A stretch of 64,000 bases of DNA from a bacterium SCSIO 12696 (GTDB lineage Bacteria; Pseudomonadota; Gammaproteobacteria; Pseudomonadales; Porticoccaceae). Position numbers and translations under genes: made by a program. This document shows positions 1 to 64,000 of the stretch, one piece after another. The notes under the pieces were generated by a model. That model did not search any database. It was given only the letters and a program-made list of their open reading frames with translations, and was not told the DNA's origin. How positions within the stretch are numbered: position 1 is the first letter of the stretch; the number at the start of each line of letters is the position of its first letter. The stretch covers positions 620,001 through 684,000 of the forward strand of contig CP073744.1 in assembly GCA_024397955.1 (NCBI GenBank), given 5' to 3'.

Positions 1-373
1 CCACTTCTGGCTTCAGGGAAGAGGCATCCGCCAGCTGCGGATAGAGAATCGCAGGGCGCAGGTTGCCAAACAGCTCCAACTCAGAACGAATACCCAGCAG
101 ACCACGCTCCGGGCGAATGCTGCGCTCGATATTGTCCCATTTGGGGCCACCCACAGCGCCCAGCAAAATGGCGTCTGCCGCTTTAGCCTTGGCGGAGGTT
201 TCTTCCGGGTAAGGTGCACCGTGTTGATCAATGGCTGAACCACCCAACAGGCCATGATCAATATCCAAACCCAGGTTAAATTTTTCATCCGCAGCACGCA
301 GCACGCGCTCCGCTTCGGTGACAATTTCCGGGCCGATACCATCGCCGGGCAGAATTAGAACTTTTTTGCTCAT
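1..373 (-). CDS. leuB: 3-isopropylmalate dehydrogenase (partial, runs off left edge)
   Basis: This is the N-terminal part of an NAD-dependent 3-isopropylmalate dehydrogenase, the third leucine-biosynthesis enzyme, acting in the cytoplasm. The reading frame starts at an ATG at 373 (minus strand) and stays open to base 1, giving about 124 residues. It begins [17 protein letters not shown] and contains the family segments [11 protein letters not shown] and [10 protein letters not shown], the latter a substrate-binding Arg region. It follows leuD by 45 bp in the same direction, so leuC-leuD-leuB form one transcription unit. The C-terminal half lies outside the window, so integrity cannot be judged. 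Confidence 0.95.
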
Positions 374-418
374 CTTGTTATCTCTCACTTGGAGTTTGGT
401 CGTTAGGCACCCAACTTG

Positions 419-1066
419 TTACTTAATCGCCCCAAACAACCAAGGGCATTGCTGTTTCCAACCACCTTCAAACTCACGAATGGCGTCTGCGTCTTGCAAG
501 GTCAAACCGATATCGTCCAAGCCATTGAGCAAACAGTGTTTGCGGAACGGGTCTACGTCGAAGGGAATGTCGTCGCCGTCCGGGCGCTTGATCAGCTGGG
601 CGTCCAGATCAATGGTCAACTGATAGCCGTCGTTGGCTTCAGTCGACTTAAATAAATCGTCAACTATATTTTCTTCCAAAACAATGGGTAAGAGGCCATT
701 TTTAAAGCTGTTATTGAAGAAAATATCCGCATAACTGGGAGCAAGAATGGCGCGAAAACCGTAATCCACCAGTGCCCATGGGGCGTGTTCGCGGCTGGAA
801 CCGCAACCAAAGTTTTCCCGCGCCAGCAGAATGGAAGCGCCATTATAGCGGGGTTTATTCAAGGCAAAATCTTCGTTAATTGGACGCATACTGCAATCCT
901 GCCCCGGATAGCCTTCGTCCAGATAACGCAATTCATCAAACAGGTTCACACCAAAGCCGGTGCGCTTAATGGATTTGAGGAACTGCTTGGGGATAATCAT
1001 ATCGGTATCCACATTGGCGCGATCCATGGGCGCGGCGATACCTTGCAGAACGGTGAATTTTTCCAT
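419..1066 (-). CDS. leuD: 3-isopropylmalate dehydratase small subunit
   Basis: LeuD is the swivel-domain subunit of isopropylmalate isomerase, which interconverts 2- and 3-isopropylmalate together with LeuC. The 215-residue product has the usual length and start ([22 protein letters not shown]). It carries the conserved [10 protein letters not shown] and [11 protein letters not shown] segments that close over the active site. Only two bases separate it from leuC upstream, which suggests translational coupling and equal subunit synthesis. Nothing abnormal is seen. Confidence 0.97.
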
Positions 1067-1068
1067 GG

Positions 1069-2496
1069 TTACGCCTCCATCATCTGGCGAACATCGGTGA
1101 AGTGGCCGGCAATGGCCGCGGCTGCCGCCATAGCGGGACTCACCAGATGAGTTCGACCGCCAAAGCCCTGACGGCCCTCAAAGTTACGGTTACTGGTGGA
1201 AGCGCAATGCTCGCCATTACCCAGTTTATCCGCATTCATGGCCAGGCACATGGAGCAACCGGGTTCGCGCCATTCCATACCGGCATCGGTAAAGACTTTA
1301 TCCAGCCCCTCTGCCTCTGCTTTGGCTTTCACCGCTTGTGAGCCAGGCACAATCAGCACTTGTTTAACGGAATCTGCCACCTTGCGGCCTTTGGCCACCG
1401 CCGCAGCTTCGCGCAGATCTTCCAGGCGAGAGTTAGTGCAAGAACCGATAAACACCCGATCTACCGGGATGCTGCTGATATCCTGCCCCGCTTCCAGGCC
1501 CATGTACTCCAGGGCGCGGCTGATGCCATTGCTTTTCACCGGGTCGCTTTCGTCTTCAGGGTTGGGCACGGTGGCGTCCACTGGCAATACCATCTCTGGC
1601 GAAGTACCCCAGGACACTTGCGGCTTGATGTCAGCACCGTCCAGCTCTACCACAATATCAAACTCGGCGTCCGCATCGCTGTGTAAAGTGTTCCAATAGG
1701 CCACTGCCTTGTCCCAATCGTCTCCTTTGGGAGCGTACTCACGGCCTTTGACGTATTCGATCGTAGTATCGTCCACTGCCACCATGCCGGCACGAGCACC
1801 CGCCTCAATGGACATATTGCACACTGTCAGGCGCCCTTCCATCGACATATCACGGAACACTTGGCCACCGAATTCGATAGCGCAACCGTTACCACCCGCA
1901 GTGCCAATTTTGCCAATAATGGCCAGCACCACATCTTTGGGCGTAACACCCGCGCCCAGTTTGCCGTCCACACGCACCAGCATATTTTTCATTTTGCGCT
2001 GAATCAGGCACTGGGTCGCCAGTACGTGTTCCACTTCAGAAGTACCAATACCGTGAGCCAGGGCGCCCAACGCGCCATGGGTGGAGGTATGAGAATCGCC
2101 ACAAACCACGGTCATTCCCGGCAAGGTAGCGCCCTGCTCCGGGCCCACTACGTGAACAATGCCCTGACCAGGGTCATTGATGCCGTGCTCAACAATACCG
2201 AACTCGTCGCAGTTTTCGTCCAGAGTTTTTACCTGAATACGAGAGGTTTCGTCTTCAATGCCATCCACACCGGCCAGGCGCTCGGCACTGGTGGTGGGTA
2301 CATTGTGATCCGGGGTAGCCAGGTTGGCATCCACTCGCCAGGGCTGGCGGTTCGCCAGGCGTAGACCCTCAAAAGCTTGAGGCGAGGTGACTTCGTGCAG
2401 CAATTGTCGATCGATATAAATCAGCGCAGTACCGTCGTCGCGCTGCTTGACCAAGTGTGCATCCCACAACTTGTCGTAAAGGGTTTTACCCGCCAT
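1069..2496 (-). CDS. leuC: 3-isopropylmalate dehydratase large subunit
   Basis: LeuC is the 4Fe-4S aconitase-family subunit of isopropylmalate isomerase in leucine synthesis. At 475 residues it is full length. Visible motifs are [20 protein letters not shown], the cluster-ligand segment IGSCTNSR and the paired cysteines in GCSMCLAMN. It is the first gene of the leuCDB unit. A LysR-type regulator starts divergently 131 bp away, and the intervening DNA holds a LysR-type T-N11-A palindrome. Local control of the leu genes by that regulator is therefore plausible, but this is inferred from position. Confidence 0.97.
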
Positions 2497-2602
2497 TGGC
2501 TAATCTCCTGAATGGGTTATAGAGCGTGGCTCGCGAGGGATAAGTGACCGGCATTCTAATCTGCTCTTGCAATAAAATAAATTCATCTTTTTAATGCATT
2601 GG

Positions 2603-2617
2603 ATTCCAATCGGGAAT
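2603..2617. promoter_or_regulatory. Candidate LysR-type operator (T-N11-A palindrome)
   Basis: ATTCC-N5-GGAAT, a perfect 5-bp inverted repeat containing the T-N11-A core, lies 10 bp before the LysR-type gene and about 107 bp before leuC. It overlaps a second palindrome, ATTGGATTCCAAT (2598-2610). The position fits an autoregulatory site in a divergent LysR/leuC promoter region. Binding is inferred from sequence only. Confidence 0.4.
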
Positions 2618-2627
2618 TTATAAGATT

Positions 2628-3500
2628 ATGGACACTTCTTTACTGGAAGCCTTTGTTACCGCAGCCGAAGCAGAGTCTTTTTCCGCCGCCGCGGATCGGC
2701 TGCATCTGACCCAGTCGGCAGTCAGCAAGCGTATCGCCTTGTTAGAACAACAATTGGATTGTCGCTTGTTTGACCGCATCGCCCGCACGGTGAGTTTAAC
2801 CAGCAGTGGCCGTGAATTGCTGCCCAGAGCACGAAGTATTCTTGGGGAGCTGCAAGCCACTCGACAGGCCATTGCCGATCTCAGTGGTTCCGTTAGCGGC
2901 ACCTTACGCCTGGCTATCAGCCACCATATTGGCCTGCGACGGTTACCAAAAGTATTGAAGCGTTTTACCCGGGAATTTCCGGATGTGTCTATCGATATGG
3001 CGTTTATGGATTCCGAGAGCGCCTACGACAATATCCTCCACGGCCATTTTGAATTGGCGATTATTACCCTGTCACCGAAGCCTCACCCAAAAGTTATCGC
3101 CCAGAGTATCTGGCCAGATGAGCTGGCATTTGTGGTGGCGCCAGATCACCCCCTGACGGAAACGCCATTTGCAGTAGAGCAGCTGCAAAACTACCCAGCG
3201 ATTTTGCCGGAGCTCAACACCCACACCAGTCAAATTGTTACCGAACTGTTTGCGACGCAGCATTTAAAGCTCAACACCGCCATGACCACCAACTATTTGG
3301 AAACCATTAAAGCTATGGTGGCCATTGGCATGGGCTGGAGCCTATTACCGCTGAGTATGCTCGACAACACGGTGACAGCCCTGCCAGCGAACGACCTGAA
3401 ATTGGAACGGCAGTTAGGATACATCCACCACAAAGAAAAAACCCTGTCCAATGCGGCCAGGGCTTTGATTGATATGCTTGAAAAGCAGGCTTCGGGTTAA
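2628..3500 (+). CDS. LysR-family transcriptional regulator
   Basis: A 290-residue LysR-type regulator. The N-terminal winged helix-turn-helix (about residues 1-62) contains LLEAFVTAAEAESFSAAA, LHLTQSAVSKRI and LEQQLDCRLFDR. The remainder is a periplasmic-binding-protein-like effector domain with GTLRLAISHHIGL near residue 90. It is divergent from leuCDB, the arrangement in which LysR regulators usually control their neighbour. The specific effector cannot be read from the sequence. A hairpin repeat follows the stop codon within 10 bp. Confidence 0.9.
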   Translation: MDTSLLEAFVTAAEAESFSAAADRLHLTQSAVSKRIALLEQQLDCRLFDRIARTVSLTSSGRELLPRARSILGELQATRQAIADLSGSVSGTLRLAISHHIGLRRLPKVLKRFTREFPDVSIDMAFMDSESAYDNILHGHFELAIITLSPKPHPKVIAQSIWPDELAFVVAPDHPLTETPFAVEQLQNYPAILPELNTHTSQIVTELFATQHLKLNTAMTTNYLETIKAMVAIGMGWSLLPLSMLDNTVTALPANDLKLERQLGYIHHKEKTLSNAARALIDMLEKQASG

Positions 3501-3509
3501 AAAAATACT

Positions 3510-3620
3510 CGTCATTGCGAGGAGCCTTTTCTTTTCAAGAAAGGCGACGCGGCAATCTTGGCCAGGCTGGCAGAGGACTGATGGAGATTGCCGCGGTCGC
3601 TGCGCTCCCTCGCAATGACG
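3510..3620. repeat. Double-hairpin palindromic repeat (MITE-like)
   Basis: The outer arms CGTCATTGCGAG (3510-3521) and CTCGCAATGACG (3609-3620) are perfect 12-bp inverted repeats. Inner arms GCGGCAATCT (3549-3558) and AGATTGCCGC (3585-3594) form a second perfect inverted repeat. Elements with these termini are dispersed in many bacterial genomes. Here the element sits between convergent LysR and acyl-CoA dehydrogenase genes, and the folded RNA could also act in 3'-end formation. Only one copy is in the window. Confidence 0.75.
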
Positions 3621-3635
3621 TAGGTCTAACAATAA

Positions 3636-5420
3636 TTAAAACTGATCTTCAGCCAACTCCATCGTGGCTTCGTGACCAGAAATAATCGCCTGCATATAAC
3701 CCAGAGTACGGGGCAAAACTTGTTCAGCAAAGAAGCGTGCTGTAATCAATTTGTTCTTGTAGAACTGGGCATCGCCGTCACCGGCGTCCAGTTTCGCCTG
3801 CGCTGCCAGGGCAGATTGAGCCAGCAGTGAACCCGCTGCCGTAGTACCCAACAGCATTAACAAGTTAAAGGACACCGCGCCAGGGAAACTCCAGTCCGCC
3901 ATTACATTGGTAAAGATATGGCGAATGGCTTTGTCACTAGCATACAGCGCCTGCCCGAGGCCTTTGTGAATTTCCCGCAGAGGCTTGCCGGCAGCCTCTA
4001 CCTGAGCAAGGGTTTTCTGGAATTCTGCCGCCAACTCTTGCAAAGATTTACCCTGATCCTTCAGCAGTTTGCGGCCAATTAAATCCAACGCCTGAATGCC
4101 GTTGGTTCCTTCATAAATTGGCAGGATACGAGCATCGCGCTGGTGTTGGGCAGCGCCGGTTTCTTCCACAAATCCCATGCCGCCGTGAATTTGAACGCCA
4201 AGATAAGTCACCTCCTGAGCCATTTCTGTACACCAGCCTTTTACCAATGGCGTCAGCAAGTCTACGCGACGCTGATGGAAAGCTGCCTGTTTTTCATCCG
4301 GGTTGTGAAGGGACTTATCCACATGGGCCGCCGCCTCGTAGGCCAGTACACGACCTGCTTCGATCTGGCTGCGCATCAGCATCAACATGCGGCGTACATC
4401 CGGGTGTTTGATAATGGGCACTCGGCCATCCACACCAATCATCTCACCCTGAACACGATCGCGGGCGTATTGGCGGGCCTGCTGGTAAGCGCGTTCACCG
4501 ACAGAAACCCCTTGCAAACCAACAGACATACGGGCGTGATTCATCATCGCGAACATATACTTGAGGCCTTGATTCTCTTCGCCCACCAAGTAGCCCATTG
4601 CGCCGCCTTCATCACCGTAGCTCAGTACGCAGGTGGGGCTGGCATGGATGCCCATTTTGTGTTCCACGGAAACTGGATAAAGGTCGTTGGCTTCGGTAGT
4701 GGCACCATTCTCATCGTGTAAATTTTTCGGCACGATAAACAGGGAAATGCCTTTCACCCCTTCTGGTGCATCCGGGGTACGCGCCAGCACCAAATGAATA
4801 ATGTTATCGGTGAAATCGTGGTCGCCCCAGGTGATGTAAATTTTCTGGCCGGTGATCAGATAGTGGTCGTCTTGGGGCACCGCCTTGGTGCGAATGGCCG
4901 CCAGATCGGTGCCAGCCTGAGGCTCGGTAAGGTTCATGGTGCCCGCCCATTCACCAGAGATCAGCTTGGGCAAGTAAAACTGTTTCTGTTCATCACTGCC
5001 GTAATTTTCAAGAGCGGCGATCACCCCTTTACCCAACAGTGGGCAGAGACTAAACGCCAGGTTGGCGCTCTGGCACATTTCGTCCAGCGCTGCACCCAGC
5101 AAATGAGGCATACCTTGCCCACCGTATTCTGCGTTGCCCGCCAAACCTGGCCAACCGCCCTGCACCATGGCGGTATACGCTTCTTTCAGGCCCGGAGCCG
5201 CAACCACTTTCTTGTCTACTACTTTGGAGCCCGCTTCGTCCGCATCTCGGTTGGTGGGCGCAATTACTTCACCAAAAAAGCGACTGCCTTCAGCGAGTAC
5301 CGCTTCAACAATGTCGTCTGTAGCCTGTTCATAGCCGGGAAGTTGAGCGATATCGCCCAAGCCGAGAACGTCTTGCAGCAAAAATTGAATGTCTTGCAAC
5401 GGGGCTTGGTAGTCGGACAT
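3636..5420 (-). CDS. Acyl-CoA dehydrogenase (DmdC/large C-terminal domain type)
   Basis: A flavin-dependent acyl-CoA dehydrogenase of 594 residues, which introduces the 2,3-double bond of acyl-CoAs. Visible family segments are the FAD/substrate region MNLTEPQAGTDLA with ITGQKIYITWGDHD, the Arg/Gly-rich QIHGGMGFVEETG, and the catalytic-base loop YEGTNGIQALDLIGRKL. The length and the extra C-terminal domain after residue 470 match the roughly 600-residue subfamily that includes 3-methylmercaptopropionyl-CoA dehydrogenases. Substrate specificity cannot be assigned. A hot-dog thioesterase lies 145 bp upstream on the same strand. Confidence 0.9.
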   Translation of the reverse strand: MSDYQAPLQDIQFLLQDVLGLGDIAQLPGYEQATDDIVEAVLAEGSRFFGEVIAPTNRDADEAGSKVVDKKVVAAPGLKEAYTAMVQGGWPGLAGNAEYGGQGMPHLLGAALDEMCQSANLAFSLCPLLGKGVIAALENYGSDEQKQFYLPKLISGEWAGTMNLTEPQAGTDLAAIRTKAVPQDDHYLITGQKIYITWGDHDFTDNIIHLVLARTPDAPEGVKGISLFIVPKNLHDENGATTEANDLYPVSVEHKMGIHASPTCVLSYGDEGGAMGYLVGEENQGLKYMFAMMNHARMSVGLQGVSVGERAYQQARQYARDRVQGEMIGVDGRVPIIKHPDVRRMLMLMRSQIEAGRVLAYEAAAHVDKSLHNPDEKQAAFHQRRVDLLTPLVKGWCTEMAQEVTYLGVQIHGGMGFVEETGAAQHQRDARILPIYEGTNGIQALDLIGRKLLKDQGKSLQELAAEFQKTLAQVEAAGKPLREIHKGLGQALYASDKAIRHIFTNVMADWSFPGAVSFNLLMLLGTTAAGSLLAQSALAAQAKLDAGDGDAQFYKNKLITARFFAEQVLPRTLGYMQAIISGHEATMELAEDQF

Positions 5421-5565
5421 GGTTTCTCCTTAAAGAATCACGGTGATGATTTTATTTGTCCAACGATAGTATGGAATTATCCCGTGGTGATAGGCCGTTT
5501 CGTGACTGGAGAGTTTTGAGAATTGACCAAAAATGGAAATTTGGTCACAGCATGCCAGAAAGCCA

Positions 5566-5922
5566 TCAAGAACGGCTAGGCAACGGCTTTTTATTGCCGT
5601 CTTGATCGACACAAACAAAAGTCACAGCAGTACTGAACACAGGCTCTCCGCCGTCTTCCAAGCCCTGATACACATTCACCTGGTACTGCACAGACGTGTT
5701 GCCGAGGCGCTTTTGATCCGCTTCAAAGCGCAATATGGTGCCCTTCTTTACACTGTGGTGAAACTCAATACTTTCCATACCGATCGTCACCATGTTGGCC
5801 TCGGGTAAGTCCAGGCGCGCGGCAATATAGGCAATTTCATCCACCCACATCAGCATATAGCCACCAAACAGAAAGCCGTAGTGATTGAGGTGTTCGGGAA
5901 GGACGAGTTTATGGTTTTGCAT
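5566..5922 (-). CDS. Acyl-CoA thioesterase, hot-dog fold (YciA-like)
   Basis: A 118-residue single hot-dog domain protein. The helix segment [21 protein letters not shown] resembles the N/H-G-x-x-FGG-x-L-M-x-x-x-D core of YciA-type acyl-CoA hydrolases. The strands [17 protein letters not shown] and FVCVDQDG complete the fold. Such enzymes release CoA from acyl-CoA in the cytoplasm. It is upstream of and co-directional with the acyl-CoA dehydrogenase, so both may act in the same acyl-CoA pool. Substrate length is unknown. Confidence 0.82.
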
Positions 5923-6043
5923 AGAAGGGTTCCTTTAAAACCGCTTGAAATAGCAGGCTTTGGGCGGGGGATTTTACCCGAAACGCATACAAAGTTTGTC
6001 GGTTAATTCAGAGGTAAAACAGATATGTACAGGTTTGAAAGGT

Positions 6044-6709
6044 TTATTGCTTCAAAGCATCCGTATCAACAATATCCCCCTGCTCATTCAACTCCGGGTA
6101 CTCCAGCCCCTTGGCCTTGCAGTAATCCGCAATTACCGGATGACACCATTCAAACAGGGTTTTGTGATATTGCCTGTCGGGCAGACGGCGTCGATCGTAT
6201 AAGCCCACAGCCTGACGCTGACGCTGTGCTTCGGAGAGAATAATGGCGCAGGCGACACTGACGTTAAACGATTCCACCATGCCCAGCATGGGCACGGTAA
6301 TTTCCTGATCGACCGCATTCAATGCGCTATCACTAACACCTTCACGCTCGGCGCCCAATAACAGTGCCGTCGGCTTGCAGTAATCCACCTGGCGAAAGTC
6401 CACTGCTTGATCGGAAAAGTGCGCGGCGACAACTTGAAAGCCTTTGGCTTTCAGACTTTCGATGGGCTCTGCCACCGTTGGCCAAATATTGGCGTGCACC
6501 CATTTCTGGCTACCCATGGCGGTACCAGTGTGGGGACGATACTCGCCTTTGGAGTAAACCGCGTGAATTTCAGGAATGCCGGCCGCATCGCAGGTGCGCA
6601 CAATGGCAGACAAATTCTGCCCCTTGTGCACATCATCGGTAATTACGGTGAGGTCGGGTTGCCGCTTACTTAATACGGCAACAATCCTCTGGAAACGCTC
6701 TGGTGTCAC
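6044..6709 (-). CDS. trmH: tRNA (guanosine(18)-2'-O)-methyltransferase
   Basis: A SPOUT-class 2'-O-methyltransferase that modifies G18 in the tRNA D-loop using S-adenosylmethionine. The 221-residue product starts at a GTG (MTPERFQRIVAVLSKRQPDL). It shows the TrmH motifs HKGQNLSAIVRTCDAAG (motif 1), LLLGAEREGVS (motif 2) and VPMLGMVESFNVSVA (motif 3), with the EAQRQRQ tail region typical of gammaproteobacterial TrmH. It starts only three bases after the GGDEF-EAL gene upstream and has no clear Shine-Dalgarno, so translational coupling is likely. Confidence 0.93.
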   Translation of the reverse strand: MTPERFQRIVAVLSKRQPDLTVITDDVHKGQNLSAIVRTCDAAGIPEIHAVYSKGEYRPHTGTAMGSQKWVHANIWPTVAEPIESLKAKGFQVVAAHFSDQAVDFRQVDYCKPTALLLGAEREGVSDSALNAVDQEITVPMLGMVESFNVSVACAIILSEAQRQRQAVGLYDRRRLPDRQYHKTLFEWCHPVIADYCKAKGLEYPELNEQGDIVDTDALKQ

Positions 6710-6712
6710 GAT

Positions 6713-8929
6713 TTATTGAATTGTGTGGCTGTTGGAGCCCATCTGCTGGGTAAAGGTTTCCGCACTCATGGGCTTGCCGTATAGAAAGCCCTGGGCGAAG
6801 CGGCAACCAACACCGTGCAGGTACTTCTCCTGAATGGAACGCTCTACACCTTCTGCCACCACATCCACACCGAGCACATCGCCAAGGCCAATAATAGCGC
6901 GCAGCAGGCTGTCGTTTTGCTTGCCGATTTTGATATCGTTCATCAGCTTGCGGTCTACCTTGATCACACTCACTGGTAGCTCTTTCAGGTAACCGTAAGG
7001 CGCTTTACCAGTGCCGAAATCGTCGATGGAAACCGCTACACCAATATCGGCCAGTTGCTGAATAAATTGCTTGCTGTGATCCAGATCCACCAGAATGCTC
7101 TTCTCAGAAATATCCAACATCAAGCACTCTGCAGGCAGGCCAGATTTTTCCAGCGCTTGCGCTACCATTTTGGGGAATTTGGGATCTTGCATCTGAGTCA
7201 GCGACACATTCACTGACATAAACTGAATGGGTGCACCCTGATTGCGCCATTGGCTCATGCGTTCACAAGCAGACTCCAAGGCCCAGTTGCCCAACTCACG
7301 AATCAAGCCCGCTTGTTCCGCCAAGGGAATAAAGGTGTTGGGCATTACCTGGCCACGGGAGTGGTGATTCCAGCGCATCAGCGCTTCACAGCCGATCACT
7401 TCACCGGTATGAATCAGCACTTGGGGCTGGTACACCAGAGACAGCTGATTACGGGGGATTGCCATACGCAACTCCGAATTAAAGAACAGATCGGAGTTTT
7501 CATTATTAGCCTGTTTGGCTGACAAATAGTAGTAGCCATTACGGCCTTCAGCCTTGGCTTTATACATCGCCGCGTCGGCTCCCTTCATCAGGGTAATCAG
7601 GTCTTCACCATCGTCAGGGAATACGCCGATACCTACGCTGGCAGATACGTAAAACTCTTTGTCGTGGAGGTTAAATGGCAGTTCGAAAATACCCAGGATT
7701 TTCTTCGCCAGGCTGCGCACCTGGTCGTTACCGCCGACATTTTCGGCAATGATAGTGAATTCGTCACCGGCCAGACGTGAAACGGTATCCGCCTCGCGCA
7801 CAATGCCTCTCAGGCGCTCACCCACCTCTTTCAGCAAGCTGTCGCCCACATGGTGACCCAGGGTATCGTTAATCTGCTTGAACTCATCCAGATCGATAAA
7901 GTACACCGCCAGGCGATCTTTCACACGACGTGCCCGCTTGATGCCTTGATCCAGGCGGTCGAGGAATAGGCGACGGTTGGGCAAGCCAGTCAGGGAATCG
8001 TGGTTGGCCAGATAGCGTAGCTCTTCCTGGGAGCGTTTCAGGTCGGTAACATCCGAGAAGAATGCTACGTAGTTACTCACTTCACCATCGGCGTCGTAAA
8101 CGGTTTTCAGGGTCATGCGGCCGGAAAACAGCTCACCAGATTTGCGTTTACTCCACACCTCGCCGCGCCATACACCGCGCTTTTTCAGGTCGCGCCATAC
8201 TTTTTTATAGAAAGATACATCCTGGCTGGCAGTGCGTGGCAGACCCAGCTTCTCACCCAGTACATCTTCGGCGGTGAAACCGGTGATTTCTGTAAAGGAG
8301 TTGTTGACCGACTCAATCACCCGGCGGTTGTCAGTCACCACAATGGCGTCAGCGGTAAAGGAAAAGATTTTCGATGACAGCCGCAGCTGTTCTTCCAAGT
8401 CTTTTTCCCGAGTTAAATCCACAGATACACAGTGCACCATGTCGACGTTGCCCTGTATCGACTGATGACTTTGAAAATGGTGGCGGAAAAAGCGCCCATT
8501 AATGGGCTGATAAGACATAAACTTACCGCCTTTACGAGCGCGCTCAACATCGCGCAACAAACCGGGCGAGCTTTTGAATACTTTATTAACATCGGTGCCA
8601 ATTACAGCAGCGCTGGCATCGTCTACGTTTTTCTGGGCTCTGCCACGTATATCGGATATCTGGCCATTGCTATTAATGGACCAAACCATGACCGGAGAAG
8701 ATGACGAGATAACGTCCAGAAGCAGGCTTTTATTGTCCATTTGATGCTGCTGACGACGTTGCAACAAGTCGGAGTACAACACTGCAGACACACACAGCCA
8801 GACGATTGCTGTCATGGTCATTAGCTGCCACAGATTCGTACCTGATTCCATATTCTGTACAAGCAGCAATTCAATCAGTGCAAAGAGTACTGTAATGCCT
8901 AGCTGTTGTTTGATGTATCGCCGGTCCAA
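6713..8929 (-). CDS. Membrane-anchored PAS-PAS-GGDEF-EAL cyclic-di-GMP protein
   Basis: A 738-residue signalling protein. Two N-terminal membrane helices (about 8-56) are followed by a PAS-like region (about 70-175), a clear PAS/PAC domain (about 185-300), a GGDEF domain (about 305-465) and an EAL domain (about 480-730). The GGDEF signature reads AGDEF (387-391), a common variant that can still be active. The EAL motif is intact as EALMRW (515-520), with the later DDFGTG motif. It may make, degrade or only sense cyclic di-GMP. The window also holds an alginate-type locus, and alginate polymerisation in Pseudomonas depends on c-di-GMP, but no direct link is visible. trmH follows after 3 bp. 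Confidence 0.93.
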   Translation of the reverse strand: MDRRYIKQQLGITVLFALIELLLVQNMESGTNLWQLMTMTAIVWLCVSAVLYSDLLQRRQQHQMDNKSLLLDVISSSSPVMVWSINSNGQISDIRGRAQKNVDDASAAVIGTDVNKVFKSSPGLLRDVERARKGGKFMSYQPINGRFFRHHFQSHQSIQGNVDMVHCVSVDLTREKDLEEQLRLSSKIFSFTADAIVVTDNRRVIESVNNSFTEITGFTAEDVLGEKLGLPRTASQDVSFYKKVWRDLKKRGVWRGEVWSKRKSGELFSGRMTLKTVYDADGEVSNYVAFFSDVTDLKRSQEELRYLANHDSLTGLPNRRLFLDRLDQGIKRARRVKDRLAVYFIDLDEFKQINDTLGHHVGDSLLKEVGERLRGIVREADTVSRLAGDEFTIIAENVGGNDQVRSLAKKILGIFELPFNLHDKEFYVSASVGIGVFPDDGEDLITLMKGADAAMYKAKAEGRNGYYYLSAKQANNENSDLFFNSELRMAIPRNQLSLVYQPQVLIHTGEVIGCEALMRWNHHSRGQVMPNTFIPLAEQAGLIRELGNWALESACERMSQWRNQGAPIQFMSVNVSLTQMQDPKFPKMVAQALEKSGLPAECLMLDISEKSILVDLDHSKQFIQQLADIGVAVSIDDFGTGKAPYGYLKELPVSVIKVDRKLMNDIKIGKQNDSLLRAIIGLGDVLGVDVVAEGVERSIQEKYLHGVGCRFAQGFLYGKPMSAETFTQQMGSNSHTIQ

Positions 8930-9231
8930 GGCCCTTCTCCATTGGTATCCATTAAGAGTCTGCTGTGAACTGAGAACGTTATTATTGTGACCCAGTTCCG
9001 ATTTGAATTATACGCAGTTCCGGAGGATAGTCATCGTATACGCCCTCACTAATACTTAAACGGTAGTTAAGTCGGCTTAAGTGCGAAATTAGTACTAGTG
9101 AAGATCCGTTTGTCCGTCATTGATAACCGCTCATTGTCCGCAGCAGTGTCAGGAAGCCTCCCGATGAGGTGACTTGGAGCAACCAGATACCATCGACGAA
9201 CAGCAACTGTCAGGTAGGGCAAATTATTGGC
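8930..9231. other. Intergenic region upstream of the tRNA genes, no gene seen
   Basis: About 300 bp between the divergent GGDEF-EAL gene and the tRNA promoter. No credible reading frame, tRNA or strong hairpin is seen. It probably holds the promoter of the GGDEF-EAL gene, but no convincing -35/-10 pair could be fixed. Confidence 0.4.
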
Positions 9232-9259
9232 TTGATTCTTTTCCCGGATTCCCTAGAAT
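9232..9259 (+). promoter_or_regulatory. Sigma-70 promoter of the tRNA-Cys/tRNA-Leu unit
   Basis: TTGATT (9232-9237) and TAGAAT (9254-9259) are separated by 16 bp and followed by a GC-rich discriminator (GCCGCC), as is typical of stable RNA promoters. tRNA-Cys begins 40 bp downstream. Confidence 0.6.
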
Positions 9260-9298
9260 AGCCGCCTTCCTGCTTACCAAGCAGAAGACCTACTATTT

Positions 9299-9372
9299 GG
9301 CGCGGTAGCAAAATGGTTATGCCGCGGATTGCAAATCCGCTGATGCCGGTTCGATTCCGGCCCGCGCCTCCA
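9299..9372 (+). tRNA. tRNA-Cys (GCA)
   Basis: A cloverleaf is visible: acceptor arms GGCGCGG and CCGCGCC (9362-9368), an anticodon loop TTGCAAA with anticodon GCA at 9331-9333, a T-arm GGTTCGATTCC and an encoded CCA (9370-9372). It decodes UGC/UGU. It is followed by tRNA-Leu after 20 bp. Confidence 0.97.
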
Positions 9373-9392
9373 CTCTTTATATGTACCCTCCT

Positions 9393-9479
9393 GCCCGGAT
9401 GGTGAAATTGGTAGACACAGGAGACTTAAAATCTCCCGACCTCACGGTCGTGCCGGTTCAAGTCCGGCTCCGGGCACCA
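9393..9479 (+). tRNA. tRNA-Leu (TAA)
   Basis: A class II tRNA with a long variable arm. The acceptor arms are GCCCGGA and TCCGGGC, the anticodon loop CTTAAAA has anticodon TAA at 9427-9429, and CCA is encoded at 9477-9479. It decodes UUA/UUG. In many gammaproteobacteria this tRNA lies beside pgsA. Here about 8 kb of accessory genes separates them, so the tRNA 3' end is a candidate integration site. Confidence 0.97.
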
Positions 9480-9815
9480 ATAGATACAAGGGTTTCGGCG
9501 AAATTGATCCTTTTCGTTATGGCTCCCAAATTCACAATAATAGACATATAGTAGACAAATGTTTAAAGCACTAGCTTTTACGCCTATGGGTAGAAAGTAG
9601 CCCGAGTGCTCAACATCAGCTAATTGAGCATTTACTCCCAAGTTCAGCAAAAGCACTGGGAGTCGAATAATGAACAAGCATACTCCTCAAGAGCTTTGTC
9701 AGATGTTTAGTGCTATGGAGCTGGCTGAGATTCTTGGTTCTACTTAAGAACCGCCCAGAATTATCAATCGGGCAACAGCAAACCTTCATTAGTAATAATT
9801 CGCTTATTATCACTT
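9480..9815. other. Left junction of accessory block, no confident gene
   Basis: AT-rich DNA directly after tRNA-Leu. The only small frame with a plausible Shine-Dalgarno is a 25-codon one at 9670-9747 (+, MNKHTPQELCQMFSAMELAEI...), preceded by GGGAG. It could be the remnant of a longer gene. No integrase gene and no repeat of the tRNA 3' end are seen here or before pgsA. Confidence 0.35.
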
Positions 9816-10127
9816 ATGGTTAACGAGCGCATCATGCCAGATTCATGGCCTGAACAAATGCGCTTTGTTGGTGACAATATGTATACCGGCTGCTCAGATA
9901 AACCACTAACCTGGCAACACCTCCAACAATATAACTGGGTAATTGGCGAGTGGTATCACTCTATGACGTTTGCAGGCAAACTAGTAAAGCAGGTGCAGAG
10001 TTTAAAGGCTAAACTGCCGCCAGAAACTACTGACACCACTCCACCTAGCGAAGCAAGCCTTATTCCGTTCAATAGTCGCGGCAAAGGGCCTCATGGCTGG
10101 GGTGTAAGGGGAATGCGTAGACTCTAG
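9816..10127 (+). CDS. Hypothetical protein of the accessory block
   Basis: A possible 103-residue protein (alternative start at ATG 9834) that I do not recognise. It is rich in Trp and Met in its first half (PDSWPEQM, LTWQHLQQYNWVIGEWYHS). It ends with a low-complexity Pro/Thr stretch and a basic Gly/Arg tail. There is no signal peptide or membrane helix, and no good Shine-Dalgarno before either start. It may be a real accessory gene or a decayed fragment. Confidence 0.35.
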   Translation: MVNERIMPDSWPEQMRFVGDNMYTGCSDKPLTWQHLQQYNWVIGEWYHSMTFAGKLVKQVQSLKAKLPPETTDTTPPSEASLIPFNSRGKGPHGWGVRGMRRL

Positions 10128-10252
10128 CCAACCAGCGCCAATACATACTTTTAGTTACGTCTGGCTATTTTATAGTTGCTAACTGCTGACAGATGTCCGG
10201 CCTAGAGCCGACTTTTTATGAATCTGCCTATGAATATGAAAAGGAAATGAAT

Positions 10253-11197
10253 ATGACGGAACAAAATACTGAGAAACAGGTATGCGGTATTGTTATGCCT
10301 ATATCAGCTACCGATGGCTGCGGTAAAGATCACTGGGCTGAGGTTCTTCAGATTATTTCTGATACTGTCGACTCGGCAGGGCTTGAAGCAAACCTGGTTA
10401 GCGAAGCTGATGATGTTGGCTCAATACACAAACGTATTGTCCAAAATCTATACGAGAACCCCATAGTCGTCTGTGACGTTAGTGCGAAGAACCCTAATGT
10501 AATGTTTGAGCTTGGCATGAGGCTGGCTTTCGATAAGCCTACAATCATTATTAAAGATGACAAGACTAGCTATTCCTTTGATACGTCAACTATTGAACAC
10601 CTGGAGTATCCGCGCGATCTAAGGTTTTCGACGATTGTTACTTTTAAGGAAACATTAACCAGAAAGATAAGCTCAACATTGGACAAGTTCCGTGATGATA
10701 GTGCGACGACTTTTTTGAAGCATTTTGGAGAGTTTAAGGTAGCAAAAATTAGCACTAAGGAAGTAGGAGCTGAAGAAATTATTCTGGAAGAATTAACCAA
10801 TATCAAAAAGCAATTAGGCGCTTTAAAAAGCGATATTTACCGAGGCAAGAGTAGCCCGGAGTTTAACTATATCAGCAGTTTGTCTGACTCCATCATTAGG
10901 AAAAAGGATCCAGATCAGTACCTGCTGAATCTCTCTAGGGTTTCTGTAGATGCTCGGCATCAAGTGATGGAATATGCTCTCAACGATTCTCGTGTAAAAG
11001 CTATCGCGCCATCCGAATCCGTAAAATCAGAAAATGAAATATTTGTTTTGTTTTTTAATGAAGGCACCCCTGTTCGCTCTGAAAGGCGATTTATATCAGC
11101 CCTTCGCGACAAGTATCCTGAGATTGAAATTGAACCGTTATTTAGAACAGCAAAGTCGGCCATGAAAGACGCACTACGTGAATTAGATTCTATATGA
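10253..11197 (+). CDS. Nucleoside 2-deoxyribosyltransferase/TIR-like domain protein
   Basis: About 314 residues. The N-terminal half (about 10-150) looks like the nucleoside deoxyribosyltransferase/TIR-like Rossmann fold: CGIVMPISATDGC, an Asp/Ser strand VVCDVSAKNPNVMFELG (about 72-88) and KPTIIIKDD. The NPNV-x-x-ELG helix carries the putative catalytic Glu. The C-terminal half has no recognised domain. I chose ATG 10253 because GAAAAGGAA lies at proper distance; an in-frame ATG at 10193 lacks a site. Such domains occur both in nucleotide metabolism and as NAD-directed or nucleotide-sensing modules of anti-phage systems. The location in an accessory block beside a STAND NTPase favours the second role, by inference. 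Confidence 0.6.
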   Translation: MTEQNTEKQVCGIVMPISATDGCGKDHWAEVLQIISDTVDSAGLEANLVSEADDVGSIHKRIVQNLYENPIVVCDVSAKNPNVMFELGMRLAFDKPTIIIKDDKTSYSFDTSTIEHLEYPRDLRFSTIVTFKETLTRKISSTLDKFRDDSATTFLKHFGEFKVAKISTKEVGAEEIILEELTNIKKQLGALKSDIYRGKSSPEFNYISSLSDSIIRKKDPDQYLLNLSRVSVDARHQVMEYALNDSRVKAIAPSESVKSENEIFVLFFNEGTPVRSERRFISALRDKYPEIEIEPLFRTAKSAMKDALRELDSI

Positions 11198-11223
11198 CTT
11201 GATCGGCGAGTATTAGTCTGACA

Positions 11224-11320
11224 CCTGTGATTAACTTAGGCTTTAATCTGCCTTAGATTTATCACAGGCATCGGCCGAGTTACTGCGACTATTCAGCCTG
11301 GCTAGAAAAGGCTACAACTC
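11224..11320. repeat. Two consecutive imperfect hairpins
   Basis: CCTGTGAT (11224-11231) pairs with ATCACAGG (11261-11268), with a further near-match inside. Then GAGTT (11277-11281) pairs with AACTC (11316-11320), enclosing AGCCT/AGGCT. The structures lie between convergent genes and may serve as terminators, although no U-tract is present. Confidence 0.45.
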
Positions 11321-11366
11321 GCTCTGGTAGATCGTTGGCTATCAAGTAAGCGGAGACGATCCGTAA

Positions 11367-12011
11367 TTAACTATTAAGGACATACTCCACTTTTAATGGC
11401 GCATCTATGCTCTCACCAATATCGGCTAATACGGGATGGTCATCAACCATCTTGATCATACCGCTTTGCTCTATAATAAAATCTGCAAAAAAAATAGCGT
11501 CTGAGTAATAAACTAACGAAGATACTTTATAATTACCCTGCTTATCCTTACCAAATATTTGGGGATGGCGAAAAATTTTATCAAGACAATTTATGTCGCA
11601 ACCATCCGGAATATACGGGCTGCCAAGGTGTTCTACAATAAAAAATGGACCCTCGTCACCTCTAACGAAAAAACAAAAAAAAGTGAGATACTGCATCGCA
11701 GTACTCTCATTGACATTTATACCAGCTTTACCGTTGACCTCATGGATCGGAGGAGAGCGCCCATCCAGTCGCCAAAAATCCTTTCCATCAGTTAATCCAC
11801 AAAGGAGGGATCCTTTCGGCTGCCAATGAGTATAGCTGACAGTTACCAATTCAATATTATTGTAAAACGGCAAATCATATGTTTCGATACTACAGTTTTC
11901 TAAGACATCTACCAAATTTGGTTCTAGCTCCGAGAGCGACTTTCTCACTAATTTTGTCAATGACCCTCTAGGTTTGGAAGATTTTTTTTCTAAACAGAAT
12001 GATGGCTTCAC
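11367..12011 (-). CDS. Uncharacterised partner of the STAND NTPase
   Basis: A 214-residue soluble protein that I do not recognise. It starts at GTG 12011 with AGGAG six bases upstream. There is no signal peptide or membrane helix. It has a basic N-terminus (KKSSKPRGSLTKLVRKSL) and then a mixed alpha/beta sequence with several aromatic clusters (VSYTHWQPKGSLL, FFCFFVRGDEGPFFIVEHLG, VYYSDAIFFADF). It lies 52 bp downstream of the STAND NTPase on the same strand, so the two are probably co-transcribed. A role as effector, inhibitor or accessory of that NTPase is inference from position. Confidence 0.65.
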   Translation of the reverse strand: MKPSFCLEKKSSKPRGSLTKLVRKSLSELEPNLVDVLENCSIETYDLPFYNNIELVTVSYTHWQPKGSLLCGLTDGKDFWRLDGRSPPIHEVNGKAGINVNESTAMQYLTFFCFFVRGDEGPFFIVEHLGSPYIPDGCDINCLDKIFRHPQIFGKDKQGNYKVSSLVYYSDAIFFADFIIEQSGMIKMVDDHPVLADIGESIDAPLKVEYVLNS

Positions 12012-12063
12012 GTTACACTCCTAAGCAATCAAATTAGACCAATGTCTCTTGTGCAAAAAATTA

Positions 12064-15000
12064 CTATTTCTCAACCGAAGGGGAAAAAAATTCACTTTCA
12101 AGCTCCCTAAATTGGTCTAAGTCAATAACCGATGATAGATCCGAAGGCTTTCTTCCCCAGCTATCAAGTGGTAGAACGAATCTGTACTTTTGAGCAGTTT
12201 TTTTAAATATCTCGACTTTACCTTGAATAGCGTGGCTGTGAAAAATAGAGTAACTCATGTCTCCCTGCCCAATTAATCGATCTACTCCACGCTTTATCAA
12301 CTTCTCAGCATACTCGTAGTCCTCATCTCGTAAAAATCTGTCTAGCAGCATAGCTTGCACTGTGTCATCCGATTGTAAATCATCAATTCGATCTGTTAAT
12401 TCTTTGCGAACGGATGATGCTTTTGTCTCACAAGCGAGGCTTACTATATCCTGAAAGCTGCTATTCAATAAGCTATTATCGATAATCCCTTCAATTAGGC
12501 ACTTCGATATGACTATATAGTTCTTTTTCTCTATCAAAATATCCAAGCCCGTTTTGGTTACAGGCTCTTTGGAGATGTGTTTCACAACATGAGAGTCGAC
12601 AAGAGCAATAGGTGACTGGCGCAGTAATCGCATAATTATATTGCTGTCAGTACTTTTTAAGATCTCCACCCTCATAGAAGACGTCATGTCTTCATACTTA
12701 GTAGGCATTCTGTCATCCCGCCATAAAACCCGACGTACCTCCTTATACCTTTCCGCCAAATCAAATACTGTTTTTCCGTTGTTGTCGCGAGAGGTCAGAA
12801 CTGGGCCATTTTCGTTTACCAATAGTACTTGTACAGTTTTTCGTGCATTTAATTTTTGTTCGTCATTTGGAAACTGATCAAATACGCTTAAATGCAAGAG
12901 TGTCTGATTAGAATGGCTAGTATGAGCTTTAGAGCGAGCATTGCAATCTGACAACAATAACCGGACAATCTCATGCATACCTTTTTTAGCGGCAATCATG
13001 ATAGGGGTGTCTCCTTCTTTATCCCTCTGTCGTAACACGCTGTTAAAGACAGAGGTCGAAACGGAGCTATTCAAGAAAGATTTTACAATTTGAGAATGAC
13101 CTTGACTCGCTGCAATATGTATCGGATTCCGCAATTTAGTGTCTAGGCAGTTTGGATCAATGAATCGAATGAGCCGATCAAAGCACTCAACAGAACCACC
13201 CCATGAGGCGTGATGCAATGCTGTTCTTTTATGTTCATCTAAATAAGAAGTATCTGTCTCCCTATCAATTAAATCTTCAATCACATATTGATTGCCACTG
13301 TGTGCGGCACGACTCAACATATTTCTCATGCCCGGGGCCACAACCATATTTATGTCGCTGATACGGTCGATCATCGCTCTGTAATTTTGATTGGCATGCT
13401 CTTGAATAGCGTTTTGTATTGGGTGCCAACCGTCATCAGAGTAAATATCATCAATACTTTCCAAACGTTCTAAAATCCAAGGTGTCGCAGGTCCGTCTGA
13501 CCAACTAGCATCATGCAAAATGGTATCTCCACGACCGCTTTTAACTCCAATAACCGCTTTGCTTTTTGAAAAAAATCTATCTAGTAGGTCCACAAGGTGA
13601 TATTCCGCCGCAATATGAATGAATTTCTTTTTATAAATAGACGATTTCACAACTGCTTGCGGAGTGCTCGCGTTTAAAAATACTCTTTCAGCATACTGAC
13701 GGAGCAAGAGATCATCATCATTCAATTCCTCTTTGCTATCCATATGCCAATGATAGGACTGTAACACCGACGCTGCTACATGAATGCTTTCTCTGCTTTT
13801 TTTAACAGGTGAATTTTTATTTTTAGCCCACTTTTTTGCCTCTGTTCGAAGCCAGCCCTCATCTCGTAAATAATCCTGTTTATATTCAAACCACGCGCGA
13901 GCAACGCTCCAATGATCCAGCACTGCTTGATGAACCAATTTATAGCGAAAAGCGGCATCCCCACTTGTTTGGTTAGTATCATTGGCTCTTACAAGTAGAC
14001 GATTACGTAGAAAAGAATCCACTATCTTCGATTTATAGCTACTGACAGGGCTGCTTAGCAAAGTTTTATGCCCATCAACATGCAGAGCCACATAGGGTGT
14101 TAGAAAATTATTTAGACTATTTAAACCTTCTTTATTGCTTTCCAAGTATTTCGCGTATAACACGCTCTCACCTGCGGAATACCACGCTTGCTCTGCTAAA
14201 TTATGAATTGTAAGAGAAAAATCGACTTCCTCTTCCAAATCACTCAGCTTAATAACTGCATTCTCTCGGTTAAAGCCAGTACTGTTTGTAGTCGAATTAC
14301 CACGTTCAACCAGTTCTACCGTCGCTCTATCTTCGAACTTTTCGAATAGGTTAGCTAGCCATAAGCAGGCCAATGGCAGGGGTGAAGCGGATAGATTCTC
14401 AAGGTTAGCATCTTGAAACTCATTCCACTTTCGTTTTATTTTTTCTAACAGGTCGTCGCTGAGTGTAATACCTGCCTTGCGAAAACCTTCGACGGCAATT
14501 TCCTCAATATCATTTTCGTTAACGTCAACGTCGATAACTTTAGCCGTTAGTCCTATGATCTTTTCGATATTTAAATTCTCAAAAGATTCATACCTACTAC
14601 TCTCTAAGGTTCCTACCAGCGTAAAGTGATCAGTATTTGACAGACATTTGAGAAAACTTAAAACTTGCTGCCATCCCGACAAGTGGTTTTTATTAGTCGC
14701 CGTGCGACCCAGATCATCTATAATTTCTTCGAATTGGTCTAGCGCTAAAATCAAGTTCTGATTAGTATTGGCTAAATGCTTGATAATTCGTTCTGAAAAA
14801 TATTCGCATTTTTTTCGCCGTGCAATATTGGCCATTTCCGAATGGCTAACCACTAGTCCCAATATCTCAGCCATTCTATGGAAGAGTATATCTAGCTGTT
14901 CTTCGGAATCATTTACAGGTTCAACTTCTGTTGGTCGGACCGCTAATATAAGGTCGCCTTGATCTCTTAGTTTGCTTAAAAGACCGCACTGAAGCAATGA

Positions 15001-15918
15001 TGACTTACCACAGCCGCTGCGGCCTTTTAATAAAACAAAATTGGTAGAGTCGTTAGCTATTGTACTGAGTAGCTTCTTTTTTTGGTCTTCTCGACCCGGA
15101 AGCTCATGCTCTTCATCAATACCCCAATGCGTTAGTTCGAGCTTAAAAGGGTTATTGGGCGATGTGCGGTATAGACGTTTGGTGAGCTTCTTTTTTAGTT
15201 GAGCCAGTACCTCTTCCTGCATAGCTTCAGCGCTTTGGAAGTAACCCTTGACACCATAACGGTTGTTAATAAATTTAATGAGGTTAAGCAGTGCTTCTAT
15301 TTGCGGATCGTAAATATCTTCACAAATTTGGTCTCGTTCATCTCGACTCGTCGTATTTTTCGTTAAGCGATTCCATAAATTTTTACCACCAAAGTCTATC
15401 TGCATTTTTGTAAGGTGATTTGTGACGGGTTTAGACGCTACATAACCTATAACAAGGTCACTTTGATCAATATCTGATGAAGAAGTGTATGCTGAGAGCA
15501 GCTCAAAGACTGTACCTGTTAATGGAAAATTTCCTTTAGCAAGCTCTTGTCGCTCACTTTTTAGATCTTTCGGCCATGGGTGGAGAACCCCCGCTTCGCC
15601 ATCACAAGCCCTCCACTCATCCACGCGGCGGTCCCAATGAGGGAGTAGATCATCCTGTAATGGTACGCCGCATCTCTCTCCAAACATACACACCGTCATA
15701 AGCACCGAGGAGTATGCAGGGTCAGGTAAACTTTCTTGGACAGGAATACGATCACTGTATTGCAAAGGTTTGTCTTCGAGATCATCTTCCCAAAGAAAAG
15801 GAGCCAACATATCGTCTAACCCTCGATCTCTGAGCCATCTTTCAAGCTCATTACGAATGAAATCACGAGATTCCTTTAGATCAGCGGAGGAAGATATAAA
15901 GATATATTGTTGTTCCAT
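12064..15918 (-). CDS. STAND NTPase with DUF4062-like N-terminus and ankyrin repeats
   Basis: About 1284 residues. The N-terminus (YIFISSSADLKESRDFIRNEL) resembles DUF4062/TIR-like effector domains. A P-loop GRSGCGKSS (about 299-307) and a Walker B LILALDQFEE (about 390-399) follow; the DQFEE motif is typical of nSTAND NTPases. So is the downstream segment FRYKLVHQAVLDHW (about 657-670). Residues about 760-1060 contain ankyrin-type repeats (DTILHDASW, RTALHHASWGG, NPIHIAASQGH, DTPIMIAAKKG). I chose ATG 15918 because AGGA lies nine bases upstream; ATG 15936 has no site. The effector-NTPase-repeat order resembles bacterial NLR-like immune sensors, but the cognate trigger is unknown. Confidence 0.8.
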   Translation of the reverse strand: MEQQYIFISSSADLKESRDFIRNELERWLRDRGLDDMLAPFLWEDDLEDKPLQYSDRIPVQESLPDPAYSSVLMTVCMFGERCGVPLQDDLLPHWDRRVDEWRACDGEAGVLHPWPKDLKSERQELAKGNFPLTGTVFELLSAYTSSSDIDQSDLVIGYVASKPVTNHLTKMQIDFGGKNLWNRLTKNTTSRDERDQICEDIYDPQIEALLNLIKFINNRYGVKGYFQSAEAMQEEVLAQLKKKLTKRLYRTSPNNPFKLELTHWGIDEEHELPGREDQKKKLLSTIANDSTNFVLLKGRSGCGKSSLLQCGLLSKLRDQGDLILAVRPTEVEPVNDSEEQLDILFHRMAEILGLVVSHSEMANIARRKKCEYFSERIIKHLANTNQNLILALDQFEEIIDDLGRTATNKNHLSGWQQVLSFLKCLSNTDHFTLVGTLESSRYESFENLNIEKIIGLTAKVIDVDVNENDIEEIAVEGFRKAGITLSDDLLEKIKRKWNEFQDANLENLSASPLPLACLWLANLFEKFEDRATVELVERGNSTTNSTGFNRENAVIKLSDLEEEVDFSLTIHNLAEQAWYSAGESVLYAKYLESNKEGLNSLNNFLTPYVALHVDGHKTLLSSPVSSYKSKIVDSFLRNRLLVRANDTNQTSGDAAFRYKLVHQAVLDHWSVARAWFEYKQDYLRDEGWLRTEAKKWAKNKNSPVKKSRESIHVAASVLQSYHWHMDSKEELNDDDLLLRQYAERVFLNASTPQAVVKSSIYKKKFIHIAAEYHLVDLLDRFFSKSKAVIGVKSGRGDTILHDASWSDGPATPWILERLESIDDIYSDDGWHPIQNAIQEHANQNYRAMIDRISDINMVVAPGMRNMLSRAAHSGNQYVIEDLIDRETDTSYLDEHKRTALHHASWGGSVECFDRLIRFIDPNCLDTKLRNPIHIAASQGHSQIVKSFLNSSVSTSVFNSVLRQRDKEGDTPIMIAAKKGMHEIVRLLLSDCNARSKAHTSHSNQTLLHLSVFDQFPNDEQKLNARKTVQVLLVNENGPVLTSRDNNGKTVFDLAERYKEVRRVLWRDDRMPTKYEDMTSSMRVEILKSTDSNIIMRLLRQSPIALVDSHVVKHISKEPVTKTGLDILIEKKNYIVISKCLIEGIIDNSLLNSSFQDIVSLACETKASSVRKELTDRIDDLQSDDTVQAMLLDRFLRDEDYEYAEKLIKRGVDRLIGQGDMSYSIFHSHAIQGKVEIFKKTAQKYRFVLPLDSWGRKPSDLSSVIDLDQFRELESEFFSPSVEK

Positions 15919-15936
15919 CAAACTTTTTCCTAGCAA

Positions 15937-16567
15937 ATGTCAAATTACTGTTATTTAGAATACTTATGGCTAAGCAAGCTTTAAGGCAGCTTGATAAGTA
16001 ATATATTAAAAGCAGCTTAGAAGTTAAGCTAGTACTCAATCTGTTGACATTTATCGGTGATGAGTTGCACTGATTTAGTAGATATGTGTAAATTTAGGTG
16101 ATACCGCATCAGTAGTCATTTAGCGGAAAAACCCGCGCGTATCGTGCGTATGCAAGCAAACTAAATCTATAATTTTAAAGGAATTTTCTGTGCCGGCCCC
16201 GAACACCAGTAACACCTATAACTACCCCCGCAAGCAATTCATAACACCCTCAGAACGAAAATTCTTGCATTCGGTGTAGTCCTCCTTTCACTGACTTTTT
16301 CATACCATCGCTTTTAACTGGCATAAACCTCTCTGTTGTTGGTCTACACTTGAACTGTCAGACCGATCAATAACAGGGATTAAGCGTTACCCGTGTACAC
16401 ACCACGGAATACTGATGGATACCCGTCAAACGATCTATATCTCCCCTCTGCAACCTATGTGCAGCCGCCTGAAACCGTGCTGAAAGCACCAACCATGGAG
16501 AATCAACCACCTACCCTGCTTGTGATTAATAAAGAACATCCTTTTTGACATTTACAGGAGAAAAGCT
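15937..16567. other. Accessory-block spacer with gene remnant
   Basis: About 630 bp between the divergent STAND NTPase and SGNH hydrolase genes. It holds a short remnant resembling a DUF2726 protein (16190-16279, listed separately). The remainder is noncoding as far as can be seen, with a small hairpin GGTCT/AGACC near 16345-16365. It must contain the promoters of both flanking genes. Confidence 0.4.
16190..16279 (+). pseudogene. Truncated N-terminus of a DUF2726-like protein
   Basis: A GTG preceded at proper distance by AAAGGAA opens a 29-codon frame ending YPRKQFITPSERKFLHSV then stop. The F-I/L-T-P-S/A-E-R-x-F core is the characteristic beginning of DUF2726 (nuclease-related) domains, which normally continue for over 100 residues. 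The good ribosome site and abrupt end suggest a gene cut off by deletion or nonsense mutation. The match is short, so certainty is modest. Confidence 0.4.
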
Positions 16568-17428
16568 ATGGAACACTCAAAAAGACTAAAAGATGATCTT
16601 AAATCTCAAATTCGTTCCCGTGTTAGACGAGAAAAACGAACCGCTAAAGAGCTGCAGAAATTTTGCGAGGATTATCGATGCTGGGTAGAAACACAAAAGG
16701 CTACTGGCACAAAACCGATAACGATTATCGCGGAGGGAGATTCATGGTTTAAGTACATGATTGGCTTTGCCATTATCTGGCATCTTGAGAACTTGCTTGA
16801 TATTCAAATACTCAACCTCGCATGGCCCGGTGATGAAGTCGAAGAAATGACCACACCCAAAAAATTAAAGCGCCTTGCCAATCAACTCAAGTCAGGGGCG
16901 GCCAGCCGAACAAAATTTGATTTTTTCTTGTTTTCCGGTGGCGGTAATGATCTGGTGGGTAAAGATACGTTCCACAAATGGCTAAACCCCTACGAGTCAG
17001 GCATGCAAGCGCAGGATATTCTGAATATGCAAACACTTAACCCGGCCCTTGATTTGGTGGAGAGTGGCTACAGAGAAATCATTGCCTTGCGCGACAAGCA
17101 CAGCCCTAAAACACAACTCATGTTCCACGGTTATGACTATGCCATCCCCAGTGACAAAGGCGTTTGCGGGCGCGGGCCATGGATGAACCCCGGCCTGAAA
17201 CTCCGCAAAGTACCGGTTAGATTACGCGCCCCTGTGGTCAGGTTATTTTTAGAAGAATTTGATCGGCGCCTGGACAGACTCGCTGAGGAAAATGACCGCA
17301 TTACCGTCGCGCAAACCCAGGGGGTTCTCGAGGAAAATCATTGGAGCAACGAACTGCACCCAACCAAGTCGGGGTTTAAAAAGCAGGCAAAGGTATTTGA
17401 AGCTGAAATACTGAGGCTTACTAACTAA
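16568..17428 (+). CDS. SGNH/GDSL-family hydrolase
   Basis: A 286-residue protein with the SGNH blocks AEGDSWF (block I, Ser near residue 58), FSGGGNDL (block III, with Asn) and ELHPTKSGF (block V, His). It has no signal peptide, so it is probably cytoplasmic, and an Arg/Lys-rich N-terminal helix (about 1-35). AGGAG precedes the ATG. The substrate could be an acyl ester or acetylated sugar and cannot be read from the sequence. It closes the accessory block; a strong hairpin separates it from pgsA. Confidence 0.75.
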   Translation: MEHSKRLKDDLKSQIRSRVRREKRTAKELQKFCEDYRCWVETQKATGTKPITIIAEGDSWFKYMIGFAIIWHLENLLDIQILNLAWPGDEVEEMTTPKKLKRLANQLKSGAASRTKFDFFLFSGGGNDLVGKDTFHKWLNPYESGMQAQDILNMQTLNPALDLVESGYREIIALRDKHSPKTQLMFHGYDYAIPSDKGVCGRGPWMNPGLKLRKVPVRLRAPVVRLFLEEFDRRLDRLAEENDRITVAQTQGVLEENHWSNELHPTKSGFKKQAKVFEAEILRLTN

Positions 17429-17436
17429 ATTCTTAC

Positions 17437-17470
17437 GCCAACGGAAAAGAGGATTCTCTCTTCCGTTGGC
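17437..17470. terminator. Bidirectional terminator between SGNH hydrolase and pgsA
   Basis: GCCAACGGAA and TTCCGTTGGC form a perfect 10-bp stem, extended by AGAG/CTCT pairing, between two convergent stop codons (17428 and 17477). It probably ends transcription from both sides. Confidence 0.7.
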
Positions 17471-17476
17471 TCTGAA

Positions 17477-18040
17477 TTAGAGTGAATCCGACTTCACCAA
17501 TTCATCCCATGCGGCTTTCAGGTAGACATACATAGACCACAGGGTGAGGATTACCGCCCCATAAAGCAAAACCAAACCGATAATGTGATACACCCTGTCG
17601 GTTTCTGGGTTAAAGAACAGCAAGACGCTGATCGCTATCATCTGTAGGGCCGTTTTGACCTTACCCACCATGGAAACCGCCACACTGGCACGTTGGCCAA
17701 TTTCCGCCATCCATTCACGCAAAGCCGACACCACAATTTCTCGACCGATAATCACCAGCGCCGGTATAGCAAACCAAAAGTAAGGGTTAGCAGCCAACAA
17801 CAGTATTAGCGCAGCGCTAACACTGAGCTTATCTGCAACGGGATCCAGGAAGGCACCAAAGGGAGTACTTTGCTCCAACTTGCGGGCCAGGTAACCGTCC
17901 AACCAGTCGGTGATTGAGCCAAGAATAAAAATACCTGCCGTTACCGGGTAGCGCCATTCCCAAGGCAAGTAAAAAACCACAATAAAGATGGGAATTAACG
18001 CAATTCGCATCAGGGTCAGGATATTGGGGAGGTTCCACAT
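17477..18040 (-). CDS. pgsA: CDP-diacylglycerol--glycerol-3-phosphate 3-phosphatidyltransferase
   Basis: PgsA makes phosphatidylglycerophosphate, the committed step to phosphatidylglycerol and cardiolipin, in the inner membrane. The 187-residue protein starts MWNLPNILTLMRIALIPIF. It carries the CDP-alcohol phosphotransferase signature across DWLDGYLAR and GAFLDPVADK (about 64-91), with several membrane helices. It is downstream of uvrC in the conserved gacA-uvrC-pgsA order. Confidence 0.96.
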   Translation of the reverse strand: MWNLPNILTLMRIALIPIFIVVFYLPWEWRYPVTAGIFILGSITDWLDGYLARKLEQSTPFGAFLDPVADKLSVSAALILLLAANPYFWFAIPALVIIGREIVVSALREWMAEIGQRASVAVSMVGKVKTALQMIAISVLLFFNPETDRVYHIIGLVLLYGAVILTLWSMYVYLKAAWDELVKSDSL

Positions 18041-18128
18041 ATAGGGGGCTCAGTTTGCCGTTCTCAGTATAGTTTGCTCGTTTTTAAGCCAGTCGCTACG
18101 CTCACAGTTACTGACTTGGAATTTCAAG

Positions 18129-19958
18129 TTACTCGTTGTGCAGGGCACTGTAAATAGTTTCTGCCAGTTTTCGACTAATAGTTGGCACTCTGGCCAAATC
18201 ACTGACCCCGGCTTGCTGCACTTGCTGCAAACCACCAAAGAATTTCAGCAATTCACGGCGTCGTTTGGGGCCAACACCGGGTATGCCTTCAAGGGGCGAG
18301 GTGCGGCGCTTTTTGTCTCTTCGCTGCTTGTGGCCGGTAATAGCAAAGCGGTGCGCCTCATCCCGAACCTGCTGAATCAAATGCAATACGGACTGCTCTG
18401 CGGTGAGTTCACGATCGCCCTGTTCCGTGGCCAGGTAAAGGGTTTCCAGGCCCGGCTTTCGAGTAACCCCTTTGGCAATTCCCACCAGAGCAACACCCAC
18501 CACACCCAGCTCAGCAAGAATCTCTGCCGCTTTGTGCATCTGGCCCTTACCGCCATCAATCAGTAAGACATCCGGCAATTTACCTTCCCCCTTTTGCAGC
18601 CGGGTATAACGCCGCTTCAGAGCCTGGGCCATGGCCGCATAGTCGTCGCCGGGGGTGATGCCATCGATATTGAAGCGGCGATAGTCCGACTTTGCCGGGC
18701 CACTATGGTCGAACACCACGCAGGAGGCCACCGTTGCTTCACCACTGCTGTGGCTGATATCAAAACACTCGAGTCGCTGAGGCACGTCATCAAGCTCCAG
18801 CAACTGCCCCAAAGATTCGAAGCGGCTGTTTAATGATGCCAGTGCAGCCACTCGGCCAGACAGGTTTTCGCTGGCGGTTCGGCTGGCCAGTTCAAGCCAG
18901 CGAGTACGAGTGCCACGCACCTGGTGCTTGAGTTGCATACGACGGCCAGTCTGCTCACTGAGTACCTGCTCGATCAGCTTGTAGTCAGGCAACTCAGCAT
19001 TGACCACAATCTCATCCGGCGGATCCGCCGCACCCCTGCCCCGCAAATAGAGTTGCGGCACAAAGTCCGCCAACAATTCAGTCACACTGGTGGCCAATGG
19101 CACCTTTGGGTGATAACTGCGGCTGCCCAATATGCGGCCACGGCGAATGTAGAGCACATGCACACAGCTGTGATCCCCTTCCATGGCCGCAGCTACTACG
19201 TCGCAGTTGCCACTGCCTGATTCAATCACCTGCTGAGCCTGAACCTTGCGCAACGAAGCTATCTGGTCACGCAGTTCCGCCGCTCGCTCAAACGCGAGTT
19301 GCTCAGCCGCCTGTTCCATTTGCTGTTCCAGCTCTTTCATCAGGGAGCCGGTCGTACCCTCTAAAAACAGGCGGCTGTGTTTTACGTCTCTTTTGTAGTC
19401 TTCTTCGTTCACCAAGCCCACACAGGGAGCGGTACAGCGCTTGATCTGGTATTGCAGGCAGGGCCTGGAGCGGTTGCGAAAAAAACTGTCCTGGCATTGG
19501 CGTACGCGAAAGGTCTTTTGCAAAAAACTCAGGGTTTCCCGTACCGCCTGAACGCTGGGAAATGGCCCAAAATAGCTGCCTTTGCGCTGCTTCATACCCC
19601 GATAAAATCCCAAACGGGGGAACTTGTCCCGGTCAGACAGAAAAATATACGGGTAGGATTTATCGTCGCGCAGCAGGATATTGTACGGTGGGCGATACTG
19701 CTTAATCAGGTTCTGCTCAAGAATCAACGCTTCGGATTCGGTTTCGGTAACCGTCACCTCTACCCCGGCAATCCGGCTAACCAATGCTCGGGTTTTTGGT
19801 GCCAGGCCAGTGTTGCGGAAATAACTGCTCACCCGCTTGCGCAAGTTCTTGGCCTTACCCACATAAAGCACTTTATCGCTAGCATCGAGCATTTGATAAA
19901 TGCCCGGCCGCTGAGTCAGCTGTTTGAGAAAGGCGGCACTGTCAAAGCCCTGTGTCAT
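18129..19958 (-). CDS. uvrC: UvrABC excinuclease subunit C
   Basis: UvrC makes both incisions in nucleotide excision repair. The 609-residue protein has an N-terminal GIY-YIG nuclease domain ([24 protein letters not shown], about 19-42). A Cys-containing region ([15 protein letters not shown]), a UVR helix pair (about 200-240), an RNase H-like C-terminal nuclease domain ([18 protein letters not shown]) and a tandem helix-hairpin-helix ([18 protein letters not shown]) follow. The ATG overlaps the gacA stop codon by four bases, an arrangement conserved in gammaproteobacteria. Confidence 0.97.
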
Positions 19959-20608
19959 AGGCTTTCAGCGGGATCTACCAAACCGTGGCGCACAGCGGCC
20001 AGGGTCAGTTCAACGTCATTGCTCACACCAATCTTGTCGTAGATGCGGTATTTGTGGGTATTGATGGTTTTAGGGCTGATGCGCAGTACCGCAGCCACTT
20101 CGTTGGCCCTGTGGCCACTGGTAATCATTTGGGCAATTTGCAGCTCTCGCTCAGTCAGCTGGGAAAACGGGGATTCACCCGCCACCCCTGACAAACTGCC
20201 CATGGCCATTTGCTGGGCAATTTGCGGGCTGATATAAGGCTTGCCATTGAGGATGGTTTCCAAGGCTATTTTGATCTCTGCAGATTCTGCGTTTTTGGTG
20301 ATGTAGCCCTTGGCACCAGCGCGCAGCAATTTAGCCGGGTACAATTCGTCGCTGGCGGCACTGAGCCCAATAACCGTTACCTTTGGATGTAAAGAGGTAA
20401 TCCGTGAAGTGGCTTCAACGCCCCCCATGCCGGGCATACGAATGTCCATAAACACAACATCCGGCTGGTGGTCTCGCACCAGATTGATGGCTTCTTCGCC
20501 ACAGGTGCCCTCTGCAATAACTTCAATTTCAGGCACTTCTGATAAAAGGCGGCGAATACCCAAACGCACCAGGTCGTGATCATCTACCAGTACTACGCGT
20601 ATCATCAA
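19955..20608 (-). CDS. gacA: Response regulator GacA/UvrY
   Basis: A 217-residue NarL/FixJ-type regulator, partner of the GacS/BarA sensor kinase, which drives the small RNAs that titrate CsrA/RsmA. The receiver domain has the acidic pair VLVDDHD and phospho-acceptor VFMDIRMPG (Asp 54). The C-terminal LuxR-type helix-turn-helix has [12 protein letters not shown] and [21 protein letters not shown]. Identification rests on this sequence plus the gacA-uvrC-pgsA context. A near-consensus GacA-binding palindrome lies about 40 bp upstream. Confidence 0.94.
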
Positions 20609-20645
20609 ATTCCCCCCAGAATTGGCGTTTATAGACTAGCACCCT

Positions 20646-20663
20646 TGTAAGATATTTCCTACA
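20646..20663. promoter_or_regulatory. Candidate GacA-type upstream activating sequence
   Basis: TGTAAG-N6-CCTACA differs at one position from the TGTAAG-N6-CTTACA motif known upstream of GacA-controlled small RNA genes. It ends 38 bp before the gacA start and begins about 80 bp before the divergent S41 protease gene. It is palindromic and could act on either. Confidence 0.45.
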
Positions 20664-20743
20664 CGATTGGCGCTTAAACAGTTGCTTTTGGCTAGGCTCA
20701 CTTTATTATCATTTCATCAAAGGCATTAAACGGATGTGAACCT

Positions 20744-22357
20744 GTGAATAGGTCACCACTCAAATATCCAGTCGCCCTGTTTGCTTGTTTAATATTAGCT
20801 GCTTGCGGTGGCGGTGGTGGCAATAGCAACGGTAACACGGGCTCCGGGCAAACAGGCTCTGGTCCAACCAGCGCCGCTCCAACCTTTCAACAAGGGGTAT
20901 TTGAGCCGGCAAGTAACTTTGCTGCCCGCTGCCAAACACCGCGAACAGGCATCAATCCAGCAACCGGTGGGGCTTATCCGGACCGAGCAGGATCAACGCT
21001 TTTGGAAAACTACTGGCTGCGCTCCTGGAGCAATGATCTTTACTTGTGGTATCGGGAAATCGTCGACCAGAATCCGGCGAGCTTCACCAGCACTGCCAGC
21101 TACTTTGACGTTCTGAAAACCGACCAGTTAACCAGTAGTGGCAACCCCAGGGATCGGTTTCATTTTACCTTTGATACCGAAGAGTATCGGCAGCTATCCC
21201 AATCCGGTGTTGCTGCGGGTTACGGTGCGAGCTTTGCCACATTGGCGACAACCCCACCGAGAAGAATTGTGGTGGCGTACGTGGAGCCCGGCTCAGCCGC
21301 AGACAATGCGGGCATCAGGCGCGGCGACGAAGTGTTAAATGTGGACGGTATTGATGCTGTAAACGATGGCACCCAGGCCCAGGTAAACACCCTCAATGCA
21401 GGCTTGTTTCCGTCGTCGGCTAACGAGAGCCACCAGTTTACCTTGAGATCCCAGGCTACCAATACGAACTTTGATGTCACATTGCAATCGGCCAATGTCA
21501 CCTCTACACCAGTACTCATCAGCAATGTAATCCCCACCGCCAGTGGCAACGTGGGCTACATCTTGTTTAATGACCACATCGCTACTGCTGAACAACAGCT
21601 GCTGGATGCGGTAACACAACTGGACAACGCCAATGTCTCTGACCTGATACTGGATTTGCGTTACAACGGCGGCGGCTTTTTAACCATTGCCAGCCAGTTG
21701 GCGTACATGATCGCAGGGCCTGCAACAACCAATGGGCGCACCTTCGAGCGCCTGGTTTTTAACGACAAACACCAAACCACCAACCCGGTTACCGGCGAGT
21801 CCTTGCAACCCACACCATTTCGCACAACCACAGCGGGGTTTTCCGCCACCGCTGGCCAAGCACTGCCCAGCCTTAACCTGTCGCGGGTATTTGTGCTCAC
21901 CAGCAGCAATACCTGCTCTGCCAGTGAATCTATTATGAATAGCCTAAATGGCATTAATGTGGATGTGATTCAAATTGGCTCTACAACTTGCGGCAAACCC
22001 TATGGCTTTTACCCGCAGGACAACTGCGGCACCACTTATTTTACGATTCAGTTTGCCGGTGAAAACGACATCGGTTTTAGCGATTACAGCGATGGTTTTT
22101 CGCCCCAGAACGCCACCACCAACATTGGTGAGATCCTTGAAGGCTGTGCCGTAGCAGACGATTTTTCCAAACCGCTGGGAGACACCAGCGAAGCCCTGTT
22201 ATCGACAGCGCTAACCTATCGCACCAGCCGCACATGCCCCACCCCAACCGCTGTGATCGCCCGCCAGCGAATCGGAAACAGTAGTACGGCACTGGAAACA
22301 CCCGGTGAAGGCGTCGTTGCCAAGCCACTGTGGCTGCAAAACCGTATCTTGCAATGA
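20744..22357 (+). CDS. S41-family peptidase, lipoprotein
   Basis: A 537-residue secreted protease with a GTG start. The signal peptide ends in the lipobox LAAC (Cys 21), followed by a Gly/Asn/Ser-rich linker. A PDZ-like domain (about 165-250) contains AYVEPGSAADNAGIRRGDEVL. The tail-specific protease core has YNGGG (about 308-312) and the catalytic-serine segment CSASES (about 391-396). Members of this family cleave envelope proteins from their C-termini. The next lipoprotein gene overlaps its stop codon (ATGA). Confidence 0.88.
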   Translation: MNRSPLKYPVALFACLILAACGGGGGNSNGNTGSGQTGSGPTSAAPTFQQGVFEPASNFAARCQTPRTGINPATGGAYPDRAGSTLLENYWLRSWSNDLYLWYREIVDQNPASFTSTASYFDVLKTDQLTSSGNPRDRFHFTFDTEEYRQLSQSGVAAGYGASFATLATTPPRRIVVAYVEPGSAADNAGIRRGDEVLNVDGIDAVNDGTQAQVNTLNAGLFPSSANESHQFTLRSQATNTNFDVTLQSANVTSTPVLISNVIPTASGNVGYILFNDHIATAEQQLLDAVTQLDNANVSDLILDLRYNGGGFLTIASQLAYMIAGPATTNGRTFERLVFNDKHQTTNPVTGESLQPTPFRTTTAGFSATAGQALPSLNLSRVFVLTSSNTCSASESIMNSLNGINVDVIQIGSTTCGKPYGFYPQDNCGTTYFTIQFAGENDIGFSDYSDGFSPQNATTNIGEILEGCAVADDFSKPLGDTSEALLSTALTYRTSRTCPTPTAVIARQRIGNSSTALETPGEGVVAKPLWLQNRILQ

Positions 22358-22746
22358 CTAGCCTGCTGCAAAAATGCGCTATCGGTAAGCGGCCAATAAA
22401 ACCGCTTCGATTGCTCATTATCTGCGGGCTGTTAGGAGGTTGCCAACACCCTTCCGCACCGACCGGCGTACCAGCGATACTGGCACCCGCCGAAGACAAT
22501 GAAACGACTCACCCGTTTAGCGACATTATTTCTTTTATGCTAAATGGTGCCTCAGTCACTCTGGCAGCAGACGCTTTTTACAACAACCACGAAGTGATTA
22601 TCGAGCCACCAAAACTGGGGCGCAGCTTTGAGCGCCCCGACCACTTTCGCCTGTGGTTGGTCGATGGGCATTGCCAGCTGGAGCACGTCGAAAGCAAACG
22701 CCAGCTGGTTATTGCCGGGGCCAGTTGCCTACCGGCTACACCGTAA
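22354..22746 (+). CDS. Small hypothetical lipoprotein
   Basis: About 130 residues starting at an ATG that overlaps the TGA of the S41 peptidase gene. The N-terminus is basic, then hydrophobic (PLRLLIICGLLGGC), ending in a lipobox Cys. The rest is a small periplasmic domain without recognised family. The coupling to the protease gene suggests a partner or inhibitor, which is inference. Its 3' end overlaps the convergent rapA gene by 11 bp. Confidence 0.65.
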   Translation: MTSLLQKCAIGKRPIKPLRLLIICGLLGGCQHPSAPTGVPAILAPAEDNETTHPFSDIISFMLNGASVTLAADAFYNNHEVIIEPPKLGRSFERPDHFRLWLVDGHCQLEHVESKRQLVIAGASCLPATP

Positions 22747-25600
22747 TCGCGACCCGCAGAGAATCCAGTCGCAACTCAGCCCCAGACAAATAGCTTTGTA
22801 ATTGTTCGATTATCTCTTGCAGGTGAGCCACCTCTTCACTGCGGATATTGGGATTCACCGCCGCCAATGCCTGTAAACGCTGCAGTTCCAGCTGCTGCTG
22901 TTGCTGCATTTTCTCCACGGCCTGATCAACAAGATCCGCTTGTTGGCCACCGGCAATCACCTCCGCCTTTTCGACCAACTCACTGATTTGCCCGCGCGCA
23001 TGGCGTACCAGTTCTTGGGCGGTAGCCATAGCCACCTTCTTGCCCAGACGCTGTAAGTGATCTTTTGTAATAACCGCGCTCAAATCACGACCACTGGATT
23101 CCACCACCACTCGCACACTGCTGGCAGGCAAATAGCGTTGTACTTGCAATGCACGTGGTGCGGAGCACTGTAAGGTAAACACAGTTTCCAGTAACAAGGT
23201 GCCCGGCTTTAAAGGCGGCAATTTGATCGTACAGAGCGCGGTATTGCCAAAATCGCTACCGGCAATCATTTCCATAGCACCGGTAACCATAGGGTGTTCC
23301 CAGCTAAGGAAGTGCATCTCCTCCCGGCTCAAAGCTTTATGGCGGCTGAAAGTCACGGTCATGCCATCTTCTAACAAGCCAGGAAACTGTTCACAGTGCA
23401 TATGATCGCTCGGCTCAAGAACCAGGGCATCCAGGCTGTGGTGGTTGTGCTCCACCCCATACTGGTCAAACACCTGCTCCATAAAGCTGTGCAATTTCTG
23501 GGGGCTTTCCGCCTCTGCTACCTGAGCCACCACCTCTTCGGCTTTTTCCGGGTGGCAAGAATTCATTTCCAGCAGGCGATCTCTGCCCTGCTGAAATTGA
23601 TGCAGAGCGGCATCAGTGGCTATCCGGGCATCCGTCACCAACTGTTCTGTTGCTTCACTATCCCCCTGCAACAAACACTGGTGCAACCTTTCTTCAAACT
23701 GACCTTGAATCGCGCTGGCCACCGGACATACCCGTTCAAAGCCATTGAGCCCATCGTGGTACCAACGCAGCAAATTAAACTGGGCACCGGTGTCGTAAAA
23801 CGGCACGTGAATCTGCACATCGTGGCGCTGGCCGATGCGATCCAGGCGGCCAATACGTTGCTCCAATAAATCCGGGTTTAGCGGCAAATCAAACATCACC
23901 AGGTGACGGGCAAACTGGAAATTTCGCCCTTCGCTGCCAATTTCAGAGCACACCAATATCTGTGCACTTTCGTCTTCATCGGCAAAATACGCCGCAGCGC
24001 GATCCCGCTGCACCAAACTCAAACCTTCATGGAATACTGCAGAATGCACCCCGACACGCAGGTTCAGATGTTCTTCCAGTTGTTCTGCGGTGGTGGCAGA
24101 AGCGCAGATAACCAATGCTTTTTGGTCACGATTGTCTGCCAGCCAATCTACCAGCCATTTCACCCGTGGGTCCAAGGCCAGCCAGCCCTCACCCAGTAAT
24201 TGTTCCGGGCGAATCAGGGCATCAAGGGAAGCATTGTCAGTGGCGTTTAAATACTCTTTCGGCGTTGGCAGCTTATAGGGTTTTAAATGGCGTTCGGGAA
24301 AACCCGCTACCGCATCTCGGGTGTTGCGAAACAGCACCCGACCAGTGCCATGGCGATCTAACAGTGACGTAATAATTTCTTGTTTCGCCTGTTCGCTGTT
24401 TTCGCCTTGCAAACCATCAATTAAACGTGGGGCATCGTTTCCCAGATAGTGCTCCAACTGCTCTTGAAACAGGGGTGTTTGGCTTAACTTGTCCGCCATG
24501 TCAGTACTGTTTAACTGCTCCACCAGTTCACTGACACGCTGGTATTCACCCTCTTCATTACAAAATGTTTGCAGATCGTAATAACGGTCAGGATCCAGCA
24601 ATCTCAGGCGGGCAAAGTGGCTTTCAATGCCCAGCTGCTCCGGCGTCGCTGTTAACAACAACAAGCCCTGCACATGCTTGGCCAAACTTTCCACACAGGC
24701 GTATTCCGGGCTTACCTGCTGCTCACTCCACTGCAGGTGATGGGCTTCGTCCACCACCATTAAGTCCCAGTGCGCATCCATTGCCTGCTGCAGACGTTGC
24801 TCGTGGGCCGTAAAGAAGGACAACTGACAAAGCACCAGTTGTGCGCTTTCAAAGGGGTTGAACTCGTTGCCATCTTGCTCTGCCAACGCGTCGCACCGAT
24901 CTTCATCAAGAATGGTGAACATCAAATTAAAGCGACGCAGCATTTCTACCAGCCACTGGTGAATCAGGCTGTCAGGCACCACAATCAGCACTCGATTGGC
25001 ACGGCCAGAAACCAGCTGCTGATGAATAACCAAGCCAGCCTCAATGGTTTTACCCAAGCCCACTTCATCCGCCAGCAATACGCGGGGTGCGTGGCGGGTA
25101 GCTACTTCATGGGCGATATACAACTGGTGGGGCAATAGCTGTACACGTGCACCCAGCAAACCCAGCACGGGGCTGAGCTGATGGTTGTGATGGTGCGTTA
25201 GCGCCTGCTGGCGCAACTCAAAACGGCTGAGTTTGTCTATCTGGCCAGCAAACAAACGATCCTGTGGCTTGCTAAATTGAACAAAGCTGTCCAAGTCCAG
25301 TTCTTCCAACAACTGTTGGCTGCCGCTGGCATCAAGCCCAAGGTAGGAGATATAGCCACCTTCTTCACGCACTTCCAGCACGTTTAGCGTGTCACCATCG
25401 GCGCTGCGAATCTGATCCCCAACGTTGTAGCGCACACGGCTTAAAGGCGCATTGTCTGTGGCATAGGTACGTTGTTCACCAATGGCCGGAAAACTGATGG
25501 TTACCCGGCGGTTGTTGGCTTCCACAACAATCCCTAAGCCCGCTTCAGACTCAGTATTACTGACCCAGCGCTGGCCGGGAATATATAGGGTTATCGACAA
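22736..25600 (-). CDS. rapA: RNA polymerase-associated ATPase RapA
   Basis: RapA is an SWI2/SNF2-family ATPase that rescues stalled or post-termination RNA polymerase. The product shows LLADEVGLGKTIEAG (motif I), VVDEAHHLQW (motif II), LLLTATPEQL (motif III) and EQRIGRLDRIGQRHD (motif VI), with the RapA-specific C-terminus. Family alignment places the beginning at IPGQRWVSNTESE, so I propose the TTG at 25600 (about 954 residues). The frame extends upstream through an ATG at 25642 to 25675, which would add residues absent from relatives and leave little room for a promoter. Confidence 0.92.
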   Translation of the reverse strand: MSITLYIPGQRWVSNTESEAGLGIVVEANNRRVTISFPAIGEQRTYATDNAPLSRVRYNVGDQIRSADGDTLNVLEVREEGGYISYLGLDASGSQQLLEELDLDSFVQFSKPQDRLFAGQIDKLSRFELRQQALTHHHNHQLSPVLGLLGARVQLLPHQLYIAHEVATRHAPRVLLADEVGLGKTIEAGLVIHQQLVSGRANRVLIVVPDSLIHQWLVEMLRRFNLMFTILDEDRCDALAEQDGNEFNPFESAQLVLCQLSFFTAHEQRLQQAMDAHWDLMVVDEAHHLQWSEQQVSPEYACVESLAKHVQGLLLLTATPEQLGIESHFARLRLLDPDRYYDLQTFCNEEGEYQRVSELVEQLNSTDMADKLSQTPLFQEQLEHYLGNDAPRLIDGLQGENSEQAKQEIITSLLDRHGTGRVLFRNTRDAVAGFPERHLKPYKLPTPKEYLNATDNASLDALIRPEQLLGEGWLALDPRVKWLVDWLADNRDQKALVICASATTAEQLEEHLNLRVGVHSAVFHEGLSLVQRDRAAAYFADEDESAQILVCSEIGSEGRNFQFARHLVMFDLPLNPDLLEQRIGRLDRIGQRHDVQIHVPFYDTGAQFNLLRWYHDGLNGFERVCPVASAIQGQFEERLHQCLLQGDSEATEQLVTDARIATDAALHQFQQGRDRLLEMNSCHPEKAEEVVAQVAEAESPQKLHSFMEQVFDQYGVEHNHHSLDALVLEPSDHMHCEQFPGLLEDGMTVTFSRHKALSREEMHFLSWEHPMVTGAMEMIAGSDFGNTALCTIKLPPLKPGTLLLETVFTLQCSAPRALQVQRYLPASSVRVVVESSGRDLSAVITKDHLQRLGKKVAMATAQELVRHARGQISELVEKAEVIAGGQQADLVDQAVEKMQQQQQLELQRLQALAAVNPNIRSEEVAHLQEIIEQLQSYLSGAELRLDSLRVAITV

Positions 25601-25705
25601 AGGAATCTCACTGAATACAACTGCAAATACGTAGCCGCACATTATACCCGTTAGGCTGTGAAAGTTGTGACACAATTGCCGTCTCTGTATGCGGGAATTT
25701 AACTT

Positions 25706-26146
25706 ATGAACTGCCCCTGTGGATCATCACTAACCTATCAAGATTGTTGCCAACCAATTCACCTCGGCACCCCCGCCAGCAGCGCCGAGGCCCTGATGCG
25801 CTCTCGTTACAGCGCCTTCAGCACAGGCTTAATCGACTACCTGATAACCAGCCATCACCCCAGCAGACGCACTCCAAACGAGCACTTGGAACTACAACAA
25901 TCGATGAGCAACACCCGCTGGTTGAACCTGCAAATCATCGCCAGCGAAACCGATAACACGGTGGAGTTTATCGCCACCTATGAAGAGGATGGAGAGCTGG
26001 GCCAACTTCACGAACGTTCCAATTTTGTCTACGAAAACGGTCACTGGTATTACCTGGATGGCCAGCTATTGCCAGCTGCAAAGATCAACCGCAATGACCC
26101 CTGCCCTTGCGGCAGTGGCAAGAAGTTTAAGAAATGTCATGGCTGA
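25706..26146 (+). CDS. ychJ: YchJ-like SEC-C motif protein
   Basis: A 146-residue protein with SEC-C zinc-binding motifs at both ends: [13 protein letters not shown] at the N-terminus and [16 protein letters not shown] at the C-terminus. The central NTF2-like fold contains [18 protein letters not shown]. This matches the UPF0225/YchJ family, whose function is unknown. It starts divergently from rapA and is convergent with the peptidase gene 13 bp downstream. Confidence 0.88.
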
Positions 26147-26159
26147 TACACTGCTGGGT

Positions 26160-26984
26160 TTATTGCAACTCCCTCGGATCAATCTTGTAATACCCCTTTA
26201 ACTGCTCAAACAGCTCCGGATGCTGCCGGGCCATCTGTGTGGGCTGTTCGTAAAACGTCTCGGTGACAACGGCAAAAAACTCTGCGGGGTTGGTAGCGCC
26301 GTAATGATCCAACAGTGTGCTGTGACCCCGCGCCATATCTTCTTGCAGGAACTCAAACTCATGGGAAAGTACCTGTGCCCAGCTGCGATAGCTGGAGGCT
26401 TTTTCCATCAATGGCGCACCATTAGCGCTGCCAGATTCCTGATCCAACTGGTGGGCAAACTCATGGAGAATCAAATTGCGTCCGTCGTCAAAATTCCTGA
26501 CACCGTGCAAAGCCTGATCCCAGGCGAGCACAATCTTACCGCTCTGCCAGGACTCCCCTGCCCGCCCCTGCATCTGGTGGCTGACAACGCCACCTTCCTC
26601 CAATTCCTGGTGAGGGGCCATGTAGGGGGACGGGTAAATATAGATGTAACGCAATTTGCCGTATACGCTGGTCACTCGGTTGAGCAGCAACAAGCAAGCC
26701 TCGGCGGCAACGGTTAAACGAATTTCATCGGTAATAATCAGGCCATCACAACCCACAAATTCCTTGTTGTGCAGAAATATTTTGATCAGCTTCTGCAACT
26801 CACGTTGCTGTTCTGCGGTAAGGCGCTGGTAAGCGGTATTGTTGCGGGTCAGTATGGCCTCCCACTCTGTAGCAAACGGCCTGTTCACCGCCTGCTGTAA
26901 GCGCCGCTTGGGCAAAACCCACACCCAAAATACCACCGCTGCCACCACCAACAGCATCACTGCAAAATAGAGCTCTATTGCCAC
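26160..26984 (-). CDS. mtfA: M90-family zinc metallopeptidase (MtfA-like)
   Basis: A 274-residue protein with one N-terminal membrane helix (about 5-25) and a gluzincin motif HEFAH (174-178), followed downstream by a second metal-ligand region. MtfA in Escherichia coli binds the Mlc repressor and so influences glucose PTS expression. Whether Mlc exists here is unknown. The membrane anchor is a difference from soluble E. coli MtfA. Confidence 0.85.
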   Translation of the reverse strand: MAIELYFAVMLLVVAAVVFWVWVLPKRRLQQAVNRPFATEWEAILTRNNTAYQRLTAEQQRELQKLIKIFLHNKEFVGCDGLIITDEIRLTVAAEACLLLLNRVTSVYGKLRYIYIYPSPYMAPHQELEEGGVVSHQMQGRAGESWQSGKIVLAWDQALHGVRNFDDGRNLILHEFAHQLDQESGSANGAPLMEKASSYRSWAQVLSHEFEFLQEDMARGHSTLLDHYGATNPAEFFAVVTETFYEQPTQMARQHPELFEQLKGYYKIDPRELQ

Positions 26985-27033
26985 ATCAAGGATTCCTTTA
27001 TGATGCCTGTCACCATTTATTCAGGCATCCATT

Positions 27034-28314
27034 GTGACAACTATCCTGATTGTTGGCTACGTCTGGCCAGAACCCAACTCTTCCGCCGCTGGTGCCCGGA
27101 TCATGCAGCTTATTGAGTGTTTTCAGGAACAAGGCTGGAACGTACATTTCGCCAGTGCAGCGGCGCCCACTGAGCATATGGTGGACCTCACTGCCTTGGG
27201 GGTAACCACGAAAAGTATTTTGATTAATGACGCCAGCTTTGATGATTACGTTGGCGAGTTACAGCCAGACATTGTGATATTTGACCGCTTTGTCAGTGAA
27301 GAACAGTACGGTTGGCGGGTAGAAAAACAGTGTCCGGATGCCCTGCGAGTGCTGGACAGCGAAGACCTGCATTGCCTGCGGGATGCTCGACATAAAGCCC
27401 ATCGCCAAAACCGGGCCATGGAAGATGCTGATTTAACCAGTGATATGGCGTTGCGAGAAGTGGCCGCCATCTTCCGTAGCGACCTGACTCTGATGATTTC
27501 TGACTACGAAATTCAGCTGCTCAAAGAGCGCTTTTCAGTACCCTCCACTCTGTTGCACCACTGCCCCTTTATGCTTGATATAGAGGGGTTAAATGTAGAG
27601 GGGCTGGATAGCAGTGGCCTGCCCACTTTCGAACAGCGCCAGCACTTTATATCCATCGGCAATTTTCGCCACGCCCCCAACTGGGACGCGGTGTTGTATT
27701 TAAAACAAACCATATGGCCGCTGATACGAAAAGAGTTAGCACGCAAACAACTGCCTGAAGCTGAACTGCATATCTACGGTGCCTACCCATCTCCCAAAGC
27801 AACGGCTCTACACAACAAAAAAGAAGGCTTTTTGATCAAGGGCTGGGCAGAAGATGCGTTTGAAGTGATGAAAAGCGCCCGCGTCAACTTGGCACCTCTG
27901 CGTTTTGGTGCGGGCATAAAGGGCAAGCTGGCAGATGGCATGCTCTGTGGCACACCATCCGTAACCACCGATATTGGCGCAGAAGCCATGACTGCGGGTT
28001 TACCCTGGGGTGGCGGGGTGTGTAATAACCCAGAGCAATTTGCCGAAGCCGCTGTAAAACTTTACACAAACCGGAGCACTTGGCTCAGCGCGCAGCAAAA
28101 CGGCTTTGCTATTGCCCACAAGTTGTTCGACAGACAACGGCAGTTCCCGGAACTGATTACCAAGCTTGAACAGGCAATGGCAGAGCAGCAACAACGGCGG
28201 CAAAACAATTTTATCGGTGCCATGCTGCGCCACCATCACCACCGCAGCACCCAGTTTATGGGGCAATGGATCGAGGCCAAAAATCGGTTAGCGGAAGTGA
28301 GCAAACCGGCATAG
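27034..28314 (+). CDS. GT4-family glycosyltransferase
   Basis: A 426-residue protein starting at GTG with a Rossmann strand TTILIVGYVWPEPNSSAAGARIMQ. The C-terminal donor domain contains SIGNFRHAPNWDAV, LAPLRFGAGIKGKLADG and GTPSVTTDIGAEAM, the usual GT4 sugar-nucleotide site with its acidic/Gly-rich loop. Acceptor and sugar are unknown. It stands alone between a divergent peptidase and a convergent rdgC (3 bp gap), not in a polysaccharide cluster. The C-terminal tail is His-rich (HHHH near residue 400). Confidence 0.82.
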   Translation: MTTILIVGYVWPEPNSSAAGARIMQLIECFQEQGWNVHFASAAAPTEHMVDLTALGVTTKSILINDASFDDYVGELQPDIVIFDRFVSEEQYGWRVEKQCPDALRVLDSEDLHCLRDARHKAHRQNRAMEDADLTSDMALREVAAIFRSDLTLMISDYEIQLLKERFSVPSTLLHHCPFMLDIEGLNVEGLDSSGLPTFEQRQHFISIGNFRHAPNWDAVLYLKQTIWPLIRKELARKQLPEAELHIYGAYPSPKATALHNKKEGFLIKGWAEDAFEVMKSARVNLAPLRFGAGIKGKLADGMLCGTPSVTTDIGAEAMTAGLPWGGGVCNNPEQFAEAAVKLYTNRSTWLSAQQNGFAIAHKLFDRQRQFPELITKLEQAMAEQQQRRQNNFIGAMLRHHHHRSTQFMGQWIEAKNRLAEVSKPA

Positions 28315-28317
28315 CGA

Positions 28318-29238
28318 TTACTCTGAAATTGAATCTGTATTCTCCCCACCAAACGCCGCCAGCAATCCTTTAATCAAATCCGCCAGCTCCAGCGTCATAA
28401 TGGAAAAGTCCACATCAAAGCGTTCCGCGGAGTCGCTGGTGTACACCTCATCCGCTTTATCCTGAATCATATCCCCGTAGCGAATGCGCTTGATGGTGAA
28501 TTTTTCATCCACCAGGCAGGAAATACCGCTTTTTGATACCAGCTCAATTTTGCTCACATACATGCCCGCTTGAATGTGGTTGCGGATTTCGTCGGCCGTC
28601 AGCAGCTGGTTTTTACAGCGGATAACGCCGCCCTCATCACTGGGATCACGCAGCTCGCATTCGGTGCCCAGTTCAAAGCCTTCCGGGGCGTTGCCGGATT
28701 GCAACCAGCTGGTCATCACTTGGGCTGGTGTATCCATGGTAGTCAGCGGAATTACCGGCAGTGAACCTACTGCTGCCCGTAAACCCTCGCAAAACTCTTC
28801 CCCGCCTTTGGCTGAGGCGGAATTGACCACCAATAACTGGTGTTTGCTGTCCAGATAACCGTGCTGAATGCGCGAGCGTACAAACGCCCTGGGCAGCAAA
28901 GAAAAGATCATCTCGTCTTTGATCTCCTGACGCTCTTTACGGCCCACCTTACGGCCCTGCTCCGCTTCGATATCCTCAACCTTTTCCTGCACCTGCTCAT
29001 TCACTACGGCGGCGGGCAATACCTTGTCCTGGCGCTTGGCAGCCAGCATCTGAAAGCCATTGCTGTTGTGCAGGAACAGTCCCTCCTCCCCGCCTAAGGG
29101 GCGCACCCAGCCAGTGCGGCTAACATCCTGGCTGCCACAGGGGGTAAAAGCCTGCTCCGCCAGCTGGTCGTGGAGGGTCTTTTCATCAACATCAAAAGGC
29201 TTGGTAAAACGGAATACCTGGATATTTTTAAACCACAT
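28318..29238 (-). CDS. rdgC: Recombination-associated protein RdgC
   Basis: RdgC forms a ring-shaped dimer on DNA that limits RecA-driven strand exchange. The 306-residue product has the standard start (MWFKNIQVFRFTKPFD) and conserved segments GWVRPLG, NSNGFQMLAAKRQDKVLPA and LPRAFVRSR. Length is normal. It is a single-gene unit, divergent from the GTPase gene. Confidence 0.96.
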   Translation of the reverse strand: MWFKNIQVFRFTKPFDVDEKTLHDQLAEQAFTPCGSQDVSRTGWVRPLGGEEGLFLHNSNGFQMLAAKRQDKVLPAAVVNEQVQEKVEDIEAEQGRKVGRKERQEIKDEMIFSLLPRAFVRSRIQHGYLDSKHQLLVVNSASAKGGEEFCEGLRAAVGSLPVIPLTTMDTPAQVMTSWLQSGNAPEGFELGTECELRDPSDEGGVIRCKNQLLTADEIRNHIQAGMYVSKIELVSKSGISCLVDEKFTIKRIRYGDMIQDKADEVYTSDSAERFDVDFSIMTLELADLIKGLLAAFGGENTDSISE

Positions 29239-29372
29239 AGATCAAACAGCTCGATAGTCATTATTTTGAGGCGGCGCACTATAGCAAAACTTGGACTTAA
29301 TCAGAGGTTCCCAGGCCACAAAAATTAACCGCTCTGCTAAAATGGCGGCCCCGCTCACAACCAGCTCCAGCC

Positions 29373-30311
29373 ATGCAGCAAATTCAGTGGTACCCCGGCC
29401 ATATGCACAAAGCCAGCAAAGAGATGAAAAAGCTCTTGCCGGAGGTAGACCTTATTATCGAAGTGCTGGACGCGCGCATTCCGTTCAGCAGCGAAAACCC
29501 CATGATTCGTAGTATTCGTGGCGATAAGCCCTGCATCAAGGTGCTGAGCAAAAGCGACCTGGCCGACCCTGAGCGCACCGCCCTGTGGCAGGAATACCTG
29601 GAGCAGGAGCAAGGTGTAAAAACCCTGGCAATTACCACCGACGACCCTAGCCGAGCCCTGCAGATCACCGAACTGTGCCGCAAAATGCTGCCTCACAAAT
29701 ACGAGGGCGTGAAAAGCATCAACGCCATGATTATGGGCATTCCCAATGTGGGCAAATCCACCCTGATCAACCTGCTGGCCGGGCGCACCATTGCCAAAAC
29801 CGGCAACGAACCGGCCGTTACCAAAGGGCAACAGCGTATTAACCTGCGTAACGGCATCGTATTGCATGATACACCGGGTGTGCTCTGGGCCAACCTGGAA
29901 AACCGCAATACCGGTTATCGGTTGGCGGTCACCGGTGCCATCAAAGACACCGCCATCGACCACGACGACGTAGCCTTTTTCGCCGCCGACTTTTTGCTGG
30001 CCAATTACCCGGAACAAGTGGCCGAGCGTTACGGTATTGCCCAGCTGCCCGATGAACACAGTCCCTCGCCTGCCCTGGAACTGCTGGAACTGATTGGCGC
30101 TCGACGGGGTTGCCTGGGTGGCGGTGGCCGGGTGGATTTGGACAAAGTATCCAAGATACTGCTCACCGAATTGCGGGCCGGCACCGTTGGCCCACTGACG
30201 TTGGAAACCCCAGCAGAGATGGAACAGGAAGTGGCAGAGCTGGACATTATCCGTGCCAAAAAAGAAGCAAAAAAACAAGCCCGAAAACAGCGGCGCAAAG
30301 GAAGTAATTAA
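29373..30311 (+). CDS. RbgA/YlqF-type circularly permuted GTPase
   Basis: A 312-residue ribosome-biogenesis GTPase with motif order G4-G1-G3, the mark of circular permutation. It has LSKSDLAD (G4, about 66-73), GIPNVGKSTLINLL (G1, about 120-133) and LHDTPGVLW (G3). The N-terminus IQWYPGHMHKA is diagnostic of the YlqF/RbgA group, which acts in late large-subunit assembly. The C-terminal tail is Lys/Arg-rich. The next gene starts on its stop codon (TAATG), and the S1-domain gene follows with another overlap, so the three are an operon. Confidence 0.92.
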   Translation: MQQIQWYPGHMHKASKEMKKLLPEVDLIIEVLDARIPFSSENPMIRSIRGDKPCIKVLSKSDLADPERTALWQEYLEQEQGVKTLAITTDDPSRALQITELCRKMLPHKYEGVKSINAMIMGIPNVGKSTLINLLAGRTIAKTGNEPAVTKGQQRINLRNGIVLHDTPGVLWANLENRNTGYRLAVTGAIKDTAIDHDDVAFFAADFLLANYPEQVAERYGIAQLPDEHSPSPALELLELIGARRGCLGGGGRVDLDKVSKILLTELRAGTVGPLTLETPAEMEQEVAELDIIRAKKEAKKQARKQRRKGSN

Positions 30312-31033
30312 TGAAATCTTTAACGATTGTTATCCTCACCGCCGCTTTTGTCGTGGGTGCATTTTTTCTGTTTAAACCGGAGCCCGCTGGCAATGGCAGT
30401 CGAATCACCCCACCATGGAATATTGCGGTTCACGAAGACGGTAGCAGCTCCGTATTCGGCATCCAGCTGGGCGAAACACAATTTGTCGACGCCGCCCAAT
30501 TACTGGGCTGGGATCGGGAAGTGGCGGTACTGATTGGCAACGACGATATCGCCAGTTTGGAAATGTACTACAGCCGCTTTCACAGTGGCGCCTTTACTGG
30601 CAAGCTGGTGGTGGCCTCCAACGCATCACCACAAATAGCGGCACAACTGGCAGAGCAGTCTGCGGGCGGCGAATATTTGGGCACTGGCTCTCGCCGCTTT
30701 GATGTAGAACTTTCCCAATTAGACAGCAACCAGGAACTGGTCGTTAAAACCCTGAGTTTTATCCCCACCATTAACCTGGATGAAGAAATTATTGAAGGCC
30801 GCTTTGGTAAGGCCACTGAAATTATCAAGCTGGGTGACAGCCGACATTTTCTGTACCCGGAAAAAGGCTTGGATATTGCGCTCAACCCCAACGGCAAAGA
30901 AACCTTACAATACATTGCCCCCAAGCACTTCCACCTGTTGCGCCAGCCCCTTATACAACAACAGCTGCAGCAACAAACCCTTGAGCAAGAAAACAGCCCT
31001 GAGCAAAAAGAGAGCACCGAGCAACCCAAATGA
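30311..31033 (+). CDS. Membrane-anchored hypothetical protein
   Basis: A 240-residue protein with one N-terminal hydrophobic segment (about 4-21), either an uncleaved anchor or a signal peptide. A periplasmic alpha/beta domain follows, and the tail is rich in Gln and Glu (QQQLQQQTLEQE). I do not recognise the family. It overlaps the RbgA-like gene by one base and the S1-domain gene by four bases, so it is translated with them, although the functional link is not apparent. Confidence 0.75.
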   Translation: MKSLTIVILTAAFVVGAFFLFKPEPAGNGSRITPPWNIAVHEDGSSSVFGIQLGETQFVDAAQLLGWDREVAVLIGNDDIASLEMYYSRFHSGAFTGKLVVASNASPQIAAQLAEQSAGGEYLGTGSRRFDVELSQLDSNQELVVKTLSFIPTINLDEEIIEGRFGKATEIIKLGDSRHFLYPEKGLDIALNPNGKETLQYIAPKHFHLLRQPLIQQQLQQQTLEQENSPEQKESTEQPK

Positions 31034-31902
31034 GCAATCCCTACCCCACCAGCAGCACAGATATTCTCGGCAAAACCAATCAGCTTCGAGTGGTAAAACA
31101 ACTGGATTTTGGCATGTATCTGGATGGCGGCGAGCTGGGTGAAATTTTACTGCCTAACAAGTTCATACCGGAGAACTGCAAGCCCGGCGACCTCGTTAAA
31201 GTATTTGTGTACCTAGATAGCGACGACCAACCCATCGCCACCACCCAACGCCCGCGGGTTCAGGTTGGCCGCTGCGCCCATTTAAAATGTGTGGAAGTGA
31301 ATAAAATCGGCGCCTTTATGGACTGGGGGCTGGCCAAAGACTTGCTGGTGCCCTTTGGCGAACAAAGCAAGCCTATGCGCGAAGGCTACAGCTACACTGT
31401 ATTCGCCTATGTGGACAACGCCAGCCAGCGCATAGCTGGTAGCACTAAACTCAACCGTTTTCTGCCAGAGACCGCTGATGGCAACTTCAGCCCCGGATTG
31501 CCGGTAAAACTGCTGATAAGCGGCCGCACCGATATGGGCTATAAAGCAGTGATTGACGGCACTCACCTGGGATTGCTGCACAAAAGTGAAGCCTTGCAAG
31601 GCATACAGATCGGCAAAAAAATTGACGGGTTTATTAAAGACATTCGCGACGATGGCCGCATTAACCTGTGCCTGCAAAAGCACAACAAAGCATCACGAGA
31701 TCAATTACAACAACAGATTCTGGATTACCTGGAATCCCAAGGCGGGGTTTCTTACCTGACCGACAAAAGCCTGCCGGAAGCGATTTATGCGCAGTTTAAG
31801 GTGAGCAAAGGGAGTTATAAAAAGGCGCTGGGTGGGTTGTATAAGCAGAAGCTGATTCGCATAGAGGCGGACCAGATTACCTTATACCAGCAATACCGTT
31901 AA
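31030..31902 (+). CDS. CvfB/YitL-like S1 RNA-binding protein
   Basis: A 290-residue protein made of consecutive S1-like OB folds: residues about 5-65 (LDFGMYLDGGELGEILLPNKF), about 70-135 (KIGAFMDWGLAKDLLVPF) and about 145-210, then a winged-helix C-terminus (KGSYKKALGGLYKQKLI). This is the CvfB/YitL layout. In Gram-positive bacteria CvfB influences virulence gene expression; its role here is unknown. It is the last gene of the three-gene overlap operon and is followed by a terminator whose stem includes the stop codon. Confidence 0.88.
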   Translation: MSNPYPTSSTDILGKTNQLRVVKQLDFGMYLDGGELGEILLPNKFIPENCKPGDLVKVFVYLDSDDQPIATTQRPRVQVGRCAHLKCVEVNKIGAFMDWGLAKDLLVPFGEQSKPMREGYSYTVFAYVDNASQRIAGSTKLNRFLPETADGNFSPGLPVKLLISGRTDMGYKAVIDGTHLGLLHKSEALQGIQIGKKIDGFIKDIRDDGRINLCLQKHNKASRDQLQQQILDYLESQGGVSYLTDKSLPEAIYAQFKVSKGSYKKALGGLYKQKLIRIEADQITLYQQYR

Positions 31903-31923
31903 ATCGATCTTTAACGGTTTTTG
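31895..31923 (+). terminator. Intrinsic terminator after the S1-domain gene
   Basis: ACCGTTAAA (31895-31903) and TTTAACGGT (31910-31918) form a perfect 9-bp stem with a 6-base loop followed by a short T-run. The 5' arm contains the TAA stop codon of the upstream gene. Confidence 0.75.
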
Positions 31924-32174
31924 AGGTCTGCTTGGCAAGCAGCATGACCCTCGTTATGATTGTTTTCGAGAACTCTGATATGAATTTAAAAACCTAACAC
32001 TTTAAAAACTCTTCAATTCAGAACACTACCAACAGATAAGAGAAAATATTAGTTAAAAAATTATTTACCTGAAGCATACAAACATAAATCGCTTATTACA
32101 TACTCTAGATATGCACAAATTGTTAAGTGTATGAGCCAGCAAGGCAACAAAAATTTTAACTATGGAGATGAGCT

Positions 32175-33311
32175 GTGAAGCTTTTATCATTAAGCTTTAG
32201 TGAATTTAAAGGGCAGGACAGAGAGTGGATTCTTTCTGATGCGGAATTCGGCCAAGTAAATCTAATTGTTGGAAAAAATTCAACTGGCAAAACGCGCTTA
32301 CTAAATGTTTTAACTGGACTAGCCAAGCTTATTTCTGGTGAGAAGAAAGGGCTATACCAATGTGGTACATACAAGGCTTCGTTTTTATTTGATGGTGAAA
32401 AATACAACTATGATCTAAACATCAATGATTATCACGTGGTAGAAGAGAAGCTCGTGATAGATGACCAAGAGGTACTAAATAGAAGTGAAAGTGGTGAGGG
32501 AGTTATATTTGCCGCTGAGATTGGTAAAAATATGCGCTTTCAAACTCCAACTACCGAGCTGGCCGTTGTATTTAGGCGGGACTCAATTCAACACCCATTC
32601 CTAGAAAAACTATATGCATGGGGAAAATCAACAAAACATTATCTGTTTGGGTCTGAATTTGGGAGAAACCTCCTAGGAACACCCGCCCTATTAACCAAGG
32701 AAGGTTCAGAATCACAAGACAATGTTGTTGACCCCAACTATGTGGTGGGCATATTCGATCGTGCCTTTAAAAAACATGGAAGCGAATATAAGGATGCCGT
32801 TTTGGATGACTTTCGCGCTCTTGGATATGACTGCACCGACATATCTGTAGCGAACATAAGCGAATATATGTCAGAAAATAGACAGCTACTAAGCATTGTC
32901 GTGCAAGAAAGAGATCTAAACTGCATTACCCCCCAAATACAGATGTCTCAAGGAATGTTCAGAGCACTAGCTTTAGTTATACAGCTAAATTTCAATATAT
33001 ACGAAAAAACTCCCGCATCTATATTTGTTGATGACATTGGAGAAGGATTGGATTACACCAGATCGGCAAATACCATTCTTCTTTTGATAGAAAAATCCTT
33101 AAGCAACAACTTTCAGTTATTTATGACCACAAATGATAGGTTCATAATGAACGCTGTAGACTTGGAGTACTGGTGTATTTTAAATCGGGAAGGCAGTATT
33201 GTAAGGGTTTACAATAAATCCAATTCCCCCAAAGAATTTAAAGACTTCGAATATATAGGTCTAAGTAATTTCGACTTTTTTTCCAACGAGTATTTTTTAG
33301 GTGAAAACTGA
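32175..33311 (+). CDS. AAA/SMC-like ATPase of a two-gene cassette
   Basis: A 378-residue ABC/SMC-like ATPase of the OLD/AAA15 type. It has a Walker A GKNSTGKTR (33-41), a short signature-like MSQGMFRAL (about 257-265), a Walker B IFVDDIGEGLD (about 283-293) and a switch region MTTNDRFIM. The coiled-coil middle is very short. It starts at GTG 32175 with GGAGATG upstream. The next gene, with a TOPRIM-like appearance, begins within its stop codon (TGATG). An ATPase of this type joined to a TOPRIM protein is the architecture of PARIS-like and OLD-type defence. The AT-rich composition relative to its neighbours suggests acquisition. Confidence 0.75.
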   Translation: MKLLSLSFSEFKGQDREWILSDAEFGQVNLIVGKNSTGKTRLLNVLTGLAKLISGEKKGLYQCGTYKASFLFDGEKYNYDLNINDYHVVEEKLVIDDQEVLNRSESGEGVIFAAEIGKNMRFQTPTTELAVVFRRDSIQHPFLEKLYAWGKSTKHYLFGSEFGRNLLGTPALLTKEGSESQDNVVDPNYVVGIFDRAFKKHGSEYKDAVLDDFRALGYDCTDISVANISEYMSENRQLLSIVVQERDLNCITPQIQMSQGMFRALALVIQLNFNIYEKTPASIFVDDIGEGLDYTRSANTILLLIEKSLSNNFQLFMTTNDRFIMNAVDLEYWCILNREGSIVRVYNKSNSPKEFKDFEYIGLSNFDFFSNEYFLGEN

Positions 33312-33997
33312 TGAGCCAAAGGAAAATGGCCTTGTTTGTTGAGGGACAAACAGAATCAATTTTTGTTAAAAAATTATTAATTGAAGTAGCAGGCGAGAAA
33401 AATATTGAATTTCAAGAAGAGTCTAACGCAAAGAACATTATTATTTCGAACAAACACTCGAATGACATAAAAAAATACTTTGTATTAATTGTCGACTGCA
33501 ATAATGACGATTCGGTTAAAACTAGAATACTAGAAAATAGAGACCGTTTAATTCGAGCTAATTATGACATTGTCATTGGCTTGAGAGATACGTACCCGAT
33601 CCCCGCATCAGAAATCAATCAATTAGAACGCGGTCTGAGAACGGGAGTACCTACGAAAGGCTTACAAATCGAATTCTGTCTAGCAGTCATGGAGATTGAA
33701 GCTTGGTTTTTACAGGAAAGTAATCACTACGTAAAAATAGATAATCGCCTCACTAGACAAGCAATAATAGACGAAACAGGATTTGACCCTGTAGAGCACA
33801 ATGCAGAAAATGTAGAACAACCCGCATCACTGCTAAAAAATATTTATAGTATCGCCGGAAAATCCTATCGAAAAAAAAGAAATCAAGTAAATCGTACTGT
33901 TGATGCATTAGATTACGAAGAAATGTATACGGTTCTACCTGAAAAAGTAAGCCGCTTAAAAGTATTTCTTAAATATATAGATAGCTTCATGCAGTAA
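33311..33997 (+). CDS. TOPRIM/DUF4276-like partner protein
   Basis: A 228-residue protein beginning with LFVEGQTESIFVKKLL, the Glu-containing first motif of TOPRIM-like and DUF4276-type folds. It continues with VLIVDCNNDD (acidic second motif, about 56-65) and an acidic helix AVMEIEAWFLQE (about 126-137). These are candidate metal ligands of a nuclease, as in DUF4435/TOPRIM effectors. It overlaps the ATPase gene by one base, so the two are translated as a unit. Assignment to a named family needs profile searching; the function is inferred from architecture. Confidence 0.68.
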   Translation: MSQRKMALFVEGQTESIFVKKLLIEVAGEKNIEFQEESNAKNIIISNKHSNDIKKYFVLIVDCNNDDSVKTRILENRDRLIRANYDIVIGLRDTYPIPASEINQLERGLRTGVPTKGLQIEFCLAVMEIEAWFLQESNHYVKIDNRLTRQAIIDETGFDPVEHNAENVEQPASLLKNIYSIAGKSYRKKRNQVNRTVDALDYEEMYTVLPEKVSRLKVFLKYIDSFMQ

Positions 33998-34097
33998 AAG
34001 AAAAGTACGCCAAAAACAGTGCTCGATAGAAGAGTATTCTTCCGCAGTATTCCCTTTTGATGTATAGCCCCTCTCTGCTGGCCTTACATACACAAAG

Positions 34098-35282
34098 TCA
34101 CGAAAACGGCACCCACACAAACCCGTCCATTAATATGCGAGCACTGCGACTCATTATGGCCTTTTTAACTTGCCAATGACCACCGTTTTCTACAGCCTCA
34201 GCCCCCACCGTCAACGTACCGGACGGATGTCCAAAGGCAACTGCATTACGCTCACCACCACCCGCTGCCAAATTCACTAATGTGCCGGGAATAGCTGCTG
34301 CTGTGCCAATAGCCACGGCAGCAGTACCCATCATCGCGTAATGAAGCTTACCCATAGAAAGTGCGCGTACATTGAGGTCGATAGCATCCGCTTCGATGTT
34401 TTTACCGTTGGAAGCAGTATAGCTTTTTGGCGGCGCGACAAAAGCGACTTTGGGTGTGTGCTGGCGTTGGGCGGCTTCTTCTAATGTATTGATCAAACCC
34501 ATTTTTAAAGCGCCGTGGGCACGCAATATTTCAAGACACTCTAACGCTTTTTCATCACTGTTGATATCGCCCTGCAATTCGGTGCCGTTGTAGCCAAGGT
34601 CAACAGCATTCACAAAGATGGTAGGAATACCGGCATTAATCAGTGTGGCATCTATTTGACCCGACTCAGCCACCGTTGTTGGTACCTCAAGTGTGTCTAC
34701 CAAATTTCCAGTAGGAAAAAGTGCCCCTTCTCCGTCCGCCGGTTCCATAAATTCCAGCTGAATTTCTGCGGCGGGAAAGGTAACGCCATCCAGTTCAAAG
34801 TCACCGGTTTCCTGCACCTGACCGTCGGTGATGGGCACATGAGCTACGATGGTTTTGCCAATATTGGCCTGCCAGATACGCACCACCGCTACGCCATTTT
34901 CGGGAATACGATCTGGGTTCAGCAAACCACTGTGAATGGCAAAAGGCCCCACCGCCGAGGATAGGTTACCGCAGTTACCACTCCAGTCCACAAAGGGCTT
35001 GTCGATGGATACCTGGCCGAACAGGTAGTCCACATCGTGATCCGGCTGGCTGCTTTTGGAAACAATCACCGCTTTACTTGTGCTGGATGTGGCGCCGCCC
35101 ATGCCGTCGGTTTGTTTACCGTAAGGGTCGGGACTGCCGATGATGCGTTGCAGTAATTGGTCGCGTGCTTTGCCGGGGACCTGTGCCGATTCCGGCAGAT
35201 CTTGCAGGCGGAAGAATACGCCTTTGCTGGTGCCACCACGCATATAGATGGCGGGAATTTTCAGTTGGGGTTTGTGGGGCAT
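34098..35282 (-). CDS. prpF: AcnD-accessory protein PrpF (2-methylaconitate isomerase)
   Basis: PrpF works with AcnD in the methylcitrate cycle, isomerising 2-methylaconitate so that propionyl-CoA carbon can be recovered. The 394-residue protein has the diaminopimelate-epimerase-like repeat fold with IYMRGGTSKGVFF at the start and DGMGGATSSTSK near residue 60. The second half contains GERNAVAFGHPSGTL. It is the last gene of the unit, 24 bp after acnD. Confidence 0.95.
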   Translation of the reverse strand: MPHKPQLKIPAIYMRGGTSKGVFFRLQDLPESAQVPGKARDQLLQRIIGSPDPYGKQTDGMGGATSSTSKAVIVSKSSQPDHDVDYLFGQVSIDKPFVDWSGNCGNLSSAVGPFAIHSGLLNPDRIPENGVAVVRIWQANIGKTIVAHVPITDGQVQETGDFELDGVTFPAAEIQLEFMEPADGEGALFPTGNLVDTLEVPTTVAESGQIDATLINAGIPTIFVNAVDLGYNGTELQGDINSDEKALECLEILRAHGALKMGLINTLEEAAQRQHTPKVAFVAPPKSYTASNGKNIEADAIDLNVRALSMGKLHYAMMGTAAVAIGTAAAIPGTLVNLAAGGGERNAVAFGHPSGTLTVGAEAVENGGHWQVKKAIMSRSARILMDGFVWVPFS

Positions 35283-35306
35283 AGTTTTACCTACTCACAA
35301 AAGACA

Positions 35307-37901
35307 TTAAATTGCTTCGTCTGCTTCCAAAAAATCCTGAGCAAAGCGTTGCAGCACGCCACCGGCTTCGTAAATAGACACTTCTTCCGCCGTATCTAGG
35401 CGGCAGGTAACCGGCACTTCTTTTTTATCGCCATTGTTGCGGGTAATCGTCAGGGTCAGTTGTGCGCCAGGGTTTCTCTCACCGATTACATCGTACGTTT
35501 CGGTGCCGTCGATATTCAGGGTATGGCGAGTCACGCCAGGCTGAAATTCCAGGGGCAGTACGCCCATACCAATCAGATTGGTGCGGTGAATGCGCTCAAA
35601 GCCTTCGGCCACGATCACTTCAACACCCGCCAGGCGAACGCCCTTGGCGGCCCAGTCACGAGATGAGCCCTGACCATAGTCCGCACCGGCGATAATAATC
35701 AGCGGCTGCTTGCGTTCCATATAGATTTCGATGGCTTCCCACATACGGGTGACTTTGCCTTCAGGTTCTATTCGGGCCAGCGAGCCCTGCACCACCTCTG
35801 CGCCCTCTTTCACCATTTCATTAAACAGTTTGGGGTTGGCAAAGGTAGCTCGTTGGGCAGTGAGGTGATCGCCCCGGTGGGTGGCGTAGGAATTAAAATC
35901 TTGTTCCGGCAGGCCCATTTTGGCCAGGTATTCACCGGCGGCGCTGCTGGCAAGAATCGCGTTGGAGGGCGACAGGTGATCGGTGGTGATATTGTCACCC
36001 AGTACTGCCAGTGGCCGTAATCCGCTGAGGCTGCGCTTACCAGCCAGTGCACCTTCCCAGTACGGCGGGCGGCGGATATAGGTGCTTTGCGGGCGCCAGT
36101 TGTACAGAGGTGCACTTAGCTCTGCTTTGCCTTTTTCCAGATCAAACATGGGAATATACACATCACGAAACTGTTGCGGTTTAACGCTTTGTTTGACGAT
36201 GGCATCGATCTCTCCATCGCTGGGCCAAACATCTTTCAAAGTAATGGGCTTGCCATTAGCGTCATGGCCAAGCACATCTTTTTCGATATCAAAGCGAATG
36301 GAACCAGCCAGAGCGTAAGCCACCACCAGTGGTGGCGATGCCAGAAATGCCTGCTTGGCGTAGGGATGAATACGTCCGTCGAAGTTACGGTTACCGGAAA
36401 GTACCGCTGTTGCGTACAGGTCGCGATCAACAATTTCTTCTTGAATAACTGGGTTTAAAGCACCACTCATACCATTGCAGGTGGTGCAGGCAAAACCCAC
36501 GACCCCAAAACCCAATTGCTCCAATTCCGGAAGTAATTGCGCTTCTTCGAGGTACATTTTTACGGTTTTGGAGCCGGGAGCCAGCGAGGTTTTGACCCAG
36601 GGCTTGCGAGTTAAACCCAGGCGATTGGCATTTCGCGCGAGCAGGCCAGCGGCGATAATATTTCGCGGGTTGCTGGTATTGGTGCAACTAGTGATGGCCG
36701 CAATAATGACCGCGCCATCGGGCATTTGCCCTTCTGTTTCCGTGTAGTCTGCCGCTACACCCCGCTCTGCCAGTTGTGCCGCAGGTAGTAAGGCGTGAGG
36801 GTTGGAAGGCCCGGCCAAATTGCGGCCAACTGTGGATAAATCAAAACGCAGTACGCGTTCATATTCGGCGTTTTTTAAGCTGTCAGCCCATAAGCCAGTG
36901 TGTTTGGCGTACTGCTCCACCAGCTGCACTTGTTCGTCGTCTCGGCCGGTGAGCTTTAAGTAGTCGATGGTTTGTTCATCGATAAAAAACAGTCCAGCAG
37001 TGGCCCCAAACTCTGGCGTCATATTAGCGATGGTGGCACGGTCGCCCAAGCTGAGTTTGGAAGCGCCTTCACCAAAGAGCTCCAGATAGGCTCCCACTAC
37101 TCGCTCATTGCGCAAAAACTCGGTAAGCGCCAATACCAAGTCGGTGCCGAGAACGCCCGGTTGCAATTCACCGGTTAACTCCACACCGACAATATCCGGC
37201 AAGCGCATCCAGGAGGCGCGGCCCAGCATCACGCTTTCCGCTTCCAAACCACCAACCCCCACAGAAATAACACCCAAGGCATCTACCATAGGTGTATGAC
37301 TGTCGGTGCCCACGCAAGTATCGGGAAAAGCAACACCTTCGCGTACCTGCACTACTGGCGACATCTTTTCCAGATTAATCTGGTGCATAATGCCGTTGCC
37401 GGGTGGAATGACATCGACGTTATCAAAGGCGGTTTTGGTCCAGTTGATAAAGTGAAAGCGGTCGTCGTTACGGCGGTCTTCAATGGCGCGGTTTTTTTCA
37501 AAAGCGTCCTGCTCAAAACCCGCATGTTCCACCGCTAATGAATGATCCACAATTAATTGGGTGGGCACTACCGGGTTAATTTGCGACGGGTCGCCGCCCT
37601 TATCGGCAATAGCATCTCGCAAGCCCGCCAAGTCCACTAAAGCAGTTTGGCCCAAAATATCGTGGCACACCACTCGCGCCGGGAACCAGGGGAAATCCTT
37701 GTCTCGTTTGCGCTCGATAATCTGTTTTAAAGAATCAGTTAATGCTTCTGGCGCACAACGGCGAACCAGATTCTCTGCCAGCACACGGGAGGTATAGGGC
37801 AATTTGTTATAAGCGCCCAGCTCGATGGCTTCCACTGCTTCGCGGGTATCAAAATAATCGAGCCCAGTATTGAGGAGTGGTTTGCGGTATTGGGTATTCA
37901 T
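35307..37901 (-). CDS. acnD: 2-methylcitrate dehydratase, Fe/S-dependent
   Basis: AcnD is an aconitase-family 4Fe-4S enzyme that dehydrates 2-methylcitrate. The 864-residue protein contains FPDTCVGTDSHTPMVDALG, the cluster-ligand region ITSCTNTSNP and the paired-Cys GFACTTCNGMSG. The C-terminal swivel domain has GADYGQGSSRDWAAKG. It is 24 bp from prpF and 30 bp from prpC, and presence of PrpF marks it as AcnD rather than housekeeping aconitase. Confidence 0.95.
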   Translation of the reverse strand: MNTQYRKPLLNTGLDYFDTREAVEAIELGAYNKLPYTSRVLAENLVRRCAPEALTDSLKQIIERKRDKDFPWFPARVVCHDILGQTALVDLAGLRDAIADKGGDPSQINPVVPTQLIVDHSLAVEHAGFEQDAFEKNRAIEDRRNDDRFHFINWTKTAFDNVDVIPPGNGIMHQINLEKMSPVVQVREGVAFPDTCVGTDSHTPMVDALGVISVGVGGLEAESVMLGRASWMRLPDIVGVELTGELQPGVLGTDLVLALTEFLRNERVVGAYLELFGEGASKLSLGDRATIANMTPEFGATAGLFFIDEQTIDYLKLTGRDDEQVQLVEQYAKHTGLWADSLKNAEYERVLRFDLSTVGRNLAGPSNPHALLPAAQLAERGVAADYTETEGQMPDGAVIIAAITSCTNTSNPRNIIAAGLLARNANRLGLTRKPWVKTSLAPGSKTVKMYLEEAQLLPELEQLGFGVVGFACTTCNGMSGALNPVIQEEIVDRDLYATAVLSGNRNFDGRIHPYAKQAFLASPPLVVAYALAGSIRFDIEKDVLGHDANGKPITLKDVWPSDGEIDAIVKQSVKPQQFRDVYIPMFDLEKGKAELSAPLYNWRPQSTYIRRPPYWEGALAGKRSLSGLRPLAVLGDNITTDHLSPSNAILASSAAGEYLAKMGLPEQDFNSYATHRGDHLTAQRATFANPKLFNEMVKEGAEVVQGSLARIEPEGKVTRMWEAIEIYMERKQPLIIIAGADYGQGSSRDWAAKGVRLAGVEVIVAEGFERIHRTNLIGMGVLPLEFQPGVTRHTLNIDGTETYDVIGERNPGAQLTLTITRNNGDKKEVPVTCRLDTAEEVSIYEAGGVLQRFAQDFLEADEAI

Positions 37902-37931
37902 ATATTTACTGCTCGCAACAACGGCGCACGT

Positions 37932-39053
37932 TTACCTTTCAGCTATAGGCACAACCGTGCGCGATTCCGGCCCAATATATTCCGCCGACGGGCGAATAAT
38001 GCGGTTGTCTGCACGCTGTTCAAATACATGAGCAGCCCAGCCGGTAAGACGCGACATCACAAAAATGGGCGTAAATAATTTCGTCGGAATTCCCATAAAG
38101 TGGTAGGAAGATGCGTGGAAAAAATCCGCATTGCAGAACAGATTTTTCTCCCTTTTCATCACTGCTTCTACCCGAGCAGAAACGTCGTATAAACGAGTAT
38201 CGCCCACATCTTCGGAAAGCAGTTTTGACCAGCCTTTGATAATGGCATTTCGGGGGTCGGATTCCCGATAAACCGCATGCCCAAAGCCCATAATTTTTTC
38301 CTTGCGCTCCAGCATGCCAAGAACTGCCTGCTCCGCCTCATCAGCGGTTTGCCAGTTTTCAATCATGGCCATGGCTGCTTCATTGGCGCCACCGTGCAAT
38401 GGGCCACGCAACGTACCGATGGCTGCAGTAATGCAAGAGTGCAAATCAGACAGTGTGGAAGCCGTTACCCGGGCATTAAACGTTGATGCATTAAATTCAT
38501 GCTCCGCGTAAAGAACCAGTGAGGCGTGCATGACTTTAACGTGCAGATTGCGCGGCGCCTTGCCATGGAGCATGGTGAGAAAGTGGCTGCCTATGGAATC
38601 ATCGTCTGTCTCCGTTTCTATACGAACCCCATCGTGGCTGTAGCGGTACCAGTAGCAAATAATGCTTGGGAACACCGCCAACAACCGGTCAGTTTTTTCC
38701 TGCTGTTCAGAAAAGTCCAACTCTGTTTCCAAGTTGCCCAACATAGAACAACCGGTACGCATTACATCCATAGGGTGAGCATTAGCCGGGATACGTTCCA
38801 ACACGTCTTTGAGCGGCTGAGGCAAGCCGCGCAGGGTTTTTAGTTTGGCCTTGTAATCAGCCAGCTGTTGGCTGTTGGGCAGCTCGCCTTTCAGAATTAA
38901 GTACGCCACCTCTTCGAATTCGCAATTGGCTGCCAAGTCTTCTATTTCATAGCCACGATAGGTCAGGCCAGAACCTTCCACGCCACAGGTACAGAGTGCT
39001 GTTTTGCCCGCTACCTGGCCTCGCAGGCCGGCGCCGCCGAGTTCTTTAGTCAT
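37932..39053 (-). CDS. prpC: 2-methylcitrate synthase
   Basis: PrpC condenses propionyl-CoA with oxaloacetate. The 373-residue citrate-synthase-fold protein contains YRGYEIEDLA, the catalytic His regions GPLHGGANEAAM and MGFGHAVYRESDPR, and the Asp segment LFCNADFFHA. The short length and operon position separate it from the housekeeping citrate synthase. Initiation is at the ATG giving MTKELGGAGLRGQ. Confidence 0.96.
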   Translation of the reverse strand: MTKELGGAGLRGQVAGKTALCTCGVEGSGLTYRGYEIEDLAANCEFEEVAYLILKGELPNSQQLADYKAKLKTLRGLPQPLKDVLERIPANAHPMDVMRTGCSMLGNLETELDFSEQQEKTDRLLAVFPSIICYWYRYSHDGVRIETETDDDSIGSHFLTMLHGKAPRNLHVKVMHASLVLYAEHEFNASTFNARVTASTLSDLHSCITAAIGTLRGPLHGGANEAAMAMIENWQTADEAEQAVLGMLERKEKIMGFGHAVYRESDPRNAIIKGWSKLLSEDVGDTRLYDVSARVEAVMKREKNLFCNADFFHASSYHFMGIPTKLFTPIFVMSRLTGWAAHVFEQRADNRIIRPSAEYIGPESRTVVPIAER

Positions 39054-39115
39054 TACAAAAACCTCTTGTTTGAATTATTTGCCATCTCCGCGAAAGCGTG
39101 AGTAGCAATCAACTG

Positions 39116-40006
39116 CTATTTGTTTTTTCCTTCCGCAAACAAGCTATCCAGCTTCTGCTCGTAGCTGTGGTAGTTCAAAAAGTCATACAGCTCCATACGG
39201 GTTTGCATGGTGTCGACAACGGCTGTCTGGTCACCATCGTCCAGCAGGTGTTGGTACACATTGAGAGCCGCTTTATTCATGGCGCGGAAAGCGCTGAGTG
39301 GGTACAGCACCAAGTCTGCACCACTGGCGACCAGCTCTTCTTTGTTGTACAGCGGTGTCTGACCAAATTCAGTGATGTTGGCGAGGATGGGCACATCCAG
39401 CGCGTTACGGAAGGCACGGTAGTGTTCCAGTTCGGTAACCGCTTCAGCGAAGATGCCGTCGGCCCCCGCTTCTACAAAAGCCTGGGCCCGCTCAATAGCT
39501 TCCTGCAAGCCACACTGAGCGAAAGAGTCAGTACGAGCCATCACAAAAAAGCTGTGGTCGGTGCGAGCGTCTACCGCTGACTTAACCCGATCCACCATTT
39601 CCTCTTTGGAAACAATTTCTTTATTGGGTCGGTGGCCACAGCGTTTCTGCGCCACCTGGTCTTCAATATGCACCGCCGCCGCTCCCGCTTTGTCCATATC
39701 CTTAATGGTTTTAGCGATATTGAAAGCGCCGCCCCAGCCGGTGTCGATATCCACCAGTAGCGGCAATTCCGTAGCGGAAGTAATGCGACGCACATCTTCA
39801 AGCACATCGTTAAGGCTGGTCATGCCCAAATCCGGCAAGCCGTAGGAAGCGTTGGCAACACCACCTCCCGACAGGTAAATAGCCTGGTGCCCTACCCGCT
39901 CCGCCATCATGGCGCAGTAGGCGTTGATGGTACCCACTACTTGTAATGGCTTGTTATCGACAATTGCCTGACGAAAACGAGTGCCGGGGGTCTGAGTGTT
40001 GCTCAT
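39116..40006 (-). CDS. prpB: 2-methylisocitrate lyase
   Basis: PrpB splits 2-methylisocitrate into pyruvate and succinate, the last step of the cycle. The 296-residue TIM-barrel protein has the substrate loop [15 protein letters not shown], the metal region VDIDTGWGG and the catalytic Cys motif [12 protein letters not shown]. It is preceded by the GntR regulator 18 bp upstream, so regulator and enzymes share one message. Confidence 0.96.
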
Positions 40007-40024
40007 ATGAGGTCTCGCTGTTAG

Positions 40025-40711
40025 TTACTGGCCGGTGTCTTCTGCGCGTTTGCTAAGCTGCGCCTCCACATGCCGCCGAGAAGTACGGATATGCCGGCGC
40101 ATCAACATTTCTGCCATTTCTCCATCACCATCAGCGATGGCGTCGGCAATAAAACGGTGTTCATTAAAACCCGCCTTGACTCGTGGGGTGCCCATAGAGA
40201 ATTGGTAACGGTACATGCTCACTTTGGGATAGAGCTCATCGCACAGCAGTTTGATCAAATTGCTGTTTTTACTGCCGTGAATAACCTGGTAATGAAAGTC
40301 CAAATCACCGCTGCGATAGTGCTCTTGATTGCTGTTGTCCGCCTGCTGGCAGCTGGCTTCCACCAACTGCTGTAAAGCCGCCACTTCTGCCTCGCTCATA
40401 TTGCGTGCCGCCAGGCGGCAGGCTAACCCCTCCAACGATTCGCGAATTTCGTACAACTCCCAGAGTTCATCCACGCTTAATGTGGCTACTCGCGCGCCTA
40501 CATTAATGCGGCGGGTGATCAGCCGAGAGGCCTCCAGGCGACTGATGGCTTCGCGCACGGTGGAGCGGCTTACCTGATGACTACGGGATAATTCCGGTTC
40601 GCTGATTTTGGAGCCGCTGGCAATCTCGCCGGTAATAATCTGAGCCATCAGGGTTGCGTAGACTTGATCAACCGCGGACTGAGGGGTTTCTGAGTAGCTA
40701 TCTAAAGACAT
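40025..40711 (-). CDS. GntR/FCD-family regulator of the methylcitrate operon
   Basis: A regulator of about 228 residues with an N-terminal winged helix (SRSTVREAISRLEASRLI) and a C-terminal FCD ligand domain with metal-binding His/Asp residues. I chose ATG 40711 (MSLDSYSETPQS). A TTG at 40741 would add ten unconserved residues. It is first in the operon and so is likely autoregulated; palindromes of GntR type lie immediately upstream. The usual ligand in this setting is a methylcitrate-cycle intermediate, by analogy. Confidence 0.9.
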   Translation of the reverse strand: MSLDSYSETPQSAVDQVYATLMAQIITGEIASGSKISEPELSRSHQVSRSTVREAISRLEASRLITRRINVGARVATLSVDELWELYEIRESLEGLACRLAARNMSEAEVAALQQLVEASCQQADNSNQEHYRSGDLDFHYQVIHGSKNSNLIKLLCDELYPKVSMYRYQFSMGTPRVKAGFNEHRFIADAIADGDGEMAEMLMRRHIRTSRRHVEAQLSKRAEDTGQ

Positions 40712-40719
40712 TACACCAA

Positions 40720-40794
40720 AATTGTCTGACGATTTTGGCAAATAATATGCCTTTAAGCGCTTAAAGACAATCTATACGGATACATTGTCGACAA
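40720..40794 (-). promoter_or_regulatory. Operator region of the methylcitrate operon
   Basis: TTGTCGACAA (40785-40794) is a perfect palindrome with the TTGT/ACAA half-sites common to GntR/FCD regulators. A degenerate copy, ATTGTCTGACGATT (40720-40733), lies next to the regulator start codon. Between them CTTTAAGCGCTTAAAG (40751-40766) is a perfect 16-bp palindrome. Together they suggest repression from more than one site. Confidence 0.5.
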
Positions 40795-40917
40795 AAAGCC
40801 AACCAAAGGACAACTGTCACACTTCGTGACCGAGTAGTTTCATTGCCTGGGCATTGGCGTCATAATGGATTGCGGGATCTCATGGAATTTACCGATAAAA
40901 ATAAAGTCGTACCCACC

Positions 40918-41475
40918 ATGCCAAGAAAACTGATACGCCGCTGGATGCCTGATCCCGAGAAAGTCACCCGTCAACGGGGGCTACGCTGGCTCGGCCCATT
41001 GCTGGAAGACCCCAACCTGTTTCACCTGACTCGCCACTCTGTGTCACTGGCGTTTATGGTGGGCGTATTTATGGCGTTCATTCCCATTCCCTTCCAAATG
41101 CTAGTCGCTGCGTTACTGGCTCTTTGGCTGCGCTGCAATTTGCCAATTGCTGCAGGCTTAGTGTGGATTACCAACCCTCTTACCATGCCTCCAATGTTTT
41201 ATGGGGCCTACTTAGTAGGCTGCCTGCTCCTAAATATGGAACCAACACTTACTCTGGAAGCTATTTGGCAATGGTTTAATAATCTGGACGGCAACTGGCT
41301 TTCTGCAATCGATTGGGAATGGCTAAAAAATGAAGGGGCAAAATTCCTGAAGCCACTAGTGCTTGGCAGCCTGGCCTGCGCGACGGTATTCGGTTTTTTG
41401 AGCTACTGGGCGGTACGTTTACTATGGCGTTGGCATGTGGTGCATAACTGGGGGAAACGAAAACAACGGAAATAA
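40918..41475 (+). CDS. DUF2062 membrane protein
   Basis: A protein of about 185 residues with basic N-terminus (MPRKLIRRWMPDPEKV) and hydrophobic segments at about 45-75 (LAFMVGVFMAFIPIPFQML), 85-110 (LVWITNPLTMPPMFYGAYL) and 155-180. This is the DUF2062 family, of unknown function. I chose ATG 40918 by family resemblance. ATG 40882 and a TTG at 40843 are in frame, but no start has a good ribosome site. Confidence 0.8.
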   Translation: MPRKLIRRWMPDPEKVTRQRGLRWLGPLLEDPNLFHLTRHSVSLAFMVGVFMAFIPIPFQMLVAALLALWLRCNLPIAAGLVWITNPLTMPPMFYGAYLVGCLLLNMEPTLTLEAIWQWFNNLDGNWLSAIDWEWLKNEGAKFLKPLVLGSLACATVFGFLSYWAVRLLWRWHVVHNWGKRKQRK

Positions 41476-41536
41476 ATTACGGATTACAAACTCAAGTTTC
41501 TGCAACCCGCAAATAATTCTCTCTCAAAGACTTCTT

Positions 41537-42763
41537 TTATTCGTATCTCAGCTCATCCGCCGGACGCACTTTCCCAGCCCGCCAAGCCGGGTGCAAGGTG
41601 GCCAGCATATTCAAGGTAAAGGCGACCGCCACCACTACACCGACATCGCTCCACAGCAAATGCGATGGCAGCACATCCACGGGATACACTTCGGTATTGA
41701 GAAGTGTCATCCCCAGTTTTTCTTCTAACCATTTGGCCCACTGGCCCACATAGCTGGCAATCAGCACGCCCAAACCGGTGCCAATTACGCAGCCCATCAG
41801 GCCAATAAGGCTGCCTTTGACAAAGAAAATACCGAGTATGTCTGTGTTGCTACAGCCCAACGTTTTGAGAATGGCGATCGCTGGCCGCTTGTCGATAACA
41901 GCCATCACTAACATAGAAATCACGTTAAAAGCAGCAATTGCCACAATCAGAAATATCAGGATTAACACCAGATTGCGCGACCCCTGAATCGCCTGATAAA
42001 GGTTGCCATAGCGACTGCTCCAATCGCGAATGTACACACCGGCGATATCCCTTTGCAGGCGGTAGCCAATCTGACGCGCTGCAAACACATCGTCTACCTG
42101 AACTTGCAATGCCTGAGGGTTTTCACCTAGACCGGCAAGCTCATTGGCCACAGACAAACGAGTGACCGCCAAATGCTGGTCGAGCTCGGTACCGGTATTG
42201 AAAACCCCAGTCAGTGTAAACACCACGATGCGCGAAGCTCGGCCACCACCGCTGTAATCAGTAGCCGCCGGAATCACAACACGCAAATGGTCACCCACCT
42301 TGGTATTCAGCTTATCGGCCATTTTCTGGCTAATAAATAACGGATTGTTAACACCCTCAGCTGCGCCAAGTTTTAAGTGGCTTTGCAATGCCGGGTTACC
42401 CTCGCCAAAACGCTCGCCGTGAAGCACAACCGGTTGCACCCTGCCCCGGTGAGTCAGCATGCCGTTGACTTCAGTAAATGGTGTTACCGAAAGCACCCCG
42501 GGGCGCTGTTGTACTCTCTGGGTCAAACCTGACAGGTCACTGACCCCACCAATCTCATACACCTGAATGTGAGTCACCAGGTCGAGAATACGGGTGCGTA
42601 ATTCGCGGTCAAAACCGTTCATTACCGCCAGCACCACAATCAACAACGCAACACCGCACACAAGCCCAGTGACCGCCAAGCCGGAGATAAACGAGACCAG
42701 GCGGTTGCCGGAGCTGGCGAAAAAGTACCTTAGACCAACAAACAGGGGGATTCGATTAAACAG
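41537..42763 (-). CDS. lolE: Lipoprotein-releasing system permease LolE, CTG start
   Basis: LolE is an inner-membrane subunit of the LolCDE ABC exporter, which releases lipoproteins to LolA. Homology requires an N-terminus like LolC's [10 protein letters not shown], and that sequence ([13 protein letters not shown]) is present upstream of any ATG, GTG or TTG. The only suitable start is a CTG at 42763, six bases after a perfect AGGAGG (42770-42775) inside the end of lolD. This gives 408 residues with one N-terminal and three C-terminal membrane helices and a periplasmic domain. The start overlaps the lolD stop by eight bases. Confidence 0.9.
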
Positions 42764-43448
42764 GCTCCACCTCCTGCAGCTGACCGCGTTCCAGCTTCAG
42801 TGTGCGCGCCATCTGTGCGGCCACATGACGATCGTGGGTCACCACCACAAAACTGGTTTGACGTTCTTTATTCAGGCGCAGCAACAGATTCAAAATAGAC
42901 TCTGCGGTATCGGAATCCAGATTACCAGTGGGTTCGTCCATCAACACACAATCGGGTTCGGCGACCAATGCGCGGGCGATGGCGACCCGCTGCCTTTCGC
43001 CCCCCGACAGCTCCGCCGGTTTATGATTTAAACGTTCTGCCAAACCAACTTGGGCAAGCACTTTTTCAGCCAATTGACGGGATTCTTTAGCGGGCTTTTT
43101 ACCAATCATCAGTGGCATCACCACGTTTTCCAGAGCGCTAAACTCCGGCAGCAGGTGGTGAAACTGGTACACGAACCCCAGGTGCTGATTGCGCCAGCGG
43201 GCGCGCTGATTTTCTGAGCAGGGACCAAGCTCTTTGCCGGCAATAGCAACTGAGCCCTCAGTAGGGTCATCCAGCCCTCCGAGCAGGTTCAGCAACGTGG
43301 TTTTGCCAGAGCCTGAAGCCCCAATAATGGCAATGGATTCGCCCCGAGCTACCGCCAAGTTCAAGCCGCTGAGAACGTCAATGGTCTCCGGCCCCTGATG
43401 ATAGGTCTTGGTGAGGTTGGTGCACTGCAGCACAGTTAATTCGGTCAT
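42756..43448 (-). CDS. lolD: Lipoprotein-releasing system ATPase LolD
   Basis: LolD powers lipoprotein extraction from the inner membrane. The product of about 230 residues has a Walker [10 protein letters not shown], signature [15 protein letters not shown], Walker [13 protein letters not shown] and switch His VVTHD. I chose ATG 43448 ([19 protein letters not shown]), which matches relatives. An in-frame GTG at 43481 overlaps the lolC stop codon but has no ribosome site. The gene lies between lolC and lolE in the usual order. Confidence 0.95.
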
Positions 43449-43480
43449 TTCCTGATTGTTCCAATCAATGTTAAAGCGCA

Positions 43481-44746
43481 CTAATGGTCATACCGCAACG
43501 CCTCTGCCGGTTGCACACGGGACGCCTGCCAAGCCGGGTAAATGGTTGCCAATAAGCTCATCATAATGGCACCACCACACACGGTAACCACATCCGTAGA
43601 CAGCAAAATTGAAGGCAAGGTGGTGGTGTAATACACATCCGGATCAAACACCGTGGCACCCAGCAGCTGTTCAAACCAGGCGACAATGTCGCCCACAGAG
43701 GCGCCCAACACACAGCCCAGCAGCGCGCCTACCGCCACGCCCAACAAGCCCGTCACCGTTCCCTGAATCATAAACACGCCCACCACATGGGCAGCAGATG
43801 CGCCCATAGAACGCAGTACAGCGATATCTTTGCGCTTTTCAGACACCATCATTACCAGATTGGCGACAATGTTGAACGCCGCTACTGCGATTACAATAGC
43901 CAACAACAAGCCAACGACGACTTTTTCCATACGGATGGCCGCTGACAGGCTGCCCAGCTGTTCCTGCCAGTCCACCAAACGGTACTCAGAAGATAGAGAG
44001 GATTGCAGCGTACTTGCCAGCTGTGGCGCAGCCATTGGGTCTTGCAGGCGAATTCGCATGCCATCGATATTGCCGCCCTTACGGTACAGCCGTTGGGCAT
44101 CCGCCAGGTGAAGAAACATCAGGCCGCCATCCACTTGGGCACCCACTTCAAACACCCCGATCACGGTGATGTTTTTTTCTCGGGCAAACAGCCCCATCGG
44201 GGTTCTCGACACAGTGGGTAGCGTCATACGAATTTTATCGCCCACTACTGCCCCAAGGGTTCGCGCTGTCTGGGCGCCGATAATCGCCCCGAACTCTCCC
44301 GGGGCCAGCAGTGAAAAGTCGCCCAACAGCATGTTGTCGTCTATTTGGCTGACCGCTTGCTCGCGCTCTGGAATAACCCCCTGCACTTGCACCCCTTCAG
44401 TGCGGTTCTGCAAGCGCAGCATGGCGTAGCCCTGTACAAAGGGCGCCAGTGCTTCCACAGCGTTGTTTTGAGACAGCTGGTTAGCCTGCTGCTGAATGAC
44501 CTGTTGATCCGCGCTGTCGCCATTTACCGACTGCAAGACCATATGCGGTACCACATTGAGGACGCGGCTGTATATTTGCCCGGCCAAGCCGTTCATGACA
44601 GACAACACAATAATCAGCGCCATTACCCCAAGTGCCATGGCACCAAAGGAAAAGCCGGATACGAAGGAGACAAAACCCGTGCGGCGTTTGCTGCGGATAT
44701 AGCGCAACCCGATAAATAGAGGCAGGTTTTGGATCATTGAGGGCAA
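43481..44746 (-). CDS. lolC: Lipoprotein-releasing system permease LolC
   Basis: LolC is the LolA-recruiting permease subunit of LolCDE. The 421-residue product has an N-terminal helix after [16 protein letters not shown], a periplasmic domain (about 50-270), and three C-terminal helices (about 275-405) including [16 protein letters not shown], the coupling segment. LolC and LolE are both present and distinct, the heteromeric form. lolC heads the operon. Confidence 0.94.
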
Positions 44747-44884
44747 ACGGTCGTTTTTATAAAAAGTGCAGGGATTAAACCCAATTCACACTCCCGGTAC
44801 AACTGTGATCTGGTGCGCTTTCTTACCGCCACCACTTGCACTTTAACGCTGAGCACCTACTATAAGGGTTGAACGGAAGAACCG

Positions 44885-45205
44885 ATGGTGGACAAACTGA
44901 TGAAAATAACAACAACTCTCCTAACCCTGGTCGCTGGCGGTGCCTTTTTTGTTGGAGCAGCCAATGCCGATGAAGTTCAGATCCCCGTAGGCCAGCAAGC
45001 GCCCGAAAAGCAAAGCCTCGAAAAGCCTCGCAACGGTGAAACCAAACAGCAAGTGCAAGATAAGTTTGGCGAACCACAGAAACAAAATGGCCCAGTTGGT
45101 GACCCACCCATTTCATCCTGGGAGTATGCAGATTACGTGGTGTACTTTGAGCATAACCGGGTTTTGCACGCAGTATTAAAAGGCTCTGCGAAAGCCACTA
45201 AATAG
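44885..45205 (+). CDS. Small periplasmic BamE/SmpA-like protein
   Basis: A 106-residue exported protein (in-frame ATG also at 44900). The signal peptide ends at ANA near residue 27. The mature part has NGETKQQVQDKFGEPQKQNGP, then SWEYADYVVYFEHNRV. This is the helix-helix-strand pattern of BamE/SmpA-type modules, where a Gly-x-(T/S)-x-x-x-V helix is followed by a Gly-x-Pro turn. It is not BamE itself, as the lipobox is absent. Function is unknown. Confidence 0.7.
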   Translation: MVDKLMKITTTLLTLVAGGAFFVGAANADEVQIPVGQQAPEKQSLEKPRNGETKQQVQDKFGEPQKQNGPVGDPPISSWEYADYVVYFEHNRVLHAVLKGSAKATK

Positions 45206-45222
45206 GCGTTATTTAAGCTCAT

Positions 45223-45260
45223 AAAAAAAACGGGCGCTACTGATTCAGTAGCGCCCGTTT
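45223..45260. terminator. Bidirectional intrinsic terminator
   Basis: AAAACGGGCGCTACTGA and TCAGTAGCGCCCGTTTT form a near-perfect 17-bp stem with flanking A- and T-runs on either strand. It lies between the convergent BamE-like and cold-shock genes. Confidence 0.9.
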
Positions 45261-45282
45261 TCGTTATTCCGCAAAAACAACC

Positions 45283-45489
45283 TTACTCAGGATTTACGTT
45301 CTCTGCTTGAGGACCTTTCTGGCCTTGAACAACGTTAAAGCTAACCGCTTGGCCTTCGGCCAGGGTTTTGAAGCCGTCGCCCTGAATTGCACTGAAGTGT
45401 ACAAAAACATCGGGGCCAGATTCTTGTTCAATAAAACCAAAACCTTTGGATTCGTTGAACCATTTTACTTTACCAGTGGTTTGAGACAT
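45283..45489 (-). CDS. Cold-shock domain protein
   Basis: A 68-residue single cold-shock domain, an RNA chaperone that melts mRNA structure. It has [15 protein letters not shown] (RNP1) and VFVHFSAI (RNP2). I chose ATG 45489 ([11 protein letters not shown]), preceded by AAGGAAAG. Its promoter is about 140 bp upstream, giving the long 5' untranslated leader that is usual for temperature-controlled csp genes. Whether this copy is cold-induced is not known. Confidence 0.93.
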
Positions 45490-45631
45490 GGATCTTTCCT
45501 TCAAATTTACACATTACTGCCTTCCGGCGTGGAATGGAAAACAGGTGTTGCCTGGAGCTAACGAATGTGTATCTGTGAAGAGATAACACGACCTTACACG
45601 TACCAAGGTAAAAACTGAATCCCACGCGGGG

Positions 45632-45659
45632 ATTATAGCTATACCGGTCAGTGGGTCAA
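45632..45659 (-). promoter_or_regulatory. Sigma-70 promoter of the cold-shock gene
   Basis: On the minus strand TTGACC (45654-45659) and a consensus TATAAT (45632-45637) are separated by 16 bp. Transcription would begin near 45625, giving a leader of about 135 nt before the start codon. Confidence 0.7.
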
Positions 45660-45691
45660 TGACAAAGTTATGACAGGCTAAAGACTGGAAT

Positions 45692-45940
45692 TTAACGGCC
45701 TGGTGAATCTTTGCGAGTGGCATCATAAGCCAAAGAAGTATCAGCACCCTCATCGTTTTGCAGAGACTCACACTTTTTGGGGTCACCACCGCACAGGTCG
45801 CAAGAGTAGTCGTCTTCACCGAGCGCAGCCCCTACACCGCCACAAGAGCCCGCCAGAGGCTTACGGCCCATAATCACGCCAATGGCCATACCGGCAATTA
45901 ACAACACAACCAAAACAATTGCGAGAACAAATGTCAGCAT
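45692..45940 (-). CDS. nqrM: Na+-NQR maturation protein NqrM
   Basis: A small membrane protein (about 82 residues) with one N-terminal helix (MLTFVLAIVLVVLLIAGMA) and a cytoplasmic Cys cluster (GSCGG, YSCDLCGGDPKKC). NqrM is needed to deliver iron to the Cys-ligated Fe site between NqrD and NqrE. In-frame starts at 45946 and 45940 are nearly equivalent. The position beside apbE and nqrF agrees with the family. Confidence 0.9.
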   Translation of the reverse strand: MLTFVLAIVLVVLLIAGMAIGVIMGRKPLAGSCGGVGAALGEDDYSCDLCGGDPKKCESLQNDEGADTSLAYDATRKDSPGR

Positions 45941-45996
45941 AATCACTTATTTGTTTTTGCCACCCTGTGTACACAGATGCTTAAAAAGCTGAACAC

Positions 45997-47067
45997 TCAG
46001 GATGACGGGTTAATATAGGGCTCAAACGCTGTGCTGTAACGAGCCACAAAACTGTCGCCCTGTTTGACCAGCAAATACACCGGCAGTTGCAGCCTTTCAG
46101 CCAATTCCAATGAGCGCTCTTCACCCATCACCATAAACGCCGTCGCCAACGCATCCGCCCTGGCACAATTATCGGCAATTACCGTCGCCGATGCCAATGT
46201 GTGGGTCACCGGGTAGCCGGTTTGTGGGTCGATGGTATGAGAATAGCGCACACCATCGCGCTCAAAATAGTTGCGGTAATCCCCTGAGGTTGCCACCGCC
46301 GCGTCCGTGACATTAACGCCAATGCGAATCGCCCTGGGGCCTTCTGTGGGCTTCTCGACGCCAATACGCCAGGACGAGCCATCGTCTTTAATGCCACTGA
46401 GACGCATCTCACCGCCGACCTCAACCAAATAGTTGGTCAACCCTTCGGCAGACAGCAGTTCACTGACAAGGTCCACCGCGTAGCCTTTAGCCACGGCAGA
46501 AAGGTCGATGCGTATATCCGCCCGCTTTTCAGCGTTTAGATCGTCTAGCTGAAGCTGGCTAAAGCCTATACGCTCTTTCGCTTGCTCAATACGAGCCGGC
46601 TCTGGCACTTGCTCGCGGGTTTCAGCAGCACCAAAGCCCCACAATTCCACCAAAGGCCCTACAGTGGGTTCAAAAGCCCCATCAGTCGCACGGTATATCT
46701 GCTGACTAATAGTAAGTACCTCTATCAATTCCGGCGCCAGGGTCATCTTCTCACCAGCCGATAAACCGTTGAATTGGTTTAGCTGGGAGTCGGGAATATA
46801 GGTACTCATCAAGCCGTTTACCTTATCCAGCACAGCCTGAATTTGTTGTGGCAAATCACCCGGCACTTGCGCAGCAACCACCGTCACATGATAAGTAGTA
46901 CCCATGGTGGCACCGGCAAACTTGTGCACTTGAGGCGCTGGTTGGCAGGCTGAGAGCAGCCCCAAAAACAACAATGGCAGGCAATAACAGGAAGTACGCA
47001 ACCAAAAAAACAGGGCCTTAAGGCCCTGTCTTTTTACCGCTTGAGGTTTGTTAGCCACCGAAATCAT
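45997..47067 (-). CDS. apbE: FAD:protein FMN transferase ApbE
   Basis: ApbE attaches FMN covalently to threonines of NqrB and NqrC in the periplasm. The protein is a lipoprotein with lipobox LLSAC, then MGTTYHVTV, the FAD-binding [12 protein letters not shown] and [11 protein letters not shown]. The start is uncertain: ATG 47067 overlaps the nqrF end. A terminator-like palindrome (47003-47035) then lies within the codons before the signal peptide. A TTG just upstream of the hydrophobic segment is the alternative. It is the last gene of the nqr cluster. Confidence 0.9.
47003..47035. terminator. Terminator-like palindrome at the nqrF-apbE junction
   Basis: ACAGGGCC-TTAA-GGCCCTGT (47010-47029) has an 8-bp perfect stem with seven Ts following it on the minus strand and five on the plus strand. 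It lies just after the nqrF stop codon and inside the 5' part of the apbE frame, so it could partly terminate nqr transcripts before apbE. Confidence 0.75.
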
Positions 47068-48277
47068 CCAGGAAGATATGGTCGCGTTCAACACCCAAAT
47101 CCTCGAGCATTTTAATCACTGCGGCGTTCATCATGGGAGGCCCACACATGTAGTACTCACAGTCTTCAGGGGCCTCATGATCCTTCAGGTACTGTTCGTA
47201 CAATACATTGTGGATAAACCCGGTAAGGCCGTCCCAGTTGTCTTCTGGCTGTGGATCTGACAGTGCCAGGTGCCATACAAAGTTATCGTTCTCGTCTTGC
47301 AGCTGATCGTATTCTTCGTTGTAAAAACACTCACGCAAGGAACGAGCACCGTACCAGAAGCTTATCTTGCGCTTGCTCTCCAAACGCTTGAGCTGGTCAA
47401 AGATGTGTGAGCGCATGGGTGCCATACCGGCACCACCACCGATGAATACCATTTCGTTGTCGGTATCTTTGGCAAAGAACTCACCAAATGGGCCGTACAC
47501 CTTTACTTTATCCCCAGGCTTCATGTTGAACACGTAAGAGGACATCTTGCCGCAGGGGATACCTTTAGAGCCGGGAGGCGGAGTCGCAATACGAATATTG
47601 AACTTCACCACGCCCTTCTCTTCCGGGTAGTTAGCCATGGAGTAGGCGCGAATAACGGTATCATCGACTTTGGACTCCAGGTCGAAGAAACCAAAACGCT
47701 CCCAGTCGCCGCGATACTCTTCTTCAATGTCGAAGTCCGAGTATTTCACGTGGTGTGGCGGGCACTCCAGCTGTACGTAACCACCGGCGCGGAAATCAAC
47801 ATTCTCGCCTTCTGGCAGCTTCAGGGTCAGCTCTTTAATAAAGGTCGCCATATTGGGGTTGGATTCCACAGTGCATTCCCACTGCTTAACACCAAACACC
47901 TCTTCCGGCACCTGAATCTTCATGTCCTGTTTAACAGGAACCTGGCAAGACAGACGCCAGCCTTCGTTGGCTTCACGCTTGGTGAACGCGGACTCTTCGG
48001 TGGGCAAAATGGAGCCACCACCGGATTCCACCACACAACGACACTGGGCACAGCTACCACCGCCACCACAGGCAGAGGGCAGGAACAGGCCCGCTTCTGC
48101 CAAGGTTTGCAGCAGCTTGTCGCCAGCAGGAACGTTAATGGTTTTCTCGCCGTTGATGTCAATGGCAACATCACCACTGGATACCAGCTTGGCGCGAGCG
48201 CTGAGAATAAACGCCACCAGCGCCAGCACGATAGCGGTGAACATGGCAACGCCAATAACGATAGTCATATTTTCCAT
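47051..48277 (-). CDS. nqrF: Na+-NQR subunit F (NADH:quinone reductase)
   Basis: NqrF is the NADH-oxidising subunit, carrying FAD and a 2Fe-2S cluster. The 408-residue protein has one N-terminal helix and the ferredoxin Cys motif [12 protein letters not shown] (about 70-81). FAD/NADH domains follow with [22 protein letters not shown], the C-terminal YYMCGPPMM and a terminal acidic/Gly tail. It is the last subunit gene of nqrABCDEF. Confidence 0.97.
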
Positions 48278-48298
48278 AGTGCAATCTACTCCTATCGA

Positions 48299-48916
48299 TT
48301 AAAGGTCGATACCGCCGAAGGACATAAAGCCCAACGACATCAAACCAACAGTGATAAAGGTAATACCCAAGCCACGCAGGCCCTCAGGCACATCGCTGTA
48401 CTTCATCTTTTCGCGAATACCCGCCAAGGCAACAATAGCAAGCGCCCAGCCAACACCGGATCCAAGGCCAAACACCACACTTTCACCCAAGCTGTAATCC
48501 CGCTCAACCATGAACAGGGAGGCCCCCATAATGGCGCAGTTCACGGTAATCAGCGGCAGGAACACACCCAGCGCGTTGTACAGCGCAGGCATGTACTTAT
48601 CCAGCACCATTTCCATGATCTGAACAATGGCGGCAATCACACCGATGTAAGTCAGCAGACCCAGGAAGCTCAGGTCAACAGACTCCATACCTTCAATGCC
48701 GGTCCAGGTCAGTGCGCCTTCTGCCAACAGGCCGTTATAAAGCAGGTTGTTGACCGGGACGGTGATGGTCAGCACCACAATCACCGCAATGCCCAGACCC
48801 AACGCCGCCTGTACTTTTTTGGAGATGGCCAAGAAGGTACACATCCCCAGGAAGAACGCCAGCGCCATGTTTTCGATAAACACCGCGCGGACGAACAAAC
48901 TTAAATACTGTTCCAT
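48299..48916 (-). CDS. nqrE: Na+-NQR subunit E
   Basis: NqrE is an integral membrane subunit with six helices forming, with NqrD, the Fe site of the pump. The 205-residue protein is normal in length ([21 protein letters not shown]). The Cys ligands in FFLGMCTF and TVNCAIMG, on symmetry-related half-helices, are present. Its ATG overlaps the nqrD stop codon by one base. Confidence 0.97.
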
Positions 48917-49581
48917 TACGCTACCTCCGCCGGTGCTGAGTTTTTAGCCATTTTAAACTCGGGCTCTTCTACCTGGTCTTTGTGCTTCTGACGAATGGCC
49001 CAGATAATCAAGCCAATCAGGAAGAACGCAATGGGAGGCAGCAGCATCATGCCATTAGGCACATACCAGCCACCGTCAGTAACCAGAGGGAAAATTTCGT
49101 AGCCCAGCAGTTTGCCAGCGCCAAACAGCTCGCGAATCACCGCCAGTACAATCAGGATAAAGCTATATCCCAAGCCGTTACCGATACCGTCCAGGAAGCT
49201 GGGCAGTGGCGGGTTTTTCATGGCAAAGGCTTCAGCGCGGCCCATCACGATGCAGTTGGTGATAATCAAGCCTACAAACACCGACAGGGTTTTACTGATT
49301 TCGTAGCTGAATGCCTTGAGCACCTGATCCACCACGATTACCAGCGAGGCAATAATGATCATCTGCACGATGATGCGGATGTTGCCAGGAATGTGGTGGC
49401 GTACCAGTGACACAAACAGGTTGGCAAATGCACACACCGCGGTCAGTGCCACACACATCACCAGAGAGACACTCAGGCTTGAGGTAACAGCCAGTGCGGA
49501 ACAAATACCCAGAATCTGCAGGGCAATGGGGTTGTTTTTAAATACCGGGTCAAACAGCGTGTCTTTCGTCTTACTAGACAT
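48916..49581 (-). CDS. nqrD: Na+-NQR subunit D
   Basis: NqrD pairs with NqrE. The 221-residue protein has six predicted helices, and the conserved Cys-containing segments [12 protein letters not shown] and [17 protein letters not shown] are visible. It begins three bases after the nqrC stop codon and overlaps nqrE by one base. Confidence 0.97.
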
Positions 49582-49584
49582 AAC

Positions 49585-50352
49585 TTAGGCCTCCCCTGCT
49601 TTCAGATTTGCCAGGAAGGATGCAAAGCCACTGTCACCCATCCAGAATTGCATCAAGTTGTGAACACCTTTACTGGTCAAGGTAGCACCAGACAAACCAT
49701 CCACCTGATAAATCGCTTCCGGCTTACTGCTATCTACAGCGCCTTTCTCGACAGAAATGGCAGTTCTATCACCGTCGTAAATCTTTTTACCCACCCAGAT
49801 AGCTTTCCAGTTGGGGTTATCGATTTCACCGCCCAGGCCCGGGGTTTCGGCGTGCTCGTAAAAGCCCAGACCAGCCACGGTGTTGAGGTCGGACTCAAGA
49901 GCCACAAAACCGTACAGGGTAGACCACAGCGCGTAGCCTTTCACCGGCAGGATCAGCTTCTCAATGCCGTTGTCACCTTCCACCATATAAATAGTGGCGT
50001 ATTTCACTTTGCGACCGATCTTGGCGATATCCTGGTCACCAGAGAGCTTGTCAGAGAACGCAGGGTCTTTAGACGCCTTGCGCTGGTCGTACGTGGCAAC
50101 GTCCACCGCGTCGGTGAATTTGCCAGTGCTCAGGTCAACCACTTTGGCAGTAACACTCTCAAATTGCTGGTCGATAGACACACCCTCTTGGTAGAGGCCA
50201 GCGGCTTTGAGGATATTGCCTTTCTTGTCTTGCTCTTTGTTTTCCTGCTGCATGCTGCGCAGGCCAACTGCGGCACCAGATACCACCACGGAACAAACCA
50301 GGCAGAGTATCAGGGCAACCAGTATCGTATGTTTTACCGTATCTTTAGCCAC
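49585..50352 (-). CDS. nqrC: Na+-NQR subunit C
   Basis: NqrC carries a covalently bound FMN in its periplasmic domain. About 255 residues from a GTG at 50352 ([16 protein letters not shown]), overlapping nqrB by eight bases. A start 36 bases upstream would add residues absent from relatives. One N-terminal helix is followed by the flavinylation motif SGATLTSKG (about 221-229), whose Thr is the ApbE target. Confidence 0.95.
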
Positions 50353-51565
50353 GTGCCAGCCTCCGTTTGATGTTGCTTTCCACCACAAAGTGGTCGATCA
50401 GGGGCGCAAACAAGTTGGCGAATAGAATCGCCAGCATCATGCCCTCAGGGAATGCAGGGTTGAGAACGCGAATCAGAACCACCATCACACCAATCAGCAT
50501 GCCGAAATACAGCTTGCCGGTATTGGTCATGGAAGCAGATACCGGGTCAGTGGCCATAAACACCATACCGAAGGCAAAGCCACCCACAACCATGTGCCAG
50601 TACCAGGGCATGTGCATCATTGGGTTAGAAGAGTCGCCAGCAACCGCATTGAGCAGTGAAGACAAGGCAACCATGCCCAGCATCACGCCCAACATAATGC
50701 GCCAGGAAGCGATCTTCATCATCAGCAGAATGGCACCACCGATAAAGATCGCCAGTGTGGAAGTCTCACCGATAGAGCCCTGAATATTACCCAGGAAGGC
50801 ATCCATCCAAGTGATTTGCTGCTGCAGCACCTCCATGCCATCGCTGTACGCCAGAGACAGTGCAGTAGCGCCGGTAAAACCATCCACCATGGTGGCTGCA
50901 CCGGTAGCCCACACTGCGTCACCAGACATAGAGGCTGGGTAAGCAAAGAACAAGAAGGCACGACCCGTCAGTGCCGGGTTAAGGAAGTTTTTGCCAGTAC
51001 CGCCAAATACTTCCTTGCCGATCACCACACCAAAGGTAATACCAATGGCCGCCATCCACAGGGGCAGGTCTGGTGGGCAAATCAAGGCAAACAGCACCGA
51101 AGTTACGAAGAAGCCTTCGTTCACTTCGTGGCCACGCTTCATGGCAAACAGCACTTCCCAGAAACCACCCACAATAAACGCAGTGGCATAAATAGGCAGG
51201 AAGTACATGGCACCGTGAATAATACAATCGTAGATACTATTGGGATCAAAACCCGCCAGCGCAGCAGTGGCCGCTATGCGCCAGCCTTCAGCAGCAGCCG
51301 GGTCTGCCAAGGTAGACAGCCACACGTTGGCCTGGTGGCCGACGTTGTACATGCCGTAGAACATGGCCGGGAAAGTAGCAATCCAAACGGTGATCATTAC
51401 CCGCTTGAGATCAATACTGTCGCGCACATGGGCAGCGTTTTTGGTGGTGTCCTTGGGAGAATAGAAAAAGGTATCGATGGCCTCATACAAGGCATACCAT
51501 TTTTCGTGTTTACCGCCCTTGTGAAAATTGGGCTCGATCTTTTCGAGATACTTGAGAAGACTCAT
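50345..51565 (-). CDS. nqrB: Na+-NQR subunit B
   Basis: NqrB is the membrane subunit with the main sodium path, a covalent FMN and riboflavin. The 406-residue protein has about ten helices. The flavinylation motif [10 protein letters not shown] (Thr near 234) is intact. It lies five bases after nqrA and overlaps nqrC. Confidence 0.97.
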
Positions 51566-51570
51566 CTGGA

Positions 51571-53248
<1,678 letters not shown>

Positions 53249-53299
53249 CAAAAACCCCGCCTAAGCGGGGTCATTGATGCCCCCCGCCTTCGCGGGGGG
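53249..53299 (-). terminator. Tandem terminators after GAPDH
   Basis: Two GC-rich hairpins lie in series: CCCCCC-GCCTTCGC-GGGGGG (53280-53299) and ACCCCGC-CTAA-GCGGGGT (53254-53271). The second is followed on the minus strand by a T-run. They separate the GAPDH gene from the nqr operon downstream. Confidence 0.85.
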
Positions 53300-53322
53300 T
53301 AACGGCCTAATACAACCAGTGA

Positions 53323-54783
53323 TTAAGCCTCTTTCGGGTACACATCCCAAGAAACGCCGGCCATTTCTTCCAGGCAACGAACCACCTGGCAGCTGTAGCC
53401 AAACTCATTGTCGTACCAGCAGTACAGCACCGCGCTGTCACCGGAGATAATGGTGGCTTTGGCATCGAAGATACAGGCGTGGCGCGAGCCAACAAAGTCG
53501 CTAGACACCACTTCCGGAGATTCGGTGAAGTCGATCTGTTGCTGCAGCGACGAGTGCAAGGCAACGCTGCGCATGTACTCGTTGAACTCTTCCTTGTTGC
53601 TGGCGCTGCCCATTTTCAGGTTGAGAATCGCCATGGACACATTGGGTGTAGGCACACGAATGGCATTACCGGTGAGCTTGCCTTCCATTTCTGGCAGCGC
53701 GCGGGATACCGCCTTGGCGGCACCGGTTTCAGTGATCACCATATTCAGCGGCGCGGAACGACCACGGCGCTCGGCGCTGTGGTAGTTATCGATCAGGTTC
53801 TGGTCGTTGGTAAAGGCGTGTACGGTTTCCACGTGGCCGTGCTCAACGCCGTATTTGTCGATCACTGCTTTCAGCACCGGGGTAATGGCGTTGGTGGTAC
53901 AGGACGCGGCGGAGATGATCTTGTCTTCCGGCAGAATGTCGGTGTGGTTGATGCCGTAAACCACATTCTTCAGATCACCCTTGCCCGGTGCGGTAAGCAG
54001 AACTTTGGCGACACCCGGGCACTCCAGGTGCTGGCTGAGGCCAGCTTCGTCACGCCATACGCCGGTGTTGTCCACCACCACGGCGTTGTTGATGCCGTAT
54101 TCGGTGTAGTCCACTTCCGACGGGTTGTTGGCGTAGATGATTTTGATGGGGTTGCCGTTACACACCAGCACGTTGTTTTCTTCGTCGATACGAATGGTGC
54201 CGTGGAAGGTGCCGTGTACCGAGTCGCGGCGCAGCAGGCTGGCGCGCTTCACCAGGTCATTCTTGGCTTTGCCCTTGCGCACCACAATGGCACGCAGGCG
54301 CATCACATCGCCACCGCCGGTCTTTTCGATCAACAGACGCGCCATCAGGCGGCCAATACGGCCAAAGCCGTACAGAACCACATCTTGAGGCTGGGGCAGT
54401 GGCTTGGAGTCACTATTGAGTGCATCCGCCAGCTCTACCCGCAAAAATTCTTCCGGAGTCTGGCCATTGGCCTGCTCCATATGCTTGGAGGCAAGCTTGC
54501 CCAAGTCCAGATGGGCGTGACCAAGGTTCAGGTCCAGCAACGCCTTGAGCATGGGGTAGGTTTCAAACTCAGAGACTTCATTATGCTCTACCTGACGCAC
54601 CCGGCGGTGGGCCTTCATAATATCGATAACCGATTGGTTAACTAATGAACGGTCGTAGAGGTAAATACCCACATTGCGCTCGCGATTGAGCTGACCAATC
54701 ATCGGGATCATGGCTTCTGCCAGGGCTTCACGCTCTTTCCAGTCAGCGAAGAAGTCGGCGGGTTGAGGTCTTGGGTCGGTCAC
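53323..54783 (-). CDS. Glyceraldehyde-3-phosphate dehydrogenase, long form
   Basis: A 486-residue NAD(P)-dependent enzyme. The N-terminal extension of about 130 residues (all-helical, MTDPRPQPADFFADWKERE) precedes the usual Rossmann start YGFGRIGR (about 138-145). The catalytic Cys lies in ISAASCTTNAI (Cys 295), with HAFTNDQN downstream. This long variant is common in gammaproteobacteria, where it lies next to nqr (for example PA3001 in Pseudomonas aeruginosa). Tandem terminators follow. Confidence 0.93.
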   Translation of the reverse strand: MTDPRPQPADFFADWKEREALAEAMIPMIGQLNRERNVGIYLYDRSLVNQSVIDIMKAHRRVRQVEHNEVSEFETYPMLKALLDLNLGHAHLDLGKLASKHMEQANGQTPEEFLRVELADALNSDSKPLPQPQDVVLYGFGRIGRLMARLLIEKTGGGDVMRLRAIVVRKGKAKNDLVKRASLLRRDSVHGTFHGTIRIDEENNVLVCNGNPIKIIYANNPSEVDYTEYGINNAVVVDNTGVWRDEAGLSQHLECPGVAKVLLTAPGKGDLKNVVYGINHTDILPEDKIISAASCTTNAITPVLKAVIDKYGVEHGHVETVHAFTNDQNLIDNYHSAERRGRSAPLNMVITETGAAKAVSRALPEMEGKLTGNAIRVPTPNVSMAILNLKMGSASNKEEFNEYMRSVALHSSLQQQIDFTESPEVVSSDFVGSRHACIFDAKATIISGDSAVLYCWYDNEFGYSCQVVRCLEEMAGVSWDVYPKEA

Positions 54784-54874
54784 AAGAGTATCCTGTCGTT
54801 GCCTAAAAATAGGCAGACATTATCGTGCCTGCCTGCAACAGGTGCAACAAATTGGTCACATTAAAGACAACCTC

Positions 54875-54913
54875 TTTGGGGAGGAGCTGCAGATGCATAT
54901 GCTCCTCCCCAAA
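54875..54913. terminator. Strong hairpin after algD
   Basis: TTTGGGGAGGAGC (54875-54887) and GCTCCTCCCCAAA (54901-54913) make a perfect 13-bp stem with a 13-base loop, 26 bp past the algD stop codon. There is no long U-tract, so termination may need help or the hairpin may protect the mRNA 3' end. Confidence 0.6.
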
Positions 54914-54939
54914 ACAACCTACTTTCAGCAGAGTGAGAA

Positions 54940-56391
54940 TTACCAGCAAACACCGCTGTAATTTGCCAGCTCTGCATGGGTGTCCGGCAACCGGACCAAA
55001 TCCACCACATGGGTGTAGAGGCGAGCGATTCGGGCAATTTCCTCAGCGTAGGGGTGGTTGTGCGCAATCACCACCACATCGCTCTGGCGAATCAAGGTAA
55101 AAAAGTGGTCGCACACAGTTGTTTTCGGCGATTGCCCAAGGTCAGAGGCCACGCCAGCAGACTGTTCAAAATTCAGGTAAGGGTCATAAAACAACACCTC
55201 CCTGCCCCGCTCTTTCAGCTGTTGCATAAGCGCAATAGCCGGGCTTTCTCGCAAATCGTCAGTTCCGGGTTTAAAGCTGACACCGACAACCCCAACCGAT
55301 GCACCGGGCAAATCAGCGATCAGCTGCTCTGCATGGCGAATGTGTCGTGAATTACTGACATCGATCTGATTAATCACTGGCAAGTCCACACCAACCGACC
55401 GGGCCAGGTGCTGCATACTGCGAATTTCTTTGGGCAAACAAGAGCCGCCATAGGCGAATCCGGGCTTCAGATAATAAGGCGAAAGATTAAGCTTGGTATC
55501 TTGCAGAAAGATATCCATTACCTCATGGCTGTCCACATCCACCGCCTGACACAGGCGCCCTACTTCGTTGCCAAAGCACACTTTAAGTGCATGCCAGGTA
55601 TTGTCCACACACTTAACCAGCTCAGCCGCCTCCAGGGTTGTACGGATAGGAGCCTGATCAACAGATTGATAAAGCCGGGCCGCGTAATCTGCACTGCGCT
55701 TATCGGTAGCGCCAATCACGGTTTTTGGTGGCTTGTGAAAATCATCAATGGCGGTGCTCTCGCGCAAGAACTCCGGGTTGTAGCACACGCCAAAATCTTT
55801 GCCGCATTGTTTGCCAGAAAACTCTTCCAGCAAAGGTATCATGACTCGGCGGGTGGTTTGGGGTGGCACTGTGCTTCTGTAAACCACCAAGTGATAGCCC
55901 GTCTTTTTCTTTAAAGCCGCGCCAATTTGTCGGGTGGCCTCCTTTAAATAACTCAAGTTACAGCTGCCATCCTCATTGCTGGGCGTGCATACGCTGATAA
56001 AACTCACATCGGTACTGAGAATCGCCTGTTCGGCATCTTTGGTTGCCGCCAGCAAGTTTTTGTCATGGGCTTGGGATAACAAATCATCCAGACCATCCTC
56101 GACAATGACCGACTTGCCGATATTCATATTGGCCACTTTGGCGTCATCGAGATCAACACCCATGACCTTATGCCCCAAGTCAGAGAAACAGGCTGCTGAT
56201 ACCGCACCGACATACCCCAACCCAAAAATACTGATGGCTGGTTTTTTTAACGATTTGGCAGATGTCAGCCGAGGCCTATCCATCGTCAAAGGTGACAATG
56301 GGATATCCAAGTTTGCATCGACTACCTCTCTTTCTGCTAAAAATTCCTGTCGACCGTAAACACCTTGTTTTACGTTATTTTTGTTAATCAT
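54940..56391 (-). CDS. algD: GDP-mannose 6-dehydrogenase with N-terminal extension
   Basis: AlgD oxidises GDP-mannose to GDP-mannuronate, the committed alginate precursor. The 483-residue protein matches AlgD from residue 52 (AISIFGLGYVGAVSAAC). It has SVCTPSNEDGSCNLSYL, YRSTVPPQT, the catalytic Cys in GGSCLPKE and the C-terminal VGVSFKPGTDDLRESP. Preference for GDP-mannose over UDP-glucose is judged from these AlgD-like segments. About 50 extra N-terminal residues precede the fold; GGAGACGAAGG before ATG 56391 supports this start. A sigma-54 promoter lies 46 bp upstream. Confidence 0.92.
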   Translation of the reverse strand: MINKNNVKQGVYGRQEFLAEREVVDANLDIPLSPLTMDRPRLTSAKSLKKPAISIFGLGYVGAVSAACFSDLGHKVMGVDLDDAKVANMNIGKSVIVEDGLDDLLSQAHDKNLLAATKDAEQAILSTDVSFISVCTPSNEDGSCNLSYLKEATRQIGAALKKKTGYHLVVYRSTVPPQTTRRVMIPLLEEFSGKQCGKDFGVCYNPEFLRESTAIDDFHKPPKTVIGATDKRSADYAARLYQSVDQAPIRTTLEAAELVKCVDNTWHALKVCFGNEVGRLCQAVDVDSHEVMDIFLQDTKLNLSPYYLKPGFAYGGSCLPKEIRSMQHLARSVGVDLPVINQIDVSNSRHIRHAEQLIADLPGASVGVVGVSFKPGTDDLRESPAIALMQQLKERGREVLFYDPYLNFEQSAGVASDLGQSPKTTVCDHFFTLIRQSDVVVIAHNHPYAEEIARIARLYTHVVDLVRLPDTHAELANYSGVCW

Positions 56392-56436
56392 GGCCTTCGT
56401 CTCCGTTGCAATTATTTAATAACCTGAAACGACTAC

Positions 56437-56452
56437 TGCAGAGAGCGTGCCA
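56437..56452 (-). promoter_or_regulatory. Sigma-54 promoter of algD
   Basis: On the minus strand TGGCACGCTCTCTGCA fits the -24/-12 consensus TGGCACR-N4-TTGCW at all fixed positions but one, with the essential GG and GC correctly spaced. Transcription would start near 56426, giving a leader of about 35 nt before the algD ATG. Confidence 0.75.
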
Positions 56453-56587
56453 ACTTAAAAAACCCTTATAAATAAGGCTTTTTATCGATTTATTTCCGAT
56501 TTTTTTAAATTTTTTTTCACTTGGCATTGCAAGTTGCTTTGCATTTTGCAAAACGATCATAACAACACGTGAATTCCAACCAGAAGC

Positions 56588-56613
56588 CATGCAATTTCGC
56601 AAGAATTTGCATG
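56588..56613. promoter_or_regulatory. Palindrome beside the transporter promoter
   Basis: CATGCAA (56588-56594) and TTGCATG (56607-56613) are perfect inverted repeats spaced by 12 bp, overlapping the first bases of the plus-strand -24 element. It could be an operator or activator site shared by the divergent promoters; this is inference. Confidence 0.35.
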
Positions 56614-56627
56614 GCACAAAGCTTGCT
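56612..56627 (+). promoter_or_regulatory. Sigma-54 promoter of the type I secretion genes
   Basis: TGGCACAAAGCTTGCT matches TGGCACR-N4-TTGCW at every fixed position. Transcription would begin near 56638, 26 bp before the ATG of the ATPase gene. Confidence 0.8.
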
Positions 56628-56663
56628 CAAGGAATAAAGAGAAATAAGAAATAGGGAAGTCTT

Positions 56664-58340
56664 ATGAAATACAGCAAACTGACATGGCACTCATTGCCCT
56701 ACCTTTCATTTATTTGCGTGGCCAGCTTAATTACCAATATCTGCGCCATGGCTTTGCCTATATATACGTTGCAAATCTTCGACAGAGTCATTACCAGCGG
56801 CAGTGTAGAAACCTTGAGCATGCTATCCATTGCCCTGGCCATCATAAGTTGCGCTTATCTCAGTTTTGAAGCACTGAGACGGAAGATGCAAGAGCTCTCC
56901 GGTGAACGAACTGTTACTGTGCTGACAGAAAGGCTATCCGAGAGTTCATCACTATTCTTTTCAAAAAAAAATCAGGAAAACAGCCCTTACGAGCTGATTG
57001 AAAAAGCAAAGTCTTTTGTAGTGAGCCCTAACCTATTGGCGGCCATGGATGCACTCTGGTCACCCATCTACATTATTTTCCTGTTTATCTTGCATCCCTA
57101 TTTTGGGCTTCTGGCATTGGCCATCAATGGACTACAACTGACTACCTTATTGCTGCAAATACGCCATCTTGGTCGCAACAGCCGACATCTGAAAAAGCAT
57201 CAAAACCAGCTGCAAAAAATCAACAAAGAGTCCATCAATTGCCAGCAAAGACTGAACACCATGGGCATACAAAAAACCTGGCTGGCTCGCATCAAAAGCA
57301 TGACATCCGTACAACATCGCATGGAAAAAAAACTGGCCAGAAACCAACAGAGATACACGGTTTCCGGTATTACACTCAGGCTCTTATTACAAGCCTCATT
57401 GCCCGCCACCGGTGCCCTGCTTTTAATCAGCCAAACCATTACACCAGGTGTCATGCTGGCTGCTCTCATTATTGGGTTTCGCTGCCTGACCCCATTCGAC
57501 ACCTTATTGAAGAACTGGAAATCTCTTGAAGAAAGCCTAGCTGCTCAGTCAGAAATAAACCGCTTACTCAGAGTGGAAAGCCCAGTCAAAAATACTCCAC
57601 CGCTGCCCTTTGGGGGTTGCTTAACCGTAAAAGAATGGTCGTTGCAAGAAGGCCTGCAAACCGTCAATTTTGCACTCAAGCCTGGGGAATCACTAGCGGT
57701 TATCGGGCCCAACGGGGCAGGTAAAACTCAGCTCCTGCAAACCTTGTTAGCGCAGAAAAAGTTGGGACAGAAAAAATACACGGGCAAAGTGCTTTTTGAT
57801 CAAATGGAGGTTGCCACTATTGATGACGCTTGGCTTGGTAAACAAATAGGTTATGTGCCTCAAGAAAACCACTTTCCCAACGCCAGCTTCGCGGAACACA
57901 TTTGTCGTTACCAACCTGTTGAGGCGTCCACCTGCCAAGAACAACAAATGGTCGCACTCGCCAAAAAGGTGGCCATTCACGATTGGGTTATGTCGCTGCC
58001 GAAAAGATACGACACCTGTGTAGGTGGAGAGTCACCTCTACCACCAGGCCTGGGCCAACGCCTGGCAGTGGCCCAAGCACTGTTCGGAGAACCGCAACTT
58101 TTGCTGTTCGATGAAGCCGATTCCGCATTGGATATTGAAGGGCTACAAGCCTACCAAAGCGTCCTTAAAGAACAGAAAAAATCCGGCAAAACCACTGTAT
58201 TTGTTACCCAGCGCCGACAGTTAATTCACGAAGCAGACTTCGTGCTGGTACTGAATAACGGCGGTGCGGTTTTTTACGGCCCGGTTGCTTCCTTCTTTTC
58301 TTCTCATAACAGCTCTGCACACAGCCCGCAAAAAGCGTAA
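56664..58340 (+). CDS. Type I secretion ABC transporter (PrtD type), atypical motifs
   Basis: A 558-residue half-transporter with five or six membrane helices (about 12-290) and a C-terminal ATPase. It has no N-terminal peptidase or CLD domain, as in the PrtD/AprD branch. Walker A is GPNGAGKTQ (348-356) and Walker B LLLFDEAD with the catalytic Glu. The usual LSGGQ signature is replaced by LPPGLGQR (about 459-466), and the switch His by Gln in VTQRRQL. Activity may therefore be altered. The adaptor gene follows after 10 bp. The likely substrate is the RTX protein encoded nearby. Confidence 0.88.
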   Translation: MKYSKLTWHSLPYLSFICVASLITNICAMALPIYTLQIFDRVITSGSVETLSMLSIALAIISCAYLSFEALRRKMQELSGERTVTVLTERLSESSSLFFSKKNQENSPYELIEKAKSFVVSPNLLAAMDALWSPIYIIFLFILHPYFGLLALAINGLQLTTLLLQIRHLGRNSRHLKKHQNQLQKINKESINCQQRLNTMGIQKTWLARIKSMTSVQHRMEKKLARNQQRYTVSGITLRLLLQASLPATGALLLISQTITPGVMLAALIIGFRCLTPFDTLLKNWKSLEESLAAQSEINRLLRVESPVKNTPPLPFGGCLTVKEWSLQEGLQTVNFALKPGESLAVIGPNGAGKTQLLQTLLAQKKLGQKKYTGKVLFDQMEVATIDDAWLGKQIGYVPQENHFPNASFAEHICRYQPVEASTCQEQQMVALAKKVAIHDWVMSLPKRYDTCVGGESPLPPGLGQRLAVAQALFGEPQLLLFDEADSALDIEGLQAYQSVLKEQKKSGKTTVFVTQRRQLIHEADFVLVLNNGGAVFYGPVASFFSSHNSSAHSPQKA

Positions 58341-58350
58341 GGATACTCCT

Positions 58351-59649
58351 ATGACCATTCAAGGCCCCACAAAAAGCATTCAGCAAAAAGCACAGAGAAT
58401 CTGGGTTTCAGCAGCATTGACGCTGACACTAAGCCTGTCGGCTCTGTGTCTGTGGGCGACGTTTGCGCCGCTGCAAAGCGCAGCTACCGCCACTGGTTTT
58501 GTGCGCGTAGAAGGCAAAAAGCGCATCGTGCAGCACTATGACGGCGGTATTGTTGATCAGTTATTGGCCCTCGAGGGGGAATACGTGGCGCAAGGTACGC
58601 CGATCATGCAGTTACAAACCGTTGAGCTGGACCGCAAAATTCAAAGCCTGCTCAAAAAATACCTGAATTTGTCCGCCATGCAGGTTCGGCTCTCTGCTCA
58701 GATAAAGGGAAGCCAATCCATTGAGTTTCCCAAAGACGTAACCGCCCTTGCTGAAAGCATCAACTATCTGGGCGCGCTGAATGTTCACCAACAAATATTA
58801 CGAGAGGAAAAAAAGTCACTGAAACAGAAGCTGTCTGTACTGGACAGTCAACTATCTCAACTGGAAACTGACATTGCCGGTCAGGAATCCACTCTAAAAT
58901 CTTTGAAGTACCAACTCAGTCTGATTGAAAAACGGCAGTCCGCCATGAAGAATCTGGCGGAAAAAGATTTGGTCTCTAAAAAACAACTTGCTGATATTCA
59001 GCTTTCGGTGTCGTCCCTGTCGGAAAACATCAACCAAGCCAAAACTGCTTACAAAAGAGGCATTGAAAAACGCCGAGAGTTAAGTTTTTCCCGTCATCAA
59101 CTGGAAACCCAGGACAAAGCCGATGCGCTCAACAAGCTGCAAAAAATTCAGACTGAACTCCCCCTGTTGAAAGAAGAAATCAAACTATTGAAACTCAAAC
59201 GAGCCCGCGCACAAGTATTGGCCCCTATCTCTGGCCGGATCACCAACCTTCAAGTCAACACCATTGGCGCCACGGTGCATCCAGGAGGGAAATTATTGGA
59301 GATTGTTCCCCAGAGTGAGCGCTTGGTGGTAGAGGCACGTTTAAAGCCAGAGGACGTCGACAATATATCCAACGGTTCTGCGGCAAAGATACGCCTGACT
59401 GCTTACAACACCCGACGCACATTGCCTATAGAGGCTACCGTTCACAGGCTGTCTCCAGATCGTTTAACCGACGAATACGGGCAGGCCTACTACGAAGTGA
59501 TTCTCTACCTGAATAACCTGCAACAGAACCAACCGCTTTACCCAGGCATGCCTGCAGAAGTGATTATTCATACGGGAAAACGTCACTTGATGGACTACTT
59601 GGTGGGGTCTTTGTTATCGGGCGCAGAAAAGGCGCTTTTGGAAAAATAG
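58351..59649 (+). CDS. Type I secretion membrane fusion protein (HlyD/PrtE type)
   Basis: A periplasmic adaptor of about 432 residues. It has one N-terminal membrane helix (about 20-45), the lipoyl-like half GFVRVEGKKRIVQHYDGGIVDQL and a long coiled coil (about 95-280). The returning lipoyl half follows (VLAPISGRITNLQVNTIG), then a beta-barrel ending GMPAEVIIHTGKR. It connects the ABC transporter to an outer-membrane TolC-type channel, which is not encoded here. I chose ATG 58351, which follows AAGGA; the frame is open further upstream into the ATPase gene. Confidence 0.92.
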   Translation: MTIQGPTKSIQQKAQRIWVSAALTLTLSLSALCLWATFAPLQSAATATGFVRVEGKKRIVQHYDGGIVDQLLALEGEYVAQGTPIMQLQTVELDRKIQSLLKKYLNLSAMQVRLSAQIKGSQSIEFPKDVTALAESINYLGALNVHQQILREEKKSLKQKLSVLDSQLSQLETDIAGQESTLKSLKYQLSLIEKRQSAMKNLAEKDLVSKKQLADIQLSVSSLSENINQAKTAYKRGIEKRRELSFSRHQLETQDKADALNKLQKIQTELPLLKEEIKLLKLKRARAQVLAPISGRITNLQVNTIGATVHPGGKLLEIVPQSERLVVEARLKPEDVDNISNGSAAKIRLTAYNTRRTLPIEATVHRLSPDRLTDEYGQAYYEVILYLNNLQQNQPLYPGMPAEVIIHTGKRHLMDYLVGSLLSGAEKALLEK

Positions 59650-59754
59650 ATAATCTCACTACTATCTCTAAAGAGAGTCGATTAGCTGTATAAGACGCTC
59701 AATAGCGATAGTTTTTGATATAGTACTTTCGGTAGACATGAAATAGGTAGGAAG

Positions 59755-59856
59755 AAAAGAACACCTCTGTTTTGCTGACCGTTGTCAGCAGGGATGCTGA
59801 CAACGAGCCTACATGGACGTATTTACGGCGTGTCAGGGAAACAGAGGTGTTCTTTT
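59755..59856. repeat. Inverted-repeat element with 18-bp perfect arms
   Basis: AAAAGAACACCTCTGTTT (59755-59772) is the exact reverse complement of 59839-59856. Between the arms is a second hairpin (TGTCAGCA/TGCTGACA) and the segment GAGCCTACATGGACGTATTT. Similar elements with a GAGCCTACA-GGACGTA core are, to my recollection, dispersed in marine gammaproteobacterial genomes. It lies between the secretion genes and a GIY-YIG gene and may be a mobile MITE-like unit or terminator. Confidence 0.7.
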
Positions 59857-59914
59857 CATTGGACAGGCGATTATATGTTTAAGCTGAGATGTAGGTATTG
59901 AGGGAAACCAATAA

Positions 59915-60364
59915 ATGAAATATTTCGTAGTCCCTCTAATTTACTTTATACAAGGCGATATTACCAAGCATATAAAAATTGGGGAGACGTGCTGTGGAAT
60001 AGAAGAAAGAATTAGCAGACTGCAGGCTGGTTCACCAGATATCCTAAATTTTCTTGGAGCTTGCTTTGCCCCGATGCCTTCAGAGAAGGCGCTTCACCGA
60101 AAATTCAAGTCTCAACGTTTACACGGTGAATGGTTTTTACCATCAGATGAGCTATACGAGTTTATCAATGAGAAATGCTTCAAAGATATCTGGGCTCTCT
60201 ATGCAGCATATGAGTCAATAAAGGCTGGAGAACTTACCTATAATGAAGCCTTGTATATCGGGGATGACGGTCTTATCGAAATGTCTAATAAGAAAACTAT
60301 GAAAACTATAAATTCCATGTATATTCAAGATGGTAAGAATGCACTGCATACACATAACAAATAG
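59915..60364 (+). CDS. GIY-YIG/Mug113-like domain protein
   Basis: A 149-residue protein with the T5orf172/Mug113 branch of the GIY-YIG fold. It has YFIQGDITKHIKIGET (strand and turn), IEERISRLQAGSPD (Arg helix), EKALHRKFKSQRLHGEWF and a C-terminal extension. The first Tyr-Ile and Lys-Ile-Gly elements and the Arg and Glu positions look intact. Such small proteins may be nucleases or DNA-binding remnants. It lies alone behind an inverted-repeat element and is AT-richer than its neighbours, suggesting acquisition. Confidence 0.7.
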   Translation: MKYFVVPLIYFIQGDITKHIKIGETCCGIEERISRLQAGSPDILNFLGACFAPMPSEKALHRKFKSQRLHGEWFLPSDELYEFINEKCFKDIWALYAAYESIKAGELTYNEALYIGDDGLIEMSNKKTMKTINSMYIQDGKNALHTHNK

Positions 60365-60422
60365 CTGCATCGGATCGCCACTGCTTGGCTCCTCGGTGAG
60401 CTAGACATTACAGGCTACAAAT

Positions 60423-60457
60423 AAAAAACGGCAACCAGAAATGATCGCCGTCTTTTT
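60423..60457. terminator. Bidirectional terminator
   Basis: AAAAAACGGC and GCCGTCTTTTT form a stem around a 14-base loop, flanked by A- and T-runs on both strands. It lies between the convergent GIY-YIG and RTX genes. Confidence 0.7.
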
Positions 60458-60482
60458 ATAGATCACAATTTAGACTTTCTCG

Positions 60483-62429
60483 TTAAACAACAAACGAAAA
60501 ATCACTGAGAGAGGCGTCCGTAACTCCCTCCAAAGTGACGAAATCAACACTGCTGTACTGATCACCACTGCCATCCAAATCTACGGAGAGAACAGTATCG
60601 CCACCGGACTCCGACAGGCTCAACCACTCACCAATAGTTTCCAGGGTCAGTGCCGGTGACAAGTCCAGTTCGATAATGTCTTCACCCAGTGAAAAATCCA
60701 CAATCAGGTCAAGAGAATCATTAATATCACTACTGCGCCAGTAAAAGGTATCACTACCCTCACCACCAATCAGCGTATCATCACCACCTAAACCGCGGAT
60801 AAAATCATCTCCGGCGCCGCCATCGAGGCGGTTGTCCCGTTTATCACCACGAAACCAGTCATTGAAATCAGAGCCAATGGCGTTTTCGATGGACAACAAG
60901 GTATCGGAATCCCCCCCGGTGGTGCGCTTTCCGTGAATATCAATACGAATACCACTGGCCAATGCTGAATAATCTGCGGTATCAATGCCACTGCCACCGT
61001 TCAGCTGGTCTTTGCCAGAACCGGATACAAACACATCATTGCCGGAACCGCCCAGCAAGGTGTCTTTGCCATCGCCACCCACTAGGGTGTCGTTACCAGT
61101 GCCGCCGTCCAAATAATCGTGTCCGCGGCCACCTGACAGAGCGTCATCACCGGAACTGCCGTAAAGGTGATCGTTGCCATAGCTACCGTCCAGGGTATCT
61201 TCGCCGGTGCCGCCTTGCAGTTCATCGTTGCCGGAGCCGCCAAACAAGGCATCATCGCCGGAGTTGCCATACAACACATCATTACCGGAGCCGCCGTTCA
61301 ATGTATCTTGTCCGGTGCCGCCGCTGAGTTCGTCGTGGCCGTTGTCACCGTACAAGGTGTCGTTGCCACCACCGCCCTTCAGCAAATCATTGCCAGAGCC
61401 ACCGTAGCCCACATCATCACCAGAGCCGGCGTAAATTTCATCATGGCCGTTATTGCCGTAATGTGTGTCGTTACCGGCGCGGCCGTACAGCTGATCGTTG
61501 CCATTGCCGCCGTGCAAAGTATCGTTGTCCGAGTGCACCACAGCAGCAACGCCGTCACCAGTACCATCAACGATCCCATCATCGACACCGCCGCTACTGT
61601 GACTGACATTCGGGTCGAGCACCCGGGCATTGGCAGAGCCGAGATCAACGGTAAACACGGAATCGTCAAAGTCTTTATCACCGCCGTTGTAGAGGTCTTC
61701 AAACCCCAGGGTCAGCTCGCCCCGGTCGCTGTTAAGCAAACCGACTGTGTGGGGAATACCGTCTGGGTTGAGGCTGTAATCACTGCCATCAACCCCCGCT
61801 GCGGTGTGGTATTTGTGGATCATCAATTGCCGTTCCGAGCCATCATCCCCCACAAACCACAGTGAAGGATTACTGTCGTAAATAGTGGCAGAGTCGCCAC
61901 TGGCGTTGCGAAACACCAGCGTGCCAGCATTAAAATCAATGCCGTTGTAGCCCTGGTTGAAACCGTAACCGTTGGCGACAATAAAAAAGCCAAGCTGGTC
62001 ACCGGCTTGCAGTGACAGAGCACTTTCGCTCTGCCCACGGATTAAATCGCCGCCAGAGCCTTGCAAACTGGCGTTGGGAAAATGCATGGTGACATCGCTG
62101 ATCAGCCCGTTGGCATCCACCTTGTAACTGCCCAGGCTGTTGCGATAACCGGCGGTTTCATTTTCAAAAATCACCTTGCCCTGGTAATCCTCAGTGATGG
62201 TCAGGTGGGGCAAACTGATGTAGCTGGGGCCGCCGCCACCGTAAATCACATCGTTGCCGCTGTTGCCGTGCAACTGGTCATCACCGGTGCCGCCCCAAAC
62301 CTGGTCGTGGCCGTTGCGTGCTTCGATCAGGTCATCGCCACCGCGCCCGGAAAACACTTCGTGCCCGGCACCGCCTTGCAGGTGGTCATCACCGCTGCTG
62401 CCGATTATGGGTTTAATTGCTATTGCCAT
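60483..62429 (-). CDS. Secreted RTX calcium-binding protein with DUF4114-like domain
   Basis: A 648-residue acidic, Gly/Asp-rich protein. RTX nonapeptide repeats (GGxGxDxLxG) occupy about 10-67, 302-475 and 515-565. A DUF4114-like domain (about 110-262) contains FEDLYNGGDKDFDDSVFTV. The C-terminus (SLSDFSFVV) has the Asp-plus-hydrophobic ending seen in PrtD-type type I substrates. I chose ATG 62429, preceded by GGAG; an upstream start would overlap alg8. No beta-helix or lyase/epimerase motif is seen, so it is not an AlgE-type epimerase. It lies 14 bp downstream of alg8 and is probably co-transcribed. Confidence 0.88.
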   Translation of the reverse strand: MAIAIKPIIGSSGDDHLQGGAGHEVFSGRGGDDLIEARNGHDQVWGGTGDDQLHGNSGNDVIYGGGGPSYISLPHLTITEDYQGKVIFENETAGYRNSLGSYKVDANGLISDVTMHFPNASLQGSGGDLIRGQSESALSLQAGDQLGFFIVANGYGFNQGYNGIDFNAGTLVFRNASGDSATIYDSNPSLWFVGDDGSERQLMIHKYHTAAGVDGSDYSLNPDGIPHTVGLLNSDRGELTLGFEDLYNGGDKDFDDSVFTVDLGSANARVLDPNVSHSSGGVDDGIVDGTGDGVAAVVHSDNDTLHGGNGNDQLYGRAGNDTHYGNNGHDEIYAGSGDDVGYGGSGNDLLKGGGGNDTLYGDNGHDELSGGTGQDTLNGGSGNDVLYGNSGDDALFGGSGNDELQGGTGEDTLDGSYGNDHLYGSSGDDALSGGRGHDYLDGGTGNDTLVGGDGKDTLLGGSGNDVFVSGSGKDQLNGGSGIDTADYSALASGIRIDIHGKRTTGGDSDTLLSIENAIGSDFNDWFRGDKRDNRLDGGAGDDFIRGLGGDDTLIGGEGSDTFYWRSSDINDSLDLIVDFSLGEDIIELDLSPALTLETIGEWLSLSESGGDTVLSVDLDGSGDQYSSVDFVTLEGVTDASLSDFSFVV

Positions 62430-62443
62430 GGTTATTCTCCTTT

Positions 62444-64000
62444 TTAGTATTGGGAAATATTTATCAACGCCAGCAACCCCTGCGCACTGGGCAGATCCGC
62501 TAGCGAGGTGTAGAAAAGCACAGCCAAAACCAACGTGGTGAGCCAAACGGTGGTCACGTAAGACGCGATCCAGTTGTTTAATTTGTCGGCAAAACTTTCC
62601 CCCAATCCAGCGGATTGATTGCCCCGGTTGGTCCAGCGTTGTTTGGCCAGGCGCGCCAGGCAGTACACTTTTACCGACGCGTTGAGCAGCTGGTTAAAAT
62701 AGAGAATAAAGGGCCATTCCACGTGCACGGTTTTGCTGTATCGATACAAAAACAAAGACAGCGCCATGCGGGAAAAAGCGATCCAGATCAGGTAAGCCAG
62801 AAAATAAAAAGGGTCTCGCAGTAAAGTGGCCAGCAGCGCCACAATGGGGCTGACCAGCATGGTCCACATAGCGATGCGTTGGTCCAGTACACACCACCAA
62901 ATAAACCCACCCACCTTGCGTGGGCCCAGCTTCAAAGCCCGGGTGCCATTGCGCAGCATATTGCCGGACCAGCGCCGAAAGTTTTGGGTCATGCGCTCAA
63001 TGCCAGAACCGTCCACCTCTTCCACCGTGTACACCAATGCATCCGGTACATAGAGCATTTTCGCGTCTTGGGTGAGCATGTAGTACCAGGTGCTTTTGTC
63101 GTCGCCGGACAAAAATCGAAACTTGCCCCACAGCCAGTGTTCCAGATGGTCCGCCTCCAACATGCGAATAAATTTGTAACGGGTGAGGTGGTTGGCCCGA
63201 AATACCGACATGCGTCCGGTCAGTGTTAATACCTTGTTGGACATTGCGTGGGATTGCATGGCAATGCGCCGCTGAGAAAAACGCATGGTGAGCCAGGATT
63301 TGACCCAACCAGGGCCAAAACAGATCACTTCTTCATCGGTGGTTACCGCTTGCAGTTCCGGGTCGGCTTCAAACAATGGGCAACATTTGCGCAGGATATC
63401 CGGTGCCAGAATGGCGTCACCGTCCATAAACACAATCAGGTCGTCCCGGTGAATGCGGCGCCGGGACATGGCGCGCAGTACCAGGCCAATGGCCATGCGT
63501 TTACCAGACACATTCTGGCGAATAATCACCAGCTCCAACGGCAAGTCCGCCCCGTGCTGGCGCAGGTAATTCATGATGATATTTTCGTCGTAGGGGTCTC
63601 CAGAGCCCAGCCACAGTGTGGTGGGCACACCGGCGTTGCGCACTTCGTTACAAATACTTTGCACCACCAGCTCTGTGGTGTCGCGGCGCTCTTTAAAGGT
63701 GGTCATCATGAAATGCAGGTGATGGGGCCGCCAACCATCGGTCCAGACCGCGTCTGCTGTTTTTCGTATTTGCGGGAAACGACGATGCTGGTAATACTCG
63801 GAGCGCACCACGTGCACAAACCACCAGCAATAACGCCAAATACCCAGCGCCCCAAGCGTGATGGTGATTTTTTTCAGGTCACCGTCCCAAATGGTATTGG
63901 GTGCGTGCATTACCAGGATAAACGCAATCAGGAAGTAGCCGGAGATATGCAGCACCGTTATCAGTGGCCATTTTTTCGGCGTATCGGTGCAGTGCTGGCC
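62444..64000 (-). CDS. alg8: Mannuronan synthase Alg8 (partial, runs off right edge)
   Basis: Alg8 is a GT2 membrane synthase that polymerises GDP-mannuronate. The frame is open to the window edge, past a GTG at 63955, so the first residues are outside. It contains N-terminal helices (about 1-45), FMDGDAILAP (DxD), TTDEEVICF, LSGDDKSTWY and the processivity motif QNFRRWSGNMLRN. Several C-terminal helices follow. Identification as Alg8 rests on these motifs and on the nearby algD. The alg44/algK/algE genes are not in the window. Confidence 0.88.
   Translation of the reverse strand, partial: GQHCTDTPKKWPLITVLHISGYFLIAFILVMHAPNTIWDGDLKKITITLGALGIWRYCWWFVHVVRSEYYQHRRFPQIRKTADAVWTDGWRPHHLHFMMTTFKERRDTTELVVQSICNEVRNAGVPTTLWLGSGDPYDENIIMNYLRQHGADLPLELVIIRQNVSGKRMAIGLVLRAMSRRRIHRDDLIVFMDGDAILAPDILRKCCPLFEADPELQAVTTDEEVICFGPGWVKSWLTMRFSQRRIAMQSHAMSNKVLTLTGRMSVFRANHLTRYKFIRMLEADHLEHWLWGKFRFLSGDDKSTWYYMLTQDAKMLYVPDALVYTVEEVDGSGIERMTQNFRRWSGNMLRNGTRALKLGPRKVGGFIWWCVLDQRIAMWTMLVSPIVALLATLLRDPFYFLAYLIWIAFSRMALSLFLYRYSKTVHVEWPFILYFNQLLNASVKVYCLARLAKQRWTNRGNQSAGLGESFADKLNNWIASYVTTVWLTTLVLAVLFYTSLADLPSAQGLLALINISQY

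Follow-up and report, generated by a model that had tools for sequence, protein, structure and literature searches.

Divergent sigma-54-like promoter pairs and a shared LuxO-type element point to a probable alginate regulon linked to an H-NOX module

What switches on algD in this bacterium, and is the secretion operon that faces it under the same control? In the window, the 64-kb stretch of DNA analyzed here, algD (54940..56391, minus strand) and a gene for a PrtD-like type I secretion ABC transporter (56664..58340, plus strand) diverge from a spacer of 272 bp (56392-56663). The algD product carries the N-terminal, central, and C-terminal UDPG_MGDP_dh domains of Pfam, and its closest solved structure is the GDP-mannose 6-dehydrogenase 1mfz (E 2.5e-113, residues 53-483); its N-terminus is extended by about 50 residues. 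The transporter contains ABC_tran and has type_I_sec_PrtD as its best NCBIfam model, at 324.6 bits and thus below the cut-off of 510.15. It is followed by an HlyD-family type I secretion adaptor (58264..59649, plus strand), which scores 301 bits against a cut-off of 208.65 for TIGR01843 (type_I_hlyD). Directly to the left of algD lie a long-form glyceraldehyde-3-phosphate dehydrogenase gene of the PRK08289 type (53323-54783) and then nqrA and nqrB. Several database relatives of the algD product (P0209, P0210, P0230, and others) have an added receiver domain, PF00072.

An initial annotation of this DNA had placed two divergent sigma-54-like sites in the spacer, close to the start codons, and both are there. 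The site toward algD, TTGGCACGCTCTCTGCA (56437..56453, minus strand), has one mismatch to TGGCAC-N5-TTGC; the site for the ABC/HlyD operon, ATGGCACAAAGCTTGCT (56611..56627, plus strand), contains the core TGGCACAAAGCTTGCT at 56612-56627 with none. Placed from the GC of each -12 element, the predicted starts fall at about 56426 and 56638, giving predicted leaders of about 35 bases to the algD ATG (56391, minus strand) and about 26 bases to the ABC ATG (56664, plus strand), as the annotation had them.

We scored sites with an approximate sigma-54 position matrix of our own, on which all matrix scores below rest. By this approximate matrix the algD site (18.2) and the ABC site (16.4) rank first and second among the 37 sites scoring at least 9 in the window, and the next-ranked intergenic site reaches 10.5. 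A skeptic could hold that such sites are chance look-alikes and that algD is under AlgU or a sigma-70 promoter as in Pseudomonas. Sigma-54 cores with two mismatches are indeed common (81 found in the window against 92.6 expected), so only near-perfect matches carry signal. Near-perfect matches behave differently. When the spacer was shuffled 3,000 times with dinucleotides preserved, the plus-strand score was reached once and the minus-strand score three times, and in no shuffle did both strands reach even the lower of the two scores. Across the genome, TGGCACN6TGCW has 27 matches, compared to 5 for the reversed control; at this density of about 1 per 108 kb, a divergent pair of this type about 160 bp apart is not expected, in agreement with the annotation's view that a back-to-back pair is unlikely by chance. 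A crude ORF caller places eight of the 27 between genes, and two of these precede genes that, from their translations, we take to be glnA and fliD. Both genes are known sigma-54 targets elsewhere. The genome has one rpoN match (E 2.2e-68). AlgU-type sequences, which the annotation had proposed looking for, are found in the spacer with two mismatches at best, and the scan of the spacer returned no sigma-70-like site; AlgU and sigma-70 control were rejected accordingly. Chance was rejected on the shuffles, the genome-wide counts, and a two-copy element described below, and it also sits poorly with conservation across orders; altogether we find this reading hardly credible. That both sites are real sigma-54 promoters is well supported, as far as sequence can support it.

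One further site in the genome (91848-91863, L050), TGGCACAAAGCTTGC, is the same as the ABC site over 15 bases and lies about 31 bases ahead of an ORF that looks to us like a diguanylate cyclase. No enhancer common to this site and the alginate spacers was found.

The pair does not stand alone. About 9 kb to its right, in the segment L013 (genome 680001-700000; window position equals L013 position plus 60000), a second divergent pair of sigma-54-like sites lies between alg44- and algI-like genes. The site toward alg44, TTGGTACAAAGGTTGCA (L013 5508-5524, minus strand), and that toward algI, CTGGCCCAGTGATTGCA (L013 5831-5847, plus strand), are the two best sites of L013; their boxes, TGGTAC and TGGCCC, make them weaker than the algD/ABC sites. 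The starts used here, alg44 ATG at L013 5475 and algI ATG at L013 5900, are our choice, the ORF tool starting both further out, inside the spacer. A comparable pair arose in none of 3,000 shuffles of this spacer. In 120 kb of the bacterium's own sequence, five sites score at least 14.6 by the approximate matrix: four make up the two divergent pairs and the fifth lies in an ORF at 10512. In the algD/ABC spacer, the stretch 56515-56537, with TTTCACTTGGCA, matches the alg44 promoter region with 2 mismatches in 16 bases; its GG-GC spacing is one base too long, and it is perhaps a relic promoter.

The genes on either side of the second pair, with alg8, alg44, and algI assigned by domain make-up, account for much of an alginate cluster. 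Reading leftward are alg44-like, alg8-like, and RTX genes. The alg8-like product is a family-2 glycosyltransferase (Glyco_tranf_2_3; L013:2444-4078, minus strand, that is, from 62444 to the end of the window at 64000 and 78 bases beyond), and the last gene of the row (60483..62546, minus strand) encodes an RTX-repeat protein with 12 HemolysinCabind stretches and DUF4114, likely the cargo of the ABC-HlyD type I system. Reading rightward are an MBOAT (AlgI-like) gene, an AlgX/J-type gene, AlgF, a second AlgX/J-type gene, and a gene for a 434-residue protein (L013:10393-11697, plus strand). This last has no Pfam match and 22 database hits; it is predicted to fold as an outer-membrane-type barrel, its fold matches are not specific to AlgE, and it could possibly be the alginate exporter. 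GMD, alg8, alg44, algI, AlgF, and AlgX/J are thus present, and algG, algK, and algL are not among the 10 cluster proteins examined in L013. A search of PDB sequences with the Alg44-like protein gave no match. One relative of a cluster protein comes from Maricurvus (Cellvibrionaceae). Beyond the alginate genes, before the activator gene discussed below, lies a Tle1-like gene (L013:12301-13335) of the type VI effector phospholipase family.

If the two pairs belong together, one would look for a shared regulatory site, and there is a candidate. The 2.93-Mb genome holds two exact copies of the 14-bp sequence TTGCATTTTGCAAA and no more, one at 56539..56552 (plus strand) in the algD/ABC spacer and one at genome 685676-685689 in the alg44/algI spacer, against 0.02 copies expected from uniform bases and 0.21 from a first-order Markov model of the 120 kb. 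One further copy with one mismatch lies inside an ORF, and the reversed-pattern control gave none. The two spacers have GTTGC[T/G]TTGCATTTTGCAAA in common, on opposite strands. The 13-bp core fits, without mismatch in either spacer, the upstream activating sequence (UAS) of LuxO, TTGCAWWWTGCAA, as given in PMC10162802. Measured start to start, the element lies 72-168 bp from the sigma-54-like sites and overlaps none of them; this is a usual place for an enhancer, and we treat it as a candidate enhancer. Each spacer holds one perfect copy, and additional copies carry 2 or 3 mismatches: a possible, weak, degenerate second copy, TTGCAAGTTGCT (56527..56538, plus strand; 3 mismatches in the 13-bp window from 56527), lies 12 bp from the perfect one, and degenerate copies lie 21 bp off in the alg44/algI spacer (2 mismatches) and likewise 21 bp off in a more distant genome considered below (G542; 3 mismatches). 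One exact copy (L165) is marked inside an 86-residue ORF that spans the alg44/algI spacer; we take this ORF to be spurious. The annotation had proposed that an enhancer-binding activator switches on alginate precursor synthesis and export together. An element common to both spacers fits such joint switching, and the proposal appears supported.

Which activator would use the element? The annotation suggested looking for an NtrC-family gene near the locus, and one lies about 17 kb off, where this alginate cluster ends (genome 693408-694868, L013 13408-14868, minus strand). Its product, referred to here as HnoC-like, has a receiver domain, an AAA+ domain with GAFTGA, and a Fis-type helix-turn-helix, the make-up of NtrC-family bacterial enhancer-binding proteins. 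Its best NCBIfam model is LuxO (NF041946), with 370.6 bits where the cut-off is 800; it appears LuxO-like while falling short of the LuxO equivalog. Alanine scanning defined 11 LuxO residues critical for DNA binding (PMC11407668), and the protein keeps 10 of them. Among the matches listed, 119 other homologues keep 8 to 10, and the homologues listed come from Thalassomonas, Colwellia, and other marine genera, with Psychromonas and Cellvibrionaceae also represented.

One can envision instead that a general activator of the NtrC or FleQ/FleR type opens these promoters, placing alginate under nitrogen or motility control; a search of the genome with Sigma54_activat found eight strong matches, and in A. 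vinelandii FleQ binds algD DNA, there as a repressor (PMC12022260). The shared element is of LuxO type, however, and six other GAFTGA-bearing activators of the genome have only 1 to 5 of the 11 contact residues, counts that may be too low because a simple scaffold rule served to locate the helix-turn-helix; in the eighth (L008) no GAFTGA frame was found, and the comparison covers the other seven. The other activators were rejected on these residues, and we consider general control of this kind very unlikely. The LuxO-like protein could also act the other way, repressing these sigma-54 promoters while another activator opens them, since HnoC is described in Shewanella as keeping the hno regulon repressed until phosphorylation lifts the repression (PMC8738867). 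Against this, GAFTGA is kept here, and GAFTGA or GSFTGA is found in all 120 homologues listed of the 332 found, our own included; the element overlaps no sigma-54 site at its distance of 72-168 bp; and in the Sigma54_activat search every other match lay more than 90 kb from algD. Repression seems unlikely, and we prefer a LuxO-like activator as the partner of the element.

The genes adjoining that of the activator suggest what it might respond to. They encode an H-NOX protein, a histidine kinase, and an HD-GYP regulator that passes the NCBIfam NosR model (NF053512, 424.1 against a cut-off of 400) and in which RN replaces HD. The closest solved relative of the H-NOX protein is 4u99, titled an NO-binding heme-dependent sensor, and the haem histidine and the YxSxR motif are kept in it and in its counterparts in the two other genomes with this module (G406 and G542). 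We read the four genes as a probable nitric oxide module. The same module could be wired as drawn and answer redox or oxygen rather than nitric oxide, given that the H-NOX of V. cholerae can be a haem-free redox sensor (PMC7108781) and that our H-NOX keeps C-terminal cysteines aligned with those of the solved relative. The H-NOX of G406 is without these cysteines, however, and the conserved histidine and YxSxR, the NO-binding title of 4u99, and the NosR-level score of the neighboring regulator all favor NO. A redox or oxygen signal is on balance improbable, yet enough of a prospect to be kept in mind beside the nitric oxide input that we favor.

Is the arrangement peculiar to one genome? G406, from another order of the same class, has the gene order H-NOX, kinase, HD-GYP, activator, RTX-DUF4114, alg8, alg44, divergent pair, algD. 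Identities are 57-58% for the activator, 58% for the RTX-DUF4114 protein, which occupies the same place as its partner here, 70% for alg8, 51% over 259 residues for alg44, and 55% for algD. Its alg44/algD spacer holds a divergent sigma-54-like pair with an exact TTGCATTTTGCAAA in between, and the scores on both strands were reached in none of 3,000 shuffles. After algD come a manC/algA-type and a phosphomannomutase-type gene. Conservation there extends to only some of the regulon, since tblastn (E 1e-4) over 60 kb found no relative of our ABC, HlyD, algI, algX/J, algF, or 434-residue genes. In both algD proteins (54940-56391 and L160:9722-11157), the N-terminal extension begins M-x-NKN.

Elsewhere the arrangement is rare. 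Of 56 algD-like loci, many of them distant dehydrogenases, 52 had a usable ORF and were scanned upstream, and a divergent pair with the element occurs only in our genome and G406; among the other 50, five have one sigma-54-like site scoring at least 11 and none has the element. In a set of 33 chosen genomes, the same two alone have an activator match above 44% identity, and a strict activator cut-off was passed by 1 of 63 genomes of G406's order and by 3 of 369 in a sample of the class. In two genus mates no match exceeds 26% identity for ABC or 38% for algD, and four distant ABC matches came from a scan of genome contigs with the ABC protein. Five contigs besides our own genome appear to carry homologues of both activator and algD, compared to 0.045 expected from a shift control on contigs above 10 kb; this comes from indirect list matching among the 120 matches listed of 332 and of 1,842, and is only suggestive.

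G542, a third genome with the activator (50%), also has H-NOX, kinase, and HD-GYP genes. Its single exact element is intergenic, 4.5 kb from the activator, and a weak sigma-54-like site, TTGGAAAGGTTTTTGCA, follows after 96 bp. Together (L198:13898-14255) they lie ahead of a gene whose product starts MSYSYHRERS, near a DUF1194 gene; this gene may be a non-alginate target of the same activator. No relative of our alginate genes was found in 40 kb by tblastn (E 1e-4), so the link between activator and alginate is not exclusive.

Allowing one mismatch, the element occurs at 24 places over eight genomes, 5 of them exact. Four of the exact copies are in the activator-bearing genomes, with a sigma-54-like site scoring at least 12 within 300 bp; the fifth is in G001, which has no close activator, and no sigma-54-like site is near it. 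Of the 19 places with one mismatch, 18 could be placed, all within ORFs, and one of these has a sigma-54-like site nearby. True and reversed-control counts at up to one mismatch were 3 and 0 in our genome, 1 and 0 in G001, 2 and 1 in G002, 5 and 2 in G037, 6 and 1 in G027, 2 and 0 in G031, 2 and 0 in G406, and 3 and 6 in G542, so that in G542 the element is supported by its place and not by its number.

How does this compare with known systems? In Vibrio fischeri, HnoX and HahK feed a LuxO-related sigma-54 activator, SypG, much as we propose here; SypG turns on the syp biofilm polysaccharide locus through enhancers, and NO inhibits (PMC12369376, PMC10162802). That route passes through SypF and LuxU to syp genes, whereas our activator gene sits beside the H-NOX, kinase, and alginate genes themselves. 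The Shewanella oneidensis system (HnoX, HnoK, and HnoB/C/D), compared by description and not by sequence, likewise has an H-NOX protein, a kinase, a transcription-factor regulator, and a degenerate HD-GYP protein (PMC6335343, PMC8738867). It differs in that HnoC represses the hno regulon itself, and in the accessible text no polysaccharide operon was found described as a target. The LuxO-Qrr pathway of Vibrio resembles ours in activator family, in the enhancer, and in the DNA-contact residues, and NO enters it via H-NOX, HqsK, and LuxU, with NO inhibiting the kinase through H-NOX (PMC6759604). Its targets are Qrr RNAs and ours are protein operons, and the score of 370.6 against 800 sets our activator apart.

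With Pseudomonas and Azotobacter alginate regulation (AlgU, AlgB, AlgR, and FleQ) the locus shares algD and the alg8, alg44, algI, algF, and algX/J-type genes, and there too an NtrC-family regulator, AlgB, takes part. Their algD promoters depend on AlgU, or on AlgU and RpoS (PMC12022260), whereas here sigma-54-like sites precede four operons and the activator is linked to H-NOX. Control of exopolysaccharides by sigma-54, taken as a class, is already a theme of the literature (PMC3162934). In the open literature searched, outside which most subscription papers lie, the text available describes no H-NOX module controlling alginate genes; the nearest case is AmrZ, an alginate regulator linked in P. 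aeruginosa to the dispersion response, for which NO is named as one of the cues (PMC9769550).

We think it probable that the sigma-54 sites are the promoters of one alginate regulon of four operons, with a LuxO-like activator and H-NOX/kinase input. This circuit is wider than the one first annotated, adding a second divergent pair, an enhancer-like element, and an activator inside an H-NOX module. We imagine that the kinase encoded beside the activator phosphorylates it, and that the neighboring H-NOX haem protein, responding to nitric oxide, controls this kinase. The phosphorylated activator would bind TTGCATTTTGCAAA in the algD/ABC and alg44/algI spacers and contact sigma-54 polymerase to either side, opening algD; ABC-HlyD; alg44-alg8-RTX; and algI with its AlgX/J- and AlgF-type genes and the predicted outer-membrane barrel. 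The expected effect of NO would be to shut the regulon down, NO-bound H-NOX silencing the kinase, because in Vibrio NO inhibits the kinase or biofilm formation via H-NOX. The activator could work in a different mode, given the repressor role described for HnoC in Shewanella. For the promoters and the activator the sequence evidence is good; that the activator binds, that it activates and does not repress, that phosphotransfer takes place, that NO is the signal, and which sign its effect has are what we infer from this evidence and from precedent. With somewhat less assurance, and at slightly better than even chances, we suggest that a self-contained NO-to-alginate circuit is encoded in the alginate cluster. 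Acting through a LuxO-type enhancer, it would govern a single sigma-54 regulon that covers synthesis, acetylation, type I secretion, and an RTX matrix protein, and different orders of Gammaproteobacteria, probably marine ones, would have it in common.

What is known of alginate control comes largely from Pseudomonas and Azotobacter, with AlgU central; here the chain appears to be a haem NO sensor, a kinase, an enhancer-binding activator, and sigma-54. If so, this would be a short circuit from NO to matrix with its parts in one 23-kb stretch, and the effect of NO on biofilms would be directly testable at one promoter pair. The LuxO-type enhancer code would reach beyond Vibrio quorum sensing. 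That algD is paired with a type I exporter and alg8 with an RTX protein also suggests coordinated production of polymer and matrix protein.
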